NCBI GenBank assembly: GCA_001899315.1
Contig: MOYA01000001.1
Coordinates: 683,105 to 747,104, forward strand
DNA from: Candidatus Obscuribacter phosphatis
GTDB taxonomy: Bacteria; Cyanobacteriota; Vampirovibrionia; Obscuribacterales; Obscuribacteraceae
Direction of reading: 5' to 3'
DNA length: 64,000 bases
Part shown: positions 1 through 64,000 of the stretch, one piece after another
Layout: each line of letters begins with the position of its first letter
How positions within the stretch are numbered: the stretch's first letter is position 1
Position numbers and translations under genes: made by a program
The notes under the pieces: model-generated
Seen by the model: the letters and a program-made list of their open reading frames with translations, nothing else
The model's database searches: none
Told to the model about the DNA's origin: nothing

Positions 1-53
1 TGGCACTTCAGCCCCTGCTCCCAGGCGGGAGTCGATTTATCTTGCCCTTTACA

Positions 54-88
54 AAAGAGAAGCGCTGGCTTTGCCCGCGCTTCTCTTT
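54..88 (-). terminator. Intrinsic terminator after ylqD-like gene
   Basis: A perfect 12-bp inverted repeat (54-65 with 77-88) has an 11-nt loop and is followed on the minus strand by four T residues. It lies 26 bases past the stop of the YlqD-like gene, so it most likely ends that minus-strand transcript. The first ~50 bases of the window are open in more than one frame and cannot be assigned. Confidence 0.7.
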
Positions 89-113
89 ACTAGATATAGT
101 TTCTGATCTTGAT

Positions 114-551
114 TTAGATACGGATTTCTTGAATGATGCCGTCCTTGACCAGAATCTCGCCACCTTCCAGTCTTTGGAAGATGTTTTCGCCGATGCGCAC
201 TTCTACCGGGTTCTCAACTGTGAACTGGGTGACAACCGAACCGACCGGCAATTCGTTCAGTGCCTGGTTCTGCCCTTGCATCTCTTCTTTCAGTTGCATG
301 AGACGCATTTTTTCAGCTTCCACCTGAGATCTAATGGTTTCTATTTGAACCCTGGCATCGGTTGAGACGGCTCCGCCGGCTCTCTTTTCGATGTCAGATA
401 TGGCTCTCTTTCCCTTGAATTCCAACTGCTGTAGCTCAGCGTCTATCTGCTGGATATTGCGTGAAATTTCATTGGCTACCTGACTTTTGAAATTTTCCGT
501 GACGATGGCGCGTACGGCAATTTGACGAATCAGGCTAATCGACTCAGCCAT
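114..551 (-). CDS. YlqD-family protein
   Basis: The 145-residue product matches the general pattern of YlqD proteins, known in Firmicutes and Cyanobacteria but without an established biochemical role. The N-terminal part (about 5-50) has the IRQIAVRAIVTENFKSQ stretch and a QQIDAELQQLEFKGKR helix. Residues 40-95 look like a coiled coil. The C-terminal third is a small beta-rich domain with V-G-S-V-V and GGEILVKDG. There is no signal peptide or membrane segment. The start has a strong TAGGAGG site. It lies 52 bases downstream of the aldehyde dehydrogenase gene on the same strand, so the two may share a transcript ending in the hairpin at 54-88. Confidence 0.75.
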   Translation of the reverse strand: MAESISLIRQIAVRAIVTENFKSQVANEISRNIQQIDAELQQLEFKGKRAISDIEKRAGGAVSTDARVQIETIRSQVEAEKMRLMQLKEEMQGQNQALNELPVGSVVTQFTVENPVEVRIGENIFQRLEGGEILVKDGIIQEIRI

Positions 552-603
552 TTAACCTCCTAAGCTAATTGAAGCGTTCAAAGTTTAGCAGCATGACAAC
601 CGG

Positions 604-2157
604 TTAGAACTTCTCCGATACCGATTTAGCTTGGGTGAAAAGTAAGAGATAATCTCTGCCGCCGGCCTTCGAATCTGTACCGCTCATATTGAAGCCGCCG
701 AAGGGGTGGACTCCCACCAAGGCGCCCGTGCATTTGCGGTTGATATAAAGGTTGCCGCAGTAAAACTCGCGGCGTGCTTTTTCCAAGAGGGAACGGTTTC
801 TGCTGTATACAGCTCCGGTCAAACCGAACTCGGTGTTGTTTGCAATCTTGAGAGCATCATCAAAACTGTCAGCCTTGATAAAGGCAAGCACTGGTCCAAA
901 AATTTCTTCTTGCGAAATGCGTGCCATCGGATCTATGCCCGAGAAGATAGTGGGCTCGATGTAGAAGCCACCATCTGCAGTGTCAATCTTCTTGCCGCCG
1001 CATTCTAGCTTGCCTTCTTTTTTGCCGATTTCAATATATTCAAGAATGCTTTCATAGGCTGATTTTGAGCTGACCGGACCAAAATAATTGGCTGGGTCTT
1101 CCGGTGTGCCTATGGTCAATTTCTTGGTTCTTTCCACCACTTTGGCCAAAACTTCATCGTAGACATCTTTGTGGATGATGGCTCTTGAGCAGGCAGAGCA
1201 TTTCTGACCTTGAAAGCCGAAAGCGCTGGCTGTAATTCCTTCAGCTGCCAGTTCCAGGTCGGCGTCTTTATCTACGACTATCGAATCTTTGCCGCCCATT
1301 TCAGCGATCACTCTTTTGATCCAGAGTTGACCTTTCTGGGTCTTGGCTGCCATTTCATTGATTCGCAGACCGACTTCTTTTGAACCGGTAAAGGCGATAA
1401 ATCTGGTCTTGGGATGAGCTACCAGCATGTCTCCCACCGATGCTCCCGGACCTGGTACAAAGTTCAGTACACCTTTTGGCAGACCGGCTTCTTCCATAAT
1501 CTTGACGAATTGATAGGCGATGGCCGGTGTTTCGGAAGAAGGCTTGAGCAGAACCGTATTGCCGGCAACGATGGCGGCTGAAGTCATGCCCACAAGAATA
1601 GCCAGGGGGAAATTCCATGGCGGAACGATAAGACCAACCCCGAGGGCGACATAATAAAGTTCGTTTTCTTCACCAGGGTAGGGCACTACAGGCTGCGGTC
1701 CACCTAGTCTGATCATCTCTCTGCCATAGAATTCCAGAAAATCTATAGCTTCAGCCACGTCTCCATCAGCCTCGGCATGGCTTTTGCCGATTTCAAGAAT
1801 TAGCCAGGCTGTTAACTCGGCTTTCTTGCGGCGCATGATCGCTGCTGCCTTGAGCAGATAACGAGCGCGCTCCATCGGACAAACATGCTTCCAGCTTTCG
1901 AAGGCGTTCAGCGCCGCTTGCATGGCTTTTTCAGCCAGGTCTTTATCAGCCTTTGAAAAAGTGCCGATTATTTCTTTAGGCTTACCGGGGTTTGTAGAAG
2001 TCAGAAGGTCCGAGGTTTCGATATATTCGCCGTTAATGACAAGCGGATACTTTTTCCCGAGTTCAGCCCGCACTTTGGCTATGGCGTTCTTCAGAACTTC
2101 TTTGTTGCCGGCCTGACTGAAATCTGTGAAGGGTTCATTGCGAAACTCAGGGATCAT
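604..2157 (-). CDS. rocA: 1-pyrroline-5-carboxylate (glutamate semialdehyde) dehydrogenase, RocA/PruA type
   Basis: This 517-residue NAD(P)-dependent aldehyde dehydrogenase probably oxidises glutamate-gamma-semialdehyde (P5C) to glutamate, the last step of proline and arginine breakdown. Visible family features are PWNFP at about 180-184, FTGS at 256-259, the general-base Glu in AEMGGK (E286) and the catalytic Cys in GQKCSA (C320). The N-terminal FRNEPFTDF and the WIKRVIAEMGGKD segment are typical of the stand-alone RocA form rather than of generic aldehyde dehydrogenases. No proline dehydrogenase gene is present in the window, so P5C must come from elsewhere. The ATG is preceded by a TGGAG site and is divergent from thyA. 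Confidence 0.88.
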   Translation of the reverse strand: MIPEFRNEPFTDFSQAGNKEVLKNAIAKVRAELGKKYPLVINGEYIETSDLLTSTNPGKPKEIIGTFSKADKDLAEKAMQAALNAFESWKHVCPMERARYLLKAAAIMRRKKAELTAWLILEIGKSHAEADGDVAEAIDFLEFYGREMIRLGGPQPVVPYPGEENELYYVALGVGLIVPPWNFPLAILVGMTSAAIVAGNTVLLKPSSETPAIAYQFVKIMEEAGLPKGVLNFVPGPGASVGDMLVAHPKTRFIAFTGSKEVGLRINEMAAKTQKGQLWIKRVIAEMGGKDSIVVDKDADLELAAEGITASAFGFQGQKCSACSRAIIHKDVYDEVLAKVVERTKKLTIGTPEDPANYFGPVSSKSAYESILEYIEIGKKEGKLECGGKKIDTADGGFYIEPTIFSGIDPMARISQEEIFGPVLAFIKADSFDDALKIANNTEFGLTGAVYSRNRSLLEKARREFYCGNLYINRKCTGALVGVHPFGGFNMSGTDSKAGGRDYLLLFTQAKSVSEKF

Positions 2158-2333
2158 CTTAAAAACTCCAGTGAAGTAACAGTGGAAATTAGTTGATACT
2201 TAACGTTTTTTACTGTCTAAAAATTTTTGCTAACTAAAGATTATTGCCTACCCAAACCTCAACCTCGTTAGATTTAGTCTTTGGCTTATACTTATCTTGT
2301 TGCCTCAAAGTCGCGCATATTTGGTGGATATCC

Positions 2334-3146
2334 ATGAAGCAGTATCATGATCTGGTTAAACTTGTCTTGGAAAATGGCGAGCGAAAAACCGACCGGACCG
2401 GCACCGGCACCATTTCAATGTTCGGTTTGCAAACAAAGTATGACTTGCGGGAAGGCTTTCCCCTTCTGACAACAAAGAAAGTCAATTTCCCGGCAGTGGT
2501 CTGGGAATTACTTTGGTTTCTGCGTGGTTCAACCAATATCAATGATGATTTGACCGAGCATACTTCTATTTGGGATGCCTGGGCTCGTGAAGGCGGCGAA
2601 CTGGGACCAATTTACGGCTATCAATGGCGCAGTTGGCCGGTTTATCGTGAGACTGAGAACGGTCTCTATCGCAAAGAGCATATAGATCAAATCAGCAATG
2701 TCATCCATGAAATCAAGACCAATCCAGACAGCAGACGTCTTATTGTCACGGCCTGGAATGTTTCTGATATCGACAAAATGGCATTGCCGCCCTGTCATAT
2801 GATGTTTCAGTTTTATGTAGTGAACGGAAGGCTCGATATTCAGCTTTATCAAAGATCAGCCGATATTGCTGTCGGTGTGCCCTTCAATATAGCCAGTTAT
2901 GCCTTGCTCAATATTATGATTGCCCAAGAGTGCGGTCTGACACCGGGCATCATGACCCACACTTTTGGCGATGCCCACATTTATTTAGATCATCTAGACG
3001 GCCTAAAGAAACAAATGGAGCGTACACCTGGACCATTGCCCAGAGTGGAAGTGGCGCCCAAGCCGGTACTTGAAATCAAGTTCGATGATATCAAGCTCTA
3101 TGATTATGTGCATCAGGGTTTTATAAAGTTCCCAGTGGCGGTCTAA
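2334..3146 (+). CDS. thyA: Thymidylate synthase ThyA
   Basis: ThyA methylates dUMP to dTMP using methylene-tetrahydrofolate and releases dihydrofolate. From this ATG the protein is 270 residues, close to the usual bacterial length. It shows the RTGTGT phosphate loop (21-26), the nucleophilic Cys in PPCHMMFQF (C154) and [13 protein letters not shown] for dUMP binding. An in-frame extension starts 90 bases upstream, but family alignment begins at [10 protein letters not shown], so I place the start here with a modest GGTGG site. The next gene is dihydrofolate reductase, which recycles the folate product. This is a standard metabolic pair. Confidence 0.96.
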
Positions 3147-3164
3147 CAGAGGTTCGAGGTTCTT

Positions 3165-3767
3165 TTGAGGGAAAAGTTCGACATTGTGGTCGCCTGTGAT
3201 CAAGGGCGAGGCATAGGCCGTGATAATACTCTCCCTTGGCGAATATCCACCGATTTGAAGTATTTCAAAGAGCTTACATCCACCAGCCCTTATGCGGCGG
3301 AAGGTCGTAAGAATGCCGTAATCATGGGTCGCAAAACCTGGGAGTCCATACCTTCTGGATTTAGACCTCTGAAAGACAGATATAACCTGGTTCTCACTCG
3401 CAATCCTCAGTATGCTCTGCCTCAAGGCGTATTGAAAGCGCCCTCTTTAGATGAAGCGCTCAAGCTCTTAGCTAGAGGACCGGTTGACCGAGTCTTTATC
3501 ATAGGCGGTGCTGAAATTTATAGACAGGCACTTATTCACGAGAAATGCGGCTTGCTCTATCTGACCGAAGTACGCGCCCGCTTTGATTGTGATACTTTCT
3601 TCCCCCTCAATGCGGAACAATTCAAGGGCTTTTACCGACTCTTGTCTTGTTCGGAAGTGATGCAGGAAAACGGTCTGGATTTTTGTTTCAAAGTCTATGA
3701 GTTCAATTATCCTGAGTTTCTTGTTTTTGAATCGACTGAGCCGGCGGAAGAGGTGCCCAATAGTTGA
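3165..3767 (+). CDS. folA: Dihydrofolate reductase
   Basis: FolA reduces dihydrofolate to tetrahydrofolate with NADPH, closing the cycle opened by ThyA 18 bases upstream. The 200-residue product has the VACDQGRGIGRDNTLPW N-terminal strand and Met20-type loop, DLKYFKELT with the folate-contacting acidic residue, and NAVIMGRKTWESIP for NADPH binding. FIIGGAEIYRQAL marks the second glycine motif. The start is a TTG with GAGGT a few bases ahead; no better ATG fits the conserved N-terminus. The tail after about residue 180 is an extra, probably disordered extension. The stop overlaps the TTG start of the next gene, which suggests translational coupling. Confidence 0.95.
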   Translation: MREKFDIVVACDQGRGIGRDNTLPWRISTDLKYFKELTSTSPYAAEGRKNAVIMGRKTWESIPSGFRPLKDRYNLVLTRNPQYALPQGVLKAPSLDEALKLLARGPVDRVFIIGGAEIYRQALIHEKCGLLYLTEVRARFDCDTFFPLNAEQFKGFYRLLSCSEVMQENGLDFCFKVYEFNYPEFLVFESTEPAEEVPNS

Positions 3768-4207
3768 ATCAAAGTAAAGCGAAGCAGAGAATATGCCCCT
3801 TGCCCAGGTTGAGAGTTTTTAGAGCCGCCGCTCTTTTGCTCGTTTCGCTTTCTTTTTTTGCCAACGGCTTTTCTGCCCAGGGCAAAGGTGAGAAAGCCGA
3901 AAGAACTGACAAGTCTGAAAAAAATGAGCGAGGCGAAAAAGGCGATGTCGACAAAGCCAAACTTGCTTTTATTCAGGCTACTTGTTGGAGCTGTCATCCG
4001 CGCGGCGAGAACTCAATCAATGGGGATAGGCCTCTCAAGGGTCCGGGTTTTCTGAGGCGTTATCCTGATGATGAGAGTCTGGCTGAGTTTATTCGTAAAG
4101 GGGCTGAAGATAAAGGAATGCCGTCTTTCCCAGCCGATAGGCTCTCCGACCGCAATCTCAGTCTCGTGATAAGCTATATTCGCAGCCTGACACCGCCTGC
4201 ACGCTAA
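3764..4207 (+). CDS. Exported c-type cytochrome
   Basis: This 147-residue protein has a basic N-terminus, a hydrophobic export segment (about 20-38) and a Lys/Glu-rich linker. A single haem-binding CWSCH motif sits near residue 73, and a distal Met in KGMPSFPADRLSD can serve as sixth ligand. That arrangement is typical of small class-I cytochromes c of the cbb3/thiosulfate-dehydrogenase type. It probably works in the periplasm or on the outer face of the membrane as an electron carrier. Its TTG start overlaps the folA stop by four bases. An electron carrier is an unusual partner for folate genes, so the link may be only transcriptional. Confidence 0.82.
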   Translation: MNQSKAKQRICPLPRLRVFRAAALLLVSLSFFANGFSAQGKGEKAERTDKSEKNERGEKGDVDKAKLAFIQATCWSCHPRGENSINGDRPLKGPGFLRRYPDDESLAEFIRKGAEDKGMPSFPADRLSDRNLSLVISYIRSLTPPAR

Positions 4208-4410
4208 TGCGCAGTTGGTCTTATGCGGAGGCTTGTGGGGGCTTATTTGTGGTCCTATTTAGTGGTCTTATAGCTGGTGTCATATATGGTGGCGTTGCCT
4301 GCATGGCGAGGACGATGATAAATAGCATTTTCTTCTTCTTTTTCTTCTCTTCTCTTGGGCTTTTGTCCGCCCGTTCAAGACAGTGCTTTAGGTCTAGGGT
4401 TAGTCGATGA
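4207..4410 (+). CDS. Small predicted membrane protein, unknown function
   Basis: A 67-residue reading frame has two hydrophobic stretches (about 11-33 and 38-54, the second a run of phenylalanines) and a basic C-terminus. I do not recognise a family. Two features favour a real gene: its ATG shares one base with the cytochrome stop (TAATG), and its TGA overlaps the aat start (ATGA). Such double coupling in a compact operon would be unusual for a chance frame. The F-rich run comes from a pyrimidine tract, so a non-coding spacer or a frameshifted remnant remains possible. Confidence 0.45.
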   Translation: MRSWSYAEACGGLFVVLFSGLIAGVIYGGVACMARTMINSIFFFFFFSSLGLLSARSRQCFRSRVSR

Positions 4411-5000
4411 ATAGAAATGCCGAGCCGCCTCCCTTTAGCAAAGAGCTTGTCATAAGCGCTTATTGCCAAGGTATTTTTCCGATGGGTGACGATGACGGCA
4501 CAATTTCCTGGTATTCACCAGATCCGCGTTGTATCTTCGATTTCGATCTTTTCCATGTTTCTTCGAGGCTAAAGCGCACTATTAGACAAGGTATCTATGA
4601 TGTCCGCATCAATACTTGCTTTGAAGAAGTGATGTGGGCTTGCGCCGACAGAGAATCGACCTGGATCAATGAAGAAATTGTGCGAGTCTATGTCGAACTG
4701 CATGAGCTGGGTTTGGCTCATAGTGTTGAGACATTTTTTGAAGAGAAACTGGTGGGTGGTCTTTATGGTGTCAGTCTGGGTGGTGCCTTTATGGGCGAGT
4801 CGATGTTTTTTCGGCGCACCGATGCCTCGAAAGTAGCTCTGGTTTACTTGGTAGAAAGATTGAAAGAACGCGGTTTTATCTTGCTTGATACCCAGTACCA
4901 AAATAAACACCTGGCCAGTTTCAACTCTCAGCTTATTGCGCGTAAAGAGTATCTGGCCAGGTTGTCTAGAGCTTTAGAGCTGGATTGTCGGTTCGACTGA
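4407..5000 (+). CDS. aat: Leucyl/phenylalanyl-tRNA-protein transferase
   Basis: Aat attaches Leu or Phe from aminoacyl-tRNA to N-terminal Lys/Arg of proteins, marking them for ClpS/ClpAP in the N-degron pathway. The 197-residue product carries family blocks: AYCQGIFPMGDDDGTISWYSPDPR at the N-terminus, HSVETF with GGLYGVSLGGAFMGESMF in the catalytic GNAT-like domain, and LLDTQYQNKHLASF near the end. Length is slightly below the E. coli enzyme (234), mainly through a shorter N-terminus. It ends the thyA-folA-cytochrome-small protein run and abuts the convergent small exported protein with no spacer. Confidence 0.93.
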   Translation: MNRNAEPPPFSKELVISAYCQGIFPMGDDDGTISWYSPDPRCIFDFDLFHVSSRLKRTIRQGIYDVRINTCFEEVMWACADRESTWINEEIVRVYVELHELGLAHSVETFFEEKLVGGLYGVSLGGAFMGESMFFRRTDASKVALVYLVERLKERGFILLDTQYQNKHLASFNSQLIARKEYLARLSRALELDCRFD

Positions 5001-5207
5001 TTATTTGCCGACCAGCTTTTTCATGCCGCTGCCGATAGCTTTGCAGCCTTTGCCAATGCCGCTGCAAATTTTCTTGGGAGCCCACATGATGCCACGGCCC
5101 ACTGCTTTGGCGCCGTCTACTACTTTATTGTCGGCAAGCGCTGCTTGGCTTGTGCACACACTGATTAGTGAAACTGCAAGTAGAGACAGTACTAATTTTG
5201 CTTTCAT
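5001..5207 (-). CDS. Small exported basic protein, unknown function
   Basis: The 68-residue product has a clear signal peptide (MKAKLVLSLLAVSLISVCTS followed by QAALA as a likely cleavage site). The short mature region is basic, with several Gly-Lys pairs and two Cys. A longer upstream frame exists, but GAGGAAG sits correctly before this ATG, so I use the inner start. No family was recognised. It follows eutA on the same strand and could be co-transcribed. Its stop abuts the aat stop on the other strand. Confidence 0.65.
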   Translation of the reverse strand: MKAKLVLSLLAVSLISVCTSQAALADNKVVDGAKAVGRGIMWAPKKICSGIGKGCKAIGSGMKKLVGK

Positions 5208-5254
5208 TTTTTGCTTCCTCAAACTGATGGTGTCGTTATTTTCCAATAAATGGC

Positions 5255-6772
5255 TCATTTATAAAATAGAAGAGTCTTTATAACTACCCCAATCGAAAGA
5301 CAATTGGGGTCGATGGCGCTGCCTAGAGTCTTGCCTAGGTCCATGAAATCTCCGTTTTGGGCATCGATACCATCGATGGTGAGTATTATCTTATCTCTTA
5401 GCATACCTTTTAAAATTTGGCTCAGGCTCATTGCTATATCTTCTTTCAATACAATTACCAGAGCATTTTTTACTGCAACTTTCGGCAATCTTTCAAGCAA
5501 ATTGCTAATTTCGGCGGCTAAGTTTTTGATGCCACGATAGCTGATATCGTCTCGACTGAGATCGTTTATATACAAGGCGAGGGGCTCGCTGCCGTCTAAC
5601 TGATCTAGAAAGTTCAATTGTTTTGTCACCTGCGCCGTCAGATAACCTTTGTTGTTTTGTTCTGCACTTATCTTCAAAATGCGGACATTTCTTAGGGGCA
5701 AAATAGATTGAGAGGACTGAATACCTATTGTTGATCCCGAAACTTGCATGGTGTGCAAGCCGGCTCCAATGACAGTGGCATAGATTCCCGACGCGTCAAA
5801 TCTTGCTCTTTTTCTATCAAGCAAATCTAGAAGCGCCCGGGCAAGCATCTGTCCTAGATCGCCGAAGGGCACCGCTGAACTTTTCTCCGACTTAGTATCT
5901 TTTCTCTCTTGGCTCTTCATCAGGGTGCCGACACCACCTGTGAACCAGTATTCATCAACCTTTTCAAGCCAAGCTAAAGAGGGCACATCGGTCTCGCTTA
6001 AGCTTTCCAAAAGGCTTGTCTCTTCACCTGACTTTATGCTTATGCGGCAGTACTCGGCAATGAGGGCGGCGGCTTTAGAGGCTAATTTGCTCAGATCTGT
6101 TTTGGACAGCGGCGCCGAAGAAGAGAGCCCCAGCGACTGCAAAAGCATTCTGCCGCTTCTATTGCACTGTACTGTCTTAAATTGCTCCGCATTAAAAAGA
6201 TCAGGCTGGCATTCTTCCACTTGAATCAGTCGACCGCCTAGGTTTAGACAAGCGGTTTCGACTATGCGACCTTTCTCGATAAAGGCCAAATTGCTTGTGC
6301 CTCCACCGATATCGACATTGCAAATAGTTTTGCCTGTACGGTAGCTTTCTTCGACTGCACCACTGCCTCGGGCTGCTAATATTCCTTCCAGCTTTGGTCC
6401 TGCTGTTTCTACTACAAAATTTCCGGCAGCCTGAGCCAAGGCTTGCGCTACCTTTTGGGCATTATCTGTGCGGGCTGAGTCGCCTGTGACAATCAGGGCA
6501 CCGCTTTCGATTTCATTCTTGTCTATTTTGGCTTGTTTATAAAAGTCTTCCAGGACAAGGCTTATCTTTTCAAAGTCTATAAGTCTATTTTCGCCCTCAT
6601 AAACAATTGGTGTAAATGTGATTGGACTTTGATAGACGATTTCTCTTGCTGCAATTGAATTTTCAGGCAGTCTATTGAAGATTGAGATAGTGTCGATACT
6701 GAGCCGAGAAAGCACCATATGAGTAGTAGTGGTGCCTATGTCGATACCGACTGAAAGAATAGATTCAGACAT
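5255..6772 (-). CDS. eutA: Ethanolamine ammonia-lyase reactivating factor EutA
   Basis: EutA uses ATP to exchange damaged cobalamin out of ethanolamine ammonia-lyase. The 505-residue protein begins with the actin-fold phosphate loop VGIDIGTTTTHMVLS and has NVDIGGGTSN (about 150), the second nucleotide-binding segment of the ASKHA fold, and GAGLHTMQVSG in the C-terminal half, as in the EutA family. It lies 17 bases downstream of eutC on the same strand. Only the lyase subunits and this chaperone are here: no shell, EutD/E/G or EutH genes are in the window, so the pathway is probably not compartmentalised, at least not by adjacent genes. Confidence 0.9.
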   Translation of the reverse strand: MSESILSVGIDIGTTTTHMVLSRLSIDTISIFNRLPENSIAAREIVYQSPITFTPIVYEGENRLIDFEKISLVLEDFYKQAKIDKNEIESGALIVTGDSARTDNAQKVAQALAQAAGNFVVETAGPKLEGILAARGSGAVEESYRTGKTICNVDIGGGTSNLAFIEKGRIVETACLNLGGRLIQVEECQPDLFNAEQFKTVQCNRSGRMLLQSLGLSSSAPLSKTDLSKLASKAAALIAEYCRISIKSGEETSLLESLSETDVPSLAWLEKVDEYWFTGGVGTLMKSQERKDTKSEKSSAVPFGDLGQMLARALLDLLDRKRARFDASGIYATVIGAGLHTMQVSGSTIGIQSSQSILPLRNVRILKISAEQNNKGYLTAQVTKQLNFLDQLDGSEPLALYINDLSRDDISYRGIKNLAAEISNLLERLPKVAVKNALVIVLKEDIAMSLSQILKGMLRDKIILTIDGIDAQNGDFMDLGKTLGSAIDPNCLSIGVVIKTLLFYK

Positions 6773-6789
6773 CTTGTATGCTTTGCCGC

Positions 6790-7557
6790 TTAGCTCAGAG
6801 CCTGCAATCTGACACCCGATACTTTGAGATCGAGAATTCGCTTCACTGTCCTGACAATAAAGGCACCGGCTTCAACGGGAGGGGTTCCCTCTTGGTGAAT
6901 ATTGGAGACAACGGTGCGATCTGAGCTGATTGTAGACGGCGAAGGATTATAGGTTATGTAAGCTGATAGGCTTTTGGCTGTGCTCAAGCCTGGTCTTTCA
7001 CCAATTAGGTTGATAGCGATTTTGGCACCGCTTAGATAACCTATCTGGTCGGCAATGGCCACTCGTCCTTGTAAGGCAATGACAGCTCTACCCATGGTAA
7101 TGCCTTCTTGTCTAAAGCCGTCCAATAACATCGGATAGAGATCAGGCAAGTTCTCTTCGAGAGCTAATGCCGATAGACCATCACTCATTACTATCTGTAC
7201 ATCTGGACTGGTTCGCCCAAGCTTGGCGCTCAGATCTGCGACTTCACTTTCTTTCAGTCTTTTTCCCGATGGCGGATTGAGGACAAAGTTCTTTCGATCA
7301 CCGGCTTGCGATTCAACCAAAAGCAAATCGTAGGTTTGGGCAAATTCTTTGATGAAAGAGGCTTTTAGATCACCGAGCACAGCATCTCTAGCCAGGGCAT
7401 GATCTTTTCGAAAGCTCAACCAGGTGTCAAAGCGAGGACGGCTGCCCGCCCTACCAACCGCCAGTCTTGCTGGTGTCAGTCTGGTGAGGTAATCGAGATT
7501 GGCAGTTGTGATATTCTTGCTCTTTTCCAACATCTCTAAATTGTAACCACTTATCAA
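6790..7557 (-). CDS. eutC: Ethanolamine ammonia-lyase small subunit EutC
   Basis: EutC and EutB form the adenosylcobalamin-dependent lyase that converts ethanolamine to acetaldehyde and ammonia. The 255-residue protein has LTPARLAVGRAGSRPRF near the start, QIVMSDGLSALA, IGERPGLSTAKSLSAYI and the C-terminal VSNIHQEGTPPVEAGA, all characteristic of EutC, which supplies the cobalamin-contact loops. The listed start is TTG; an inner ATG at 7533 would give MLEKSKN and is equally plausible. Neither has a clear ribosome site. The gene diverges from eutB with only 6 (TTG) or 30 (ATG) bases between start codons, unlike the usual co-directional eutBC order. Confidence 0.93.
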   Translation of the reverse strand: MISGYNLEMLEKSKNITTANLDYLTRLTPARLAVGRAGSRPRFDTWLSFRKDHALARDAVLGDLKASFIKEFAQTYDLLLVESQAGDRKNFVLNPPSGKRLKESEVADLSAKLGRTSPDVQIVMSDGLSALALEENLPDLYPMLLDGFRQEGITMGRAVIALQGRVAIADQIGYLSGAKIAINLIGERPGLSTAKSLSAYITYNPSPSTISSDRTVVSNIHQEGTPPVEAGAFIVRTVKRILDLKVSGVRLQALS

Positions 7558-7563
7558 TTCTGT

Positions 7564-8952
7564 ATGAAACTATCTGCGACTGTAGGCGGCGAGAATTTCC
7601 ATTTTTCATCTATTAAGGATGTCCTTGCCAAGGCCAATGAAGAGAAGTCAGGTGATCGTCTGGCTGGTATAGCAGCCGGCACAGAGTTGGAGAGAGTGGC
7701 AGCCAAGGCTTGTCTTGCCGAGCTTACATTGAGAGAGCTGAGAGAAAATCCGGTCTTGCCTTTTGGTGATGAGATAAGCGACAAGGTTGAAGCTTCGATT
7801 GATGAAGCGACCTTTTCTCTGATCGGTTCTATGACGGTTGGTCAATTTCGCGATTGGCTGCTTTCTCATACGACGACTTTGTCCGACATTGAAAAGATTC
7901 GACCGGCACTCACCGGTGAGATCGCTGCCGCCGTTACTAAGCTCATGTCCAATCTCGATCTTGCCTTGGCTGCAAAGAAATGCGCCGTTGTGGTCAAGGC
8001 TAGAACCACCCTCGGCTTACCTGGTCGGTTGGCTGCAAGGCTTCAGCCGAACCATCCGGGTGACAATGTTGAGGGTATCAAGGCTAGTATTTTTGAGGGG
8101 CTTTCCTATGGCGTAGGGGATGCTGTAATAGGCATAAATCCTGTTTTTGACAGTCCTGATACAGTAGCTCGTCTGCTTGATGAAACAGCCGACTTGATCG
8201 ACAAGCTGGCCTTGCCTACCCAAAACTGTGTGCTTTCTCATATCACAACACAAATGAAAGCTGTGGAGCGTGGGGCTCGCGCCGGTCTTATCTTTCAGAG
8301 TATTGCCGGCAGCGCGGCCGGCAATAAGGCCTTTGGTCTTGATTATGATTTGGTGGCCGAAGCTTTTGAGCTTGCTAAAAGCAAAGGTGCCCCTGAGAGA
8401 TTTATGTATTTTGAAACCGGTCAAGGTTCTGAACTTTCATCTAATACCCATGCCGGAGCCGATCAGCTGACACTGGAGGCCCGTTGCTACAGCTTTTGTC
8501 GTCTATTTGAACCATTTTTGGTCAATGACGTGGTTGGCTTTATTGGTCCCGAGTATTTGGCATCAGGCAAGCAGATGATAAGAGCCGGCTTGGAAGATCA
8601 TTTTATGGGCAAATTGATGGGCTTACCGATGGGTGTTGATGTTTGCTACACCAACCATATGGATGCAGATCAGAATGATTTGGAAACACTGGCTATGCTT
8701 TTGACCAGTGCTGGTGTCAATTATTTTATGGGTGTGCCGATGGGTGACGACGTCATGTTGTCATATCAATCTTCCAGCTTCCACGACATTGCCAGTCTGC
8801 GCGAACTGAATTCGCTGCGTCCTGCCCCTGAATTTGAAGCATGGTTGATCGAAAGAGAGATCATGGATGAGAACGGACGCCTGACTGAGAAAGCCGGCGA
8901 TGCCTTTTATATTTCAGACATGCTCGACTCAAAAGCCGCTCTCTCCACTTGA
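7564..8952 (+). CDS. eutB: Ethanolamine ammonia-lyase large subunit EutB
   Basis: EutB is the catalytic TIM-barrel subunit of ethanolamine ammonia-lyase. The 462-residue product is of normal length and collinear with known EutB from its first residues (KL..T..G..F.F..I..VLAKANE.SGD.LAG.AA). Later blocks include GLSYGVGDAVIGINPV, CVLSHITTQ, GLIFQSIAGS, FETGQGSELS, FIGPEYL and RAGLEDHFMGKL. The ATG has no visible Shine-Dalgarno site. Because eutC begins immediately upstream on the other strand, any promoter for eutB must lie inside eutC. Its 3' end overlaps the exported cyclophilin gene tail-to-tail by 24 bases. Confidence 0.95.
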   Translation: MKLSATVGGENFHFSSIKDVLAKANEEKSGDRLAGIAAGTELERVAAKACLAELTLRELRENPVLPFGDEISDKVEASIDEATFSLIGSMTVGQFRDWLLSHTTTLSDIEKIRPALTGEIAAAVTKLMSNLDLALAAKKCAVVVKARTTLGLPGRLAARLQPNHPGDNVEGIKASIFEGLSYGVGDAVIGINPVFDSPDTVARLLDETADLIDKLALPTQNCVLSHITTQMKAVERGARAGLIFQSIAGSAAGNKAFGLDYDLVAEAFELAKSKGAPERFMYFETGQGSELSSNTHAGADQLTLEARCYSFCRLFEPFLVNDVVGFIGPEYLASGKQMIRAGLEDHFMGKLMGLPMGVDVCYTNHMDADQNDLETLAMLLTSAGVNYFMGVPMGDDVMLSYQSSSFHDIASLRELNSLRPAPEFEAWLIEREIMDENGRLTEKAGDAFYISDMLDSKAALST

Positions 8953-9654
8953 GCCACCCGATCCCTGTTCGGTGCTGCCTGTGTTTTGAGAACTTTTTTG
9001 ATTGCTTCCTTCATCTGAACTTTGTGAACTATTTTGCGATTGTTCATTATTTCGATGATTTTCATTGTTTGCTATCTGGGCTGAAATGATCTGGTCTCCG
9101 ATGCCAATGCGGTAGACATTTTGCAAACCGCCTACCACCATGCCAAAGACAGCATACTGTCCATTGAGCTGGGGCATTCCCTTTTTGAGAATATAGAATT
9201 GACAGCTGGCCGAATTTGGATTTGCCGATCTCGCCATAGCTACCATGCCCGCTTGACCATGACCTAGATTGCGATTTATTTCCAAAGGAACATAGCGAAC
9301 TTGTCCGGTATCAGGATCGACAAAGTTGCCCTGCCCATTGCCGAATGGACAGCCACCTTGAATGAGCCAGTTTTCAACGCGGTGAAAAATCTTGCCGTTG
9401 TAATACCCTCGATTGACCAGGTCGAGAAAATTGTTGGCGGTTCGAGGCACCATACCGGCAAAGACTCGAATGGCAATTGTGCCTTTGGTGGTCGACATAA
9501 GCACTACCGGATCTTGGCCGGCATAGGCCGGGGCCGGATTGGCCTGAGCAAACATAACAATAAGAAGGGGAAGTAACAACTTTGCTGAGCAGAGCTTTTT
9601 GGTCTGGAGTCTTTTAGTCCAAGTTCTGATGGTTATAAGGCTGGGCAGGTTCAT
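8929..9654 (-). CDS. Exported cyclophilin-type peptidyl-prolyl isomerase
   Basis: The 241-residue protein has a long basic N-region and a signal peptide ending around APAYA (about 45), then a compact prokaryotic cyclophilin domain (about 48-190). Motifs include [49 protein letters not shown] and YAVFGMVVGG. After the fold comes a Ser/Gln/Asn-rich, probably disordered tail. It should catalyse proline isomerisation during folding of exported proteins. It is the first of three cyclophilins in the window; the others are at 44.7-45.9 kb. The tail overlaps the eutB end on the opposite strand. Confidence 0.88.
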   Translation of the reverse strand: MNLPSLITIRTWTKRLQTKKLCSAKLLLPLLIVMFAQANPAPAYAGQDPVVLMSTTKGTIAIRVFAGMVPRTANNFLDLVNRGYYNGKIFHRVENWLIQGGCPFGNGQGNFVDPDTGQVRYVPLEINRNLGHGQAGMVAMARSANPNSASCQFYILKKGMPQLNGQYAVFGMVVGGLQNVYRIGIGDQIISAQIANNENHRNNEQSQNSSQSSDEGSNQKSSQNTGSTEQGSGGSSGESGF

Positions 9655-9795
9655 TTTTGAGCAATCTCTTTATTTTTCACCTATTTCCAGAATTATTAAT
9701 CCACCCCGCTTTGCGTTTCTAAACCCTGTAATGCGGGAACATGTTTGCCAGGGTAAAGAACCGGAAGGGAACTCAAATCAGGAAAGGCGGCCATA

Positions 9796-10785
9796 ATGAC
9801 ACTTTATGCGGATCTTCACAGACATCTAGGTGGAGCACTGCACCCTCGTATTATCTACAAGTTTCTGCAGAGGCAGGATCACAAAGTCTTGAGTTATTTT
9901 CCCGATTATGACGGCTTTTATAACTGGTTCACCAGACCTTGCCGTACTCTGGAGGAATTCGTCAAGATTCACTCTCTAGTGGAAGAGTTGCAGAGTCTGG
10001 AACATCTGCCCTATTTCTGCTTGCGCTTGTGCCGCGGGGCATATACTTTCGAGAATTTGCAGTATCTAGAACTTCGTTACAATCCCTTCTTTCGTACCGA
10101 TCATGACTTGCCCACTCCGAAACGATTGGGGCAGATGAATTTGATTGTTGAAGTAATTACAGCCAATCTGAGACCGGCTGAATATCCCATCACGGTCAAG
10201 CAAATTCTCTGCTTTGATAGACGTTTGCCTAAGAACATAAATGAAGCCATTCTCAAAGTTGCGCAGGATAATCTTGGACCAGTTGTCGGGGTCGATCTAG
10301 CCGGTCCCGAGATCAATACAGAAAAGACCGAAGAATGGATCAAGCTAATGGCCAGGGCAAGGGCCAGTGGACTGAAGACCACTTGCCACCTTGGTGAAAC
10401 CAGTGTCGACAACGTTGATCCGCGTTTCTTTTCTATACTCGATCGCATCGGTCATGGTATCCATATTCCGCTTGCAAAACCCGAGTACTTGAAAGAGTTA
10501 GCTAAACGTCAGATCACACTTGAAGTTTGTCCGACTTCTTATAGGCAGACCGGTGTGCTCAAAGATTTCTCAGATTTACGTACAGTCTTCGCTCGCTGTA
10601 AGGATGCAGGCGTGGCTGTGGCAGTGTGTACGGATAACCCCGGTCGTAACCCGGCCCCTTGCACTTTGCCTGGCGAGTACGAACGATTGATCGATCATGA
10701 CGTGATTGATTTTGGTGACTTGAAGGAAATCCAGAATGAAGGATTTAGATCAGCATTCGGATTTGTCGGCAGTGCCAGGCACTAG
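9796..10785 (+). CDS. Adenosine-deaminase-family amidohydrolase
   Basis: This 329-residue TIM-barrel hydrolase has zinc-site residues in order: DLHRHLGG (H8, H10), CHLGE (H197 with catalytic E200), GHG (H219) and CTDNP (D279). Family members remove the amino group from adenosine, adenine or aminodeoxyfutalosine. The second acidic residue of the usual TDDP motif, which contacts the purine ring in adenosine deaminase, is Asn280 here. The expected SLN before it is replaced by AVC. The substrate is therefore uncertain, and I give no gene symbol. The start ATG has GGAAAGGCGG upstream. It stands alone between a divergent cyclophilin and a long intergenic region. Confidence 0.82.
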   Translation: MTLYADLHRHLGGALHPRIIYKFLQRQDHKVLSYFPDYDGFYNWFTRPCRTLEEFVKIHSLVEELQSLEHLPYFCLRLCRGAYTFENLQYLELRYNPFFRTDHDLPTPKRLGQMNLIVEVITANLRPAEYPITVKQILCFDRRLPKNINEAILKVAQDNLGPVVGVDLAGPEINTEKTEEWIKLMARARASGLKTTCHLGETSVDNVDPRFFSILDRIGHGIHIPLAKPEYLKELAKRQITLEVCPTSYRQTGVLKDFSDLRTVFARCKDAGVAVAVCTDNPGRNPAPCTLPGEYERLIDHDVIDFGDLKEIQNEGFRSAFGFVGSARH

Positions 10786-11497
10786 AAGGCGCACTAGCAC
10801 TCGGTTTCATTTAGTCACCCCAAGCTTTTTCTTGGAACTTTTCGAAAAAGCAGCTTAGGGGCAAACCCGATAGAAGGAAAAGATTTTGAACTCGAATTAT
10901 GATTTGTGATCCCAAAAGGAAAAATCTCGTAGCATTTTGAAAAATTTTTTTCGGTCGATAAGGTCCTTTTTTTGACTCTGATTTTTCTTGATGGTGCATG
11001 CTAAAAGTGGCTTGTAGAGCTGGTTGTGCTAAGCCACTGTAAATGGTGATACTAAGCTCGTAACTGAATTTGGATCGTCTCGCCAAAATTCAGTTCAATA
11101 ATTTCTATTGCAATTTATTGAATTCGAGGTTACTCTATGCTGCGTGTGGTGTGACAAAAAAGAGTAATTACAAAAAAGCTGATTGCTCTTTTCAAAACGG
11201 TGGTGAAACTAAAGCAAAGAATTGAACCGACCTGAAGCCGTTCCCAGATCATATTTATCAAGATCGTGTTTTGAAAATCGCATTTGAATTCGCATCGAAA
11301 TAGATATAAGAAAGGCGGCTAAGGCATATGTCGCATTGCAAGAGCCCAAGCAAATAGTAAAAGCGAATGCTGTATCGACATTTATATGCCGATAATTTCT
11401 GAAAAATTATGAGTCGGTTGTAACCTCTTTGATCCTTATATATCGATCCTTATATAAGGAAGTTTCCCTCTGTGTTTATTACAAGGGAGGAATAATA
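10786..11497. other. 712-bp intergenic region with hairpins, no supported gene
   Basis: No convincing gene was found. A minus frame of 91 codons (10811-11086) has no ribosome site or recognisable domain. Visible structure: an 8-bp hairpin (10824-10831/10844-10851), a long hairpin (11062-11073 with 11083-11095, one bulge) and an overlapping 8-bp inverted repeat (11094-11101/11115-11122). The 3' part carries the candidate regulatory palindrome described separately. A small RNA is possible but unproven. Confidence 0.5.
11431..11460 (+). promoter_or_regulatory. Direct repeat and palindrome before histone-like gene
   Basis: GATCCTTATATA occurs twice, at 11431-11442 and 11445-11456, with a 14-base period. 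The second copy is part of a perfect 14-bp palindrome, TCCTTATATAAGGA (11447-11460). It lies about 38 bases before the histone-like start codon. It could be an operator, or it could hold a TATA-like -10 box. This is inference from position only. Confidence 0.4.
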
Positions 11498-12142
11498 ATG
11501 GCAACCAAGCCAACCAAGAAGAAGACTGCAAGTAAGAGAGCTAATCCTGCTGCAGCCGTCGAAGAAACTACAGCAGCTGCTAAGCCTAAGAAAGCTGCCA
11601 AGAAAACTACTGCTAAAAAAGCTGTAGCTAAAAAGACCACAGCTAAAAAAGCTGTAGCTAAGAAAGCTGCCCCCAAAAAAGCTGCTGCCAAAAAGACCGT
11701 AGCCAAGAAAGCTGCTCCTAAAAAAGCTGCTGCCAAAAAGACCACAGCCAAAAAAGCTGTAGCCAAAAAGACCACAGCTAAGAAAGCTGCTCCTAAAAAA
11801 GCTGCCGCCAAAAAGACTGTAGCTAAGAAAGCTGCTCCTAAGAAAGCCGCTGCCAAGAAAGCTGCTCCTAAGAAAGCTGCCGCCAAAAAGACCACAGCCA
11901 AAAAAGCTGTAGCTAAGAAAGCTGCTCCTAAGAAAGCTGCTGCCAAAAAAGCCGCTCCTAAGAAAGCCACTGCCAAAAAAGCTGCCGCTAAAAAGACTGT
12001 AGCTAAGAAAGCTGCTCCTAAGAAAGCCGCAGGCAAGAAAGTAGCCGCCAAGAAGAAGCCCGCTGCTAAGCGCTCTACCAAGCGTAGCAAAGCCTCTTCC
12101 GATGCTCCTTCTTCCGCTCCTTCCGAAGGCGAAGCTTCCTAA
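11498..12142 (+). CDS. Histone H1-like lysine/alanine-rich DNA-binding protein
   Basis: From the ATG with the strong GGGAGG site the product has 214 residues, nearly all Lys, Ala, Thr, Pro and Val. It is built from repeats such as [20 protein letters not shown]. This composition matches eukaryotic H1 tails and bacterial H1-like proteins (Hc1, AlgP type), which bind and condense DNA without sequence specificity. A longer frame starts at 11429, but the ribosome site fixes the inner start. The C-terminus changes to Ser/Ala-rich and acidic. Repeat number probably varies between strains. Open frames on the opposite strand are composition artefacts. A strong terminator follows. Confidence 0.88.
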
Positions 12143-12170
12143 GAGTAATCCTCTTAAGAGAGTTGAATAA

Positions 12171-12201
12171 AAGTCCGCAAGCATTTGCGGACTTTTTCTT
12201 T
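12171..12201 (+). terminator. Intrinsic terminator of histone-like gene
   Basis: A perfect 10-bp stem, AAGTCCGCAA with TTGCGGACTT, has a GCAT loop (12171-12194) and runs into TTTTTCTTTT. It lies 29 bases after the histone-like stop codon. Confidence 0.93.
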
Positions 12202-12239
12202 TCCTGAATTCTTTTCCTAATTACTCTTGCCTAGTTCAC

Positions 12240-12911
12240 TCAATCGAGCAGCAAGGGCTCTACTGTTTGCCAGATAAAGGGCAAGCTTTCTATAAGTTCG
12301 TGCCCATCCCTTAGTTTATAGAGCTCTGACCTGCCGTTATTCGATTGGGCAACTTTTTCACTCATGATACAGGGTACAGTCTCGTCAAGTTGACCATGAA
12401 AAATGAAGGTGCGTGCCGGTAAGTGAATTGCTTCAGTGAGCGGATCTTGCACCGCCAACTGGTGGTTCGCAAAGTCTCTGACAAATTCAAAGCTCAAGGC
12501 TTCATCTTTGCCTGTGGCATGGTGTGGGAAGCGTCTGGAATTTTCTCTTTTCCATTTTTCCATTTCTTCTTTGCCTAGCCATGACGTCCATCTTTGTGTG
12601 ATACCAAATCCGGGGGCCAAAAGAACATAAGTAGCCTGCGGTATTTCTGCCTGCAAGATAGAGGCGAGCAAACCTCCTAAACTTGAGCCGAAAATAAAGA
12701 GTTTGTCGTTCTGATCAGCCCTTAGTTGCAGAAGTGCTTCTCTGCAAACCTCTAGTTGGCTTGATAGCGTCATCTTGAAAAAATTAGGCACATTGAGATC
12801 TGGTGCCATGAAAGTCATATTTTTTTCTTTAAAGCGCTGACTAAAATAGGCTGCTTTTTTAGAACTTGGACCAGAGGCAAATCCGTGTAGATAGAGAACT
12901 TTGATTGACAC
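12240..12911 (-). CDS. Alpha/beta-hydrolase, YqiA/UPF0227-like esterase
   Basis: The protein begins MSIKVLYLHGFASGPSSKKA, the typical opening of small YqiA-type esterases. It has the nucleophile elbow GSSLGG, a late Asp in HGQLDETVP and a His in DGHELIE, forming a Ser-Asp-His triad. About 223 residues fit the family. A longer frame starts at ATG 12986 and would overlap the upstream gene by 52 bases with a non-conserved N-terminus, so I prefer this GTG start, although its ribosome site is weak. The substrate is unknown; relatives hydrolyse short-chain or CoA esters. It is likely co-transcribed with the upstream hypothetical gene. Confidence 0.75.
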   Translation of the reverse strand: MSIKVLYLHGFASGPSSKKAAYFSQRFKEKNMTFMAPDLNVPNFFKMTLSSQLEVCREALLQLRADQNDKLFIFGSSLGGLLASILQAEIPQATYVLLAPGFGITQRWTSWLGKEEMEKWKRENSRRFPHHATGKDEALSFEFVRDFANHQLAVQDPLTEAIHLPARTFIFHGQLDETVPCIMSEKVAQSNNGRSELYKLRDGHELIESLPFIWQTVEPLLLD

Positions 12912-12934
12912 TTCGTTTGTCTTTTGCTTTGTTC

Positions 12935-13567
12935 TCAGACAGGGCTCAGTGAAGTGGATGAAGCTGTGCTGATAAAGCCGTACCATGGATTGGAATTGAT
13001 CAGCGATGTGAGCTGTAATTCTAGTGATGCTTTATCTGTGGCATCAGCCTTTGTGATCAAGAGCTTGCCTGGGGCAGTATAGAAGCCAAAAACCCAAACT
13101 TTATTTCCGGCTTCCATACAACAAATCCATTGATGAAATTCCGGAGGTTGAATCAAGTAGTAGACGAAGGCCGATATCTCGCCTTGGCTCAAAAACTGTT
13201 CCAGTGTTTTTGACCAGTCCGGCTTGTCCATAAGATAGAGGGTCTGACGCGGCAAGCCGCCGCTTAGCACCTGGGTGGCATTGTCAAGTTTGTTTAACTG
13301 TGCCCAGGTGGTCGGCAGATATATATATAAAGTACCGCCCAAGTCTGATCCGAAATCAAGGGGGCGCAAACTCCATTCAGGTGTTTGGCTGGAATGGATG
13401 TAGTTATCAAAAGTAAAACTCTCGGTGGTTGCTCCCATCTTTGTCGCCAAGGACGGTGAACAGGCCTCTACCGTGGTCTCCGGAAATTTGCCGTTGACTA
13501 CCCAGTCTCTTAGAATCTGCTGAAAGTAGTTGCCTACAGTATTTTGAGAGCTAAAACTTGGAGACAT
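12935..13567 (-). CDS. Conserved-looking hypothetical protein
   Basis: A 210-residue protein with no signal peptide, membrane segment or motif that I recognise. It is rich in aromatic residues (WSLRPLDFG, WAQLNKLDN, PEFHQWICCMEAGNKVWVFGFY). The end, LELQLTSLINSNPWYGF, looks like a folded alpha/beta domain. The composition is that of a soluble cytosolic protein. It lies directly upstream of the esterase gene on the same strand, and is divergent from the modified-peptide operon. Confidence 0.65.
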   Translation of the reverse strand: MSPSFSSQNTVGNYFQQILRDWVVNGKFPETTVEACSPSLATKMGATTESFTFDNYIHSSQTPEWSLRPLDFGSDLGGTLYIYLPTTWAQLNKLDNATQVLSGGLPRQTLYLMDKPDWSKTLEQFLSQGEISAFVYYLIQPPEFHQWICCMEAGNKVWVFGFYTAPGKLLITKADATDKASLELQLTSLINSNPWYGFISTASSTSLSPV

Positions 13568-13743
13568 AAATCTTGGTTTCCCTTCAGTTTTTTTGTTAGC
13601 TTACCCCATGCCCTCAGGCAACACAACACTTTATACCCGTTTAGCCAAGACATATTTATACTTGCTAAAGCGGTTAATGATACTGCCATTGGTGGCACTT
13701 TTCAGCCTTTTGGATTTTTACATAATGGGTAGATTGCATAGGA

Positions 13744-13776
13744 GAGCGTTCTTGTGCGAGCGTTCTTTATATATAT
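13744..13776 (+). promoter_or_regulatory. Direct repeats with TATA-like box before precursor peptide A
   Basis: GAGCGTTCTT occurs at 13744-13753 and again at 13758-13767, one every 14 bases, directly followed by TATATATA (13768-13776) that could be a -10 element. It sits about 35 bases before the start of the first precursor gene. Spaced direct repeats next to a promoter often bind regulators, so this is a candidate control site for the whole operon. No known metal-regulator box was recognised. Confidence 0.4.
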
Positions 13777-13808
13777 AGGTGTGCGAAATAGTAACTTGGA
13801 GGTTGCAA

Positions 13809-14165
13809 ATGGCGAAACCTGGAAAACTTGACACAATTGCCCTTTTGACCGTACTGGGACTTTCTTACGGTGTCAGTCAGATGCCTGCCGGCGCAGAGGA
13901 CAAGAAGTCGGAAGGCAAGATGGAAGCCAAGGAAAGCAAGAAGAGCGAAAAGCAGGGCAAGGATTCATCTTGCGGTGAAGGTAGCTGTGGTACCGACAAG
14001 AAAGGCGCCGCCGCTGCCAAGTCTAAACATAAAGCCGACGAAGCCAAAGGCAAAGAAGTGAAAAAGGCTGAAAAGCAAGGCAAGGACTCGTCTTGCGGCG
14101 AAGGTAGCTGTGGCAAAGACAAGAAAGGGGCGGAAGCGGCAAAAGAAAAACACAAAGCAAAATAA
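13809..14165 (+). CDS. Candidate MNIO-modified precursor peptide A (HvfA/BufA-like)
   Basis: The start is fixed by TTGGAGG eight bases upstream. The 118-residue product has an N-terminal export segment (hydrophobic about 9-22, likely cut near PAGAE). The rest is Lys/Glu/Ala-rich and contains two near-identical 33-residue repeats (44-76 and 85-117), each with SSCGEGSCG (Cys 55/60 and 96/101). Known bufferin/HvfA precursors are exported peptides with EGKCG-type motifs whose Cys are oxidised by MNIO enzymes to metal-binding groups. EGSCG here is a close variant. With the DUF692 and DUF2063 genes following, I infer a RiPP precursor, probably binding copper or another soft metal. The modification itself cannot be seen from DNA. 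Confidence 0.78.
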   Translation: MAKPGKLDTIALLTVLGLSYGVSQMPAGAEDKKSEGKMEAKESKKSEKQGKDSSCGEGSCGTDKKGAAAAKSKHKADEAKGKEVKKAEKQGKDSSCGEGSCGKDKKGAEAAKEKHKAK

Positions 14166-14379
14166 GGAATTGTTAAGTTTGTTTGCCGGGTTTATTTCGG
14201 GTATAGGTGCGCGGTTGGCAGATTTAACACAGCCATAACCAAGATTTGGACTTTTTTTAATAAGCCTGGCCTAGCATGATGCTCATGTCACCCGGGATGT
14301 AAAGCGTGGAACTTTTCCATCAACAATTCATTCAAAGGTGATTGGTTACTCAAAATAGTTTGTGTTCACGGAGGTCGAA

Positions 14380-14700
14380 ATGCAAAAGACTCAATTGGCA
14401 GCTGCCCTCGTTGCAGTTCTCGGACTTTCTTTCAACGGAATTGCCCGTGCCGCTGATGCTGAAGGCGACGCCAAAGCCGACAAGAAAGTAGAAAGCAAAG
14501 AGTGCAAGAAAGAGTGCAAGAAAGCCAAAAAAGGCAAAGAAGCCTCTTGCAAAGGCGCTGAAAAAGGCAAAGAAGGCTCCTGCAAAGGCGCTGAAAAAGG
14601 CAAAGAAGGCTCCTGCAAAGGCGCCGAAAAAGGCAAAGAAGGCTCCTGCAAAGGTGCCGAGAAAGGCAAAGAAGGTTCCTGCAAAGGCGCCGAAAAATAA
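14380..14700 (+). CDS. Candidate MNIO-modified precursor peptide B, five tandem Cys repeats
   Basis: The start is set by GGAGGTCG just upstream. The 106-residue product has a signal peptide (hydrophobic 6-19, cleavage probably after ARA) and a linker with ECKKECKK. It then has five 11-residue repeats, KGKE(G/A)SCKGAE, covering residues 51-105. Each repeat carries one Cys in an EGSC context (EASC in the first), close to the EGKC of HvfA-type metallophores. Position directly before the DUF692 gene (29-base gap) marks it as the likely main substrate. Peptide A has paired Cys (CGEGSC); B has evenly spaced single Cys, so the two products should differ in metal capacity. Confidence 0.8.
   Translation: MQKTQLAAALVAVLGLSFNGIARAADAEGDAKADKKVESKECKKECKKAKKGKEASCKGAEKGKEGSCKGAEKGKEGSCKGAEKGKEGSCKGAEKGKEGSCKGAEK
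14530..14694 (+). repeat. Five 33-bp tandem repeats in precursor peptide B
   Basis: Five in-frame 33-bp units encode KGKEGSCKGAE (first unit EAS). Units at 14530, 14563, 14596, 14629 and 14662 differ mainly by synonymous changes. Copy number could change by slippage or recombination, altering the number of modifiable Cys. Confidence 0.92.
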
Positions 14701-14729
14701 CTAGCTTGCTTTGATAGCGGCGGTGCGAT

Positions 14730-15617
14730 GTGACTGACTTTTTGACAAACAAAGCTAAGCTTCCCGATCTTGGTATCGGGCTGGGCTTACGCCGCGAACT
14801 TGCTGAAGAGACTTTGGCTTCGTCCGCCGCTATCGACTGGCTGGAATTGGTACCCGAGAACTATATGGCTATAGGCGGTAGAGCTCGAGCCCGCCTTGAC
14901 GAGGCCAAAGCAAAGTTTCCCCTTGTCACCCATGGCGTCAATCTTTCCATCGGGGCAAGCGATCCACTCAACCGAGATTATCTAAAAGATCTTGAGCGTC
15001 TGCTCTCTTTTATCGATGCCCCTTGGTGGAGCGACCATTTTTGCTATACGACAGCCGGTGGTGCATACATGCACGATCTGCTGCCTGTTCCGCTCAATAT
15101 GGAAGCAGCCAAGAATATGGCCAAGCGCGCCAAAAGCGCTCAAAGTTTTATTGGTAGGCCCATGCTCTTGGAGAATATTTCCTATTACATGACCATGCCC
15201 GGCTCTAATATGGACGAGGCTGATTTTTTGGCTGAGGTTATGGAACGAGCCGATATCGGTTTGCTTTTAGACGTAAACAATGTCTATGTCAATTCAATCA
15301 ATCATAACTTTGACCCTTACGCTTATTTAGACCGGTTGCCTCTGGAGCGCGTGGTCCAGATTCATATAGCCGGTCATAGTCGCACTGACGAGATGATTAT
15401 CGATACCCATGGTGCAGCTATTATTGAACCGGTTTTCGAACTGCTCGACTATGTGCTCAAACGCACTGAGGTCAAAGCAATCTTGCTTGAGCGAGACCAG
15501 AATTATCCGGAGTTTTCGGAGATTCTAGCCGAACTGAAACAAATTAGAAGCATAGCCGATAAGAACAGAGTCTTGCCGTCTGGTAACAGCAAGAGGGTGA
15601 AATCAGTCAGTGCCTGA
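14730..15617 (+). CDS. DUF692 / MNIO multinuclear iron oxygenase (HvfB/BufB-like)
   Basis: This is a TIM-barrel DUF692 protein of 295 residues. Family members use two or three iron ions and oxygen to oxidise Cys of precursor peptides. Ligand-type residues are all present: H68 (THGVNLSIG), D102-H103 (WWSDHF), H115 (MHD), E148-N149 (LLENISYY), D181-N184 (LDVNNVYVN), H192, H212 and H216 (QIHIAGH), D225-H227 (IDTHG) and E254-R255 (LLERD). The GTG start lacks a strong ribosome site. The 3' end overlaps the partner gene by eight bases. It probably modifies both upstream peptides in the cytoplasm before export. Confidence 0.93.
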   Translation: MTDFLTNKAKLPDLGIGLGLRRELAEETLASSAAIDWLELVPENYMAIGGRARARLDEAKAKFPLVTHGVNLSIGASDPLNRDYLKDLERLLSFIDAPWWSDHFCYTTAGGAYMHDLLPVPLNMEAAKNMAKRAKSAQSFIGRPMLLENISYYMTMPGSNMDEADFLAEVMERADIGLLLDVNNVYVNSINHNFDPYAYLDRLPLERVVQIHIAGHSRTDEMIIDTHGAAIIEPVFELLDYVLKRTEVKAILLERDQNYPEFSEILAELKQIRSIADKNRVLPSGNSKRVKSVSA

Positions 15618-16458
15618 AGTAAATGCCAAGGCAAATCTAGCCGAGATTCAAGACTTCTATTACAAGCTCTGGACCCGCCGAGACTTCAGAGAAGATGTCT
15701 TTTCTCAGAGTTTGCCAATCAATAAAAGTGGCGTCAATCTCTATGCTTCTTTGATTGAGATAGGCCGTCTCGACCTAATGGCTTCGGTCTATCCGTGCAT
15801 AAAGGCCTTGCTCGGCAAGAAGTTCAGAGATTTAGTCTTGGCTTATTACGAGACTCTGCCCCCCGATCATTACAATCTCAACCGCTCGGCTAATCGTTTT
15901 GCCGGCTATTTAGAGCAGTATGAGTCTACTTTGGTCAGTCGTCATCCCTTTATTGTGGAGTTGGCTCATTTTGAGTGGATTGAATTGGAAGTAATGGAAG
16001 CTGAAAGTGCAAACTTAATTGCACTGGGCAGTGCCCATGCCAGTAAACGTGGGCGCGGTGGCAAGCCGAATGCCGAGACGAATTTGGAAAGTGAGGCACA
16101 AGACTTTGTCAGTACCTCTCCCCGTTTGGCCGATGTGGTGGTTCTGCATAAATATCAGTATCCGGTTATGACTATTTCAAAGACTTTGTTGGATGGCGAG
16201 AAACTGCCGCGACGGGTCAAGAAAGAGACAACCAATATGGCTATTTATCGCGACAATAAATCTCATCAATGCCGCTTTCTTGAGCTTGGTGCAATGGCCT
16301 ATGAAGCTTTGCAAATGGTGAAAGCTCAACCCGGCATCACCTATGGTGAACTACTCAAATCTGTTTGTCAGTCTTCCAGTGATGGGCCCGCCGAGACAGT
16401 GGAAGCCTTTTTGGAATTATTGGAAGAACTGAAAGCCTGCAATCTTATTGTCAACTAA
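15610..16458 (+). CDS. DUF2063 partner protein (HvfC/BufC-like)
   Basis: The 282-residue protein has the DUF2063 N-terminal helical domain (LAEIQDFYYKLW at the start, VNLYASLIEIGRLDLMASVYPCIKALLG, FIVELAHFEWIELEV). These proteins bind the MNIO enzyme and the precursor leader. A middle Lys/Glu-rich linker follows. The C-terminal segment (from FLELGAMAYEALQ to ELKACNLI) has the winged-helix or PqqD-like pattern used for peptide recognition. Its GTG start overlaps the MNIO stop by eight bases, so the two proteins are probably made in a fixed ratio. No membrane segment is seen. Confidence 0.85.
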   Translation: MPEVNAKANLAEIQDFYYKLWTRRDFREDVFSQSLPINKSGVNLYASLIEIGRLDLMASVYPCIKALLGKKFRDLVLAYYETLPPDHYNLNRSANRFAGYLEQYESTLVSRHPFIVELAHFEWIELEVMEAESANLIALGSAHASKRGRGGKPNAETNLESEAQDFVSTSPRLADVVVLHKYQYPVMTISKTLLDGEKLPRRVKKETTNMAIYRDNKSHQCRFLELGAMAYEALQMVKAQPGITYGELLKSVCQSSSDGPAETVEAFLELLEELKACNLIVN

Positions 16459-16474
16459 ATCTAGGGAGGAAATT

Positions 16475-17233
16475 ATGCAAAGAACAGGAACTCTACAGGG
16501 TGAGACCGTAAGCAATTGCTCGCGCTCGTTGCGATTGGCTATGGGACTTGCTTTGGGACTGGTTTTTACTGCCAATGCTGCTTTTGCCGGTACTGCCAAT
16601 TTTGTGGTTGACGATCCCAAGAAACGAGACACTGTCAGTTTTACCTCTGATGCCCCGGTAGAGCTTATCGTCGGCAATACCAATAAGATCACGGGCAGCA
16701 TCTCAATGGATGATAGTCTTGATTTTAGTAAACAGCCCTTCTCGGCTGTTTTCGATGTCGATCTAGCATCAATCGACACCGGCATAGCCCTGCGCAACGA
16801 ACATATGCGCGACAATTTCCTCGAGACAAAGAAGTTTCCCAAAGCTACTTTTAGAGTGAAAAGTGTGAGCGCTGCCACTACCCAGCTAAAGCCCGGCAAG
16901 AAGGTAACAGTCCAGGCTGTCGGTGACTTTACCGTGCATGGAAAAACAGTAAGCAAGACAGTGCCGGTGGATGTGACCTATTTCGAGCCTTGCAAGCAAG
17001 AGGGTGTGAAATTTCCTGATTGCGCCATGTTGCAGATAAGAGCCGAATTGCCTGTGGCTTTCAAAGATCACGATATCAAAAGACCCGAGATCGTCTTCCA
17101 AAAGTTAGCCGACACCGTCTTCGTCAAGATATCTGCCACAGCCAGAGCTGTGAAAGAAGAGGCTAAGGGCGATAAGAAAGCTGACAAGAAAGCTGATAAG
17201 AACGCTGATAAGAACGCCAAGAAAAACAAATAG
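16475..17233 (+). CDS. YceI-family periplasmic protein with Lys-rich tail
   Basis: A strong AGGGAGGA site fixes this ATG, giving 252 residues. The signal peptide is hydrophobic about 22-36 and is probably cut at AFAG. The YceI lipocalin-like barrel follows: GSISMDDSLDF, SIDTGIALRNEHMRDNFLETKKFPKATF and GDFTVHGKTVSKTVPV. YceI proteins bind isoprenoid-type or other lipophilic ligands in the periplasm. The C-terminus is an Asp/Ala/Lys-rich tail (KADKKADKNADKNAKK) resembling the low-complexity parts of the two precursor peptides. It is 16 bases after the DUF2063 gene and probably belongs to the same operon, though its function there is unknown. Confidence 0.87.
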   Translation: MQRTGTLQGETVSNCSRSLRLAMGLALGLVFTANAAFAGTANFVVDDPKKRDTVSFTSDAPVELIVGNTNKITGSISMDDSLDFSKQPFSAVFDVDLASIDTGIALRNEHMRDNFLETKKFPKATFRVKSVSAATTQLKPGKKVTVQAVGDFTVHGKTVSKTVPVDVTYFEPCKQEGVKFPDCAMLQIRAELPVAFKDHDIKRPEIVFQKLADTVFVKISATARAVKEEAKGDKKADKKADKNADKNAKKNK

Positions 17234-17242
17234 AGTCTAGTT

Positions 17243-17274
17243 AGACTGAGGGCAGCTAAGAGTCAGTCTCTTTT
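17243..17274 (+). terminator. Weak terminator after YceI gene
   Basis: AGACTGA (17243-17249) pairs with TCAGTCT (17263-17269) and is followed by CTTTTATT. It overlaps the tlyA stop, so it may act between the convergent operons. The loop is long and a competing short hairpin exists, so support is moderate. Confidence 0.4.
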
Positions 17275-18153
17275 ATTGAGGTGGTTGAAGGCTTCTTCGA
17301 CCACCTCTTTTGCTGCTTTAGAAAATTCAGGCTTAAATTTAGATTCTAAATCGGTCTCTGCTTTGGTTGCTTCTAACCTCTTATCTCCGGTTAGGTAAAG
17401 CAAGTACTCTATATTTCCTGAAGGACCCTTGATAGGCGAATAGGTTAAACCTGCAATGTCTAGACCAAGGTTACAAGAGAGCTTCAGGGTGTTCTCCAGT
17501 AATTCGACATGGGTCTCTCTGTTGCGCACCACGCCGCCTTTTTCTACTTTGCTTCGGCCGGCTTCAAATTGTGGTTTGACAAGAATGACTAGTTCAATCA
17601 ACCCCTCTTTCATAAGATTGATAGTGTTTGGCAAGGTTTTGTCTACTGATATAAAAGAGACGTCCATGACCGCTAGCTCTGGTGCCTGTCCGGGACTGTC
17701 TGCCAATAAAGTTTCGCTGTCAAGATTTCTGATATTGGTGCGCTCCAATACTTTTACTTTCTCGCTGGTGCGCAGGCTCCAATCTATCTGACCATAGCCC
17801 ACGTCTACGGCATAGACAAAGGCGGCACCGTGCTTCAGCAGGCAATCGGTGAAGCCTCCGGTGGAGGCGCCGACATCGATACCAATCTTGTCACGGCAAT
17901 CGACAGCAAAGGTTTTCAAGGCTTTTTCCAGTTTCAGACCTCCCCTACTGACATAAGGTTTCTCTTTATAGGCGCTGAGAATCTCAATTTTGCTGCCCGG
18001 TTTAATTGCCGTACCGGCTTTGGTAACTTTGTTGCCATTGACGAGAATGCCACCATCCATGATGGCAGTACGGGCAGCCTCGCGGCTGGCAAAATGGCCT
18101 TCTTCCACTAGAAGTAAATCCAGCCTCTGAGATTTCTCTTGCTTCTGTGACAT
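17263..18153 (-). CDS. tlyA: TlyA-type rRNA 2'-O-methyltransferase
   Basis: TlyA methylates ribose 2'-OH groups of 16S and 23S rRNA cytidines (capreomycin-sensitivity sites). The 296-residue protein has an N-terminal S4 RNA-binding domain (RLDLLLVEEGHFASREAARTAI, GGILVNGNKV). An FtsJ-like Rossmann domain follows with DVGASTGGFTDCLL for S-adenosylmethionine binding, AVDVGYGQ, DVSFISV and the LVKPQFE active-site Lys. The length is slightly longer than usual (about 270) because of a charged tail. The neighbouring tRNA-Ser is divergent. Older literature calls the family haemolysin A; that label should not be used for function here. Confidence 0.92.
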   Translation of the reverse strand: MSQKQEKSQRLDLLLVEEGHFASREAARTAIMDGGILVNGNKVTKAGTAIKPGSKIEILSAYKEKPYVSRGGLKLEKALKTFAVDCRDKIGIDVGASTGGFTDCLLKHGAAFVYAVDVGYGQIDWSLRTSEKVKVLERTNIRNLDSETLLADSPGQAPELAVMDVSFISVDKTLPNTINLMKEGLIELVILVKPQFEAGRSKVEKGGVVRNRETHVELLENTLKLSCNLGLDIAGLTYSPIKGPSGNIEYLLYLTGDKRLEATKAETDLESKFKPEFSKAAKEVVEEAFNHLNKRD

Positions 18154-18202
18154 CTTGGTTACTCTTTTAGCGCATTTAATTAGTTAGAATAACAAAGTAG
18201 GA

Positions 18203-18208
18203 TATAAA
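18203..18208 (+). promoter_or_regulatory. Candidate -10 box for tRNA-Ser
   Basis: TATAAA lies ten bases before the first base of the tRNA, a plausible spacing for a transcript starting near the mature 5' end. The -35 element is not clear. Confidence 0.35.
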
Positions 18209-18217
18209 TGTATCTGT

Positions 18218-18300
18218 GGAGCAGACCTGGCTGGATGAAGACACCGCCTTGAAAGCGGCTGCCTCGAAAGGGGTTGGGGGTTCGAGTCCCTCCTGCTCCG
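18218..18300 (+). tRNA. tRNA-Ser(TGA), compact
   Basis: The acceptor stem GGAGCAG/CTGCTCC is a perfect seven pairs, followed by discriminator G. The anticodon loop CTTGAAA holds anticodon TGA. A class-II long variable arm (CCTC-GAAA-GGGG) and a T-arm with TTCGAGT between GGGGG and CCCTC are present. It would read UCA/UCN serine codons. At 83 nt it is shorter than usual: the linker at positions 8-9 seems one base short, the D-stem is weak, and the anticodon stem has only four good pairs. CCA is not encoded. A functional tRNA is likely, but the D-arm deserves checking. Confidence 0.78.
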
Positions 18301-18319
18301 GATTTTTGAAACCGGTGAA

Positions 18320-19627
18320 ATGCAAGTCTGGGTTGGCCTGACAACTAGCGATCTGACCGGACTGGAACATAGCCCGGGCCTTTCTTTTAGAGCCCAAAGC
18401 GGCACTATGCAGGTTTGTCAGGGCGGGCGGGTCCTCTTTGATACTGCCTCTTTGCGAGTACACAGCGCTGACCAAGTCTTAAGCGCTGAGGGCAAGAAGG
18501 TCAGTTTGCGGGAGCCGGTTATATTAAAGACTGCCGGCAGAACTTCCGCTTTCTATATTGATAACTTAAAGCGAGCCGGCATCAAGGGGGCTCCCTTTTA
18601 TCGCGGCGATATTCGCATAGCTAAAAGCGGCAACAAAGTTAGAGTTTCTCTATTTCTAGATCTAGATAGCTATCTGGCCGGAGTATTAGCGGCGGAAATG
18701 CCGGCCAGCTATCATATCGAGGCTCTCAAAGGACAAGCCCTTTGTGCTCGTACCTATGCTCTGCACCCTCGCTTACCGCATGACCTAGACAAGGTAAATG
18801 TCTGCGATTCTTTTCTTTGTTGTCAATATTTTGCAGGGCACAGTGCCGCCCTCGATGCCCGCATAGACAAAGCCATAAGCGCAACTGCTTCGGAAGTTTT
18901 GGTTTTTGATGATAAGCCCATTTTGGCACTTTTTAGTAGTAATGCCGGTGGGCACACTGAAAATTATGAAAATTGTTTTTCAGACCCGCTAACTGGGGCT
19001 TTCCCGCCGCCGCCGCTGCCTTACCTCAAGGGGGTAGCAGAAGGCCGCTTTGCCGTGGCAGCTGGAGGCGAAGATTTTCTGCGCTATCTCTGGGGCAATA
19101 GACAGAACAAAACTTTTAGTGCCGATGCCTGGTCTGGTAAGTTTCATTTCTTGCATAGCTTTAGCTCTGAGAGCCTGGAAGCGCACATGCATCATGTGGC
19201 CGAGAAATTAGCCGGTGATAGAGAGTCGGCACCATTTGTAGTACCGGCGTCTTCTGGTTTTGGCCGCATACTTGGCCTGAGAGTCTTGAAGCGTGGCGTC
19301 TCTGGTGTGGCAATAGAACTGTCAGTTGATACAGACAAAGGTAATTGGATCTTCAAGAAAGAGCTAGTCATTAGAAAGCTTTTTGAAAATGCCGATCTGA
19401 AGCTGAAGAGGCTAAATAGCGCTCGTATATTTTTCGATCAAGATTTTCAGGCAGCGCCAAGGGGCGCAAAAGTAAAGACTCTCAGGAGTCTTACAGTTTA
19501 TGGTCTTGGTTATGGACATGGAGTCGGCTTTCAGCAACAAGGCGCCCAGGGTCATGCTCTTAAGGGGCTTGATTATAGGGCCATACTTTCTCATTATTTC
19601 AATGGTGTAAATATAGAAAAGGTCTGA
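18320..19627 (+). CDS. SpoIID/LytB-domain protein
   Basis: A 435-residue protein with the SpoIID fold: VRVSLFLDLDSYLAGVLAAEMPASYHIEALKGQALCARTYAL and LFSSNAGGHTENYENCF, with YGLGYGHGVGFQQQGAQG near the end. SpoIID enzymes are lytic transglycosylases or amidase enhancers acting on denuded glycan strands. In non-sporulating bacteria and Cyanobacteria such proteins occur in cell-wall remodelling. The first 30 residues are not a clear signal peptide, so localisation is uncertain. It begins 20 bases after the tRNA and may be read from the same promoter. It ends before a strong hairpin. Confidence 0.85.
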   Translation: MQVWVGLTTSDLTGLEHSPGLSFRAQSGTMQVCQGGRVLFDTASLRVHSADQVLSAEGKKVSLREPVILKTAGRTSAFYIDNLKRAGIKGAPFYRGDIRIAKSGNKVRVSLFLDLDSYLAGVLAAEMPASYHIEALKGQALCARTYALHPRLPHDLDKVNVCDSFLCCQYFAGHSAALDARIDKAISATASEVLVFDDKPILALFSSNAGGHTENYENCFSDPLTGAFPPPPLPYLKGVAEGRFAVAAGGEDFLRYLWGNRQNKTFSADAWSGKFHFLHSFSSESLEAHMHHVAEKLAGDRESAPFVVPASSGFGRILGLRVLKRGVSGVAIELSVDTDKGNWIFKKELVIRKLFENADLKLKRLNSARIFFDQDFQAAPRGAKVKTLRSLTVYGLGYGHGVGFQQQGAQGHALKGLDYRAILSHYFNGVNIEKV

Positions 19628-19661
19628 GTGACAGTCGGTCTTTCGGCTGTGCCTAAAGAGA

Positions 19662-19704
19662 GAAAGAGACCTGCTCCTCCGGCGCAGGTCTCTTTCTTTC
19701 TTTC
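19662..19704 (+). terminator. Bidirectional intrinsic terminator
   Basis: A perfect 13-bp inverted repeat (19662-19674 with 19684-19696) has a 9-nt loop and runs into TTTCTTTCTTTC on the plus strand; the minus side is also T-rich. It lies between the convergent SpoIID-like and VIT/VWA genes. Confidence 0.88.
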
Positions 19705-19708
19705 TTTG

Positions 19709-22582
19709 TTAGTTGAAGAGAGCCGAGTCGCGAGCGGTCTGAATGAACCAGGTAACAATAGAGGGTATAGACAAACCGATGGCGACAATGGCTATACCAG
19801 TAGCTGTGCGCCCGCGTAGAAGACCACTCGGGGTCATTCCGGCTTTGGCGCCCTGCAATATTTTGAAGGCTCCGAAGAGTACGCTCAAGATTTGCAGCAT
19901 AATGGCGGATATATTCATGACAGCTTCGACATTAGCTAGATTGTTTACCCTTACTGTGCCGGCTGTGTTTACTCCTTGTACTATGGTGTATTCTGCCTGA
20001 GGGCTGATAGTGCCCAAGGTAGCTCCTTGTAAGATAGGCTTGTTTACTGAATTGGCTAAAGCATCTCCACCTGTTAAGGTGCCGATAGCAACCTGCCCGG
20101 TGCTCGTTCCTACGACAATTTGTCCGCGAGCTTGTTCGACATTGCCAAAACCCGAGAGCGAATCGGTGCTAGCTAATTTGCTTGCCTCTTGGTTGGGGTT
20201 TTGTTGTTTGAGTGGGCTATTTTGTCTGATACCCCAGCGCAGATAATCGTCTTGATTTTCCAGTATGACGCCCGAGGTGAGCGGTGTAACTAGGTGGTAG
20301 CGCAGGGCTTTTTCTATGGCTTCGGTTGATTTATTGCTGGCAATTAAATGTTTGCAGTTTTGCGCCGCCACCAAAGTGGAGAGATTAAGCGCGTCCTGAC
20401 CTTCAATAATTGCACAACTCGGCTTTACGTCGGTGTGGTAAAGACGAACCGAATAGTGATAGCCACCTGGTTTCCACTGATCAATAAAACGATTCATATC
20501 GTCTTCCAGTTTGCCGCTGCGCATAACTGGTGTCATCGGTCCAATATCCTGGTGATTTTTCAGGAATTGGCTGGTATTGGTCCAAACATCATCGAGAGCC
20601 AGCTCATAGTAAGTAGGCTTAGTAATGCCGGGTGTAGTGATATAGATCTCATCGTTAAAAGCCGGTTGCGGTCCATGCACCCAGAGAACTGCCGATTGAT
20701 CTAGATCTGATGCCAGTTGAGAAGCCTTGACCACGGCGGGCAGATTGTCATGACCGCCTAGGTAGGTGGCATTTTCCATAGCCTTGATTGCTTCTTCTAC
20801 GGTCATTACTTCAGGCTCTTCACCCTTATGGTTGTCGGCAAGCAAAACCTTGGTCGGAACCAACTTCGAAACTTTTTTGAGCATTTTAGTAAGATCGTCT
20901 TTGTAGTTCTTCACTTGGCTCGAACCGTCTACGACAACTACTAAGTTTTGGGGCGTCGCGTTAGGCTCTGCTTTCACAGTTTCAACGGCATAGCCGCCGG
21001 TCACCTGGTCTTGGGCGGCAAAGGCACCTAAGCTATGTTCTCTTTCGGCTTGCAGTGAAATGCCTGCGTTCTTAACCTCCTGTTCGTTTATCTCTCCTGA
21101 ATAAGTATGGTTGCCTGCGCTATTTGAGATCTCATGCAGACCGGCAGTGGCCAAATTTAGCTTGCTTTGCGAGTTTAGTCTGACTGCGTGCGTTTTGGCT
21201 GCCTTGAAATTGGTCGAGACCAGGCGCGGCATCGCCATTGAGGCATGGCTGGCCGAATCAAGCTTGAGTGGCACTGTCATTGATAGACTGACTTTGGTTT
21301 CTTTATTAACCTGCACTGGAAAACACTGCAAAAGTACCCGACCTTTGCCCAGATAGGTGACAAGTGCCGGATCTCTTCTACCTGTCACTACTTCGCTGTA
21401 GGCGCCCCGTGCTTGTGTGGTACTAGTTATAGTGGCATCAGTGGGCTTGCCGTCCATCCACAAGGTCATATTGGATACCACGGCACCTGGCGGCAGAGCT
21501 AGTTCGGCTCTGGCTTCCTGGGCGGAGGTGCTGGTGTTTTTTAAGACGAAGGTCCAGTTCAGATTTGCTGTGAGGTGGTCGGCATTGACCGAGCCGCCAA
21601 TCTGAGATCTTTTCAGGCTCAGTCCCTTAATTTGCTCTCCTACAACTTGTCTGGCTAGATAATTGTCATAGGCGCTCGATGTGGTGTAGTCGCCGGACTG
21701 GTCGCCGGCTGCCAGTTCTGATACTGCTTCATAGGGCTGGGAGGTGAGAGCAAAAAAGACCTTGCGGGCGCTTGTTTCGTTCAGCCCCAAGAATAGACCT
21801 GAGAGTCCGCCGGTATCCGGCGCGGCAATATCCCTCTTTATTTCGGTTTCGCTGTCTAGAAAGGGTAAACGGAGCCTTTCTAGAGCTTCGCTGCTCTCTT
21901 TTAAGTCTTCTGAGAGAGCCGCTTTTTCGTTGACCTTTATGAAAGTCTGGCGGGCTTCCGAAAGTCCTGTGGTCATAAATGACAGCAAGACGCCGGCGAT
22001 GCTATAAATCTTCTGGCAGAAGCGGGCATTGTCGGTCTCCCAAGCCTGGCTCAGTTTTTTCATCAGATGCAGGCTTGTGATTAATGAGGCGAGAGCGGCA
22101 CAAGCGCCGATTATCGCATCGCCTGCATGGCTGTTGTAGTAATTGTAGAGTAGCGGTGTACCAAGATATAAGGCTGCCGCACAAGCGATAAAAACCAGGG
22201 CTGAGCCTCCGATGGCTGCACCGTTATAGAGCCCTAGCCGGCGGCTATTGCCTAGTTTGTTTCGAAAGAGACGATCCCAAACTAGATAGTTACCGAGCGG
22301 TATCATCGTTAGTAGGCCATATTGCAAGAGTGTTTCGACTGGGTGTCTCATGACCAGTTCGACTGCTGTGACGAGATTAGAGAGCGCCGCAAAGATTAGT
22401 AAGGCCGCCGGTAAGGCTGTGCCGGCGGTGATTATAGTCATGTCTTGAAAGGAGAGCGGCTTCTTCATGTAGCTTGATCCGCCTTCTTGTGCATTATGCA
22501 GATCACTCTCTTCAAAGGTCGGGTTCTCTAAGGTTGCGGTGCCGCAAGTCTTTTCGCGTAGTTCTTTTAAGGTATTATTCAT
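19709..22582 (-). CDS. Large membrane protein with VIT and VWA-like domains
   Basis: AAGGAG sits correctly before ATG at 22582, giving about 957 residues. The N-terminal third has several hydrophobic spans (PAALLIFAALSNLV, LLTMIPLGNYLVW, IGGSALVFIACAAALYLG). The middle is a VIT domain (LNWTFVLKNTSTSAQEARAE, GAVVSNMTLWMDGKPTDATI, GRVLLQCFPVQVNKETKV). A VWA-like domain follows with NLVVVVDGSSQVKN, in which the metal site is DGSSQ rather than the usual DxSxS. Two hydrophobic segments close the protein. VIT/VWA membrane proteins occur beside exosortase systems in other bacteria, but no exosortase gene is here. A role in the envelope is inferred; the substrate is unknown. Confidence 0.75.
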   Translation of the reverse strand: MNNTLKELREKTCGTATLENPTFEESDLHNAQEGGSSYMKKPLSFQDMTIITAGTALPAALLIFAALSNLVTAVELVMRHPVETLLQYGLLTMIPLGNYLVWDRLFRNKLGNSRRLGLYNGAAIGGSALVFIACAAALYLGTPLLYNYYNSHAGDAIIGACAALASLITSLHLMKKLSQAWETDNARFCQKIYSIAGVLLSFMTTGLSEARQTFIKVNEKAALSEDLKESSEALERLRLPFLDSETEIKRDIAAPDTGGLSGLFLGLNETSARKVFFALTSQPYEAVSELAAGDQSGDYTTSSAYDNYLARQVVGEQIKGLSLKRSQIGGSVNADHLTANLNWTFVLKNTSTSAQEARAELALPPGAVVSNMTLWMDGKPTDATITSTTQARGAYSEVVTGRRDPALVTYLGKGRVLLQCFPVQVNKETKVSLSMTVPLKLDSASHASMAMPRLVSTNFKAAKTHAVRLNSQSKLNLATAGLHEISNSAGNHTYSGEINEQEVKNAGISLQAEREHSLGAFAAQDQVTGGYAVETVKAEPNATPQNLVVVVDGSSQVKNYKDDLTKMLKKVSKLVPTKVLLADNHKGEEPEVMTVEEAIKAMENATYLGGHDNLPAVVKASQLASDLDQSAVLWVHGPQPAFNDEIYITTPGITKPTYYELALDDVWTNTSQFLKNHQDIGPMTPVMRSGKLEDDMNRFIDQWKPGGYHYSVRLYHTDVKPSCAIIEGQDALNLSTLVAAQNCKHLIASNKSTEAIEKALRYHLVTPLTSGVILENQDDYLRWGIRQNSPLKQQNPNQEASKLASTDSLSGFGNVEQARGQIVVGTSTGQVAIGTLTGGDALANSVNKPILQGATLGTISPQAEYTIVQGVNTAGTVRVNNLANVEAVMNISAIMLQILSVLFGAFKILQGAKAGMTPSGLLRGRTATGIAIVAIGLSIPSIVTWFIQTARDSALFN

Positions 22583-22643
22583 GGTCTTTCTCCTTAGTAA
22601 AAGCAAGCCAAGCTGTAATACCGCAGGTGGTGCTAACCGGGCA

Positions 22644-22711
22644 GGCTATCGGCTCGCGCCTAGACACTTATTCATGCCGTTAAAATGGCATGAATAGTCA
22701 TCTCGATAGCC
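22644..22711. repeat. Nested inverted repeat upstream of VIT/VWA gene
   Basis: Outer arms GGCTATCG (22644-22651) and CGATAGCC (22704-22711) enclose inner arms ATTCATGCC (22670-22678) and GGCATGAAT (22687-22695). The whole could fold as one bulged hairpin in RNA of either strand, or act as paired operators. It ends about 60 bases before the gene start on the minus strand. Confidence 0.6.
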
Positions 22712-23067
22712 GGCTTTCGGTCGGCAGTCTGAGGTATTAAGCTCATTCAGCCCCTTGCAAAGACTGGCAGTCGATTTTCGACTGACGCGTGCTTGAAAGA
22801 GCGGGCTGAAATTTGCTCGCTGCTTGTTCCGCCTGGCATAGCATGAGATTAGTCACGCCCCAAGCTAAGACCTTGATTCAGGCTGAAGCGGAAAGCTCAA
22901 GTCTGAGGCAAAGCTAATGCCTAGCGGTTTTGTTTGTAGTGGTAAGTTGCTAACAGCCTAAAGTGGCTAAAGCAGACTGTACAACTTTTTGCCGGTTTGT
23001 CAAGGGGGGGGGTGATCGCAAATAGTCTTCAAATACTGATCATCGTCGGTACCGCGGACGGTATCAA

Positions 23068-23103
23068 AGTGAAGAAGGACTGAGCTGCCAGTCCTTCTTC
23101 ACT
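23068..23103 (-). terminator. Hairpin terminator after the zinc-ribbon protein gene
   Basis: A perfect 14-bp inverted repeat (23068-23081 with 23090-23103) has an 8-nt loop, 14 bases past the stop of the minus-strand gene. Only a short T-run follows, but stem strength and position support termination. Confidence 0.7.
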
Positions 23104-23116
23104 CTATTGACTTTGC

Positions 23117-25756
23117 TTAGAGCGTGGTTGCCGCCGTGGCCTTTTCCAATTTGATCTTATTGCCGCTTAGTTTGACGATAAATTTCAAAACCGGCTCTTT
23201 GAAGTTCGGCACAAATTTGAAAGGTGACGACTTGGTGATAGCACTCTGCAGAGCGCCTTCTAGGAGCTTCTGCTCTTCATCACCTTCATCGGCATCCAAT
23301 TTTTCAAGGGCTTTGACATTACCCTCGTTGTCTATGCCAATCTTCAGTTTGGTCTTTATCTTACGACGTTCGGCTTTGTCCTTCTTCAGTTCTTCCTTGG
23401 CCCAGTCTGGCAGGCTGAGGTTTTCTTGAATTGTCTCTTTGGCCGAATTCATAAATTTGACGATGTCTTCTTCTGTAGCCAGATCTTTCTTTTCGTCTTC
23501 GACTTCGTCTTCATCTACTTCATTAGGTTTGATGCCGTCTCGCTTAGCCTGGTTTGCTTTCTGGGTGCGGTCGGCGGCCAGGTTTTCTATAACCGAAAGA
23601 GCATTATTTGGAATATAGGTCTGACCATCTTTTGCATAAGCTTGTCCGGTCACCAAGAAACATTTGCTGCTTTCTACAGCAGGGAAAGCGCCAAGCAGAA
23701 TTTTCAGCTTATTGCCTTTGGCATCGCTGCCGCTCAAGATAAACCATTTGAGCGTGCTGTCTCCCAAAACCTGTTCACCGGTTTCACTCGGTACCCCTTC
23801 GTCAAAGAAGAAATCTTGCACAAAAGGAGGTCTTTTCTCGAAGGCCTTGAGGTTATTGTAAGGCGACATATCTTGGTGCAACATAAAGGTGAGCTTTTGG
23901 TTTGTTCTCTCTGAAAACACGCCAAATGAGGGATTGGGCTTGGTTTGCTCACTTGTATCTTCGTACCAGTAGTCTTCTTCCGGTTTTAATTTAAAACCAG
24001 CTTTTTCCACTGCCATCTTTCTTGCTGCTTCATTTGAATCATGATGGGCAATTTCACCGGGCAGCTTGACCTGATCTGACGGAGTCGGCTGGGCCGGAGG
24101 TTTGAGCATGCTCATGATGGTGATGAGAAAGAGCGGGACCAAAATTACAGCGGCAATGGCCGCTTGTTTGTTGGTGAAGCCTGTCTTCTTTTGCAGTTTC
24201 TTGACGGCTTTGCCGGCTTTATCCTTGACTGTTTTGGCTTCTGGTTCTTCCGGTGGTGCTTCGATAATATGACCGCAGTTGCTGCAGGCCCCGTAAGCAT
24301 GATTGGAAGAGAAGCAGACCGGGCAAACAATGCGGTCTTCAGCCGCCGGTGCCTGGGATGGTTCAACATCGAGACGGCTCTTGAGACTGGTTACTCCGCC
24401 TTCATCGCTGTCTCCACCAAACTTGGCTTTCTTACTGCTTACATCAAGTAATGCTCCCATCCACATAAACTGCGAGCACTTCATGGGAGGCGCCGTGACC
24501 CCGCCGCGAAGAGCCTGCGGACCGTTATGCAATCCTATCAGTTTGTAGTCTTTGCAAATCAGAGCGCCTGAAACTTCGGGTGGGACAGGAATGGTGTGCA
24601 ACATGTTTTTAGGCTGCACCGCGCTTGCCGAGCCGAAATAATTGCCTTGCACCCAGCAGGGTTTGCCCGAGAGGGGATCTAGATAGAAAGCTTGCAGGTT
24701 GTCCCAGTTATGTACTTCGAAGTCAGTATGCGAAATCAAGGGCGGGCCGACTGTGCCATTACCATGGAAGGGCGAAGAGCGGTTGATTTGAGAGGCCACA
24801 CCGCGGTTGACTAGTTCGCGCACAGCCACCAGACTTGTGTAAGTATCGGCGCCTACCCTGGTGGAAAGGTTGTCGAGGGTAATGAAGCCGTCAAGTGTTT
24901 CCCAGAGATTGCCGACCATCCACCTGATTTCTTCTGATGATGAGGTGGGGTCATAGGACTGCACAACCTTTTGATAGCGACCATTGATGCCGCCCAGACC
25001 AGCAAACAGCCCTTCCAGTTCATTGGCTCTGCGCATCGCTTCCCAGATTAGACGATCTGCCGGTGCGTTAATTGGAGTCATATCAGGCCAGGCAAATTCG
25101 CCCTGGGGTTCGAAGGCAAAACCAAGAGCCGGCTGTCTTATAGCCAGTTCGAAAAAGGTATATGCCGGCGGCATATTATAAAGTGACGAATAAACCAGGG
25201 GAATGCTGTTTTGCGCCAGGAGCAGGCGCGCAATTGGAATATTGTGAATGTCGAAGAGAGTGAGAAGACCCTGTTTGCCTTGGGCTAGCAAGTTGTTGAT
25301 TACTTGCAGATACTCATGACCTTTCACCGGTCCGGAAGTTTCCACACCACGGTTGTTGAATGGAAGAGACATCGCCCTGACCAACTCGCCCACTCTTTCG
25401 GGCATTAGTTCAATAGGATCGGGGTCGACTATGAGCATGGCCATGTCATTGGGCAAGATGGGCAGTGTTTCACCAGGTCTGCCTGTCTGAGCGAGATAGT
25501 CGTTGCGGGCAAGCGGCTTATCGAAATCGGGGTGGATACTAACCGATTTCACACCCATACGAATTTCTGGATGCACAAAATAAAGTTCCAGAGCCCAAGG
25601 AGCATCGGTGTAGTGGAAGACTTTACCGGCACAACAAACGAATCTGCTTTTCGAGACCAGGAAACCCTGTCCCAGCAAGGCTGGCGGGTCTACGCTGCGG
25701 TCGAAGACGAAGCCAATGGCATTGGCCATGTCCTGTTCCAGTGATTGAAAACTCAT
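23117..25756 (-). CDS. Multi-domain protein: trypsin-like fold, DUF4388, zinc ribbon, membrane span
   Basis: An 879-residue protein. Residues about 10-115 look like a trypsin/DegP-type domain (LLGQGFLVSKSRFV, then NDMAMLIVD). The segment where the catalytic His is expected reads CCAGKVF, so the active site seems lost. Residues about 140-215 resemble DUF4388/PATAN (GHEYLQVINNLLAQGKQGLLTLF). A zinc ribbon follows at about 465-481 (CPVC...CSNCGH), then a charged linker and one membrane span (AAIAAVILVPLFLITIMSML). The extracellular end has a TonB-C-like pattern: KLKIGIDNEGNVKALEKL with SPFKFVP. It probably senses or scaffolds at the membrane; no enzymatic role is supported. A minor inner ATG is possible. 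Confidence 0.7.
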   Translation of the reverse strand: MSFQSLEQDMANAIGFVFDRSVDPPALLGQGFLVSKSRFVCCAGKVFHYTDAPWALELYFVHPEIRMGVKSVSIHPDFDKPLARNDYLAQTGRPGETLPILPNDMAMLIVDPDPIELMPERVGELVRAMSLPFNNRGVETSGPVKGHEYLQVINNLLAQGKQGLLTLFDIHNIPIARLLLAQNSIPLVYSSLYNMPPAYTFFELAIRQPALGFAFEPQGEFAWPDMTPINAPADRLIWEAMRRANELEGLFAGLGGINGRYQKVVQSYDPTSSSEEIRWMVGNLWETLDGFITLDNLSTRVGADTYTSLVAVRELVNRGVASQINRSSPFHGNGTVGPPLISHTDFEVHNWDNLQAFYLDPLSGKPCWVQGNYFGSASAVQPKNMLHTIPVPPEVSGALICKDYKLIGLHNGPQALRGGVTAPPMKCSQFMWMGALLDVSSKKAKFGGDSDEGGVTSLKSRLDVEPSQAPAAEDRIVCPVCFSSNHAYGACSNCGHIIEAPPEEPEAKTVKDKAGKAVKKLQKKTGFTNKQAAIAAVILVPLFLITIMSMLKPPAQPTPSDQVKLPGEIAHHDSNEAARKMAVEKAGFKLKPEEDYWYEDTSEQTKPNPSFGVFSERTNQKLTFMLHQDMSPYNNLKAFEKRPPFVQDFFFDEGVPSETGEQVLGDSTLKWFILSGSDAKGNKLKILLGAFPAVESSKCFLVTGQAYAKDGQTYIPNNALSVIENLAADRTQKANQAKRDGIKPNEVDEDEVEDEKKDLATEEDIVKFMNSAKETIQENLSLPDWAKEELKKDKAERRKIKTKLKIGIDNEGNVKALEKLDADEGDEEQKLLEGALQSAITKSSPFKFVPNFKEPVLKFIVKLSGNKIKLEKATAATTL

Positions 25757-25818
25757 TTAGTTAGATAGCCCTTAATAACTGTTCTCTAGTCGTTTATACC
25801 ACATACCAAATCGAAGAT

Positions 25819-26331
25819 TTAAGGCGTTTCAGATTGTGTATTGGAATATAAATGCCCTGCTCCGTTGACAATTCGGCAGTGCACTCTCATTTCATAACGG
25901 GGCAGGCAGAAGCGGCAGGGCTGCATGCCTTCGCTCAATCCAGTCTCAAGATGGCTGAAATATTTCCGCTTGGCAAAGGCCATGATTGAGGCGTAGGGGC
26001 AATCTTTTCGATGCAGCTTGAGAGTGATGATGTTGCCGATAAAGTTGTTATTTTCACTGCCTGAACTGTTCGCTCTTTCTGTTTTTTTGTATGTCTCTGG
26101 TTCTGTCTCTGGGTCTGTCTTTTGACCTGTATTTTGACCCGGCTCTTGACCTGGCTCACCAAGTTCCGCAGACTGGCTCAAGAAATTATCTTGAGAAAGG
26201 GCCGGAATAGCTCGCAGTGCCATCGAGCCAGCTAGCAATATGCTGAGCAAAGCGCTAAAGGCAAATCGATATCTCGCTCGATATCCAAATCGATACCCAA
26301 AGATAAGCAGGGACTTTTGATGAGAGATCAC
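25819..26331 (-). CDS. Exported protein with Ada-like Cys metal-binding motif
   Basis: A 170-residue protein has an N-terminal hydrophobic export segment (about 23-45, ALSQD as possible cleavage site) and a Glu/Thr/Pro-rich linker of roughly 50 residues. The C-terminal domain contains LHRKDCPYASIM, RKYFSHLETGLSEGMQPCRFCLP. Spacing of the Cys in CPYA and CRFC matches the Ada-like zinc-binding module found in Ada and in some exported nucleases. A nuclease domain itself is not visible. It may therefore be a stand-alone metal-binding module in the periplasm. No partner gene is obvious; the next minus-strand gene ends further left. Confidence 0.6.
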   Translation of the reverse strand: MISHQKSLLIFGYRFGYRARYRFAFSALLSILLAGSMALRAIPALSQDNFLSQSAELGEPGQEPGQNTGQKTDPETEPETYKKTERANSSGSENNNFIGNIITLKLHRKDCPYASIMAFAKRKYFSHLETGLSEGMQPCRFCLPRYEMRVHCRIVNGAGHLYSNTQSETP

Positions 26332-26462
26332 GTTTTTACTCGTAAAATAAACCAGCCTGATAGTAAGACGTCAAAATCGGTCTTAAAGTTCAAAATTTTG
26401 GGCTCAGAAAAAATAAAATTTGCAGCCAAAGCAACTGCAGTAATCTAAAAGGAAGGATGTCT

Positions 26463-27977
26463 ATGGAAACCGGTGCCAGACCAAGCGATATATACAGACC
26501 GGGGCTTGCCACCTTGACCGACCTTTACCAGTTGACCATGGCTTACGGCTATTATCAAAATGCTGAGGCTGATAAACAGAGAGAGGCTGTCTTTCATCTC
26601 AGCTTCCGCAATAATCCTTTTCAGGGCGGATATTCGGTGGCTTGCGGCTTAGAATCGCTGGTCGATCTGGTGGAGAATTTTCATTTCTTTCAAGAAGATC
26701 TCGATTATTTAGCCTCGCTTTGTGGAGGTGATGGCAAGCCGATTTTTTCTCAGTCTTTTCTGGCTTACTTGAAGCAGTTGAAGTTGCATGTCGACATAGA
26801 TGCTGTGCCCGAAGGTGAGATTGTATTTGCCCATGAGCCACTGGTGCGGGTGAAGGGACCAATAATTGAGTGCCAGCTGCTCGAGACTGCCTTGCTCAAT
26901 TTTTTCAATTTTCAAACCTTAATTGCTACCAAAGCGGCTCGGGTTGTCTATGCCAGTCGAGGTCGTTCGGTTTTGGAGTTCGGCTTGCGCCGCGCGCAAG
27001 GGGTGGACGGCGCCCTTACGGCCAGTCGGGCCGCCTATCTGGGTGGCTGTGATGCTACTTCCAATGTCTTGGCTGGTCGGCTTTTCGGCATACCGGTCAA
27101 GGGTACCCATGCTCATAGCTGGGTTATGTCTTATGACAGCGAAGCTCAGTCTTTTGCTGCTTATGCAAATGCTATGCCCAATAACTGTGTTTTCTTGGTG
27201 GATACTTATGACACTCTCAGCGGTGTCAAGCATGCCATCGAGGCCGGTCGCAATTTGCGGGCCCAAGGTCATGAACTGCTTGGTATAAGGCTAGATTCGG
27301 GGGACCTGGCTTATCTTAGTTCGGAAGCTCGCAGAATGCTCGACGAAGCCGGCTTTCATGACACCAAGATCATTGCCTCGAATGATCTCGACGAAGACGT
27401 AATCGAGTCTCTTATCGACCAGGGTGCGGCAGTGGATATCTGGGGTGTGGGCACCAAGTTGATCACCGCTGCCGATCAGCCGGCTCTCGGTGGTGTCTAT
27501 AAGCTTGCCTGTGTGCGTGATGTCGATAAAGCTGGTAATGGACCCTGGCAGTACCGCATAAAACTCTCAGAGCAGGTGATCAAGATTTCTACGCCCGGTG
27601 TGCAACAAGTGCGGCGTTTTTATACTGAAGAGAGAGGTGTTCGGACTTATTTGGCCGATATGGTCTATGACGAAGAGAGCACTTGTCCGCCTGAAAATAT
27701 GGTAGTTGACCCCCTCGACTTTACCCGCCGCAAAGCCATTGCTAAAGGAACTAAGTACGAGGAACTTTTGAAGCCTATATTTAGAGGGGGGCAGTTAGTC
27801 TATAAGTCCCCTGGTTTGGAGGCAGCGAGGAAGTACCGTGAAGATAGGCTGAAAGGCTTTCACAAAGGTATTCTCAGACTGCTAAATCCTCACCAGTATC
27901 CGGTGGGAATCGAAGCAGGCTTGAGCAAAGCCAAGTTGGCTTTGATTATGAAAGAGCGAGGTTTTGAAAAAGATTGA
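26463..27977 (+). CDS. pncB: Nicotinate phosphoribosyltransferase
   Basis: PncB joins nicotinate and PRPP to form nicotinate mononucleotide in NAD salvage. The protein of 504 residues has LTDLYQLTMAYGYYQ at the N-terminus, FRNNPFQGGYSVACGLE, GSR-type phosphate-binding FGLRRAQG, and the phosphorylated His in GTHAHSWVM. Later come DTYDT, GIRLDSGDLAYLS and KLACVRD. Another ATG lies six bases earlier, but AAAGGAAGG abuts it directly, so I choose the inner ATG with six-base spacing. The size and the C-terminal extension fit the longer Gram-positive/cyanobacterial type. Confidence 0.95.
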   Translation: METGARPSDIYRPGLATLTDLYQLTMAYGYYQNAEADKQREAVFHLSFRNNPFQGGYSVACGLESLVDLVENFHFFQEDLDYLASLCGGDGKPIFSQSFLAYLKQLKLHVDIDAVPEGEIVFAHEPLVRVKGPIIECQLLETALLNFFNFQTLIATKAARVVYASRGRSVLEFGLRRAQGVDGALTASRAAYLGGCDATSNVLAGRLFGIPVKGTHAHSWVMSYDSEAQSFAAYANAMPNNCVFLVDTYDTLSGVKHAIEAGRNLRAQGHELLGIRLDSGDLAYLSSEARRMLDEAGFHDTKIIASNDLDEDVIESLIDQGAAVDIWGVGTKLITAADQPALGGVYKLACVRDVDKAGNGPWQYRIKLSEQVIKISTPGVQQVRRFYTEERGVRTYLADMVYDEESTCPPENMVVDPLDFTRRKAIAKGTKYEELLKPIFRGGQLVYKSPGLEAARKYREDRLKGFHKGILRLLNPHQYPVGIEAGLSKAKLALIMKERGFEKD

Positions 27978-28014
27978 GTGGTTGTTTCACCACTTAGACA
28001 GGCTTAGCTTGGCT

Positions 28015-28416
28015 CTAGCGAAGACGGCTGAGAATTGAGACGACTCGCTTTTCCCCGGCCAGTTCATCTACTTGTTTGACCGTCATTCTCTCTTCTATGC
28101 CGCTCATCCAGTCTTTCAATAGTTCAAGATGGTTGAGCCCGCGCTCGCCGAGTTTGTCTTGGTTGGCCTTGAGTTGGCGATAATACTTGATCAAGGTGGT
28201 GAACAGTCTGAAGGATGCTTCCGAATCGGTCAGCCCGAAACTGCTCAGCCCGAGTTCAGGAACATAGGCTATATAACGAGTCTGGCTGGGAAGAGTTTTG
28301 CTTTGAGAACTCTTTGCACTCTGGGGAGTTTCTGTGCGCCAAAGTTTTGCCGAGAGCAGTCCATTACTGAAAGGCAGAGGGACTTCTCGGATATTTCCGA
28401 TGTTTTTTGTGAACAT
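28015..28416 (-). CDS. Hypothetical protein with HicB-like segment
   Basis: A 133-residue protein. Residues about 46-85 (TRYIAYVPELGLSSFGLTDSEASFRLFTTLIKYY) resemble the HicB antitoxin pattern YVPELPGC-x-S-G-T-xxEA, but the Gly/Cys core is replaced. There is no toxin gene next to it. The C-terminal part is helical and charged. It follows miaA on the same strand after 85 bases and may be co-transcribed. No function is claimed. Confidence 0.55.
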   Translation of the reverse strand: MFTKNIGNIREVPLPFSNGLLSAKLWRTETPQSAKSSQSKTLPSQTRYIAYVPELGLSSFGLTDSEASFRLFTTLIKYYRQLKANQDKLGERGLNHLELLKDWMSGIEERMTVKQVDELAGEKRVVSILSRLR

Positions 28417-28501
28417 TTGCAGATGCTTACCATTGAGGTGCTCTTTTAGTATAGCTCTTATTGGGTTTACGTCTAGCCTTGAATATGTTGCTAGGCTACT
28501 T

Positions 28502-29455
28502 TTATGCCCTAGTACTCTGCAAGATTTCTCTCATACTTTCCGAAAGTCGCTCTGCTTCAGTGCTTTCGTCAATAAAAAAAGTCAGCCTTTTTTGCTCCAG
28601 CGATTTGGGTGATTTTCTGAACCACATGATTTGTCGCCGAGCCAGTTGGTAATTGTGTTTTACTGCTTCTTCCCGGGCTTGTTCTAGGCTCATTGTGCCG
28701 TCGAGGTAAGCGAGATATTCTTTATATGGAACCGAGTTGAGCAAAGCTCGCGTAAGACCAAAACGCTGACTGAGAGCCTTAGTTTCTTCAATGACGCCAT
28801 CTGCTTCCTGAACGAGTAGACGTTTGACGATTGCTTCTCTCAAGATTTCACGATTGTGCACATTGAGGAAGAGCCAGAGTACGTCAAAATCTGGTCTCTG
28901 CATGGTGGCCATTTGTGAAAATGGACCTAGCTTTTGCGAGACTTCGATTGCCCTGACTAAACGGAAAACGTCACCCTTTTCGATACGCGTAAGCGAAGGG
29001 GGATCAAGCTTTTCTAGAATTTCTTCCAGAGCTTCGACTCCCTTTTCTTTGACAAGTTCAGCAAGCTCTTTGCGCAGAGTTTCGTCAGGCTCCACCTCTG
29101 GAATATTCAAGCCTTCTAGCAAAACTCGGCTATATAGACCGGTACCACCGCAGACGATGGGCAATTTCTCTCTAGTGAAAAGATCTTCTATAACTGCCGC
29201 AGCATCTTTTTTAAAGTTAGCCGCCGTATAGACCTGGTCGGGGTCGACTACATCTAAGAGGTGATGCTCGATTCCTTTCCTTTCTTGCATGCTTGGCTTT
29301 GCCGTGCCGATATTCATATGTCTATAGACAGTGCGACTATCGCAGGCAATCACTTCGCCATCGAGGGCGGCAGCCAGTTCTATTGCTAATTTGGTTTTGC
29401 CTGAAGCAGTGGGGCCTACCACTGCAACCACAAGTCTTTTAGATTGGGCGTGCAT
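28502..29455 (-). CDS. miaA: tRNA dimethylallyltransferase
   Basis: MiaA adds a dimethylallyl group to A37 of tRNAs reading UNN codons, including tRNA-Ser(TGA) found in this window. The 317-residue protein has the P-loop GPTASGKT (14-21), the DSRTVYRHMNIGTAKPS motif that binds substrate, HHLLDVVDPDQVYTAA, and GGTGLY. RQIMWFRK occurs near the C-terminus as expected. Only four bases separate it from the upstream Yip1-like gene, so it belongs to the sppA-Yip1-miaA operon. Confidence 0.96.
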   Translation of the reverse strand: MHAQSKRLVVAVVGPTASGKTKLAIELAAALDGEVIACDSRTVYRHMNIGTAKPSMQERKGIEHHLLDVVDPDQVYTAANFKKDAAAVIEDLFTREKLPIVCGGTGLYSRVLLEGLNIPEVEPDETLRKELAELVKEKGVEALEEILEKLDPPSLTRIEKGDVFRLVRAIEVSQKLGPFSQMATMQRPDFDVLWLFLNVHNREILREAIVKRLLVQEADGVIEETKALSQRFGLTRALLNSVPYKEYLAYLDGTMSLEQAREEAVKHNYQLARRQIMWFRKSPKSLEQKRLTFFIDESTEAERLSESMREILQSTRA

Positions 29456-29459
29456 TGCT

Positions 29460-30248
29460 TTAGCGACTGAGAAGTTGTATGGCTGTTAGTCCGAATGCCA
29501 GAAATAGCCAGAAAGTGTAGACACCGAAAAGTAGAGGCGGCAGCACTATCAAGATCAGTGAAAGTTTGAAAGTGGTGGTGCGCAGTGCCGACTGAAAAGT
29601 GATGAATAGAAGGATCAGGAACCACGTGGCTGGGAAGCTAGCCAGTAATGGAAAGGCTGCCCCAAGCGCTTTTTTAAAACAAAGGACGGGAGGAAAGAAA
29701 AGAAAGGGCAGGAAGGCCCAGGCGCAAGCGATGAGGGCATTGGCAAACTTGAGTTTACCTCTGAGAAAGATATTGAGGTAGTAGAGAACTACTGAAATTG
29801 AAATCCAGTTCAATAGCCCTGAGATTGTGAAGGTCAGACCAGCACCGGCTGAAGCTAGAGCAGCTTGCGGTTTGAAACGTAACCAGGCGGTCATGGAAAG
29901 AGCCAGGGTGACAAAGAAAATCGCCATTGACATATTGATTGCGCTGGGCGGGAATTTTCTTTGATCGCTCAGGATGAGCATTGTTTGTCTGGGCGCCACC
30001 AGCACTCCATAAAATATGTCGGCAAAGAGATTGAAGCTATTTGAATAGTCTCTGCTTGCTTCTGTTTTTGCTTTATTGCTCTCTGGTTCTTCCTCTGTAT
30101 TCTTAATTACCTGACGAAAAGCTTGTTCTAATTCGAATGGCTCCGACTCTGCCAAAGTCTTTTCACCAAATTCAGCCTCGCCTGCTTCTGTTTGAGCCGG
30201 CTGCTTTTCTTCTTTTGCTTCTTCAAAATCGGGGGGTTGCTTTTCCAT
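29460..30248 (-). CDS. Yip1-domain membrane protein
   Basis: The N-terminal half (about 80 residues) is acidic and probably cytosolic. Several hydrophobic segments follow (SAINMSMAIFFVTLALSMTAWL, LTFTISGLLNWISISVVLYYL, ANALIACAWAFLPFLFFPPVL, ILLFITFQSAL, LILIVLPPLLFGVYTFWLF), as in YIP1-family proteins of unknown bacterial function. A longer frame begins at 30287 and overlaps sppA; I prefer ATG 30248 (MEKQPPDF) although the ribosome site is weak. It is 4 bases from miaA and 23 bases from sppA, so co-transcription is likely. Confidence 0.72.
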   Translation of the reverse strand: MEKQPPDFEEAKEEKQPAQTEAGEAEFGEKTLAESEPFELEQAFRQVIKNTEEEPESNKAKTEASRDYSNSFNLFADIFYGVLVAPRQTMLILSDQRKFPPSAINMSMAIFFVTLALSMTAWLRFKPQAALASAGAGLTFTISGLLNWISISVVLYYLNIFLRGKLKFANALIACAWAFLPFLFFPPVLCFKKALGAAFPLLASFPATWFLILLFITFQSALRTTTFKLSLILIVLPPLLFGVYTFWLFLAFGLTAIQLLSR

Positions 30249-30271
30249 CTTTATTAATCCGCGATTTTGTA

Positions 30272-31264
30272 TCAGCGATAGAGCCACAGTGGCTGTTTAG
30301 TCAGGGCGGGGGTGAGATCTACAGGTACAAGTTCGGTCAAGTCTGGCTTGCCTTGCAGCGGTACAAGACTATTAGATTCAAGAAGCGAGGAGAGAAAGTT
30401 ATCACTACCGGCATCTTCCACCGCTAGATCGTTTTTGAGGTGGTACTTTTCTCGGCAAGTCTTTTGTAGGCTATTGAGGGCATCGCTGTAAGTCCCTAAT
30501 TCGTCGACCAGCTTGAGCTTTAAGGCTTGTCTGCCGCTATAGACCCTGCCGTCGGCGATTCTTTTCACTTCTTCAATAGGCAGTTTTCTTCCTTCCGAAA
30601 CAGCCTGGGTGAATTGATCATAAGAATCCATTATCAAGTCGGTGAGAATCTGCCTTTCGTCTTTAGTCATTCGGTGATAAGGCGAGGCAATGTCTTTGTA
30701 GAGACCAGATTTAACTACATCTGGTTCAACCCCAATCTTATCGGCCAGGGTCTTGAAGTTCATCAAGTTCATGATTACGCCGATGCTGCCAGTCAATGTA
30801 CCAGGGTTGGCATAAATCTTGTCGGCGGCGCAGGCAATGTAATAACCGCCTGAGGCGGCCATGTCGCCCATCGAAACCACTACCGGCTTGCCTTTCTTGC
30901 GCAGTTCCTTGACTGCTTCATAGATTTCTTGCGAAGTCGGTACTGTGCCACCCGGTGAATTGATACGCAGCAGAACCGCTTTTACTTTGTCGTTCTTGGC
31001 TGCTTTGCGCAAGTCTTTCAGAGTGGAAGTGGCAGAACCGGTTGAACTAGAGAGCAGTCCAGAATCAGCTTTTTCGATGATCATGCCGGATAGCTTGATC
31101 ACTTCAATGCGGTCTTTGTACTTGGTCAAGAAAGAGCCATCTGAAGCCGACTCTTTAGCCGTGCCGCTCGCCTGTCCTAGGTTTTGGGTCAGGACACCCA
31201 CCGGTATAGATAACAAGCAGATTGTCAGAATTATCCAGACAAACCAGCGTTGATTTAAGCGCAT
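30272..31264 (-). CDS. sppA: Signal peptide peptidase SppA
   Basis: SppA removes signal-peptide remnants in the membrane with a Ser-Lys dyad. The protein has 330 residues, the short SppA form. An N-terminal membrane anchor (9-28) precedes the protease domain: LLRINSPGGTVPTSQEIYEAV, the nucleophile Ser in DMAASGGYYIA, TGSIGVIM, and the general-base Lys in VVKSGLYKDIASPYHRMT. It lacks the duplicated N-terminal domain of the E. coli type. It is the first gene of a minus-strand cluster. Confidence 0.93.
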   Translation of the reverse strand: MRLNQRWFVWIILTICLLSIPVGVLTQNLGQASGTAKESASDGSFLTKYKDRIEVIKLSGMIIEKADSGLLSSSTGSATSTLKDLRKAAKNDKVKAVLLRINSPGGTVPTSQEIYEAVKELRKKGKPVVVSMGDMAASGGYYIACAADKIYANPGTLTGSIGVIMNLMNFKTLADKIGVEPDVVKSGLYKDIASPYHRMTKDERQILTDLIMDSYDQFTQAVSEGRKLPIEEVKRIADGRVYSGRQALKLKLVDELGTYSDALNSLQKTCREKYHLKNDLAVEDAGSDNFLSSLLESNSLVPLQGKPDLTELVPVDLTPALTKQPLWLYR

Positions 31265-31346
31265 TGAAAACCTCAGATTGCGGTATGCAACCTGTATATA
31301 GTATCGGTAAACAGTCTCTAAGAGGCTATCCGATTATTTAACGCTT

Positions 31347-32657
31347 TCACATATTAGGTTTTGACTTTAGCGAGGGGGCAATCTGAGTGTTTTCAAGCTT
31401 TTGCATCTCGTCGTTCATGAGATTATCCAACTTGTCCACAGCCTCTCGTCCTGCCAGGTCGATAAGATTTTGTCTGTAGCGGTGCACGTCATCCACCAAG
31501 CTGTCTACATCGCGCTGGGCTTTGCGCAGTGTGTATTGCATTTCTAGTTCTTGTGACGGTGTTTTAGCCGCCAGACCGGCCATGTTGCGCAGTTCTTCCA
31601 GGTCGGTTGTGGCTCTCGACATATGTTGCACGTTCTTTTTATAAGAACGATAGTTGTCCACCACGTTTTGGGCTGTATTGGTGACCATTTCGTAGAGCAT
31701 GATCAGTTCAGCCTGATTGAGCGACATCCGTTCAAGTGCTTTTTTGTCTAGCGAACCATTCAATTGTCCAAGCAGGCTGGCGGCAAAATTCTGAGCCATA
31801 TAGGTGCCCTGGTTGGGAGCAATCATGCCCATTGAGCCAATCGCACCAAACAAGAGCGAACTCATTGACTTCATCATGATATGAGTGGCATGACCCTTCT
31901 CAGATGTCGGCACAAGCTTTTGCACGACGAATTGAATTTTTGGATTGCGCTCCAGCGTACTTTCCCATAGACCGGCAATCTGCTGTCTTTCAGAGTCTTC
32001 CAAAAGCTTAGCCTTGTCTTGCACTTCTTCTGGGCTTTCCATAAGAGCGACCGGTTGCAGGTTGAGAGCTTTGGCCTGGTCTTGCACTGTGCCTTTAGTT
32101 AGGTCAGATACTTTGTCTTTTTTGCCTTTGCGAAAGCCGCGTCCAGCTTTCTCATCTTTAGCCGCGGCGCTGTCTTTTAAGTCTAACTTAGGTAAGTCAC
32201 CGCCAGCGGTGCCGCCTTCATTTTCCTTGGGAACAAACTGATTGATCGTGGCGCCTACTTTTAAGGTGCTATCTTCGCCAGCTTTTTCTCCACTGCCTTT
32301 ATCTCCACCGGCTTTTTCTCCGGCATTCGGGGCTTCATCCGCTTGGGTGGCATCTTTTAACTTTAAGGGGGCTAGATTGATTGATTTAAGATCGGCGTTA
32401 TCGGCAGCACCGTCTTTTTTGCTGTCTTCCACTGGAAGCTCTTCATCAATAATGTCATTGGCGGGCAGGTCGAAACTAGGTTTCCGGCTGGAAAGCGCTG
32501 CACCATTAACAGGTACCGACACAAGCCCGACCTGGGCAAGCAGTAGGCTGAAAGAAAGCATCAAGGCTCTTATTCTTGCTTTGTTTTGACCACATGAAGA
32601 CTTCTTCAAGACGGCTTCCTTTGAGATTTTTTCTGGCAAGTGACTGGTGGATTCCAT
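31347..32657 (-). CDS. Exported helical protein, unknown function
   Basis: A 436-residue protein with a basic N-terminus, a hydrophobic signal (about 32-50, cut near VNGA) and a long low-complexity Asp/Lys/Gly-rich stretch to about residue 200. The C-terminal half is predicted helical with heptad-like patterns (QAELIMLYEMVTNTAQNVVDNYRSYKKNVQHMSRATTDLEELRNM and following). A glycine-rich hydrophobic segment (SSLLFGAIGSMGMIAPNQG) lies in between. The layout resembles periplasmic partners of outer-membrane efflux or adhesin systems, but I recognise no family. It stands alone downstream of the LRSPILGG-repeat gene. Confidence 0.65.
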   Translation of the reverse strand: MESTSHLPEKISKEAVLKKSSCGQNKARIRALMLSFSLLLAQVGLVSVPVNGAALSSRKPSFDLPANDIIDEELPVEDSKKDGAADNADLKSINLAPLKLKDATQADEAPNAGEKAGGDKGSGEKAGEDSTLKVGATINQFVPKENEGGTAGGDLPKLDLKDSAAAKDEKAGRGFRKGKKDKVSDLTKGTVQDQAKALNLQPVALMESPEEVQDKAKLLEDSERQQIAGLWESTLERNPKIQFVVQKLVPTSEKGHATHIMMKSMSSLLFGAIGSMGMIAPNQGTYMAQNFAASLLGQLNGSLDKKALERMSLNQAELIMLYEMVTNTAQNVVDNYRSYKKNVQHMSRATTDLEELRNMAGLAAKTPSQELEMQYTLRKAQRDVDSLVDDVHRYRQNLIDLAGREAVDKLDNLMNDEMQKLENTQIAPSLKSKPNM

Positions 32658-32833
32658 AGTTGCCTGCGTATCTAGTTAATTAGAAAGAGAAGGCAAGACA
32701 AATGTTCCATCAAAAACTACCAGTTGTTGTGTTATTAGACACGTTTCATCCTGGGCTTTTACCGTAGTCAATATACCATGACCCAATCTCTTTGAAAGTT
32801 ACCTTTTCTCAATATGGGTCAGTCTTTACAAGA

Positions 32834-34684
32834 TTACATGGGGCGATTGATTTTGGAGGCCATCATTATTGTTGCCACAAGTGCTGCTGCCGTTGTGAGC
32901 TGGTCGGCAATAGTGGCAATACCAAGCATGCTGTCTTGTTTTAGATAAGAAAAGATGAACCAGGCTTTAGCTATGAGGGCTAAGCCCACGAGTGCCATTA
33001 CTACTGGTGCCATGCCGGCGGCACCACCGGTGGAGTTCTGCCTCATGGTCGAGAAACTTTCCACTTCTTCGGCGGCAAAGCTGTCACTCTTTCTTCTTGA
33101 GCCGGTGCCGCGTCTGTCGCCCATGAGGCGGCGGTCGTTTGCACCGGAATAATCTTGGTCGTCGGCATCGCTATCGGCATCAGATGCCAGTAAACGCGAG
33201 CGCAGTTTTTCTTGAGGTCTGGTGTCTACCTTATTATTAATGGCTGGATTATTAACTGCTGGCTCTTTTGGACTTATTTCTGGAGCTATAGCCGGCTGAG
33301 CTAAAGCCGGCTGGTTTAGAGTCTCTTGGTTTAGAGCTGGCTGGGATTGGCTGGGCAAGGGCTCAAGCTGAACCAGGGTCTGCTCGGGCATGCGATAGTT
33401 GCTGTTGGTTGGTTTAGGTGCTGGTTGGGGTTGATAACGGGGCGGAGTCTGGGGCATTTGCGGCAGTTGGGTCTGCGAAGCGGCGGGATTCTGATAATTT
33501 TGCGGCGGGTATGCCTGGCCGGCATTGGGCATTACGCCTGCATTAGGCGCCATCGCTGGATTTTGAGCCGGGCTGGAACTGAATTGCGGTTGATTGGCCG
33601 CCACAAAAGGGGTTTGTGCCTGTGGCGCCGCCCCGCTACTCGGCGCCTGGCTGGGATTATCAGTTCGAGGTTTAGGCTTTTTGCTGGGAGAACGGGCTGC
33701 TAAAAGCGGAGACCTGAGTACTGTTTCATCTTCATCGTCGTATTCGTCGTCGTCTTCATCATCGTATTGATCATAATCATCGAAATCATCAGTATCGGCT
33801 CCACCCAAAATAGGAGAGCGCAATTTACGTCCGGAAGGTTGGTGGTGAGGCTCTCCGGCATGGCTACCAGGGGCTTTTCTCCTGGTAGGCTCGGGCATCT
33901 CTTCGAAATCACCGTCATCACCGCCTAGAAGTGGTGAGCGCAGACCCTTTGGTCTTGTATTGAGATGCGGTTCATTATCTTCTTCACTATGGCTGCGATG
34001 CGGGAATTCGATGTGGTCCTTTTGCTCTCTTGGTTCTCTTCCACCGCCGCCCAATATGGAAGATTTGCGCTTTGCCTTGGCAGGAGGCTCGCCCCCGCCC
34101 AAAATAGGCGAGCGTAAACCGCCTTTTCCTACCGGAGCCGGTGTTTCGGAATAATCATCGTCGTCATCATCCAAGTCATTAGCCCCGCCAAGCATGGGCG
34201 AGCGCAAACCCCCTTTGGCTCGGCTCTGCTTAGCTTTAGGAGTTTCTTCAAAATCATCATCGTCATCATCATAGGCTGGTCTGCCCGGTCCGCCCGCGCC
34301 TCCAAGCATGGGCGATCTCAAGCCGCCTTTGCCTCTCGGACGGGGTTTCTCATCTGGCTCATCGTTTTCATAATCGTCGGCGCCGCCCAATATAGGAGAA
34401 CGCAGACCTTTTCTCTTTCTGGGCGCCGGTGCAGAACCATGACCCATATCTGAAGAGTCATCTTGATAATCTTCTTGATAATCGTTGTCATCTTCACTGC
34501 TGCCCAAGATTGGCGACTTCAAGCGGGGGCGCGGTTTCTTGATCGGTTCAGCCGGCTGCTCGATCTGCATAACAGAACCCGGTGAGGCACTGGCCTGCGG
34601 TCTGACCGGCAGTCTGCCGCCGCATTCTTTGCAAAATTGAGCCATTTCATCGTTGACGACCTGGCAAATGTCACACTGAACCAC
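32834..34684 (-). CDS. Zinc-ribbon membrane protein with ten LRSPILGG-type repeats
   Basis: A 616-residue protein. It starts with a zinc ribbon (CDIC at 4-7, CKEC at 18-21). Ten copies of an octapeptide (L-R/K-S-P-I/M/L-L-G-G, the last two decaying to LLAA and LLAS) are scattered over residues about 55-500, separated by acidic or proline-rich linkers. A Gln/Pro-rich stretch follows, then a C-terminal double hydrophobic segment (about 555-575 and 590-610). I know no named family with this motif. Repeated SP sites suggest a binding or phosphorylation motif presented many times, but this is inference. The start codon lies beside a GGAGC site. Confidence 0.72.
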   Translation of the reverse strand: MVQCDICQVVNDEMAQFCKECGGRLPVRPQASASPGSVMQIEQPAEPIKKPRPRLKSPILGSSEDDNDYQEDYQDDSSDMGHGSAPAPRKRKGLRSPILGGADDYENDEPDEKPRPRGKGGLRSPMLGGAGGPGRPAYDDDDDDFEETPKAKQSRAKGGLRSPMLGGANDLDDDDDDYSETPAPVGKGGLRSPILGGGEPPAKAKRKSSILGGGGREPREQKDHIEFPHRSHSEEDNEPHLNTRPKGLRSPLLGGDDGDFEEMPEPTRRKAPGSHAGEPHHQPSGRKLRSPILGGADTDDFDDYDQYDDEDDDEYDDEDETVLRSPLLAARSPSKKPKPRTDNPSQAPSSGAAPQAQTPFVAANQPQFSSSPAQNPAMAPNAGVMPNAGQAYPPQNYQNPAASQTQLPQMPQTPPRYQPQPAPKPTNSNYRMPEQTLVQLEPLPSQSQPALNQETLNQPALAQPAIAPEISPKEPAVNNPAINNKVDTRPQEKLRSRLLASDADSDADDQDYSGANDRRLMGDRRGTGSRRKSDSFAAEEVESFSTMRQNSTGGAAGMAPVVMALVGLALIAKAWFIFSYLKQDSMLGIATIADQLTTAAALVATIMMASKINRPM

Positions 34685-34946
34685 GGCGAGCTCCTTTTAC
34701 GAGTAAGTCTTTCGATTTTATATATATTGAAGGCTTAGTGCAAATTTATTATTGCGAGGTTTGAATCTTTCACTAGTTTTGAATGTGCTAATCAGCTTTA
34801 CTTTCTGCCCATCTTTGGGGCAGGCAATGTTAGACTTCCAAATGGTTTACCGCTTGACTGCTTTAGGTTAACCTGCCTTAAGCCGGGAACGCGTACCAGT
34901 GAGCCACGTCTCAAATATAAGCTTAGTAATTCAGAGGAACGTCTTG

Positions 34947-36002
34947 ATGTTGGAAGGCAGAAGAAAAAGCAATGGCGTGAGAACGTCAAAATCTATTTCG
35001 CTATGCGCTGGATTGATGGTGGCACTGGTTGGACAATTGGCAATAGCGCCTGTAATGGCTGCTGAATCCTCAGTCAATTTCAAAATTTACAGTCCTCAAG
35101 AACCGCCCCAAAGCAGTTCCAGTTCTGCCTCTTCAGAGTCTTCCCCTTCCAGTTCTTCTTCTTCCGGTTCAAGCGCTAGTGTTGGCGGCTCCGATTCTAT
35201 TTTTGAATCTGAAGCGCCTAAACTAGATGATGCAACCTCAAGCGAAAGCAAAACTACATCTAGTTCTAGCGAAAGCAAGGTCGGCTCCACTGAGAGTACC
35301 GCCGAAACCAGCAGCGCAACTGCCTCTGAGTCATCTTCGTCAAGCACAGAGTCAAGTACCACTTCATCTACTAGTAGTAGTGGCAGTAGCGGCAGCAGCG
35401 AGAAAGTGCTGCAAGGTTATATAAGAGTTGTGCCTACCGGCACCAAGATTCCAATTATCATGGACACTGCTGTTGATTCCGACACCAGTCAGGAAGGCGA
35501 TGAATTCTCGGCTCGTACCGCTGAGGATCTCACCATAGATGGTTCTACCGTGGTACCGGCCGGTTCCATAATCAAGGGGCGTATTGCCCAGATGAATGGA
35601 CCTCGTGCTCTCAATCGCAGTGGTTCGGTGGCCCTCAAATTCGATACCATCACCACTCCCGACAATAGACAGATACCTTTGGTGGCTAATATCGTTGCCC
35701 GGGGTGGAGTGGTACATGCCAGACGCGGTATGAAAGATGTCGCCCTCGACTGCGGGACAGTTTCGCTACCCACCTTGGCTGGTTTGGGTATCGGAGTTCT
35801 AGCCGGAGGCAGTTCTTCCTCTTCTTCTTCTAGCTCGTCTTCTGGAGTCGGTCGCGCCGGTGGCGCCATGATTGGTGCGGGTATTGGTCTGGCAGTCGGG
35901 GTGGCTGTGCTGCTTGCCAAGAAAGGCAAGAAAGTAGAAGTCAGACCCGGAGATGAACTAAAGATCGAGCTTGCCGAAGAATTGCGCATGCCGACAATGT
36001 AG
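34947..36002 (+). CDS. Exported Ser-rich protein with VirB10/TrbI-like domain, unknown
   Basis: GAGGAA is correctly spaced before this ATG, so I drop the 16-codon upstream extension. The product has a signal peptide (hydrophobic about 17-36, cut at VMAAE), then a serine/glutamate-rich low-complexity region to about residue 155. The folded part is TKIPIIMDTAVDSDTSQEGDEFSARTAEDLTI, VPAGSIIKGRI, LKFDTITTPDNRQIPL, a pattern of beta-strands similar to the TrbI/VirB10 outer barrel. A glycine-rich hydrophobic segment (GAMIGAGIGLAVGVAVLL) and a basic end follow. It probably sits in the envelope. No neighbouring secretion genes were seen. Confidence 0.7.
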   Translation: MLEGRRKSNGVRTSKSISLCAGLMVALVGQLAIAPVMAAESSVNFKIYSPQEPPQSSSSSASSESSPSSSSSSGSSASVGGSDSIFESEAPKLDDATSSESKTTSSSSESKVGSTESTAETSSATASESSSSSTESSTTSSTSSSGSSGSSEKVLQGYIRVVPTGTKIPIIMDTAVDSDTSQEGDEFSARTAEDLTIDGSTVVPAGSIIKGRIAQMNGPRALNRSGSVALKFDTITTPDNRQIPLVANIVARGGVVHARRGMKDVALDCGTVSLPTLAGLGIGVLAGGSSSSSSSSSSSGVGRAGGAMIGAGIGLAVGVAVLLAKKGKKVEVRPGDELKIELAEELRMPTM

Positions 36003-36056
36003 CTAGCTAAAATAGCTAGATAAAATAGCTAAATAATCTAGATAGAAGAATCAGTG

Positions 36057-36085
36057 ATAACCCTGGGAATTCTCAGGGTTATTTC
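36057..36085 (+). terminator. Terminator of the Ser-rich exported protein gene
   Basis: ATAACCCTG (36057-36065) pairs with CAGGGTTAT (36074-36082), with additional inner pairs, followed by ATTTC. It lies 55 bases after the stop. Confidence 0.65.
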
Positions 36086-36145
36086 ACATATTGGGGACTT
36101 TCTTTCTTGCCTACGATAGGAAGACTTGTCGGCCCAGGTGATTTT

Positions 36146-37774
36146 ATGTCTATTAGAAATGAGAACAACTTGTCTCCCTCGCAGGTCTCAGGCTTGTCTT
36201 TGTTAATACCGGGGCTTGGTCAGCTATACAACGGACAGTTCAGAAAAGGTCTTATATTCCAGCTTGTGGCCTTCACTAGCTATATTCTCTTTGCTCTAAT
36301 GATCTTTGTTTCTTCGATAACAGCACTTCTCGTCAAGGTGAGTTCAGATTCTAAGCTTAAGGTCAATGAAGAACTTGCCAGCGTATTTGGTGCTTTGCAT
36401 GAAAGCGGTCTCTCGCCCTTCTTTTTGGTCTTCTCTTTGATTATCCTCGGTTTTGTTGCTTTCAGTGCCCGTGACGCCTTTCAGACAGCGGTCAAGACGC
36501 GCAAGAAACCCATCTATAGAGATTTTTATATCGAAATGTCGGAAGCTTGCGGCAGTTCTTATTTAGCCCATGTTTTTGCCATTCTGGCTTGTTTTGTCCT
36601 TGCCTTTTTCGTCTTGGTTCCGGCTCCGCCTAAACAGGTTGTCACCGAGTTCGTCTTTTACGATACGCCTGAGGAAGAGGCGGTTAAGCCCCCGGTTGTG
36701 CACAATCATGTGACTTCTCACAATCGCATTGCTTCCGCCACCGCCGATCAGTCCAGGTCTCCGGCTTTGGCAAAGCTGACGGCTCAAACTCCGGCTCAGG
36801 CTCAATCTAAGTCTCAATCTAAGTCTCAGGCTCAGGCTCAATCAAGAGGCCCGGTACCGAACCTGGTGCCGGTGCATAGAAACTCTTTGCTTATACCAGT
36901 GCCGCAGCCAACTGCAGTCCAACCTCGAAATATGGTATTGGCTTCGGCGCTGCCTTCTCTGACACCTCAGGCGAAGTCTGCAGTTTCTGCGCCAATGTCA
37001 ACTGCATCAATGTCAAGCAAACCGATGTCTTTGGTGCCGGTGCCGACTGCGGTTGCCGCTGCCCAGAACCTGCCCAGTCCTCTTCCTCTAAAGGCAATGA
37101 CTGGTTTTGCTGTGGTAGAGCCTGTCATGCCTAGAGCCGTCAGCGGACAGGCTGCGCGCTTTGGTACCGCTGGTGGTGCGGCTGCACCGCAGCCCGTTTC
37201 TATTTCTCCGACCTCGGGCTTTGAGCCTAGTCCGGTTGCTGTTGGTACAGCGGCAGATCCATCGGGATCGGGTTCCTATTCAGGGCCGGCTCCCTCCCCG
37301 GTGCGTAACACTGCCTCTAATGCCGGTCGTTCAGGCATCTCCGGACTATCAGGCAAAGGTCCGGTTGTTACAGCCGTGGTTAGACCGGCTGCCGGATCTG
37401 GTGCTCGGGGCGGTCAAGACGATCACACCGCCAGCGAAGAAGGCAAAGGTAAATCTCCGGTGACTTCTGCCAGAGAGCCGGATTTCTCACTCTATATGAG
37501 CCGGCTGCAATCCCTCATCAAGAAACGCTGGTTTCCACCGCGTCATCCCATGGCTAATCATGTCAAGGCTGTTTTTGATGTATCTAGGGACGGCACCATG
37601 TCTGGTTTGAGACTTGTCCGCTCCAGCGGCATCACCATTATCGACCGAGCTGCGCTCGAAGCAATCAATAGTGCTGCTCCTTTTCCGCCTCTTCCAGAGT
37701 ATTCTCCGCCCTCGGTAACGATTGAATTTTCCTTCGACTACAACGTATTTTCAAAATCTGGGGTAAACCCCTGA
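36146..37774 (+). CDS. TonB-family protein with TM2-like membrane domain (copy 1)
   Basis: From the ATG with AGGTGA upstream the protein has 542 residues. Instead of one anchor it has a TM2-like membrane domain (SGLSLLIPGLGQLYNGQFRKGL, then two more spans) and a further span near 165-185 (LAHVFAILACFVLAFFVLVP). A Pro/Gln/Ser-rich periplasmic linker precedes a TonB C-terminal domain (YMSRLQSLIKKRWFPP, VKAVFDVSRDGTMSGLRLVRSSG, IDRAALEAI, FEFSFDYNVF-like end). TonB couples the proton gradient through ExbB-ExbD to outer-membrane transporters. Placement with exbB/exbD downstream supports that role. Confidence 0.85.
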   Translation: MSIRNENNLSPSQVSGLSLLIPGLGQLYNGQFRKGLIFQLVAFTSYILFALMIFVSSITALLVKVSSDSKLKVNEELASVFGALHESGLSPFFLVFSLIILGFVAFSARDAFQTAVKTRKKPIYRDFYIEMSEACGSSYLAHVFAILACFVLAFFVLVPAPPKQVVTEFVFYDTPEEEAVKPPVVHNHVTSHNRIASATADQSRSPALAKLTAQTPAQAQSKSQSKSQAQAQSRGPVPNLVPVHRNSLLIPVPQPTAVQPRNMVLASALPSLTPQAKSAVSAPMSTASMSSKPMSLVPVPTAVAAAQNLPSPLPLKAMTGFAVVEPVMPRAVSGQAARFGTAGGAAAPQPVSISPTSGFEPSPVAVGTAADPSGSGSYSGPAPSPVRNTASNAGRSGISGLSGKGPVVTAVVRPAAGSGARGGQDDHTASEEGKGKSPVTSAREPDFSLYMSRLQSLIKKRWFPPRHPMANHVKAVFDVSRDGTMSGLRLVRSSGITIIDRAALEAINSAAPFPPLPEYSPPSVTIEFSFDYNVFSKSGVNP

Positions 37775-37965
37775 TAACCTTCAGTGTGACAGACGGCATA
37801 ATGGCGAGAGAGGGATGATAATTTGTCTTTGTGACATGAGAGTAGCCAAGTATGTTTTTCATAGAACTATGAACTATGATAGACTCTCGGAATTACTATT
37901 TAGCACTCTTTTGCCCATCCCACTTTTTTGAGTTATTTCAAAGATTCGGTAGGTATTTTGAATAG

Positions 37966-39642
37966 ATGAGCGGTAATCGCAAAAACTCAGGTGGCGGCAG
38001 ACCCCAACGTGACCCCAATATGGCGGGCGGTTTGTCTTTTGTATTGCCGGGGCTCGGGCAGTTCTACAACGGCGAGAGCCGCAAGGGGATGTTCTTTGCC
38101 GTAGTCGGCATCCTCAACTATATAGTGCTGGCTTTCCTTGTATTCTCCGGTTCGATTCTAGAATCGCTGCAAGCCTTTGGTCTGGCCAACAACATGAAGC
38201 TCAATGCCGAGCTTTATATGTCGCTTCAGACTCTACACTTTGGCTCACCTGCCTCGCTTTTCATCATGGTTTTGTTCTTGTCCTACGCCGCTTACTGCGC
38301 GCGTGATGCCTACGACCATGCTGCCAAGCTTCAACGCAAGAGCCTTTACAGCGATTATGCCATTGAGATGACCGAGGCTACTTCGGGTTCATATATATTC
38401 CATATCTCAATCCTTATCAGTAGTTTCATCCTCGCTTTCTTCTTCTTGGTTCCGCCTCCGCCTCGTTCGCAAGTCACCGACATCGAATTTGTCCAGAACG
38501 AAGAAAATACCAAGACCCCTCCCCAGACTAAGCGCAGGGCGCAGCATAACTCCAAGGCTGCAGGTAAGCACGATCCAACCAAACCTAGCGCCATGCCGTC
38601 GGCAGCGCCCAAGGCGCCCAGTAAGGCTTCCGAGCCTGCCAAGCCGCAGCAGCAACAACAGCAACAACAACAACAACAGAAACCGGCTCAGCGACCGACT
38701 CCCAGCCCTTCGCCTTCGCCCTCGCCGACTCCCTCACCCAGGCCTACACCGAGACCGAGCCCGACACCCAGTCCTTCTCCGTCTCCGTCTCCTTCACCTT
38801 CGCCTAGACCATCGCCATCTCCTTCGCCCTCACCTTCACCTTCGCTTTTGCCGAAGATCCCAACACCATTCTTTGCCCCTTCAGCGGCGCCCTCACCCAG
38901 CCCATCGCCAGTGGCTGCGCCGGTGGCTATGCCTAAAATTGGCGGACCAACCTTGGCACCCACACCTAGAGCCGGCGTCGGCTCCGGTAGTGCCGCCGCT
39001 CCTGGTCCAGCTCCTGCTCCTATCTCTATTGCTTCTGCCGGCGGCGGTGCCGCAGGTGGTGGCGGACCGCCCACACCTGTGCCAGTCGGCGGTGGTGCCT
39101 CTTCGCGAGGCGGTGGTACTGGCCCTGGACCAGCCCCAGCTCCCACCCGTGCCGGTCGCGGCAGTGGCGGCGGCGGTGGTGGTTCAGCCGGTGGCGGCCC
39201 TGGCATAGCGGTTGCTCCTTCAGTTGGACGTGCCCCCGGTAGTGGCGGCAGCGGTGGCGGTGGCGGCAACGGTGAAGCCGGTAACCCCGATGATGGTCCT
39301 GGCCGCGATCGTTCGATTGCCGCTCGTAAAGATGTGGATTTCGGACCTTATATGGCCGACCTACAAAGACGTATCAAAAGAGCCTGGTTCCCACCCAAAG
39401 GTAACGAATCCAAGAGGGTGAAGGTTGTATTCAAGGTGCACAGAGACGGTCAGATGACTAATTTGCGTATGCTTGTATCTTCCGGCTTAACAATCGCCGA
39501 CCAGGCTGCCCTCAAAGCTGTTGAAAACGCAGCTCCCTTCCGTCCCTTGCCCGATGGCGCCCCTGACGACGTAGACATCGAATTCACCTTCGACTATAAC
39601 GTTTTCAACGGCGGAGGTCGTGGCGTCTTCCGTCAATTCTGA
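37966..39642 (+). CDS. TonB-family protein with TM2-like membrane domain (copy 2)
   Basis: Paralogue of the preceding gene, 558 residues, with the same order: TM2-like region ([22 protein letters not shown]), a later span ([19 protein letters not shown]), then a very long linker with poly-Gln, many PSPSP units and a Gly-rich part. The C-terminal TonB domain is [49 protein letters not shown]. The linker is long enough to cross a periplasm. It is 55 bases before exbB, so these genes form a TonB-ExbB-ExbD energy-transducing complex. Having two TonB genes suggests different outer-membrane partners. Confidence 0.87.
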
Positions 39643-39697
39643 TAGACTCAGATATCACCAGTTAGGTTCAGTTAACAGGAGAAGTCGATAGACATCT

Positions 39698-40336
39698 ATG
39701 GAGAGCAAATTCCTCAATTACTTTCTCGAGTTCATGGTGCATGACTGGTTTGCGTCCATCCCGATTACCATATGCTCGATCTTGACCGTGGCCGTCATGG
39801 TTGAGCGTTACATGTATTACCAACAAAATCGTCGCGATGTGACCAGCTTCATTCACCAGTTGCAGCGTGATTTGGAAAGTAATAATCTCCAGAAAGCTCA
39901 GCAGACCTGCAGCCGCCTCGGTGGTGTAGTTGGTGAAGTGGCTGAAGAAGGCGTCCGTTTGATGGCTGACCAGAAGGAAGACTTCTCGAAAGCTTTCGAC
40001 ATCACCGTCGGTCTAGTTACCCGTAAGCTCGAGAAACACCTGGCTGTGCTCGGTACAATTGGTGCCACCTGCCCCTTCCTCGGCTTGTTCGGAACTGTGG
40101 TTGGGGTTGTATTCACCCTAGACCAGCTCGGCGCCCAAGGAGGCGGCACCCCTGTGGTTGTTACCGGTGTGGCTAAGGCTCTCATCGCTACAGGTTATGG
40201 TTTGATCGTCGCCATTTTGGCGGTTATCTTCAACAATACCTATACTAATACTGTGAAGCGTTTCAACGACGACTTCCTACTTCTCAAGCTTCTCTTCTTG
40301 AGCTTTGTAGGCGGCGGCGGCGAGTCAGCTCACTAA
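39698..40336 (+). CDS. exbB: ExbB/TolQ-family proton channel protein
   Basis: Three membrane segments (MVHDWFASIPITICSILTVAVMVERYMY, LAVLGTIGATCPFLGLFGTVVGVVFTLDQL, and IATGYGLIVAILAVIFNNTY) and the family signature GLFGTVVGVV identify a MotA/TolQ/ExbB protein of 212 residues. With ExbD it forms the proton channel that powers TonB. Located between the TonB copy 2 gene and exbD; the assignment to ExbB rather than TolQ rests on TonB in the cluster and the absence of TolA/TolB/Pal here. Confidence 0.9.
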   Translation: MESKFLNYFLEFMVHDWFASIPITICSILTVAVMVERYMYYQQNRRDVTSFIHQLQRDLESNNLQKAQQTCSRLGGVVGEVAEEGVRLMADQKEDFSKAFDITVGLVTRKLEKHLAVLGTIGATCPFLGLFGTVVGVVFTLDQLGAQGGGTPVVVTGVAKALIATGYGLIVAILAVIFNNTYTNTVKRFNDDFLLLKLLFLSFVGGGGESAH

Positions 40337-40370
40337 ACTTAATTGATCTAGGTCTGGAGGAAGTCGGCAA

Positions 40371-40799
40371 ATGGCAATGGGGGCGGTCGGTGATCAGTTC
40401 ACCGATATTAACGTTACACCTCTAACCGATGTGTTCCTTGTTTTGCTCGTCATCATGATCTTGATTGCTCCCTTGATCGACAAATCAGACCTCAAGATCA
40501 AACCGCCGGAAACAAAGAACGCTAAGAAAGACGAAGCGACAAAAGGCATTAGTATCGATATCGATAAAGATGGACAGCTGGCTATAAATGGTAAGTATGT
40601 TCGCGATCACAATATCGAAACCATTAAGGCTATGATCGTCGAGTTGAAAAACGCTGCTCCGCCAAATACAGACTTGCACCTCACCCTTAACGCCGATGGC
40701 GACGCCAAGCAAAAAGATGTGGTGGAAGTGATGAGTGCCGCTGCTGCCGCCGGCATCAAGAAAATGCGCGTAGCTACACAGCAGCAGACCAACTACTAG
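40371..40799 (+). CDS. exbD: ExbD/TolR-family protein
   Basis: A 142-residue protein with a single N-terminal span (INVTPLTDVFLVLLVIMILIAP), in which the Asp of TPLTD is the conserved proton-path residue. It is followed by a periplasmic domain (KGISIDIDKDGQLAINGKYV ... ADGDAKQKDVVEVMSAAAAAGIKKM). GGAGGAAG gives a strong start. It closes the tonB-tonB-exbB-exbD cluster. Confidence 0.9.
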   Translation: MAMGAVGDQFTDINVTPLTDVFLVLLVIMILIAPLIDKSDLKIKPPETKNAKKDEATKGISIDIDKDGQLAINGKYVRDHNIETIKAMIVELKNAAPPNTDLHLTLNADGDAKQKDVVEVMSAAAAAGIKKMRVATQQQTNY

Positions 40800-40830
40800 A
40801 GTTATTTTTCTATAGATAAAAGCAGGTCTT

Positions 40831-41763
40831 ATGTCTACCTTTTATAGACTTGGCCTGATTGGTTATCCCCTAGGGCATTCTAATTCGCCGGCTATCCATG
40901 CTGCTTTTCTTGGGCAGTTCAATTTGCCCGGCCAATATAAGTTATATGCCGATGCCGATTTGCAGAGGTTGCTGGCTGCTGCTACTACTGGTGGTGCCAC
41001 TATGGAAGCCCTAGATGGTTTGAATGTCACCATTCCTCATAAAGTGTCTTGTGCGCCATATATGCATCAGTTGTCCGATGCGGCTCGTTTAGCCGGTGCG
41101 GTCAACACCATTGTCATTGATAGAGAAGAAGGTCTTGTTCTTAGCGGTCATAATACTGATATAGCTGGTATCAAGCACACCTTGCGCGTAACCGGCAAGA
41201 TAAGTCCGCTTAGTGAGCAAGACGAATTGACTGGTCCGGCTGTATTGCTTGGCTGCGGCGGGGCTGCCCGAGCCGCTCTTGTCGCTTTGGCCGACTATGG
41301 CTTTACTTCTTTTGTTCTTTTGGTTCGTAGTTTTGATTCGGCTTATGCCATGCTGCGTGATCTTGATAAAGCCGGCTTTGACCCCAGGCTTTTGCAACGC
41401 ATTACTGTCATTTCTACAAATGAGTCAGATAGGCTTATGAAAGAGATGCAACTGCTTGGTCAAGCTTCGGTCTTTATCAATGCCACTCCGCTTGGACAAA
41501 GGGCGGGAGACTCTGTTTTGCCCGATTGGTTTAGACCGCTTTTGCACGGCTTTGTTAGAGAAACCCTGGTTTTTGATATGGTCTATGCCAGAGAGGGACT
41601 GACTCCAATAACAAGACTGGCTTACGAACTGGGTTTCTGCAAAGTAGCCGATGGAAGAGAAATGCTTGTCGAGCAAGCTCGACAAGCATTCAAACTGTGG
41701 ACTGGTTTGTTGCCGTCTTTTCAAATCGGCTTGAAAGCCCTCGACGAGGCGCTTTCTGCATAG
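40831..41763 (+). CDS. aroE: Shikimate dehydrogenase
   Basis: AroE reduces 3-dehydroshikimate to shikimate with NADPH in aromatic amino-acid synthesis. The 310-residue protein has LIGYPLGHSNSPAIHA, the catalytic Lys in NVTIPHK, GAVNTI, GHNTDIAG and GCGGAARA for NADPH binding. It ends with DGREMLVEQARQAFKLWTG. The region coding for REMLVEQARQAF contains a perfect 14-bp-arm inverted repeat, listed separately. Spacing of 31 bases from exbD allows readthrough. Confidence 0.94.
   Translation: MSTFYRLGLIGYPLGHSNSPAIHAAFLGQFNLPGQYKLYADADLQRLLAAATTGGATMEALDGLNVTIPHKVSCAPYMHQLSDAARLAGAVNTIVIDREEGLVLSGHNTDIAGIKHTLRVTGKISPLSEQDELTGPAVLLGCGGAARAALVALADYGFTSFVLLVRSFDSAYAMLRDLDKAGFDPRLLQRITVISTNESDRLMKEMQLLGQASVFINATPLGQRAGDSVLPDWFRPLLHGFVRETLVFDMVYAREGLTPITRLAYELGFCKVADGREMLVEQARQAFKLWTGLLPSFQIGLKALDEALSA
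41661..41690 (+). repeat. Inverted repeat with 14-bp arms inside aroE
   Basis: Arms 41661-41674 (AATGCTTGTCGAGC) and 41677-41690 (GCTCGACAAGCATT) are perfectly complementary with two bases between. It is inside the aroE reading frame, about 70 bases before its stop. A hairpin of this strength in coding DNA is unlikely by chance. Confidence 0.8.
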
Positions 41764-41777
41764 ATGAAGTTTCGTTC

Positions 41778-42104
41778 TTAGCCTTCAAAAAAGATAGGCA
41801 CTAATTTCATCGCTTGTCCGAGGTCGCCCTCTACAGAGAGTACTCCCGATAGAGCGGCTGTCATTGCCGACATCCGTCCTTCTATAATCATAGCCATATC
41901 TTCGGCATTGATTGAGAGCTTGCAGTTGTAAGCCTCTCCTTCTTGGTACTCGGTGACGTTGAGTTCGCCGTTATTGATGCTTAGCAGCCAGGCACCGCCT
42001 TTCTCGCCCTTGATATTGATCAAGTAGGCGGCGGTTATGTCTTTAGCTGCCTGCGGTTTGAAGCGTTTCTTCAACTCATTGATTATTGTTTCTTGCGCTA
42101 GCAC
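41778..42104 (-). CDS. SCP2 sterol-binding-domain protein
   Basis: A 108-residue single-domain protein with the SCP2 lipid-transfer fold pattern: LKKRFKPQAAKDITAAYLINIKGEKGGAW, CKLSINAEDMAMIIEGRMSAMTAALSGVLSVEGDL, with the hydrophobic-tunnel helix near GRMSAMTAALSG. Bacterial stand-alone SCP2 proteins are thought to bind lipids or fatty-acyl groups; the ligand is unknown here. It is convergent with aroE and divergent from the DciA-like gene. Confidence 0.85.
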   Translation of the reverse strand: MLAQETIINELKKRFKPQAAKDITAAYLINIKGEKGGAWLLSINNGELNVTEYQEGEAYNCKLSINAEDMAMIIEGRMSAMTAALSGVLSVEGDLGQAMKLVPIFFEG

Positions 42105-42180
42105 TGTATTTACCTCTAAGATAGGCTCAGATTATAACCTCTTATGATCTTTTATATGGATATCTCAAGGGGATTCATAC

Positions 42181-42912
42181 ATGTCTTCCTCTAAGAATGG
42201 CGTAAGCAATGGGGCGCCCGATGCCGGCGGCCCTAAGGCAAATAAACCACGCACAAATTTTAGACGTTCGCAGATGACCGGAGTCTCTAATCTTTTGCCG
42301 AAAGTGGTGCGGGCACTGGGCATAGACCGTAGACTGAAAGAACATACATTGATGAATCTTTGGCCCCATATTGTGCCTGAGCCCTTTGCCAGCCGGGCTC
42401 GACCGCTATTTATAGATGCCGATGGCAACTTGGTTGTGGCTGTGCAAGATGCTGCCATTGGGCAAGAGTTTGGCTTTAGACGGGGTGAGATACTGAAGCT
42501 TGTCGGTGCGGCGGCCAGGGGCGTGGGGCTCAACCTGAACGGTTTACGCTTTGATATGAAGCGATTTTTTGAAGGCAAGCTGGAGCGTGAAGCCGAAATG
42601 CGTGAGCGCGCTGCCGTATTGCCAGCACCGACTGCAGCCGATCTTGCTGCCATTCAACTAAGTGAAGATGATTTGGCCGATTTTAGATTTCTTGGTGAGG
42701 GCGATATTGAAGATGACGCCCTCAAGGGTCGCATGCGCGCCCTCTATGAAAAAGAACTAAGGCTAAAGCGTTGGCGTGAAGCAAATGGCTATCCACGCTG
42801 TGGTCGCTGTGGCGATGTGGCGCCTCGCTTACATGGGACAGATCTTATCTGTGCCTATTGCTTCGCCTCTGGTATGTCCAAAGATGCAAGCGAAAAAGAG
42901 CTTAACGACTGA
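42181..42912 (+). CDS. DciA-like (DUF721) protein with C-terminal zinc ribbon
   Basis: The 243-residue protein has the DUF721/DciA domain (about 37-130: LLPKVVRALGIDRRLKEHTLMNLWPHIV, LFIDADGNLVVAVQDAAIGQEFGFRRGEILKLV). DciA loads the replicative helicase DnaB where DnaC/DnaI is absent. After a helical linker the C-terminus has CGRCGDVAPRLHGTDLICAYC, a probable zinc ribbon that typical DciA lacks. It could be a fused regulator of DNA or RNA binding. It lies upstream of ftsE with a 160-base gap. Confidence 0.78.
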   Translation: MSSSKNGVSNGAPDAGGPKANKPRTNFRRSQMTGVSNLLPKVVRALGIDRRLKEHTLMNLWPHIVPEPFASRARPLFIDADGNLVVAVQDAAIGQEFGFRRGEILKLVGAAARGVGLNLNGLRFDMKRFFEGKLEREAEMRERAAVLPAPTAADLAAIQLSEDDLADFRFLGEGDIEDDALKGRMRALYEKELRLKRWREANGYPRCGRCGDVAPRLHGTDLICAYCFASGMSKDASEKELND

Positions 42913-43073
42913 GTGTGTCTATGCGATGCATATAAGTCTCTCTGGTTGGCTCTTTGGGGCAGCGACAGGGTCTTCTTTGGTTAATCTATACTAGGCTTAC
43001 TAAACCCTTAGATTTGCCTCGTGACTACTGTGTTATCATGAGGTCCCAGTGGAGACCAGGTAAGCATATCGAT

Positions 43074-43760
43074 ATGATTCGTCTGCAGAATGTTTGCAAA
43101 AACTATGGCGGCACCCCCGCTCTCTCCAATGTGAATTTACACATCGGCCTTGGTGAGTTTGCCTTCTTGGTCGGACCAAGCGGTGCTGGTAAGTCTACTT
43201 TGATGCGCCTTCTCTATCGGGAAGAAGTACCGACGTCAGGCAATGTATTGATTTCGGGCGTCAACCTCAATCGTCTTTCCAAAGGGCAGATTCCGCTCTT
43301 GCGCAGAAGGCTCGGTATTATTTTTCAAGACTTCAAACTCTTGAACAGCCAGACTGTTTTCAACAATGTCGCTTATGTTTTGCGCGCCCTCGGTGTCGAT
43401 GAGCGCGAAGTCGGCAAGCGTGTGGGCAGTGCCTTGGCTGTTGTCGGTCTTGAACACAAGAGAGATTCTTATCCCACCGAATTATCAGGTGGAGAGCAGC
43501 AACGAGTCGGCATTGCCCGTGCCATCGTCAATGGTCCGCCTGTTCTATTGGCTGATGAACCGACCGGTAACCTAGACCCGGCGACCTCTCTAGAGATTGT
43601 GCAGTTACTTGAGCGAATCAGTCAACGCGGCACCACTGTTTTGATTTCAACCCACGACCAGCCCATCGTCAATGCCATGCGCAGACGAGTAATTGCCCTC
43701 AAAAAGGGTGAAGTGGTGGCGGATGTCGACAACGGCTATTATGAGCTGGAGATGGCCTAA
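43074..43760 (+). CDS. ftsE: Cell-division ATP-binding protein FtsE
   Basis: FtsE is the ATPase of the FtsEX complex that controls cell-wall hydrolases at the division site. From this ATG the protein has 228 residues, the usual size, and starts [13 protein letters not shown]. It has the Walker [26 protein letters not shown] signature, Walker [14 protein letters not shown] and the switch His in STHDQP. A longer frame begins at 42954 and an ATG at 43038, but family alignment begins at MIRLQNV. The Shine-Dalgarno is weak. The next gene, ftsX, starts two bases after its stop. Confidence 0.93.
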
Positions 43761-43762
43761 AG

Positions 43763-44635
43763 ATGCTTAGAGCAATTAGAATATTCAATCGCGTTTGTGT
43801 GGAAACCTTGCTTGGACTCAGAGCTAGTGGTTGGTCCAACTGGCTGGTAGTGAGCATTTTAGCTATTGCACTGACTATTTTCGGCTGTGTACTACAAGTC
43901 ACTATGACTTTGAAAAATCTAGTCAATGCTTGGGGTAATCAAATTCAAATTTCGGCTTATTTGGCTGAGGGGGCTGATCCTAAGAAAGTCGCCCATGAAA
44001 TTTCGCGCTTTCCTGAAGTGAAGCAGGTTGAGATTGTCACCAAAGATGTGGCTTGGAACGAGATGCAGCATACTTTCAAAGTAGCATCAATCGAGAACCC
44101 TCTGCCAAATACTCTTCATGTCAAACTATCCAGCCCCGATCAAGTTGAAGTCTTGGCTCCCAAGCTGAGACTGATGTCGGCTATAGAAAACGTGCGCTAT
44201 CCCCTTAAGGTAGCTAAGAAAATAAACGATGTCAGACATTTTCTAGAACTGGCCGGTCTCTTTGTCACCACGGCTCTTTCGGCGGCAACGCTTGTGGTTA
44301 TCGGTAATACAATTCACTTGGTGATCAAGGCCAGACATAAAGAAATAGAGATTCTCAGCCTTATGGGCGTGGGTCATTTGTATATCAAGTGTCCCTTTGT
44401 CTTTCAGGGGGCCGTCTACGGAGCCTGTGCCGCCATCATGGCTTCTGTGGTTCTTGTTGGTCTGCATCTCTATATAGACCCTTATGTCAAAGACCAGTTG
44501 CTTAGTCTGGCACCGGCTCTCACCCAGAATCTCGAATATTCGATGGGTCAGACCGCGGTGCTTATGGCTATTCTCGGCGTAGTGGTCGGTGCCGGTGGCA
44601 GTCTCTGGACTTCAGGACGTTATATCAAGATCTAG
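43763..44635 (+). CDS. ftsX: Cell-division permease-like protein FtsX
   Basis: A 290-residue FtsX with four membrane segments: N-terminal (WLVVSILAIALTIFGCVLQV), a large extracytoplasmic domain (about 45-160) with SAYLAEGADPKKVAHEISRFPEVKQVEIVTK, then three C-terminal spans around LAGLFVTTALSAATLVVIGNTI, FVFQGAVYGACAAIMASVVLV and MGQTAVLMAILGVVVGAG. FtsX binds a peptidoglycan-hydrolase activator outside. Start codon two bases after the ftsE stop, with GGAGATGG inside ftsE as ribosome site. A strong terminator follows. Confidence 0.93.
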   Translation: MLRAIRIFNRVCVETLLGLRASGWSNWLVVSILAIALTIFGCVLQVTMTLKNLVNAWGNQIQISAYLAEGADPKKVAHEISRFPEVKQVEIVTKDVAWNEMQHTFKVASIENPLPNTLHVKLSSPDQVEVLAPKLRLMSAIENVRYPLKVAKKINDVRHFLELAGLFVTTALSAATLVVIGNTIHLVIKARHKEIEILSLMGVGHLYIKCPFVFQGAVYGACAAIMASVVLVGLHLYIDPYVKDQLLSLAPALTQNLEYSMGQTAVLMAILGVVVGAGGSLWTSGRYIKI

Positions 44636-44663
44636 CGGTTAGCTATACTGCAAAGCAAAATAA

Positions 44664-44699
44664 AGAGGGACCGGTTTTCTTGGTCCCTCTCTCTTTTTC
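44664..44699 (+). terminator. Terminator of ftsEX
   Basis: AGAGGGACC (44664-44672) pairs perfectly with GGTCCCTCT (44682-44690) and is followed by CTCTTTTTCTTT. It lies 28 bases after ftsX. Confidence 0.88.
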
Positions 44700-44726
44700 T
44701 TTGACTATCTAGATCTAGATTGAGAT

Positions 44727-45194
44727 TTAGATTGCTGCCGGGGTGGTTACCGACACTTTAGTCATTTTGTCGGAGACGCGAATCGCATCCACCACATCTT
44801 GTCCTTCCAGCACTTTGCCGAAAACAGCATAGTTCATATCGAGGAAATGAGCCGGTTCGATAGTGATATAGAACTGGCAGCTGGCCGAATTAGGATCATT
44901 TGATCTAGCCATGGCTAAAGCGCCTTTGTGGTGCTTCAGGTGCGGCTTTACTTCCAGGGGAATACGGCGGGTTTGATTGGTGGCCGGGTCTACATAGTTA
45001 CCGGTGCCTGTGCCGCGGGGGCAGCCGCCCTGAATTACAAAGCCAGGCTCTACGCGGTGGAAAGTAAGGCCGTTGTAGAAACCTTTGTTTACCAGGTCGA
45101 GGAAGTTATTTGCCGTGGTCGGCACTTCCGATACGAAGACCTGCACTTTGATAGTGCCTTTGTTTGTTTCAATTGAGACGATTGGATCTGACAT
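44727..45194 (-). CDS. Cytosolic cyclophilin-type peptidyl-prolyl isomerase
   Basis: A 155-residue single-domain cyclophilin without a signal peptide, with [42 protein letters not shown] and [17 protein letters not shown]. It probably helps protein folding in the cytosol. The nearest paralogue (45266) has a signal peptide and follows in tandem, so the pair probably arose by duplication. The ATG has no near ribosome site; an AAGGAGG lies further upstream. Confidence 0.9.
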
Positions 45195-45265
45195 TCACAA
45201 ATATTGAAAGCTTGAGCTTCCAACCTCCTTAAAATTAAACCGTAGATTTTAGCACTTGCGCCGAA

Positions 45266-45874
45266 TTATTTGCCTTCGGAAACAACGCTGACCTTGGTCA
45301 TCTTGTCGCCCATACGAATGGAATCGACTACATTTTGACCTTCCAGGACTTTACCAAAGACAGCGTACTTGCCATCAAGAGCCGGTTGGGCGTCGAGGGT
45401 GATATAGAACTGGCAGCTGGCCGAATTGGGATCGTTAGCCCGGGCCATAGCCAAGGCGCCTTTATCGTGAAAAAGATTGGGACTTGTTTCTAGTCTCAAG
45501 TAGCGGGTGGCGCCGGTTTTAGGATCGACATAGTTGCCGGTACCGTTACCGAGCGGGTCGCCGCCCTGGATGACAAAGCCGGGTACGACGCGGTGGAAGC
45601 TGAGACCGTTATAGAAGCCTTTGTTGACCAGGTCAAGAAAATTCTCGGAAGTGGCGGGGGCGTCTTTCTTGAAGACTTCAACCTTGATTGATCCTTTACT
45701 GGTTTCGATGAGAACGACAGGATCGCTTGCTACCCGCTTGGCGCCTGCTTTGGCTTGCGGTGCAGCAGATGCGGCTGGAGTGGTGAAGAGGGCTGAGCCT
45801 GCCACCATGACTAGTGTCATTGCTGCGGCGCCGCCCATGACCAACGACCTGAAAGAGCCCTTTTGCAATTGCAT
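45266..45874 (-). CDS. Exported cyclophilin-type peptidyl-prolyl isomerase
   Basis: A 202-residue cyclophilin with an N-terminal signal peptide (hydrophobic about 12-35, cut near AASAAPQ) and a catalytic domain very similar to the cytosolic paralogue downstream: [37 protein letters not shown] and [24 protein letters not shown] lies before the ATG. The signal peptide implies activity on exported or membrane proteins. Gene order is this gene, then the cytosolic paralogue, on the minus strand. Confidence 0.92.
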
Positions 45875-45889
45875 TCTATTTCTCCTTGC

Positions 45890-46738
45890 TTATTTTGTTT
45901 GGCTTTGCTGTATTTGATTAGACTTGAGTTGACCCGAGACCGGTATAGTGACCATGCCGCCTTGATTGGCAGGGAAGGGCGGTAACAAAAGAGGCAGAGT
46001 GATGCTTTCAATTGAAGCGCCGTCCGGCAATTCAAAAGCTACCCAGCCTTCTGTGGCATCTTGGGGCAGAACGACTCGACGGTTGAAACGACCGGCTTCT
46101 ATTTCGTGACGTCCGGCATCTCTACCGATAGCTGTGCCCAGACCTCTCTTTGCGTTTTCTTGCGGGGTGAGCATTTCATAAAAAATCGGTCCCGCCAGCC
46201 CCAGAGTGGCGGCACTCACCGCAGCTACTGCCGCTTTACCAGCCGGCGACAAGATTGAATTATCTAGCTTGATCACTCTATCGGCTGAGACCGCTGCTAT
46301 CTCTCCTGCGCTGGTTTTGCCCTTGATGGTATCGCCCAACAAAACCACAGGATCGTTTGATTTGTTGGTGAGTTTGAGATTGATAATAGCCAGTCTTGGA
46401 CCGCGGTAGCGGGTCATTGGATTGGCATCGAGCAGACGTGCCGAGCCTAGCAGATTGCTTTTCTCAATCACTGCTTTCAGCTTCTCTGTCTGACTATTGG
46501 CTGCCTGATTAGTACCAAGCTGATTCTTATTTATTTGCTCCGGAGTCAAGGGCAGGCTGGTTTCCGGGTCGGCGATTACATCTCCGCCCTTTATATTTAT
46601 TGCCGGACGCAACTCCAGCTTTTGCTCGCCGTCTGCATAGGGTTGAGCTAAAACAATTTCTGCGCTTTGAATACCATACATAGTTAGCGCCAGAAAAACC
46701 AATCGAATTGTTCTGCGCTTCAATAAAAACTGAACCAT
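45890..46738 (-). CDS. Exported protein of unknown function
   Basis: A 282-residue protein with a signal peptide (about 8-32, cut at VLAQP). The mature part is beta-rich (RYRGPRLAIINLKLTNKSNDPVVLLGDTIKGKT) with an Ala/Gly-rich hydrophobic patch (GKAAVAAVSAATLGLAGPIFYEML). It ends with EGWVAFELPDGASIESITLPLLLPPFP, a pattern seen in some exported Ig-like proteins. No family recognised. It lies 15 bases upstream of the exported cyclophilin on the same strand and may be its operon partner. Confidence 0.6.
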   Translation of the reverse strand: MVQFLLKRRTIRLVFLALTMYGIQSAEIVLAQPYADGEQKLELRPAINIKGGDVIADPETSLPLTPEQINKNQLGTNQAANSQTEKLKAVIEKSNLLGSARLLDANPMTRYRGPRLAIINLKLTNKSNDPVVLLGDTIKGKTSAGEIAAVSADRVIKLDNSILSPAGKAAVAAVSAATLGLAGPIFYEMLTPQENAKRGLGTAIGRDAGRHEIEAGRFNRRVVLPQDATEGWVAFELPDGASIESITLPLLLPPFPANQGGMVTIPVSGQLKSNQIQQSQTK

Positions 46739-46791
46739 GATGCCTTTAAGTTTGTGCCTTTCGGTCTCTGCCTTTTGGTCTCTGCTGTTCT

Positions 46792-47454
46792 CTATTGTCT
46801 CTGACCCATCAGCTGATAAGTCACTTTAGCTCTGGGTTGGGGCTCGCCTTCTTTGACTATCGAGATGCGCTCAAGCCCTTCGAAAGTCATGCCGCCGTCG
46901 CCCAGCTGCAGGACAATGGCTTCTTGCGCCATCGTTTTGGAAATTGGATGCTGATAGCGAATGAAAGCCTGGTTGCCCACTACCTTTTGCACGTAAAGCT
47001 GGGTGGTCACGCCCTGATCGGTGGAGAGTGTGTAGTTGCCTGCATTGCCGCCGATATTCCAGACGTTTTGAGTGCGTTGCTGGAAGATTTGACCGATACC
47101 GTTTTGATATTGAGGTTGGGCGTCGACTGTGGTGCGGTTACCCATGACCCGCCAGGCACCCATAAAGCCTTTAGGCAAGACTGCCTGCTTTTGTACACCC
47201 GCTTGAATGGTTGGGGTTTGTCTTGGCTGTTGGGGCTGTTGTCTGGTGGCGCCAGCATTCAGCCTGGGGGTTGTAGGCACAGCTTGCGGGGCGGGATAGC
47301 CGTATGAACCAGAGAAACTACCGGGGTTTGAATCCATAAACTGCTGCTGTTCTACGCCCAGCTGGAAGGGATCGGCGGCCGCTCCTGGCCCTGCCGATAA
47401 GCCGGTCAAAGCTGCAAGTGTCAGTATGGTTGCAAATAACCTGGCTTGTCTCAT
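46792..47454 (-). CDS. Exported Gln/Pro-rich protein of unknown function
   Basis: A 220-residue protein with a clear signal peptide (MRQARLFATILTLAALTGLS, then GPGAAADP). A low-complexity Gln/Pro/Thr-rich section (RQQPQQPRQTPTIQAG) precedes a C-terminal beta-rich part (FMGAWRVMGNRTTVDAQPQYQNGI, YTLSTDQGVTTQLYVQKVVGNQAFIRYQHPI). It is probably a small extracytoplasmic beta-barrel-like domain. No family recognised. It belongs to a run of minus-strand genes for exported proteins. Confidence 0.6.
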   Translation of the reverse strand: MRQARLFATILTLAALTGLSAGPGAAADPFQLGVEQQQFMDSNPGSFSGSYGYPAPQAVPTTPRLNAGATRQQPQQPRQTPTIQAGVQKQAVLPKGFMGAWRVMGNRTTVDAQPQYQNGIGQIFQQRTQNVWNIGGNAGNYTLSTDQGVTTQLYVQKVVGNQAFIRYQHPISKTMAQEAIVLQLGDGGMTFEGLERISIVKEGEPQPRAKVTYQLMGQRQ

Positions 47455-47535
47455 CTTATCCCTCGATTTCTTCTTTCCGGCGATTTAGCTTTGTCTTTCG
47501 ACACTGGCTTTATTTTATTACCTTATTTATCTTTT

Positions 47536-47610
47536 CGCAGGATTTATGTTTTCGCAGGATTTGGGTTTGTGCTGGATTTAGTTTTTTCTGGATTTAGGTT
47601 TTTGCTGGAG
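47536..47610. repeat. Degenerate 17-18-bp repeats in an intergenic spacer
   Basis: About four imperfect units of the type CGCAGGATTTATGTTTT are found between two minus-strand genes. The frame on the minus strand is a short artefact. A slippage origin is likely; a function is not evident. Confidence 0.5.
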
Positions 47611-47631
47611 AAAAACGCCAGCCTGGATTTA

Positions 47632-48438
47632 CTATTTTGCCGGTTTTGCTGTTTCCAATCCGGATATCTGCTTGTCTTCGCCGACATCGCGGCTAAAGCC
47701 CAGTTCAGTGAGCTTTTTATAGGCAGCCTGGCCGGTTTGGGAACGTGGGTCATTCACCACGATGTCCACAAGGGGGGAGAGTGCTTCCGGTCCCCTGCCT
47801 TGCTTGATAAGCAAGTCTGCTTTGAGAAGCTGGGCTTCTCTCTTGAGCTGCGAGAAGGACTGATTTAACTGCTTTTCGCTGGCAGCTTGGTTTTTGGTCA
47901 GCTCGCTCTTGGCAAAGGCTTGATACATGCGGTAGTGAGCGTCTGCTGCATCAGTGAGCCATTCGCCCAGTTCTAAAACCCGCTCTTGCAGCTCGCGAGC
48001 GGGCGTGCCCATTTCAAGAGCGCTTCGCAATTCTTCCAATCTAATCTTGGCGTCGGCTGCGGTGATTGGCAGGCTTTTATAGCGGCTGCGCATCGTTTCT
48101 TCCGCACTCATGGGTTTGTTAAAGCCGCTCGCGCCCGGCACCGGCGCCGAACTCGCGGGTTTGTAGTTGGCCGAGCCGGGCAGTGGGGAACCCTGGGCCA
48201 AGGCAGGCTGAATCAGGCAAGCAGTTCCTAGAACGTTGATAGAGAGCGAGCCGAAGCTGACCATGGCAAGCGTTGTCAATCCGCCATGCCGACGAAGGCA
48301 GTTATTGGGCTCTAGCGGGGGCTTTTCTTGTCGTAAATTTAAGGTGAGAGGGCGAACTTGCAACTTCGAAACTTGTAACTTCGCCAGGCTATCGTAGATA
48401 CTCTCGCAGTAAGCATTTCTTTCAGATTTACCGCTCAT
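47632..48438 (-). CDS. Exported helical protein, unknown function
   Basis: The chosen ATG (48438) follows GGGGCAG; a longer frame begins at 48507. Sequence: basic N-terminus, an internal hydrophobic stretch (about 53-80, cut near ALAQG) that looks like a delayed signal peptide, then Pro/Ser-rich residues. The C-terminal half is helical with coiled-coil-like heptads (AKIRLEELRSALEMG, NQSFSQLKREAQLLKADLLIKQG). The pattern recalls small periplasmic adaptor proteins, but no family can be named. It is divergent from the giant S55-type peptidase gene. Confidence 0.55.
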   Translation of the reverse strand: MSGKSERNAYCESIYDSLAKLQVSKLQVRPLTLNLRQEKPPLEPNNCLRRHGGLTTLAMVSFGSLSINVLGTACLIQPALAQGSPLPGSANYKPASSAPVPGASGFNKPMSAEETMRSRYKSLPITAADAKIRLEELRSALEMGTPARELQERVLELGEWLTDAADAHYRMYQAFAKSELTKNQAASEKQLNQSFSQLKREAQLLKADLLIKQGRGPEALSPLVDIVVNDPRSQTGQAAYKKLTELGFSRDVGEDKQISGLETAKPAK

Positions 48439-48499
48439 CCGGTCTGCCCCTTTCCAATGTGTTAATCTGTTTGCCCGTCGCCTTTTAGAAGTGCTAATT

Positions 48500-51400
48500 A
48501 TGCACAATTTGGATTCAATGTTTTCTCCTTCTTTTAGAAAATCCAGTTTTTTTCTGCTTCATTCTGCAATCACTGCTGTGTTTCTTACCAACACAGTTGG
48601 CTTCAGTTTAGCGGCTGCGGCTGCGGCTGCTTCCGATAACAAGAATTCTCATTACAACCCACTGGATCGCAGCTTTATAGAGCGCTATTTGAAGCCTTCG
48701 GAGTACATGCCGGTGGATGAAATCAAGCCCGGTATGGAAGGTTACGGACTTACGGTGTTTCAAGGCACCAAGGTGGAGCGTTTTCAGGTCAAAGTTATCG
48801 GCGTAGTAAAGCAGGCTTTGAGCGGCAGAGACGCCATTTTGGTGCGACTGAGCGGCCCTCATATGGGCAAGAACAATATTATCAAGGGTATGTCCGGTTC
48901 GCCCATTTACATTAATAACCGGCTTATAGGCGCCCTTTCCTATGGTTTTGATTTTTCCAAAGAACCGATTGTTGGCATCACACCTATTGTTGACATGCTT
49001 GATGCTCTCTCGTTCGACAATCGTTCTGACAAGCCACGGCACATCTCGCAGATCAATTTGAAAGAAAGAGGCTTTCCCCTTCCTCCTCAGTTCTCGCCCA
49101 AGACCAGTTTTTCTTCTTCTTCTTCTTCTTCTGGCGCTGGTGCTTGGTCTCGCTCGGGCTTTGGTTCGGGCTTTGACTCTGGCTTTAGTTCCGGCTCCGC
49201 ACCGCGCATGGTGCCTTTGCTCGCTCCGGTGGTTCTGGCAGGTTTTTCCAATCGAGCTCAGGCTTATCTGCAAAAAGAGTTTGCCGAGAACCTTGGTCTC
49301 GGCCTGACCCTCGGTGGCGCCGCCGGTGGTATCAACCCTAAACTGGCTGCCGAAGGTGCTGTCCATGGAGGCGGCGATCACACCGGTGACAATTCTAGTT
49401 CTAACTCCTTTAGTTCTAGTTCTAATTCTGCTTCTAGCTTTAGCTCTAAGCCTCATTCGAGTACCGAAAAGCCGGTGGCGCCCGGCAGTGCAGTTGCCGT
49501 AATGCTTTCTACCGGAGACTTTTCAGCTGCCGGCACTGGAACTGCCACCTGTAGCTTTGGCAAGAAATTTGTTGCCTTCGGGCATAGTTTCTTGGAAGCG
49601 GGCGGTGTTTCTTTTCCACTGGCTTCGGCTTATATTCATGATATTTTGCCGAGCTTAGCAGTTTCTTTCAAACTCGCTTCACCAATAGAAGTCATCGGTA
49701 CAATTTTTGCCGATCGCCCTTGGTCAATAGGTGGAGAGGTCGGACGTCAGGCTGAACTGGTGCCGCTCAACTTGACTGTAAGCGATGAAGTGAGAAAAGT
49801 ATCGAAAAAATATCATAGCAAGATAGTCGAACATCCTGACCTGACTGCCAGCCTCACTACTGCCATAGTTATGTCGGCTCTCGACGCTACTTATCAGTCT
49901 CAGTCACCGTATGTGGTGAAGGTCAAGACTGTAGTTGATATGGTCGAGCGAGGCAAACTTGAGCGGGTCGATCGCTTTGCCGTCAATTTTCCAGCTCATC
50001 CGTCTACAGATATACTTGGACGTTTGAAGATCTTGCGCGAACCAGTCAGCGGCTATGTCGGTACTCTTGTCGATCGCATCGTCGACAACGATTACGAAAG
50101 AACGCGCATCAGAAATGTCGATGTCGATATAACAATTGAAGACGGACGCAATGTTTCACGCATTGAGAAAATCTATTTGGACCGCGGCAGTGCAGCGCCC
50201 GGTGAAACCGTCTCTGTTTACTGTCGCCTCAAGCCTTACGATGGTGCAGCCGTGGTCGAGAAGCTCAGCTTCACTCTGCCTCGCGATCTGCCTGATGGTG
50301 ATATCGCCATTGGTGTCTGCGGCGGTGATGAGTTAGAAGCCTTGCGCAAGCGCATGGGCGTGGCAGACCCTTCGCCGGAGAACTTCTCTCAGATTCTTGC
50401 CAGAATCAAAAGGAAGGAACGGTCGGATAGACTCTGTGGACTCATCGCTTTACCGCGTCAGTCTATGATTCTTTCTGGAGAAGTTTTACGAAACCCTCCA
50501 GCCCATTGGATTAAGCCTTACTTTAGCGATCGTGCTACCCATCCGCCTGCGCTGGTCAGAGGCGAAGAGAAGGTCTCACGCCTCCTCGACAGCATAATCG
50601 ATGGCTCGCATGTGGTCGCTTTGACCGTGAAAAGGACTGATAAGGTTTTCACCAAGCCCTTACCTTTCTTCTTTACACCGCCTAGTGCCTCTGCTACCGA
50701 TTCAATAATGATGACCGAGCAAGCAAGAAAAGCTCTGGATCAAAAGTCGAAAGATGCCGGCAGTGCCTCTGGCGCTTCCCAAAGTTCAACCTCACAGGGA
50801 AGCCAGTCTTCAAGCGGATCTTCCGCTAGTTCGAGTCAGACCACCTCTACGTCCTCTGCCAGCGCCAAGCCTCCAACTCTCTGGTCTCAGGCTCGTGCCT
50901 TTCCTCATTTGAGGGGCGTAAGCAGCTTCTATCAGCATGACGAAAGCGAACTGCGTAACGGCAAATGTGAAGGCGTAGTGGTCGATAGTCTCGGTCGTCT
51001 CTATCCTGGTTTCAAGGAACGAAGAGTGTTCGAACTGGGCGGCGAGACCCGACCGGTGGCATCCGCCTATTTCAATGGGGTTCTCTATTACCTGAGCGAG
51101 AACAAGCTCTTTGCGCTGGATAAGGCGGCTGAGAAAGATGGCGCTGCCCGTGATGATAACGCTAAGACGCCGCTTTTGATTGCCGAACTGCCGGCTTTGC
51201 TTGCCACTTCAATGGTGGTAAAGAGCGATGGTACTGCCTTTATTGGCACAGCCCAGAGTAATGGCGCCAAAGGACAAGTCTTGAGTCTGAAGTTAAATGG
51301 CGCGCCCACTAAGCCAACAGTTTTTGCTCGAGTTGAGGAAGAGATAATCACGTCTCTTGCTCTGGACGACAAAGGGCTACTCTATATCGGTACGGCGGGC

Positions 51401-53617
51401 AGCGGGCGTCTTTATCGAATGGAAGCCGAGCCGATTTTGTTCTATGACTGCAAGCAAGCGCATGTCAGCGCTCTTGGTTATTCGACTTACGACAAACGCA
51501 TCTATGTTGGCACGGCGGAGAGAGGACTGGTAGTTTCTCTATCTACTGAAGGCGATAGAGCGCCGCGTACCGAATTTGAAAGCGGCGAGCATTTAGTTAC
51601 CGGTCTGGCACGCGATAAAGCCGGTAACCTTTATGTGGCAACAGCTGGTCAAGGCAAGCTCTTTAGAATATCTAAGGACGGCGAAGTCGAGACCGTTGCA
51701 TTGAGCGAAGCCTTTTATACCCTCTATTATGATAGTGTCGAGGACAGAATCTACACGGGCGATGCAGAAGGTGATGTCACGCGTGTAGCCTATGACGGCA
51801 TTCAAAGACAAGCTTTTTTCTTTCCTGTCTGCCATACCGAACAAGAAGCCGTGCAGTCTCTTGCTGGCGATGGTGCTGGGCACATTTTCGTCTTGACCAG
51901 CAATGTCGGACTTTTGAAGGTCGTCGATGTTTCGCCCTCTGGAACCTGTGCTTACACTTCGACAGTTCTAGATGCTACAAAGAAGAGTATTTTTTCACGT
52001 CTTCGTCTTTATAATGCCGATGGTGTAAGTGATAGCAAGGATACGCGGCTCTTTCAGGTGGAAACCAGAAGTGGTGATTCTTCTCAGCCAGACCAAACCT
52101 GGAGCGATTGGCGGCTTTGTCAGATTGATCCGGAAAGTGAGACTCTCGGTGCTGTCTGGTTGGTTCCTTCTCCAGCCGCGAAGTATATCCAATACCGCTT
52201 GACTTGGAAGCCGGAACTACTTGCTGAAAAAATTCTGCGCAAACGGGCTGTAGGCGGTATCGAGGTTACCTACCAGCCAAGCAATTCTGCTCCTTCTTTT
52301 GGCTCTGTCTCTTTATCGGCTGGTGATGCCCTTTCGGGCAGTGAGACTATAACGGTTACCGGCAGTGATAGTGATATGGATAATCTTTTGCTGGCTGTCG
52401 AGATTTCTGATGATGGGGGCAAGACCTGGACTGTTTTGAACGGCGATATTCGCTCCCGTAAATCCGGAGAGAAGGGCAAGAAGAAGAAATCTGAGACCGC
52501 TAAGGTAAATGATGCTGATGGTTCAGCGAAAGCAGGTGGGGCTGAAACTGCTAAAGGGTCTGACAAAGAACGTCCTAAAGAAGGACGTAAGGACGACGGC
52601 CGGAAAGGAAATTCATCATCTTCGTCTTCATCTTCTGGGGAAAAAGAACAGCGCAAGAAAAACAGCGAAATTTCTGGCAAGAAAGTAGATAAGCAGAAAG
52701 AAAAGGATGCAAATTCCGAATCGGAAGATGGCAAGCGCAAGAAAAACGGCGAAATTTCTGGCAAAGATGCAGACAAGCGGAGAGACAAGGATGTAAATTC
52801 CGAATCGGAAGATGACAAGCGCAAGAAAAACGGCGAAATTTCTGGCAAAGAAACTGAACGTTCTCCCGACAAGGATTCAAAGCCTGAAATAGACGAGCAA
52901 AAGCAGAATAAGAACAGCAAAACTTCAGTTGTTTTCAACTTACCGCACTTTTCTCTCGAGCCTCGCCGATTCAGACTCGACCAGCGTCTGGAAGAAAGTC
53001 CGAAGGAGGAGGCTCCGAAGTTTAGCGAGCGAGAAGTCGAGAAAGAAGGCGAAGGCAAGCCTGCCTCGACCGCTGACGCTGCAGAGAGCAATGAAGCCAA
53101 GGGTGGAAAGGCGCAGGCAAGCGAGCCAATAGAGATCGCCGGTGAGAAGCAGAGCGAGGGCTTCAACGCAAGCGAGAAGTTTACTTATCAGTTTGAGACG
53201 AAGAAGCAGAAGGATGGTCGCTACTTGATGCGCCTTACACTTAGTGACAGACCTTCAAATGCTGATAAGCCTGGGCTGGCATTTGCCTTACGTGATGTGA
53301 TCATCGATAACAGTCCGCCTTACATAGTTTCCGGACCTACATTCGAAAAGGTGGGAGACGACCGATTGAACATCTCGCTGAAGGTATCCGACAAAACATC
53401 TGAGATTTCTGATGTTACCTATCGAATTGATGGATATGAACCCTTTAGTTTCTCTGTGGTGGATGGCCTTGCTGATGGCAAGTCCTTGAGCCTTTATGCT
53501 CCTAGGGTATTTGCTCCTAGTAGTTCGAGTCGGGGTATGAAGGAGGCGCACAAGGTGACTATTGAAATTTTCGACCGCGCTGGAAATTCTCACAAAAGCA
53601 CTCATTCTCTACCATGA
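48500..53617 (+). CDS. Giant exported protein: S55 (SpoIVB-like) peptidase domain, propeller and Ig-like regions
   Basis: About 1,705 residues. An N-terminal hydrophobic segment (about 17-42, cut near the poly-Ala) marks export. The peptidase part has GMEGYGLTVFQGTKVERFQVKVIGV, the serine motif GMSGSPIYINNRLIGA, and much later AFGHSFLEAGG, which fits the His element. In SpoIVB the His comes before the Ser, so the order is reversed here, as in some other S55 relatives. Ser/Gly-rich linkers separate this from a propeller-like region (about 840-1,160, LYIGTAGSGRLYR, IYVGTAERG, IYTGDAEG). Then an Ig-like region, a Lys/Glu/Asp linker with a tripled repeat, and a final domain (YIVSGPTFEKVGDDRLNISLKV). 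The upstream GTG at 48491 is an alternative start. Confidence 0.78.
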   Translation: MHNLDSMFSPSFRKSSFFLLHSAITAVFLTNTVGFSLAAAAAAASDNKNSHYNPLDRSFIERYLKPSEYMPVDEIKPGMEGYGLTVFQGTKVERFQVKVIGVVKQALSGRDAILVRLSGPHMGKNNIIKGMSGSPIYINNRLIGALSYGFDFSKEPIVGITPIVDMLDALSFDNRSDKPRHISQINLKERGFPLPPQFSPKTSFSSSSSSSGAGAWSRSGFGSGFDSGFSSGSAPRMVPLLAPVVLAGFSNRAQAYLQKEFAENLGLGLTLGGAAGGINPKLAAEGAVHGGGDHTGDNSSSNSFSSSSNSASSFSSKPHSSTEKPVAPGSAVAVMLSTGDFSAAGTGTATCSFGKKFVAFGHSFLEAGGVSFPLASAYIHDILPSLAVSFKLASPIEVIGTIFADRPWSIGGEVGRQAELVPLNLTVSDEVRKVSKKYHSKIVEHPDLTASLTTAIVMSALDATYQSQSPYVVKVKTVVDMVERGKLERVDRFAVNFPAHPSTDILGRLKILREPVSGYVGTLVDRIVDNDYERTRIRNVDVDITIEDGRNVSRIEKIYLDRGSAAPGETVSVYCRLKPYDGAAVVEKLSFTLPRDLPDGDIAIGVCGGDELEALRKRMGVADPSPENFSQILARIKRKERSDRLCGLIALPRQSMILSGEVLRNPPAHWIKPYFSDRATHPPALVRGEEKVSRLLDSIIDGSHVVALTVKRTDKVFTKPLPFFFTPPSASATDSIMMTEQARKALDQKSKDAGSASGASQSSTSQGSQSSSGSSASSSQTTSTSSASAKPPTLWSQARAFPHLRGVSSFYQHDESELRNGKCEGVVVDSLGRLYPGFKERRVFELGGETRPVASAYFNGVLYYLSENKLFALDKAAEKDGAARDDNAKTPLLIAELPALLATSMVVKSDGTAFIGTAQSNGAKGQVLSLKLNGAPTKPTVFARVEEEIITSLALDDKGLLYIGTAGSGRLYRMEAEPILFYDCKQAHVSALGYSTYDKRIYVGTAERGLVVSLSTEGDRAPRTEFESGEHLVTGLARDKAGNLYVATAGQGKLFRISKDGEVETVALSEAFYTLYYDSVEDRIYTGDAEGDVTRVAYDGIQRQAFFFPVCHTEQEAVQSLAGDGAGHIFVLTSNVGLLKVVDVSPSGTCAYTSTVLDATKKSIFSRLRLYNADGVSDSKDTRLFQVETRSGDSSQPDQTWSDWRLCQIDPESETLGAVWLVPSPAAKYIQYRLTWKPELLAEKILRKRAVGGIEVTYQPSNSAPSFGSVSLSAGDALSGSETITVTGSDSDMDNLLLAVEISDDGGKTWTVLNGDIRSRKSGEKGKKKKSETAKVNDADGSAKAGGAETAKGSDKERPKEGRKDDGRKGNSSSSSSSSGEKEQRKKNSEISGKKVDKQKEKDANSESEDGKRKKNGEISGKDADKRRDKDVNSESEDDKRKKNGEISGKETERSPDKDSKPEIDEQKQNKNSKTSVVFNLPHFSLEPRRFRLDQRLEESPKEEAPKFSEREVEKEGEGKPASTADAAESNEAKGGKAQASEPIEIAGEKQSEGFNASEKFTYQFETKKQKDGRYLMRLTLSDRPSNADKPGLAFALRDVIIDNSPPYIVSGPTFEKVGDDRLNISLKVSDKTSEISDVTYRIDGYEPFSFSVVDGLADGKSLSLYAPRVFAPSSSSRGMKEAHKVTIEIFDRAGNSHKSTHSLP
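52651..52850 (+). repeat. Triplicated ~84-bp coding repeat containing a palindromic motif
   Basis: Three units in the charged linker of the giant protein start at about 52651, 52735 and 52819. Each encodes RKKN(S/G)EISGK followed by a charged spacer. The first 23 bases from 52653 are identical to the intergenic palindrome at 59117-59139 on the minus strand. The later units differ from it by one base in that stretch. Confidence 0.85.
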
Positions 53618-53634
53618 GCTAAAAGAGGACCGCA

Positions 53635-55320
53635 ATGGATTTAGTCAAACAAGCTTTTCTGAGACGGAAGTCTCCGCAACTATTGCTTTCTGAAGCTGAA
53701 GGCGGAGAACATGGACCGATGCACAAGCATCTTTCTGCTTTTGATCTCATTGCCTTTGGGGTGGGTGCCACTATTGGTTCAGGTATTTTCGCCTTGACGG
53801 GCACGGCCGCTGCTGGTCAAGCTGTAGCCGAGCAAAGCATCATGTCAACGCCCTTATTGAATTTCATAATGGGTTCGACCCTAGGCCGGGAGGGCGCCGG
53901 CCCCGCCATTGTTGTGTCTTTTATTATTGCTGCAATCGCCTGCGGTCTTGCTGCTCTCTGTTATGCTGAATTGGCAAGCATGATACCTGTTTCCGGCTCG
54001 GCCTATACGTTTGCGTATGCCAGTCTTGGTGAGGGCATTGCCTGGATAATCGGCTGGGATTTGATATTAGAATATGCGGTCGGTAACGTTGCTGTGGCGG
54101 TTAGCTGGAGCGATCATTTCTTGCACTTGTATCATGGTCTGACTGGTCAAGGTTTGCCTCTATGGCTTACGAGCGACCTAGCGACGGCGCTCAAGCGTAA
54201 AGCTGAGATGGCTAGTTCTGCCCAGTCGGTGCTTTATTCTAATTTTGATTTACCGACTCTGTGGGGGCAGCCGATTGCAATAAATCTGCCTGCTTTACTT
54301 ATTGTTGCTCTTGTTACTTATGTTCTGGTGGTCGGCATCAAAGAGTCCGCCAGAGCCAATAGCATAGCGGTTGCGATCAAGGTCTTGGTTGTACTTTTCT
54401 TCATCGGTTATGGTGCCTTTTTGGTAAAACCTGAAAATTGGGTGCCTTTCGCGCCCAACGGCTTGGTTGGCATCATGGGCGGGGCGGCCATTGTTTTCTT
54501 TTCCTTCATTGGATTCGATGCTGTTTCTTCTACCGCTGAAGAGACCAAGAACCCCCAGCGCGACATGCCAATCGGCATGATCGGCTCTCTCATTATCTGT
54601 ACATTGCTCTATGCCGGCGTTTCTTTGGTTCTGACAGGCATAATGCCGTACAAGTCCTATGCCAATGATGCAGCACCGGTTGCCACTGCCCTCGCACACG
54701 GAGGCAGTGCTTGGGCTCATTTGGTTGTTGCAGTTGGTGCACTGGCTGGGATGACTTCAGTGCTTCTTGTCTTTCAATTAGGGCAGCCTCGCATCTTTAT
54801 GGCGATGGCTAGAGACCGGTTACTGCCTGATTTCTTCGCTCGTTTGCACCCCCGCTATCGAACTCCTTTCATTCCCACGATTTTGACCGGACTGCTTGTT
54901 GGTGTCTCTTCTTTGTTGATTGACATTGGGCAGGCTGCCGAGCTCACTAATATCGGAACTCTTGCTGCTTTCATCATCGTCTGCGGCGGTGTAATGGTAT
55001 TGCGCAAGACCGAACCGGATCATCCTAGAGCTTTCAAGTGTCCCTTGGTGCCGGCTGTTCCTTTGGCTGGAATAGTAGCTTGTTTGATTCTCATGCTTTC
55101 TTTGCCGCTTATTACCTGGGTTCGATTTATCGGCTGGATGGCGCTTGGTTTTGCCATTTACTTTATGTATGGACTGCGACGCACTTCGAGATTAGCCTAC
55201 TCCAGAAGTCTGGCAGGCGGCGAGCCTGACTCGAGAGACTCTAAAGACTCGAAAGACTCTAAAGACTCGAAAGACTCAAGAGACTCAAGAGACTCGAAGG
55301 AAAAAGCGCCGGAACCGTAG
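53635..55320 (+). CDS. APC-family amino-acid permease (CAT/YfnA type)
   Basis: The 561-residue protein has about 12 membrane segments and the APC signature near the N-terminus (FDLIAFGVGATIGSGIFALTG), plus SGSAYTFAYASLGEGIAWIIGWDLILEYAVGNVAVAVSW, the cationic amino-acid transporter type pattern. FFSFIGFDAVSSTAEETKNP matches the CAT family. The C-terminus is hydrophilic and ends in DSKDSKDSRDSRDS-type repeats from a 9-bp tandem array. It probably imports amino acids; the substrate cannot be deduced. It begins 17 bases after the giant protein gene, perhaps in the same transcript. Confidence 0.88.
   Translation: MDLVKQAFLRRKSPQLLLSEAEGGEHGPMHKHLSAFDLIAFGVGATIGSGIFALTGTAAAGQAVAEQSIMSTPLLNFIMGSTLGREGAGPAIVVSFIIAAIACGLAALCYAELASMIPVSGSAYTFAYASLGEGIAWIIGWDLILEYAVGNVAVAVSWSDHFLHLYHGLTGQGLPLWLTSDLATALKRKAEMASSAQSVLYSNFDLPTLWGQPIAINLPALLIVALVTYVLVVGIKESARANSIAVAIKVLVVLFFIGYGAFLVKPENWVPFAPNGLVGIMGGAAIVFFSFIGFDAVSSTAEETKNPQRDMPIGMIGSLIICTLLYAGVSLVLTGIMPYKSYANDAAPVATALAHGGSAWAHLVVAVGALAGMTSVLLVFQLGQPRIFMAMARDRLLPDFFARLHPRYRTPFIPTILTGLLVGVSSLLIDIGQAAELTNIGTLAAFIIVCGGVMVLRKTEPDHPRAFKCPLVPAVPLAGIVACLILMLSLPLITWVRFIGWMALGFAIYFMYGLRRTSRLAYSRSLAGGEPDSRDSKDSKDSKDSKDSRDSRDSKEKAPEP
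55228..55299 (+). repeat. Eight 9-bp tandem units (DSK/DSR codons) in the permease tail
   Basis: Eight units of GACTC(G/T/A)A(G/A)(A/G) type encode the C-terminal DSR/DSK tail of the permease. They form the first of two related arrays. Confidence 0.88.
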
Positions 55321-55343
55321 AGGGTGGCTAAGTAGAACCGCAG

Positions 55344-55397
55344 GACTCTTAGGACTCTTAGGACTCTTAGGACTCTTAGGACTCTTAGGACTCTAAG
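55344..55397 (+). repeat. Second 9-bp tandem array after the permease stop
   Basis: Six units, GACTCTTAG five times then GACTCTAAG, lie 23 bases after the permease stop. The array is followed by GAATAAGCGCCGGAA, almost the same as GAAAAAGCGCCGGAA after the first array. Thus a segment containing array and flank was duplicated. As frame it would give DS-stop codons, so it is not coding. Confidence 0.9.
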
Positions 55398-55451
55398 GAA
55401 TAAGCGCCGGAATTCAATTCTAGCGGCTGGCTAATATTATCCCTTTCGTGG

Positions 55452-57884
55452 CTAAAGGGGCCACTTCCAGTTTGCGAACTCGGGCTTATCGATGCCGTGT
55501 TCATGGGCATAGTTACGGCAATCTATCTGCATATCCATGAACTTCGATTTGGCGTGAGCGCCCTTAGTCTGCAAGGCTGGTACTCTATCTATGACGTCCA
55601 TCGCAATGCTGAAGCGATCCACTTGATTGTTTATAGCAAGCTCAAGTGGCGTGTTGATATTCCCTTTCTCTTTGTAGCCTCTGACGTGTAGGTTGCCGTG
55701 ATTGGTGCGGTTATAAGTCAATCTGTGTATGAGCCAGGGATAGCCATGGAAATTGAAAATAATCGGCTTATTGGTGGTGAAAAGCACGTCGAAGTCTTGA
55801 TGAGTCATTCCGTGCGGATGTTCGTTCGAGCACTGCAACCTGAGCAGATCAACTACGTTGATAAAGCGCAGCTTGAGGTCTGGGAACTCTTCTCTGAGAA
55901 GAATACTTGCGGCAAGAGCTTCTTGAGTTGGTATGTCGCCTGCGCAGGCTAGCACCACATCTGGTTCTGCACCTTGATCGGTGCTGGCGAAAGGCCAAAT
56001 GCCGATGCCTTTGGTGCAGTGCTTGACGGCAAAGTCCATATCCATGTATTGAAGATGCTTTTGCTTATCGCTGACAATGACATTTATGTAGTTGGTTGAG
56101 CGCAAACAGTGATCTGCGCATGATAGCAAAGAGTTGGCATCGGGCGGCATGTAGATTCTTACTACTCTCGGACTCTTGTTCACCACCAAGTCGAGGAAGC
56201 CTGGATCTTGGTGTGTGAAACCGTTGTGGTCTTGTCTCCAGACTGTAGAAGTGATGAGAAGATTGAGCGACGCGATATTAGCTCTCCATCCCAGTTTGTT
56301 GCAACTCTCAAGCCATTTCGCATGTTGATTGAACATAGAGTCGATGACATGCACGAAGGCTTCGTAAGTGGAGAAGAAGCCGTGGCGTCCAGTCAATAGA
56401 TAACCTTCCAGCCAGCCTTCCAATGTGTGTTCGCTGAGCATTTCCATTACCCGACCATCGGTGGACAGCTCACCTTCGTCGTCGTCTTCGGGCAGACGAT
56501 TCTCTATCCAGAATTTCTTAGAGGCTTCGTAGATGTCGTCGAGTTTATTTGAAGTGGTTTCATCAGGTCCGAAAACCCTGAATTCATTAGGATTGGCGAA
56601 CATTATATCTCGCAGGAAGCGTCCCAGTGGTCTGGTGTTTTCCACTTCCAGCACCCCGGGGCGTTCCACTGGTACAGCGTAGTCTTTGAATTCGGGCATC
56701 TTCAGTGACTTGTGGAGGATGCCGCCGTTTGCATGTGGATTGGCGCTCATGCGACGATTTCCCACCGGCGCTAGTTCTCTCAGTTCCTTGCAGAGAGTGC
56801 CATTCTCGTCGAAGAGTTTCTCTGGATGATAGCCTTTTAGCCAGTCCTCTAATTGCTGAAGATGTTCTGGCTTCTTCTCCAGCTGAGCCAATGGTACCTG
56901 GTGCGCTCTCCAGGTGCCTTCAACTTTATGTCCGTCAACAAGTTTGGGACCGGTCCAGCCTTTAGGCGTTCTAAGTATAATCATGGGCCAGGGCGCGCGC
57001 TTGAGGTCGTTTTTTTGTCTGGCTCTTTCTTGAATTAGCCTGATATCTTCAAAACACTGATCTAAGGTAGCAGCCATGGCTTGATGCATTGATTCTGCTT
57101 CGCTGCCTTCAACAAAATAGGGTCGGTAGCCGAGACCTTGGAAGAGTTTTTCGATCTCATCATGATCAAGTCTAGCTAGAATAGTCGGATTGTTTATCTT
57201 ATAGCCATTCAGATGCAGTATAGGAAGCACGGCGCCATCGCGCTTTGGATTAATAAACTTGTTGGAATGCCAGGCTGTTGCCAACGGTCCGGTTTCCGAT
57301 TCGCCATCCCCAACTACAACTGCTGCTATTAACTCGGGATTGTCAAATACGGCTCCGTAGGCGTGAGAAAGGCTGTATCCTAATTCTCCACCTTCATGGA
57401 TGGACCCAGGAGTCTCCGGCGTGCAATGGCTTCCAATACCGCCAGGAAAAGAGAACTGTTTGAAGAAAGCCTGCATTCCTCTTTCATCTGTACTTTTATC
57501 TGGATAGATCTCTGAGTAGGTCCCCTCTAGATATACTGGAGCTAGAACGCCCGGTGCGCCATGCCCAGGACCTGCTAGAAAGATCATATCGAGGTCTTGC
57601 TTCTTGATTAGACGATTGAGATGAATATAGGCGAAACTTAGTCCAGGGCTGGCACCCCAGTGTCCGAGCAGTCTTTTCTTGATATGCGAAAGAGACAACT
57701 TCTCTTTCAGCAGCGGATTTTCTCTTAGATAGATCATTCCGGCAGCTAGATAGCAGCATGCCTTCCAATATCTATCGATGTTCTGGAGTTCGGTTTGGTT
57801 AAGTGGACGACCTTTGACTGTAGATCTGGCTGGTCCAAATGCTGTGATATCGTTCTCTTTAGTCGTTTCGCTGGCGGCAACCAT
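55452..57884 (-). CDS. xfp: Phosphoketolase (xylulose-5-phosphate/fructose-6-phosphate)
   Basis: This thiamine-diphosphate enzyme splits xylulose-5-P or fructose-6-P to acetyl-phosphate and glyceraldehyde-3-P or erythrose-4-P. The 810 residues are normal length. Motifs: [83 protein letters not shown]. Residues [23 protein letters not shown] end the protein as in other phosphoketolases. No acetate kinase or phosphotransacetylase is in the window. It stands alone, convergent with the permease. Confidence 0.95.
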
Positions 57885-58128
57885 TGCCTAATCTCCTATA
57901 ATCTCTACCTTATTCTAGGTTCTACTTTTGCTAGTCTAGACCTAGATTTTATGCTCGTACTTGATACTCAGCTTTGACATTGCATTCAAATTTGAAGCAA
58001 TTTACTTGAGAGTCGAGCTGTAAGTTAGCATTTTTGCATAGATAGCCATTAATGTTCTCGGCCTTTCGGTCTACCTGCGACTGCTACCTAAGGCTTACTT
58101 TTAAGATATCGAAAGATTTAGCGGAAGT

Positions 58129-58962
58129 TCAAAGCCCCTTGATTTTATCAACGAGAGGTTGCGCCGGCCTAAAGATTATTCTCTCGCTCAGCCATTGCGG
58201 CAGAATTTTCCTGTAATCAGTTAGTTTGAGTAATTCTCTATAATTGAATTGCAAGAGAAAGCACTCTAAAACCTTTCTGGTGCATTTCTTTCGACCGGCT
58301 TTCCAGATGGCCAGCAGCCCTCTGCCGAGAGCGCAACCTCCGAGAGCAAATTTTCTTCTGGCTATGCCACTGAGTTTTACCTCTTGTTTTGTTCTTTCAA
58401 TAACCAAGGCACTTGTTCTGCCATCTGTGTAAATCGTTTGGTCTGGTCCTTTTCTATGTGTCCGAAGATGGTCTGCATTTTCGCAGTAATGAGGTCTCGG
58501 TGGAGTTTGCAGGAGGCTGGCTCCAGCAAAACCAGCTCTTTTGATCTGTACGATTGCTTCGTCAGGCAACGGGGGAAGAACTCGATTCAAAGGAAGTTTT
58601 CTGAATACGCCCCTTGTTAGTCTCTCGATATATCCGGACTTCACTGACCTTGATGTGAACGAGTCAACAGCAGTTCTTGAGGCAAAAGGTAAAAGATCTC
58701 TGCTTGTGAAGATTGCGTCATCCGGCATTCGTTGCACATAAGTGCGCATCAATCCAGAAATTTCTGAGTAATTGAGAGATTCGCCAAATTCTATGCCGAC
58801 TTCATCGTCGTCATCTAAATCTTCAAAGTCTTTTTGTCCTTGTGGATCTTCTTCAATATCTTCGCAGCAGGTGAGCTTGTGAGTACTAGTAGACCTATCA
58901 ATCTTGTAGTCTGGAAACCTGTTCCTTGGCGCCTTTTCTATTTGTGCTCTTAGTCTTTCCAT
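58129..58962 (-). CDS. AbiEi/DUF6088-like regulator, orphan
   Basis: A 277-residue protein whose residues about 73-122 (MRTYVQRMPDDAIFTSRDLLPFASRTAVDSFTSRSVKSGYIERLTRGVFRKLP) follow the winged-helix pattern of AbiEi and DUF6088 antitoxins (two helices, then a wing with basic residues). The N-terminal 60 residues are acidic, with a D/E run. The C-terminal half has GIARRKFALGGCALGRGLLAIW, again as in DUF6088. AbiEi antitoxins normally sit beside the AbiEii nucleotidyltransferase toxin, which is absent here, so the gene is an orphan or a relic. Its own promoter region carries palindromic repeats. Confidence 0.6.
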   Translation of the reverse strand: MERLRAQIEKAPRNRFPDYKIDRSTSTHKLTCCEDIEEDPQGQKDFEDLDDDDEVGIEFGESLNYSEISGLMRTYVQRMPDDAIFTSRDLLPFASRTAVDSFTSRSVKSGYIERLTRGVFRKLPLNRVLPPLPDEAIVQIKRAGFAGASLLQTPPRPHYCENADHLRTHRKGPDQTIYTDGRTSALVIERTKQEVKLSGIARRKFALGGCALGRGLLAIWKAGRKKCTRKVLECFLLQFNYRELLKLTDYRKILPQWLSERIIFRPAQPLVDKIKGL

Positions 58963-58996
58963 TTGTGAGACCTCGTCTTGCTTTGAGATTTCAATT

Positions 58997-59026
58997 GCGC
59001 AAGAAAAACCTCTGTTTTTCTTGCGC
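58997..59026. repeat. Perfect inverted repeat, dispersed palindrome copy
   Basis: GCGCAAGAAAAAC (58997-59009) pairs with GTTTTTCTTGCGC (59014-59026), with 4 bases between. It is 35 bases before the AbiEi-like start and related to the copies at 59113 and in the giant gene. Confidence 0.88.
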
Positions 59027-59112
59027 TCTACTATTCTTAAAAACGAAAAATCAATGCAAAGAGTTCAATAATTACTCAAGAATTTATATTAATTGCGCCG
59101 TTACTATTCCCT

Positions 59113-59140
59113 CGCAAGAAATTTCGCTGTTTTTCTTGCA
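59113..59140. repeat. Imperfect palindrome, dispersed repeat copy
   Basis: GCAAGAAA and TTTCTTGC arms enclose TTTCGCTG. The minus strand of 59117-59139 is identical over 23 bases to 52653-52675 in the giant S55-type gene. Confidence 0.85.
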
Positions 59141-59149
59141 CGGTCTTTC

Positions 59150-59189
59150 CCAAAAAAAGAGAAAGCCACAAAACTGTGACTTTCTCTTT
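59150..59189 (-). terminator. Intrinsic terminator of hsp20
   Basis: A 14-bp stem (59156-59169 with 59176-59189, one G-U pair on the minus strand) is followed by about seven T on the minus strand. It lies 70 bases after the Hsp20 stop. Confidence 0.82.
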
Positions 59190-59258
59190 CCTGCTGAAGT
59201 TTGCTTGAGAATCTAGAACTTATTGCTAATTAATCTGATTCCCAATCAAGTAGTGCGT

Positions 59259-59768
59259 TTACTTGACCAGAACTTCCTTCGCTGAGCGAATCTCGGTTTT
59301 GTGGGCACGATTCTTATAGGTCATGCTTGCATCGATAGTTCCAGCCGATACAGGGATTCTCAGAGCTGTTTCTGCTTTGGGAACGCTTACGAAGAGCAGT
59401 CCGCGGTCCAAGCGAGCTTCAATTTGCTCGGGCAGAATATCTGTGTGAAATTCGAACTCGCGAATCATGTAAGTTGTTGGTAGTTCTTTCATGAGGTAGG
59501 TAGCGCGCTCTTGGAACATTGTCGGTGTGCGTTTGGCAAGCACGGTGAGATAGTTGTATTCTACTTTTACTTCGATATCGTCGAGCACAACGCCTGGCAG
59601 AGCAAGTTCGAGAATGAATTGATCGTCTAGCTCCAGAACGTCTGCGCATGGCACTTCCCAGTCTCTCTGGTGGGAATTGAGGTGGTTTTGGTGACCGAAT
59701 TCTTGATGCGCAGGAAGCTCGCTTCTCCATTCATAGTTGTGAGCCTTGAGTGTGCGGTTGTAAAACAT
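59259..59768 (-). CDS. Small heat-shock protein Hsp20 (alpha-crystallin family)
   Basis: TTGGAGA precedes ATG 59768, so the protein has 169 residues; a longer frame starts at 59831. The alpha-crystallin domain spans about 45-140: VPCADVLELDDQFILELALPGVVLDDIEVKVEYNYLTVLAKR, FEFHTDILPEQIEARLDRGLLFVSVPKAE, with the LRIPV end that normally forms the I-x-I/V tail. It holds unfolding proteins in the cytosol. No CIRCE operator (TTAGCACTC with inverted GAGTGCTAA) was found upstream, so control is probably by another system. Confidence 0.92.
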   Translation of the reverse strand: MFYNRTLKAHNYEWRSELPAHQEFGHQNHLNSHQRDWEVPCADVLELDDQFILELALPGVVLDDIEVKVEYNYLTVLAKRTPTMFQERATYLMKELPTTYMIREFEFHTDILPEQIEARLDRGLLFVSVPKAETALRIPVSAGTIDASMTYKNRAHKTEIRSAKEVLVK

Positions 59769-60176
59769 TGAAAAATCTCCAATTGGTATTTTCGTGTTGA
59801 GTTCGACGGAAGGATTCAATCTGATTTTCAATTTTTAGGCAATGACAAGTGCACTGCTGGTGATGGCAGTGATTGTGTGCTGATGCAGCTGAGGGAGATC
59901 ATCGGCATCAGCTATTGAACTAGTTGTGTGAAAAAGATGTTTGCGTTCCGTGCTGTTAATCGTAGCCCACTTTTCTAAGATCATTGCAAGATTTTAGGTG
60001 GCGACCGCAGCCATCTTGTGAACTTCGGAGGTATGGCTGTTTAGCGTTCTTCAGGTTTAATATAAGAGTCAGTCTCCCGACACCCGCATCCTGGCAGGCG
60101 ATTCAATAATGGGTGAGCCTCGTTTCGACTGATCGAACCTATTTGTCCAGCTCTTCGGCGGCCTCAAGTTTGGCAC
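59769..60176. other. 408-bp intergenic region, no gene seen
   Basis: Short frames only. A weak hairpin (CACTGC/GCAGTG near 59849) and a GGAGGTATGG site leading to a three-codon frame (near 60027) were noted but support no gene. It separates the coiled-coil membrane protein gene from hsp20, both on the minus strand. Confidence 0.5.
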
Positions 60177-61151
60177 TTAATGTATTAATTTTCGCGTTGC
60201 GGCTTTTGTCGGAGGTGCGAGGCGTTGCTTTATTCGATCAAGAAGACTTTTCAGTTCCTTTGTTTTTGAATCCAGTCTTTCAACCTCTCCAGCAAATTCG
60301 CTGGCTTCTGCTTCAGCAGTTTCCATTTCTCTTCTCGATACCACGCCCTCTTTATAGAGCTCCTTGAAATTTTCTGCTCGCTCTTGCCGTTCGTTATGCT
60401 TTTTTCTCTTCGCTTCTAGTTCTGCAGAAGCATCCTTGAACTGCACAGAAATTTCCTTTTCTCTATCTTTCAAGGCTTCCCTGCTTAAAGAATCAATCGG
60501 CATGGAGAGTCCATAAAGGCTTACCATAGAAGGATCCACAAGGAAGGACGGAGTGGTCGGAGGAGGAGGCGGGACCAGCCTTGAATTTGCTGGCGGACTC
60601 TTTATAACTCGGTAAATTTTCTGTTCTTTCGAGAGTTGACCCGACTTAGGAACTTGTCCCGACATAGAAACTTGCCCAGACTTAGAAACTTGGTCTGGCT
60701 TAATCGTTTGTGACTGCTTTGCCGGCTGTCCTGACTTCGCTCCTGCATCGCTCTTGTTTTTCTGAACCGGTTCATTCGCTTCATGTGCTTGCTGCACTTT
60801 AGGCTGTGAAGTAGAAACCTGACTTTTTTGTGTCGGCACTTTCGAAGCAGAGTCAGCTGCTTTCGAACCCAAGTCAGAAGCCTTCAAGACCGAAGCCGGA
60901 GTACTTAATTTAGCTTCTCGTTTTGGCACAGAACTAATATTGTCAGCGTATGCCGCCAAAGCCAAAGCCAAAGCCAGAGCCAGAGCCGAAGCCGAAGCCA
61001 GCACCAAAGAACCGCTAGGTGCTGCAGCCAGCCAAAACGGCGACATAGCTCTGCCGTCCATAAGTCTTGGTCGATTGATGTATTCTTGCTCAATTGATGG
61101 CAGGAAGCAGCGCTTTGGAATTGGCTGAGTCTTTGTTTCTCTCTTTATCAT
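60177..61151 (-). CDS. Membrane-anchored coiled-coil protein, unknown function
   Basis: A 324-residue protein. The first 35 residues are basic, then comes a hydrophobic segment with an Ala-Leu alternation (SGSLVLASASALALALALALAAYA) that would anchor or export it. A Lys/Ser/Gln-rich linker with SKSGQVSMSGQVPKSGQ repeats follows, and PPPPP at about 205. The last 100 residues are helical heptads (ELEAKRKKHNERQERAENFKELYKEGVVSRREMETAEAEASEF and following), like the hairpins of HlyD-type adaptors. AGAGAAG lies eight bases before the first ATG. I do not recognise a family. It is divergent from the phosphodiesterase gene. Confidence 0.6.
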   Translation of the reverse strand: MIKRETKTQPIPKRCFLPSIEQEYINRPRLMDGRAMSPFWLAAAPSGSLVLASASALALALALALAAYADNISSVPKREAKLSTPASVLKASDLGSKAADSASKVPTQKSQVSTSQPKVQQAHEANEPVQKNKSDAGAKSGQPAKQSQTIKPDQVSKSGQVSMSGQVPKSGQLSKEQKIYRVIKSPPANSRLVPPPPPTTPSFLVDPSMVSLYGLSMPIDSLSREALKDREKEISVQFKDASAELEAKRKKHNERQERAENFKELYKEGVVSRREMETAEAEASEFAGEVERLDSKTKELKSLLDRIKQRLAPPTKAATRKLIH

Positions 61152-61259
61152 ATGTTGACTTCTCTGGATACCGGAGCTTCAGACTTTGCTAGGTAAACTA
61201 TGTGTTTTCTATTGAATCTTAGCTTCCTACTCGGTGAGCTTATGCAGTAAGCTTTTAAT

Positions 61260-62090
61260 ATGTCTGAATTACAGTCTAGCTCATCTGTCTCAATTCTTTT
61301 TCTTGGGGATGTGATCGGCAAGCCGGGGCGGCTTGTTGTTCGCAATCTTTTGGCTAGTCTCAAGGATGAAGCGGCAAGAGGAGAGCGCCTTTTGCCGGAT
61401 CTCGTTGTGGCTAATGTGGAAAATTCCAGTCATGGCTTCGGAGTCTCGCGCGACAATGTGACTGAATTCAAGGAAATGGGCGTGGACGTGCTTTCCGGCG
61501 GAAATCATACTTTTGATCGTAAAGATGTCTTCGATTTTATCGATACTGAGACTACTATGTTGCGTCCGGCTAATTATCCAGAAGGGACACCGGGACGGGG
61601 CTTTACAGTGGTTGAGAAGAACGGGCTCAAGTTTGCTGTTATTAATTTAATGGGCCGTATCTTTATGGAACCGCTGCAATCTCCATTTGCGGTTGTTGAT
61701 TCGATTTTGGAGAAGCTCAAAGAGCAAGCACCGGATGTGATACTTGTGGATGTGCACGCCGAGGCGACCGCTGAGAAAATGGCGCTTGGCTGGTATCTCG
61801 ATGGGCGAGTTTCGGCGGTAGTGGGCAGTCATACCCATGTTCAGACTGCCGATGAGAGATTGCTCCATAAGGGCACTGCCTACATCTCTGATGCCGGGGC
61901 CTGCGGTCCTCGAGACGGTGTAATTGGCATGGCGCTGGACGGAGTCTTTCGACGCATGGTAAAGCAGCTGCCTTCTCGTTTTGAGATTGCTGAAGGTCCT
62001 GCCACTGCCTGTGGTGTGCTCATAGAAGTAGAAAGGAAGACAGGTCGCGCCCTTTCTATTGAAAGAATTCGATTCGAAGGTGATTCTTGA
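61260..62090 (+). CDS. YmdB-type metallophosphoesterase
   Basis: The 276-residue product matches the TIGR00282 family, which includes Bacillus YmdB, a 2',3'-cyclic-nucleotide phosphodiesterase. Metal-site motifs: GDVIGKPGR near 17, ANVENSSHG, GGNHTFDRKD, LVDVHAEATAEK, VGSHTHVQTADE and ISDAGACGPRDGVIGM. Two-metal (Fe-type) active sites are expected. ATG starts at 61260 with no clear ribosome site. Its TGA overlaps the TTG start of the PHP gene, indicating an operon of two phosphoesterases. Confidence 0.92.
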   Translation: MSELQSSSSVSILFLGDVIGKPGRLVVRNLLASLKDEAARGERLLPDLVVANVENSSHGFGVSRDNVTEFKEMGVDVLSGGNHTFDRKDVFDFIDTETTMLRPANYPEGTPGRGFTVVEKNGLKFAVINLMGRIFMEPLQSPFAVVDSILEKLKEQAPDVILVDVHAEATAEKMALGWYLDGRVSAVVGSHTHVQTADERLLHKGTAYISDAGACGPRDGVIGMALDGVFRRMVKQLPSRFEIAEGPATACGVLIEVERKTGRALSIERIRFEGDS

Positions 62091-63289
62091 GCACGATTGC
62101 AGATGAAAATGCGGCGTCAAGCCGGACTTCTGCCGCTCTTGCCGACCTGCATTTGCATAGCCACTTTTCTGATGGAACTTGGTCGCCTACTGCCTTAGTC
62201 GAGCATGCTGTATCGAAAGGGATGCGCTACATCGCTCTTTCTGATCATGATACTGTGGAAGGTTTGGCCGAGGCAGAAGCCTGTCTTGCCCAATTCAATC
62301 GGCAAAAACCCGGGTCTCTCGGCAATTCTCCAGAGGCATTCAGCAACTCCCCAGATCTCAGTAAGTCCCCAGCTTCCATCAGTAATTCTCCAGAGGCATT
62401 CAGCAACTCCCCAGATCTCTGTAAGTCCCCAGCTTCCATCAGTAATTCCCAAGATTCTCTCAATAACTCTCCAGAGGCTCTCGGTAAGTCCCCGGTTTCT
62501 ATACTTGCATCAGGCTCGTTGAGCGCAGCTAGTGGTCGCGTCCTGCCAAAGCTTATACCTGCTGTGGAAGTCAATACTGTCTATATAGATAAGCAAGGGC
62601 GGCGCCAAGATGTCCACATTCTGGGCTATTTCCCAGATTTACATAGTTCAGCTCTCCATGAGCTTTTGGAGCGACAAAAGGCGGCTCGCTTTAGGCAATT
62701 GGAAGAGACCATCGCTTTGATAAACGCCAGCTTGAGGAACTCGGGGTGTGGTCTTGCGCCCCATAGAGCCGTGGGTTTGCAAGATGTCCTGGCTGTATCT
62801 GGTCCGGCGGCGCCGGGAAAGGCCCATTTGACCGAGGCGCTAGTGCGCTTGGGGCTAGCTAAAGACTTGATGGATGCCTATGAGCGATTTACTTCCTCCA
62901 AGTCTCCCTGCTATGTCTATCGGCAGAGCGTCAGTCCTTTTGAGGCCTTGGAAGCCTTGCAGAAAGCAGGAGCCCTCACTTCTATTGCCCACCCAGGTCA
63001 AGGCGCCTATATGAAAGAACTCTTGCCCGAGCTTGTTGCCGCCGGCTTGTCCGGCATAGAAGCCTACCACCGGGTTCATGACGAGCCGCTGGTGCATTAC
63101 TATGAGAATTATGCCGACGCCCAAGGACTGCTAGTCACAGGCGGTTCAGATTGTCATGGGCCCTATCTCGATAAAGAGAACGGCACTTTCTATCCATCTA
63201 CTATGGGAGCGATCAAGCTACCAGAGGAGAGACTGAAGAGATTCTTGGCTAGTAGTCCAATTGGCTACTGCGAGACTTTATCTATTTGA
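62087..63289 (+). CDS. PHP-domain phosphoesterase (RNase AM/TrpH type) with repeat insert
   Basis: The 400-residue protein has the PHP metal site: ADLHLHSHFSDGTWSP, YIALSDHDTVEG, IPAVEVNT, SIAHPGQG, GGSDCHGPY. This is the TrpH/YciV family, whose members trim 5' ends of RNA or hydrolyse 3',5'-bisphosphates. Between the second and third motifs is a Ser/Pro/Asn-rich insert (about residues 80-140) made of SNSPEAF and SKSPASI-type repeats that the family lacks. The start is a TTG overlapping the stop of the phosphodiesterase gene. The 3' end overlaps the thioredoxin-fold gene by 25 bases. Confidence 0.88.
   Translation: MSTIADENAASSRTSAALADLHLHSHFSDGTWSPTALVEHAVSKGMRYIALSDHDTVEGLAEAEACLAQFNRQKPGSLGNSPEAFSNSPDLSKSPASISNSPEAFSNSPDLCKSPASISNSQDSLNNSPEALGKSPVSILASGSLSAASGRVLPKLIPAVEVNTVYIDKQGRRQDVHILGYFPDLHSSALHELLERQKAARFRQLEETIALINASLRNSGCGLAPHRAVGLQDVLAVSGPAAPGKAHLTEALVRLGLAKDLMDAYERFTSSKSPCYVYRQSVSPFEALEALQKAGALTSIAHPGQGAYMKELLPELVAAGLSGIEAYHRVHDEPLVHYYENYADAQGLLVTGGSDCHGPYLDKENGTFYPSTMGAIKLPEERLKRFLASSPIGYCETLSI
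62324..62443 (+). repeat. Two near-identical 60-bp direct repeats in the PHP insert
   Basis: Two adjacent 60-bp units in the insert of the PHP gene differ at one position (CTCAGT vs CTCTGT), changing Ser to Cys. Degenerate further units follow. This looks like a recent duplication. Confidence 0.85.
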
Positions 63290-63738
63290 TTTGAGAGTGT
63301 ACCGGTCTCGACTTCTCCGATTTGGCTCCAGGCTACTTTGCCAGCTTTATCGAGAATAACCTGGAACGGTATATAGCCTTTGTAGTGGTTCTTGATGAGA
63401 GCCTTGGCTGCCGAACCGGAAGGATGATCAACGTCTATCAATATAAACTTGACTGGCTTACCGGCTTGCGAAGTCTGTTTGTAAAGGTCGACTACTCGCT
63501 TGGCTTGCCGATTGACATTGAGGTCACCGGACGCGCCGAAGAAAATCAGGGCTGGCTTGCCCGGCTCTACGTCGACATCTTCCATTTTGCTTGCTTCGAT
63601 TGGGAAGCCGCTATCGGTGTCCTGGCTAAACGAAATACCTTTCTTCAGCTTGAGTTCTTCTGCCGCTTGTGAAAGAGTCGGCAAGCCCATAGCGATGGTC
63701 AAGGCGGCTAAGAATGCCAGATTGCGTTTAGTAGTCAT
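63265..63738 (-). CDS. Exported thioredoxin-fold protein lacking CXXC
   Basis: A 157-residue protein with a signal peptide (about 7-25, cut at SQAAE). The thioredoxin-like fold is seen in PALIFFGASGDLNVNRQAKRVVDLYKQ, VKFILIDVDHPSGSAAK, YKGYIPFQVILDKAGKVAW with the cis-Pro. Where thioredoxins have WCPPC it reads GDLNVN, so both redox Cys are absent. It therefore cannot do disulfide exchange and may be a binding or scaffold protein. The 3' end overlaps the PHP gene. Confidence 0.78.
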   Translation of the reverse strand: MTTKRNLAFLAALTIAMGLPTLSQAAEELKLKKGISFSQDTDSGFPIEASKMEDVDVEPGKPALIFFGASGDLNVNRQAKRVVDLYKQTSQAGKPVKFILIDVDHPSGSAAKALIKNHYKGYIPFQVILDKAGKVAWSQIGEVETGTLSNQIDKVSQ

Positions 63739-63821
63739 GGCTAGCTAGTTTTCATCCTCCTGTCACTGCACATGCTGTAATTGACTGCTTGCTGCTCAAT
63801 TTGTTCCGCATTATGAGCTCT

Positions 63822-64000
63822 TTAGTGAAAGTCGCTCGCCTTGAGATTATGCACGAATTTCGACCAGCGGTGTTGTTCATAACTATGGCTATATTCAACC
63901 AAGCTTGACAAAAGTCTTTTGCCCGATTCGGAGGCGCCGGTGAAAACCAAGGTAAATCGGTCTTTTTCTTTGGCGGTGGTTATGCCATAGGTCTTGTGGA
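63822..64000 (-). CDS. Partial CDS, C-terminal part of an unrecognised protein
   Basis: The minus frame is open from the right edge to a stop at 63822-63824, giving 58 residues with HKTYGITTAKEKDRFTLVF, TGASESGKRLLSSLVEYSHS and a final NLKASDFH. The start lies beyond the window. GASESGK resembles a phosphate-binding turn, but such short similarity is not enough to name a function. The next gene to the left begins 83 bases away. Confidence 0.6.
   Translation of the reverse strand, partial: HKTYGITTAKEKDRFTLVFTGASESGKRLLSSLVEYSHSYEQHRWSKFVHNLKASDFH

Follow-up and report, generated by a model that had tools for sequence, protein, structure and literature searches.

The captophorins comprise the bufferins, oxazolin and fontiphorin. 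EGKCG peptides are substrates of MNIOs in the same large group as the enzyme described below, and conversion of Cys into a 5-thiooxazole lowers the mass by 4 Da per Cys and gives an absorbance at about 305 nm. All characterised MNIO–PME1 pairs install this heterocycle (PMC13097082). According to a published specificity model, a Phe at the gating position of the enzyme characterises Lys-Cys enzymes and an Asp characterises Cys-Lys enzymes. Preliminary evidence assigns the signal peptide of Buf1 to the recognition site, and hundreds of unclassified signal-peptide precursors as well as tandem precursor genes have already been noted (PMC12452194).

The operon described here, as judged from its sequence, is a new variant of the bufferin/captophorin systems that probably makes metal-binding rings from Cys residues of two exported peptides. 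It comes from the MAG of an uncultured Obscuribacteraceae bacterium (Cyanobacteriota, Vampirovibrionia), related to cyanobacteria but non-photosynthetic, and would extend peptide metallophores to a group that the main texts of the MNIO landscape surveys do not mention. New features are a nearly constant precursor, pre2, with a conserved signal peptide and promoter, the co-occurrence of a second precursor, pre1, with a YceI lipocalin, and a Gln gate in the MNIO.

Gene layout and maturation enzymes

The ORFs of the 64-kb window (the whole stretch of DNA that was analysed) include five genes on the + strand that form the operon: pre1, pre2, MNIO, PME1 and YceI. All five had been named in the original prediction, and the Pfam matches of the last three (PF05114, PF09836, PF22106 and PF04264) exceed the gathering scores. 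The region was proposed to start at 13744, but its first gene begins downstream, with pre1 spanning 13809–14165 (+; 118 aa, ATG behind GGAGG). The remaining genes are pre2 (14380–14700, +; 106 aa), the GTG-initiated MNIO gene (14730–15617, +), the PME1 gene (15610–16458, +), which overlaps the MNIO gene by 8 nt as predicted, and YceI (16475–17233, +). They run in one direction, but the short gaps originally described do not include that between pre1 and pre2; because these 214 nt contain a conserved promoter, only pre2, MNIO, PME1 and YceI are closely packed. No copper gene lies within the operon. The operon is real and conserved across relatives beyond what chance would give: between pre1 and its counterpart in the same-genus genome G002, 28 changes are synonymous and 2 non-synonymous, all 18 pre1 loci share the CGxGxCGxD core, and the Fe ligands of the MNIO are likewise invariant.

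The DUF692/MNIO enzyme (PF05114, 338 bits; E 6e-55 against 3BWW) retains all nine Fe ligands of TglH (list from PMC10880893), namely H68, H103, E148, D181, N184, H212, D225, H227 and E254. These residues are invariant in 74 MNIOs, in agreement with the complete metal-ligand motifs reported earlier. Further residues of the enzyme are the Arg-Arg pair R21 and R22, the base D256 and, at the gating position corresponding to FonB-250, Q257, which is conserved across the family and is neither Phe nor Asp. A Gln-gated enzyme accompanied by two motif types offers a direct test of the Phe (Lys-Cys)/Asp (Cys-Lys) specificity model. The partner PME1 combines DUF2063 (PF09836, 34.3 bits; gathering score 27.2) with an NGO1945-type C-terminal RRE (PF22106, 43.4 bits; gathering score 27). 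In the tree, the MNIO clusters with 3BWW and references of the Buf1/Buf2 type, away from TglH and from the paralogues encoded in its own genome. Its score is a near miss for the BufB NCBIfam equivalog (301.4 against a cut-off of 310) and also lies below those of HvfB (298 against 360) and the MbnB model (52 against 325 bits), while PME1 reaches 82 bits against the HvfC equivalog cut-off of 142.

As in captophorin-type MNIO–PME1 systems, a fully liganded MNIO is joined by a DUF2063–RRE partner and by Cys-rich precursors with signal peptides encoded upstream. HvfABC (oxazolin, H. influenzae), FonABC (fontiphorin) and NgoABC share this set of a Sec-exported Cys-repeat precursor and its two maturation proteins, as well as the Arg-Arg pair and, with respect to pre1 and its relatives, EGKCG-like motifs. 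The operon differs from these Lys-Cys systems (HvfB/FonB type) in its SCGEGSCG and EGSCKG motifs, its Gln instead of Phe gate, its second, Cys-Lys precursor, its YceI and its HvfB and HvfC scores below the cut-offs. With bufABCD (Buf1, DUF2282; Buf2, Cys-Lys, 6/12 Cys), it has in common the order precursor–MNIO–PME1, the MNIO clade and, in pre2, the Cys-Lys motifs of Buf2. However, neither precursor contains DUF2282 (Pfam), the tandem repeat departs from the six-Cys Buf2 layout, the gate is Gln257 where the Cys-Lys group has Asp, and both DoxX and a sigma/anti-sigma pair are missing. MbnB (methanobactin) and TglH (3-thiaglutamate) are alike in fold and metal ligands but far in score and tree position, with other partner types and precursors that lack signal peptides. 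Identity with BufABCD or HvfABC was ruled out by the cut-offs, the absence of DUF2282 and DoxX, and the gating residue. The bufferin/HvfA-like character originally proposed, with two precursors and a YceI, is supported by domains, tree, conserved synteny and gene co-occurrence, but the operon does not belong to a named Buf or Hvf family.

The two precursors and their upstream regions

Pre1 is an exported Cys-Gly precursor with four Cys and two copies of the repeat SSCGEGSCG(T/K)DKKGA, and pre2 an exported Cys-Lys repeat precursor with seven Cys and five E(A/G)SCKGAEKGK units. The original prediction assigned EGSC motifs to both; Cys repeats are indeed present in each, but this description merges two types, since pre1 reads as a divergent or degenerate EGKCG (Cys-Gly) peptide and pre2 as a Cys-Lys repeat. 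A pre1 relative at locus L139 carries the classical EGKCG motif (AKCGEGKCG). Neither precursor has a Pfam match above cut-off; pre1 matched no NCBIfam family and pre2 no curated family. Orthologues of pre1 were found by a genome-wide profile search in 18 of the 50 family genomes, and pre1 is missing in about two thirds of Obscuribacteraceae genomes. Pre2 is nearly constant beside the operon-type MNIO across the family and lies directly upstream of it in most orthologues. Its signal peptide/leader MQKTQLAAALVAVLGL is near-identical between genera, unlike the freely varying signal peptides of YceI, and a model built on pre2 leaders scores those of pre1 above control signal peptides (p 1e-5 and 7e-8). 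FonBC, the best-studied relative, leaves a Cys that precedes a charged residue unprocessed (PMC13097082); as pre2 carries Cys-Lys motifs, a single enzyme for both peptides is not assured.

Conserved elements indicate that pre2 has its own promoter, separate from the upstream region of pre1. The upstream element AGATTTAACACAGCCATAACCA (14220–14241, +) is a direct repeat of the TTTAC-N6-ATAAC type, and TAGCAT (14272–14277, +), the probable −10 box, follows 52 nt after it, a spacing of 52–53 nt being kept in most loci. With at most two mismatches, AGATTTTACACA was matched in 20 of 33 pre2 loci, compared to 14 of 660 shuffles; Rfam returned no known RNA element. This element is absent upstream of pre1, and no operator common to both precursors was found. 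Upstream of pre1, two copies of GAGCGTTCTT (13744–13753 and 13758–13767, +) may tentatively be regarded as an operator; the pair is kept in G002 with one base changed in the second copy, and the aligned upstream stretch of G001 ends short of the site. In six genomes, msrAB adjoins a stand-alone EGSCKGK precursor.

The YceI lipocalin is co-inherited with pre1

The last gene encodes a YceI-family lipocalin (PF04264, 79.4 bits; gathering score 23.7) with a Sec signal peptide and a Lys-rich tail. The top 21 Foldseek matches of its AlphaFold2 model (pLDDT 80) all belong to the YceI family, including 1y0g (E 5e-12), BcnA and PA0423. It thus resembles known YceI lipocalins (E. coli YceI, BcnA/BcnB, TT1927b and PA0423) in fold, Pfam family and export, but represents a distinct, operon-specific subfamily (158–541 bits with the window query compared to about 27–41 for further YceI copies in those genomes), and its gene is linked to an MNIO precursor. 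Other YceI proteins function by themselves or together with cytochrome b561 (PMC9113575), of which no gene was seen beside the operon YceI. Obscuribacteraceae copies of the operon type possess an extra Cys-containing loop. The YceI had been described as an unexpected partner; it is present but no one-off oddity, being kept in three Vampirovibrionia families and tracking pre1. Among the sampled genomes of the phylum, to which the search was confined, no YceI adjoins an MNIO outside the class, and plasmids yielded just four remote YceI matches.

YceI is co-inherited with pre1 and not with the maturase. Seventeen of the 50 genomes contain both pre1 and the operon-type YceI, one contains only the precursor (at a contig edge), none only YceI and 32 neither (p 1.8e-12), although shared ancestry inflates the p-values, since just one of six joint changes in the tree falls on well-supported branches. 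MNIO-selected loci contain both (10) or neither (19), never one alone. A pre1 hidden elsewhere in YceI-less genomes was rejected, as the genome-wide profile search gave just two weak matches (18.5–18.9 bits). Copy numbers also agree, with two of each gene in G024 and in G123. At L139, the EGKCG precursor directly precedes YceI with no MNIO between them, which suggests that YceI probably serves the peptide rather than its maturation, and the 97%-complete genome G072 keeps an operon-type YceI without any MNIO. An envelope lipocalin inherited strictly with one peptide provides a concrete test pair for the role of accessory genes in bufferin-type clusters.

We know of no settled role for DoxX (BufD) in bufferin-type clusters. 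PF07681 has no match in the whole genome (control searches were positive), which rules out a relocated DoxX. DoxX is rarer in genomes with YceI (2 of 18) than in those without (23 of 32; p 7e-5, a contrast inflated by shared ancestry). Strong DoxX copies in relatives stand alone, except at G024 C10, where DoxX follows another MNIO–PME1 pair. We propose that YceI takes the place that DoxX often occupies in bufferin clusters.

Proposed mechanism and alternatives

We consider it fairly probable that the operon encodes a captophorin-like (bufferin/HvfA-like) RiPP system in which both peptides are substrates and YceI works with the product of pre1. The Sec signal peptides of both precursors would double as leaders bound by the RRE domain of PME1, and, by analogy with characterised relatives, the MNIO, using a mixed-valent iron cluster and O2, would oxidise Cys in SCG and SCKG, most likely to 5-thiooxazoles. 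Once modified, the peptides would be exported; outside the cytoplasm they would shield the envelope by capturing soft metal ions, Cu(I) being the most likely. In a role without direct precedent, YceI may act there with the pre1 product, probably via a bound isoprenoid or quinone, and keep the thiol form reduced or limit metal-driven lipid oxidation. More speculatively, the Gln gate could define a third specificity class of thiooxazole MNIOs, with two chemically distinct exported metallophores from one operon. One would be a Cys-Lys repeat peptide that buffers metals in general, the other a Cys-Gly peptide docking on a dedicated YceI, which would stand in for DoxX and link the capture of metal to a quinone or lipid carrier of the membrane.

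An ordinary bufferin or oxazolin operon altered by trivial sequence drift would explain the core gene order, shared with buf and hvf operons, and would fit the unclassified and tandem precursors already on record (PMC12452194). This explanation is unlikely given the lack of DUF2282 and EGKCG in the window and of DoxX in the genome, and the family-wide third gating residue; a co-inherited YceI also goes unmentioned in the main texts of the landscape surveys, whose supplementary tables might list the precursor group. A different Cys modification, such as an oxazolone/thioamide, or modification of neighbouring residues, so that the products are not thiooxazole metallophores, could be suspected from Q257 and from the MNIO scores below the BufB and HvfB cut-offs. 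We regard it as improbable, as MbnB, which forms oxazolone/thioamide, is remote and works without PME1, D256 and all ligands are retained, and thiooxazole is the product of every characterised MNIO–PME1 pair.

It is rather doubtful that pre2 is the sole substrate, with pre1 an unmodified or cross-modified Cys peptide riding along with YceI. The patchy distribution of pre1 beside a nearly constant pre2, and an upstream region that is its own and lacks the promoter element conserved before pre2, would fit such a division, whereas the classical EGKCG of its relatives, a motif modified by MNIOs of the same large group, and the resemblance of its leaders to that of pre2 argue for pre1 as a substrate. 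Possible, if tentative, is a YceI that has no contact with the peptides and either rides along as a passenger or, sharing the regulation of the operon, acts as a stress protein in its own right, such as a BcnA-type protector against lipid peroxyl radicals. Consistent with this are the YceI proteins that act alone or with cytochrome b561, the MNIO-free G072 and the YceI homologues of other classes, which no MNIO adjoins. Against it stand the genome-wide presence and absence of YceI jointly with pre1 rather than with the MNIO, the copy numbers, which match in both G024 and G123, and the precursor–YceI pair that stands without an MNIO between its genes at L139.

Organisation of the operon and its precursors

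The host of the window is an Obscuribacteraceae MAG. All five genes of the original prediction (two exported Cys peptides, a DUF692 enzyme, an overlapping DUF2063 gene and YceI) are present on the plus strand, and the Pfam domains were confirmed. The precursor genes pre1 (13809–14165) and pre2 (14380–14700) are each preceded by a good ribosome site and lack above-cut-off matches to any curated family in Pfam and curated-family profiles. They are followed by the MNIO gene (14730–15617; PF05114, 338 bits), the DUF2063 gene encoding the partner protein PME1 (15610–16458; PF09836, 34 bits; PF22106, 43 bits), which overlaps it by 8 nt, and YceI (16475–17233; PF04264, 79 bits), again with a good ribosome site. 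The surrounding genes include a Lys/Ala-repeat histone H1-like protein upstream (11429–12142, plus strand; HC2, PF07382, 84 bits) and a VIT-domain membrane protein of 965 aa (19709–22606, minus strand; PF08487) close to a SpoIID-domain gene (18320–19627, plus strand).

Judging from characterised relatives, the operon would work like a captophorin (peptide metallophore) pathway, with modification, export and metal binding. MNIO–PME1 systems with Cys-rich exported peptides and tandem precursors are already known, and hundreds of unclassified precursors have been reported in this enzyme group (PMC12452194). As far as the literature consulted shows, including the main texts of the surveys, the YceI linkage, the Gln gate of the MNIO, the host group, the EGSCKG family and its conserved leader and promoter are new.

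In most genomes of the family, the orthologous MNIO gene is closely preceded by one for a peptide of the pre2 type, which has EGSCKG(K/A) repeats. The signal peptides of these precursors (MQKTQLAAALVAVLGL) are conserved far beyond export needs, while those of YceI vary at the same loci, and pre1 leaders outscore control signal peptides under a model built from pre2 leaders. Since preliminary evidence suggests that the Buf1 signal peptide belongs to the maturase recognition site (PMC12452194), we predict that the signal peptide probably doubles as leader. By its sequence, pre1 is a divergent EGKCG peptide, because KCG motifs are found in its relatives within the class, among them AKCGEGKCG at locus L139. 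The CGxGxCGxD core of pre1 is invariant, and the window copy of the gene differs from that of the same-genus G002 at 28 synonymous and 2 non-synonymous sites.

The host genome encodes a third, stand-alone EGSCKGK protein (160 aa, exported, about 14 repeats/Cys; L149:1486–1965 = G000:C2:240690–241166). It adjoins a divergent msrAB fusion, a pairing found in six genomes of two genera, host included; no MNIO was found near this gene or its counterparts (L149; L164–L168). Other Vampirovibrionia families carry another unclassified precursor group, exported HKCG/DKCG-repeat peptides preceding MNIO (L083, L085, L086, L088, L095, L137, L140–L144).

The MNIO and its gating residue

As predicted for a DUF692 enzyme with all metal-ligand motifs, the nine iron ligands of TglH (PMC10880893) all map to the window MNIO (H68, H103, E148, D181, N184, H212, D225, H227 and E254) and are invariant across 74 homologues; D256 is the equivalent of FonB D249, the proposed catalytic base. 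Among named records, the nearest is a Candidatus Obscuribacterales MAG, whose MNIO is 96% identical. When placed in a tree together with 3BWW, TglH, MbnB and annotated Buf1/Buf2 neighbours, the window enzyme falls into an Obscuribacterales clade within the BufB/HvfB-like group, apart from the host's two MNIO paralogues (deep branches are weakly supported and long rows uncertain). The anticipated bufferin/HvfA-like placement thus stands at the level of this group but not of the curated families, as the scores lie just below the BufB cut-off (301 of 310) and clearly below that of HvfB (298 of 360).

Directly after the base, Lys-Cys enzymes have Phe and Cys-Lys enzymes Asp (PMC13097082), whereas the window MNIO has Gln257. 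Gln occupies this position in 48 of the 74 homologues, including almost all that adjoin pre2-type peptides. We infer that one enzyme would accept both SCG and SCKG motifs, which runs against the narrow preferences that FonBC shows at the position following Cys (PMC13097082) and is the most testable point of our reading. Beside HKCG/DKCG peptides, the gating residue varies (Thr, Leu, Ser or Gly).

Related genomes contain natural one-protein MNIO–DUF2063–RRE fusions (L066:346–2625, L071:5989–7839) and MNIO–DUF2063–methyltransferase fusions (L084:4351–6840, with a DUF2063 match just below cut-off, and L087:5947–8496). The host's second MNIO (L002:552–2730, G000:C6) has its start inside another gene, at the 3′ end; that gene encodes a membrane-type protein with a Cys-Gly tail at the C-terminus (GSGCGSGCGGGGCGGGCGG), as in the TIGR04222 group of PMC12452194.

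Promoter element and probable transcription units

Most loci feature a direct-repeat element (AGATTTTACACA-GCCATAACC) ahead of pre2, followed by TA(G/C)(G/C)AT at a fixed 52–53 nt; with at most two mismatches, the element occurs in 20 of 33 loci and in 14 of 660 shuffles. The window copy (14220–14277) lies in the pre1–pre2 gap and no such element was found ahead of pre1; therefore, pre2–MNIO–PME1–YceI probably form one unit and pre1 another. The repeat period of about 11 bp suggests an OmpR-type regulator, given established knowledge of that family.

YceI as a candidate partner of pre1

The AlphaFold2 model of YceI (28 homologues) has a pLDDT of 80, and its 21 PDB matches with E < 0.001 are all YceI-family structures. 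Scores set the operon-type proteins apart from generic YceI genes in the same genomes as a distinct subfamily. Lipocalins of the YceI family carry isoprenoids or ubiquinone-8 and have been linked to protection against lipid peroxidation (PMC9113575).

At loci chosen by MNIO alone, pre1 and YceI occur together in 10 cases, are both missing in 19 and never occur singly. Genome-wide, 17 of 50 family members carry both and 32 neither; the latter include G141, in which a short fragment of YceI lies at the edge of a contig. No genome has YceI without pre1, and a single one has pre1 without YceI (G137, where the gene lies at a contig edge); both genes are present twice in G024 and G123. Mapped onto the MNIO gene tree, the joint trait shows six changes, but well-supported branches back just one independent contrast, so relatedness may contribute to the linkage. 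The unexpected YceI gene of the original prediction also recurs in other families of the class, after MNIO–PME1 pairs with a KCG peptide (L085, L137, L140–L144). In G048, YceI comes immediately after an EGKCG-type precursor (L139:2989–4102); the MNIO does not lie between the two but elsewhere on that contig, at a distance of over 20 kb. Arguing against strict dependence, the 97%-complete genome G072, in which no MNIO was found, encodes an operon-type YceI (L145:5884–6567) downstream of an isoleucyl-tRNA synthetase-like gene. The best-supported new idea, with co-inheritance as its one basis, is that YceI would act as an envelope partner of the pre1 product.

Bufferin clusters have DoxX among their core genes (PMC12452194), whereas a genome-wide search that gave matches in control genomes found no DoxX in the host. 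Of the 32 family genomes without pre1/YceI, 23 have strong DoxX genes, as against 2 of the 18 with them (p 7e-5, kinship ignored); the copies examined are unlinked to MNIO, except on contig C10 of G024. This scarcity fits, but does not show, a DoxX-like job for YceI.

Methionine sulfoxide reductase genes recur beside YceI, DoxX and EGSCKGK genes: YceI precedes two msrA genes in another class (L187:1486–3331), an msrB-like ORF adjoins YceI at L193, and G020 has a DoxX–msrB–msrA cluster (L209:2827–4339).
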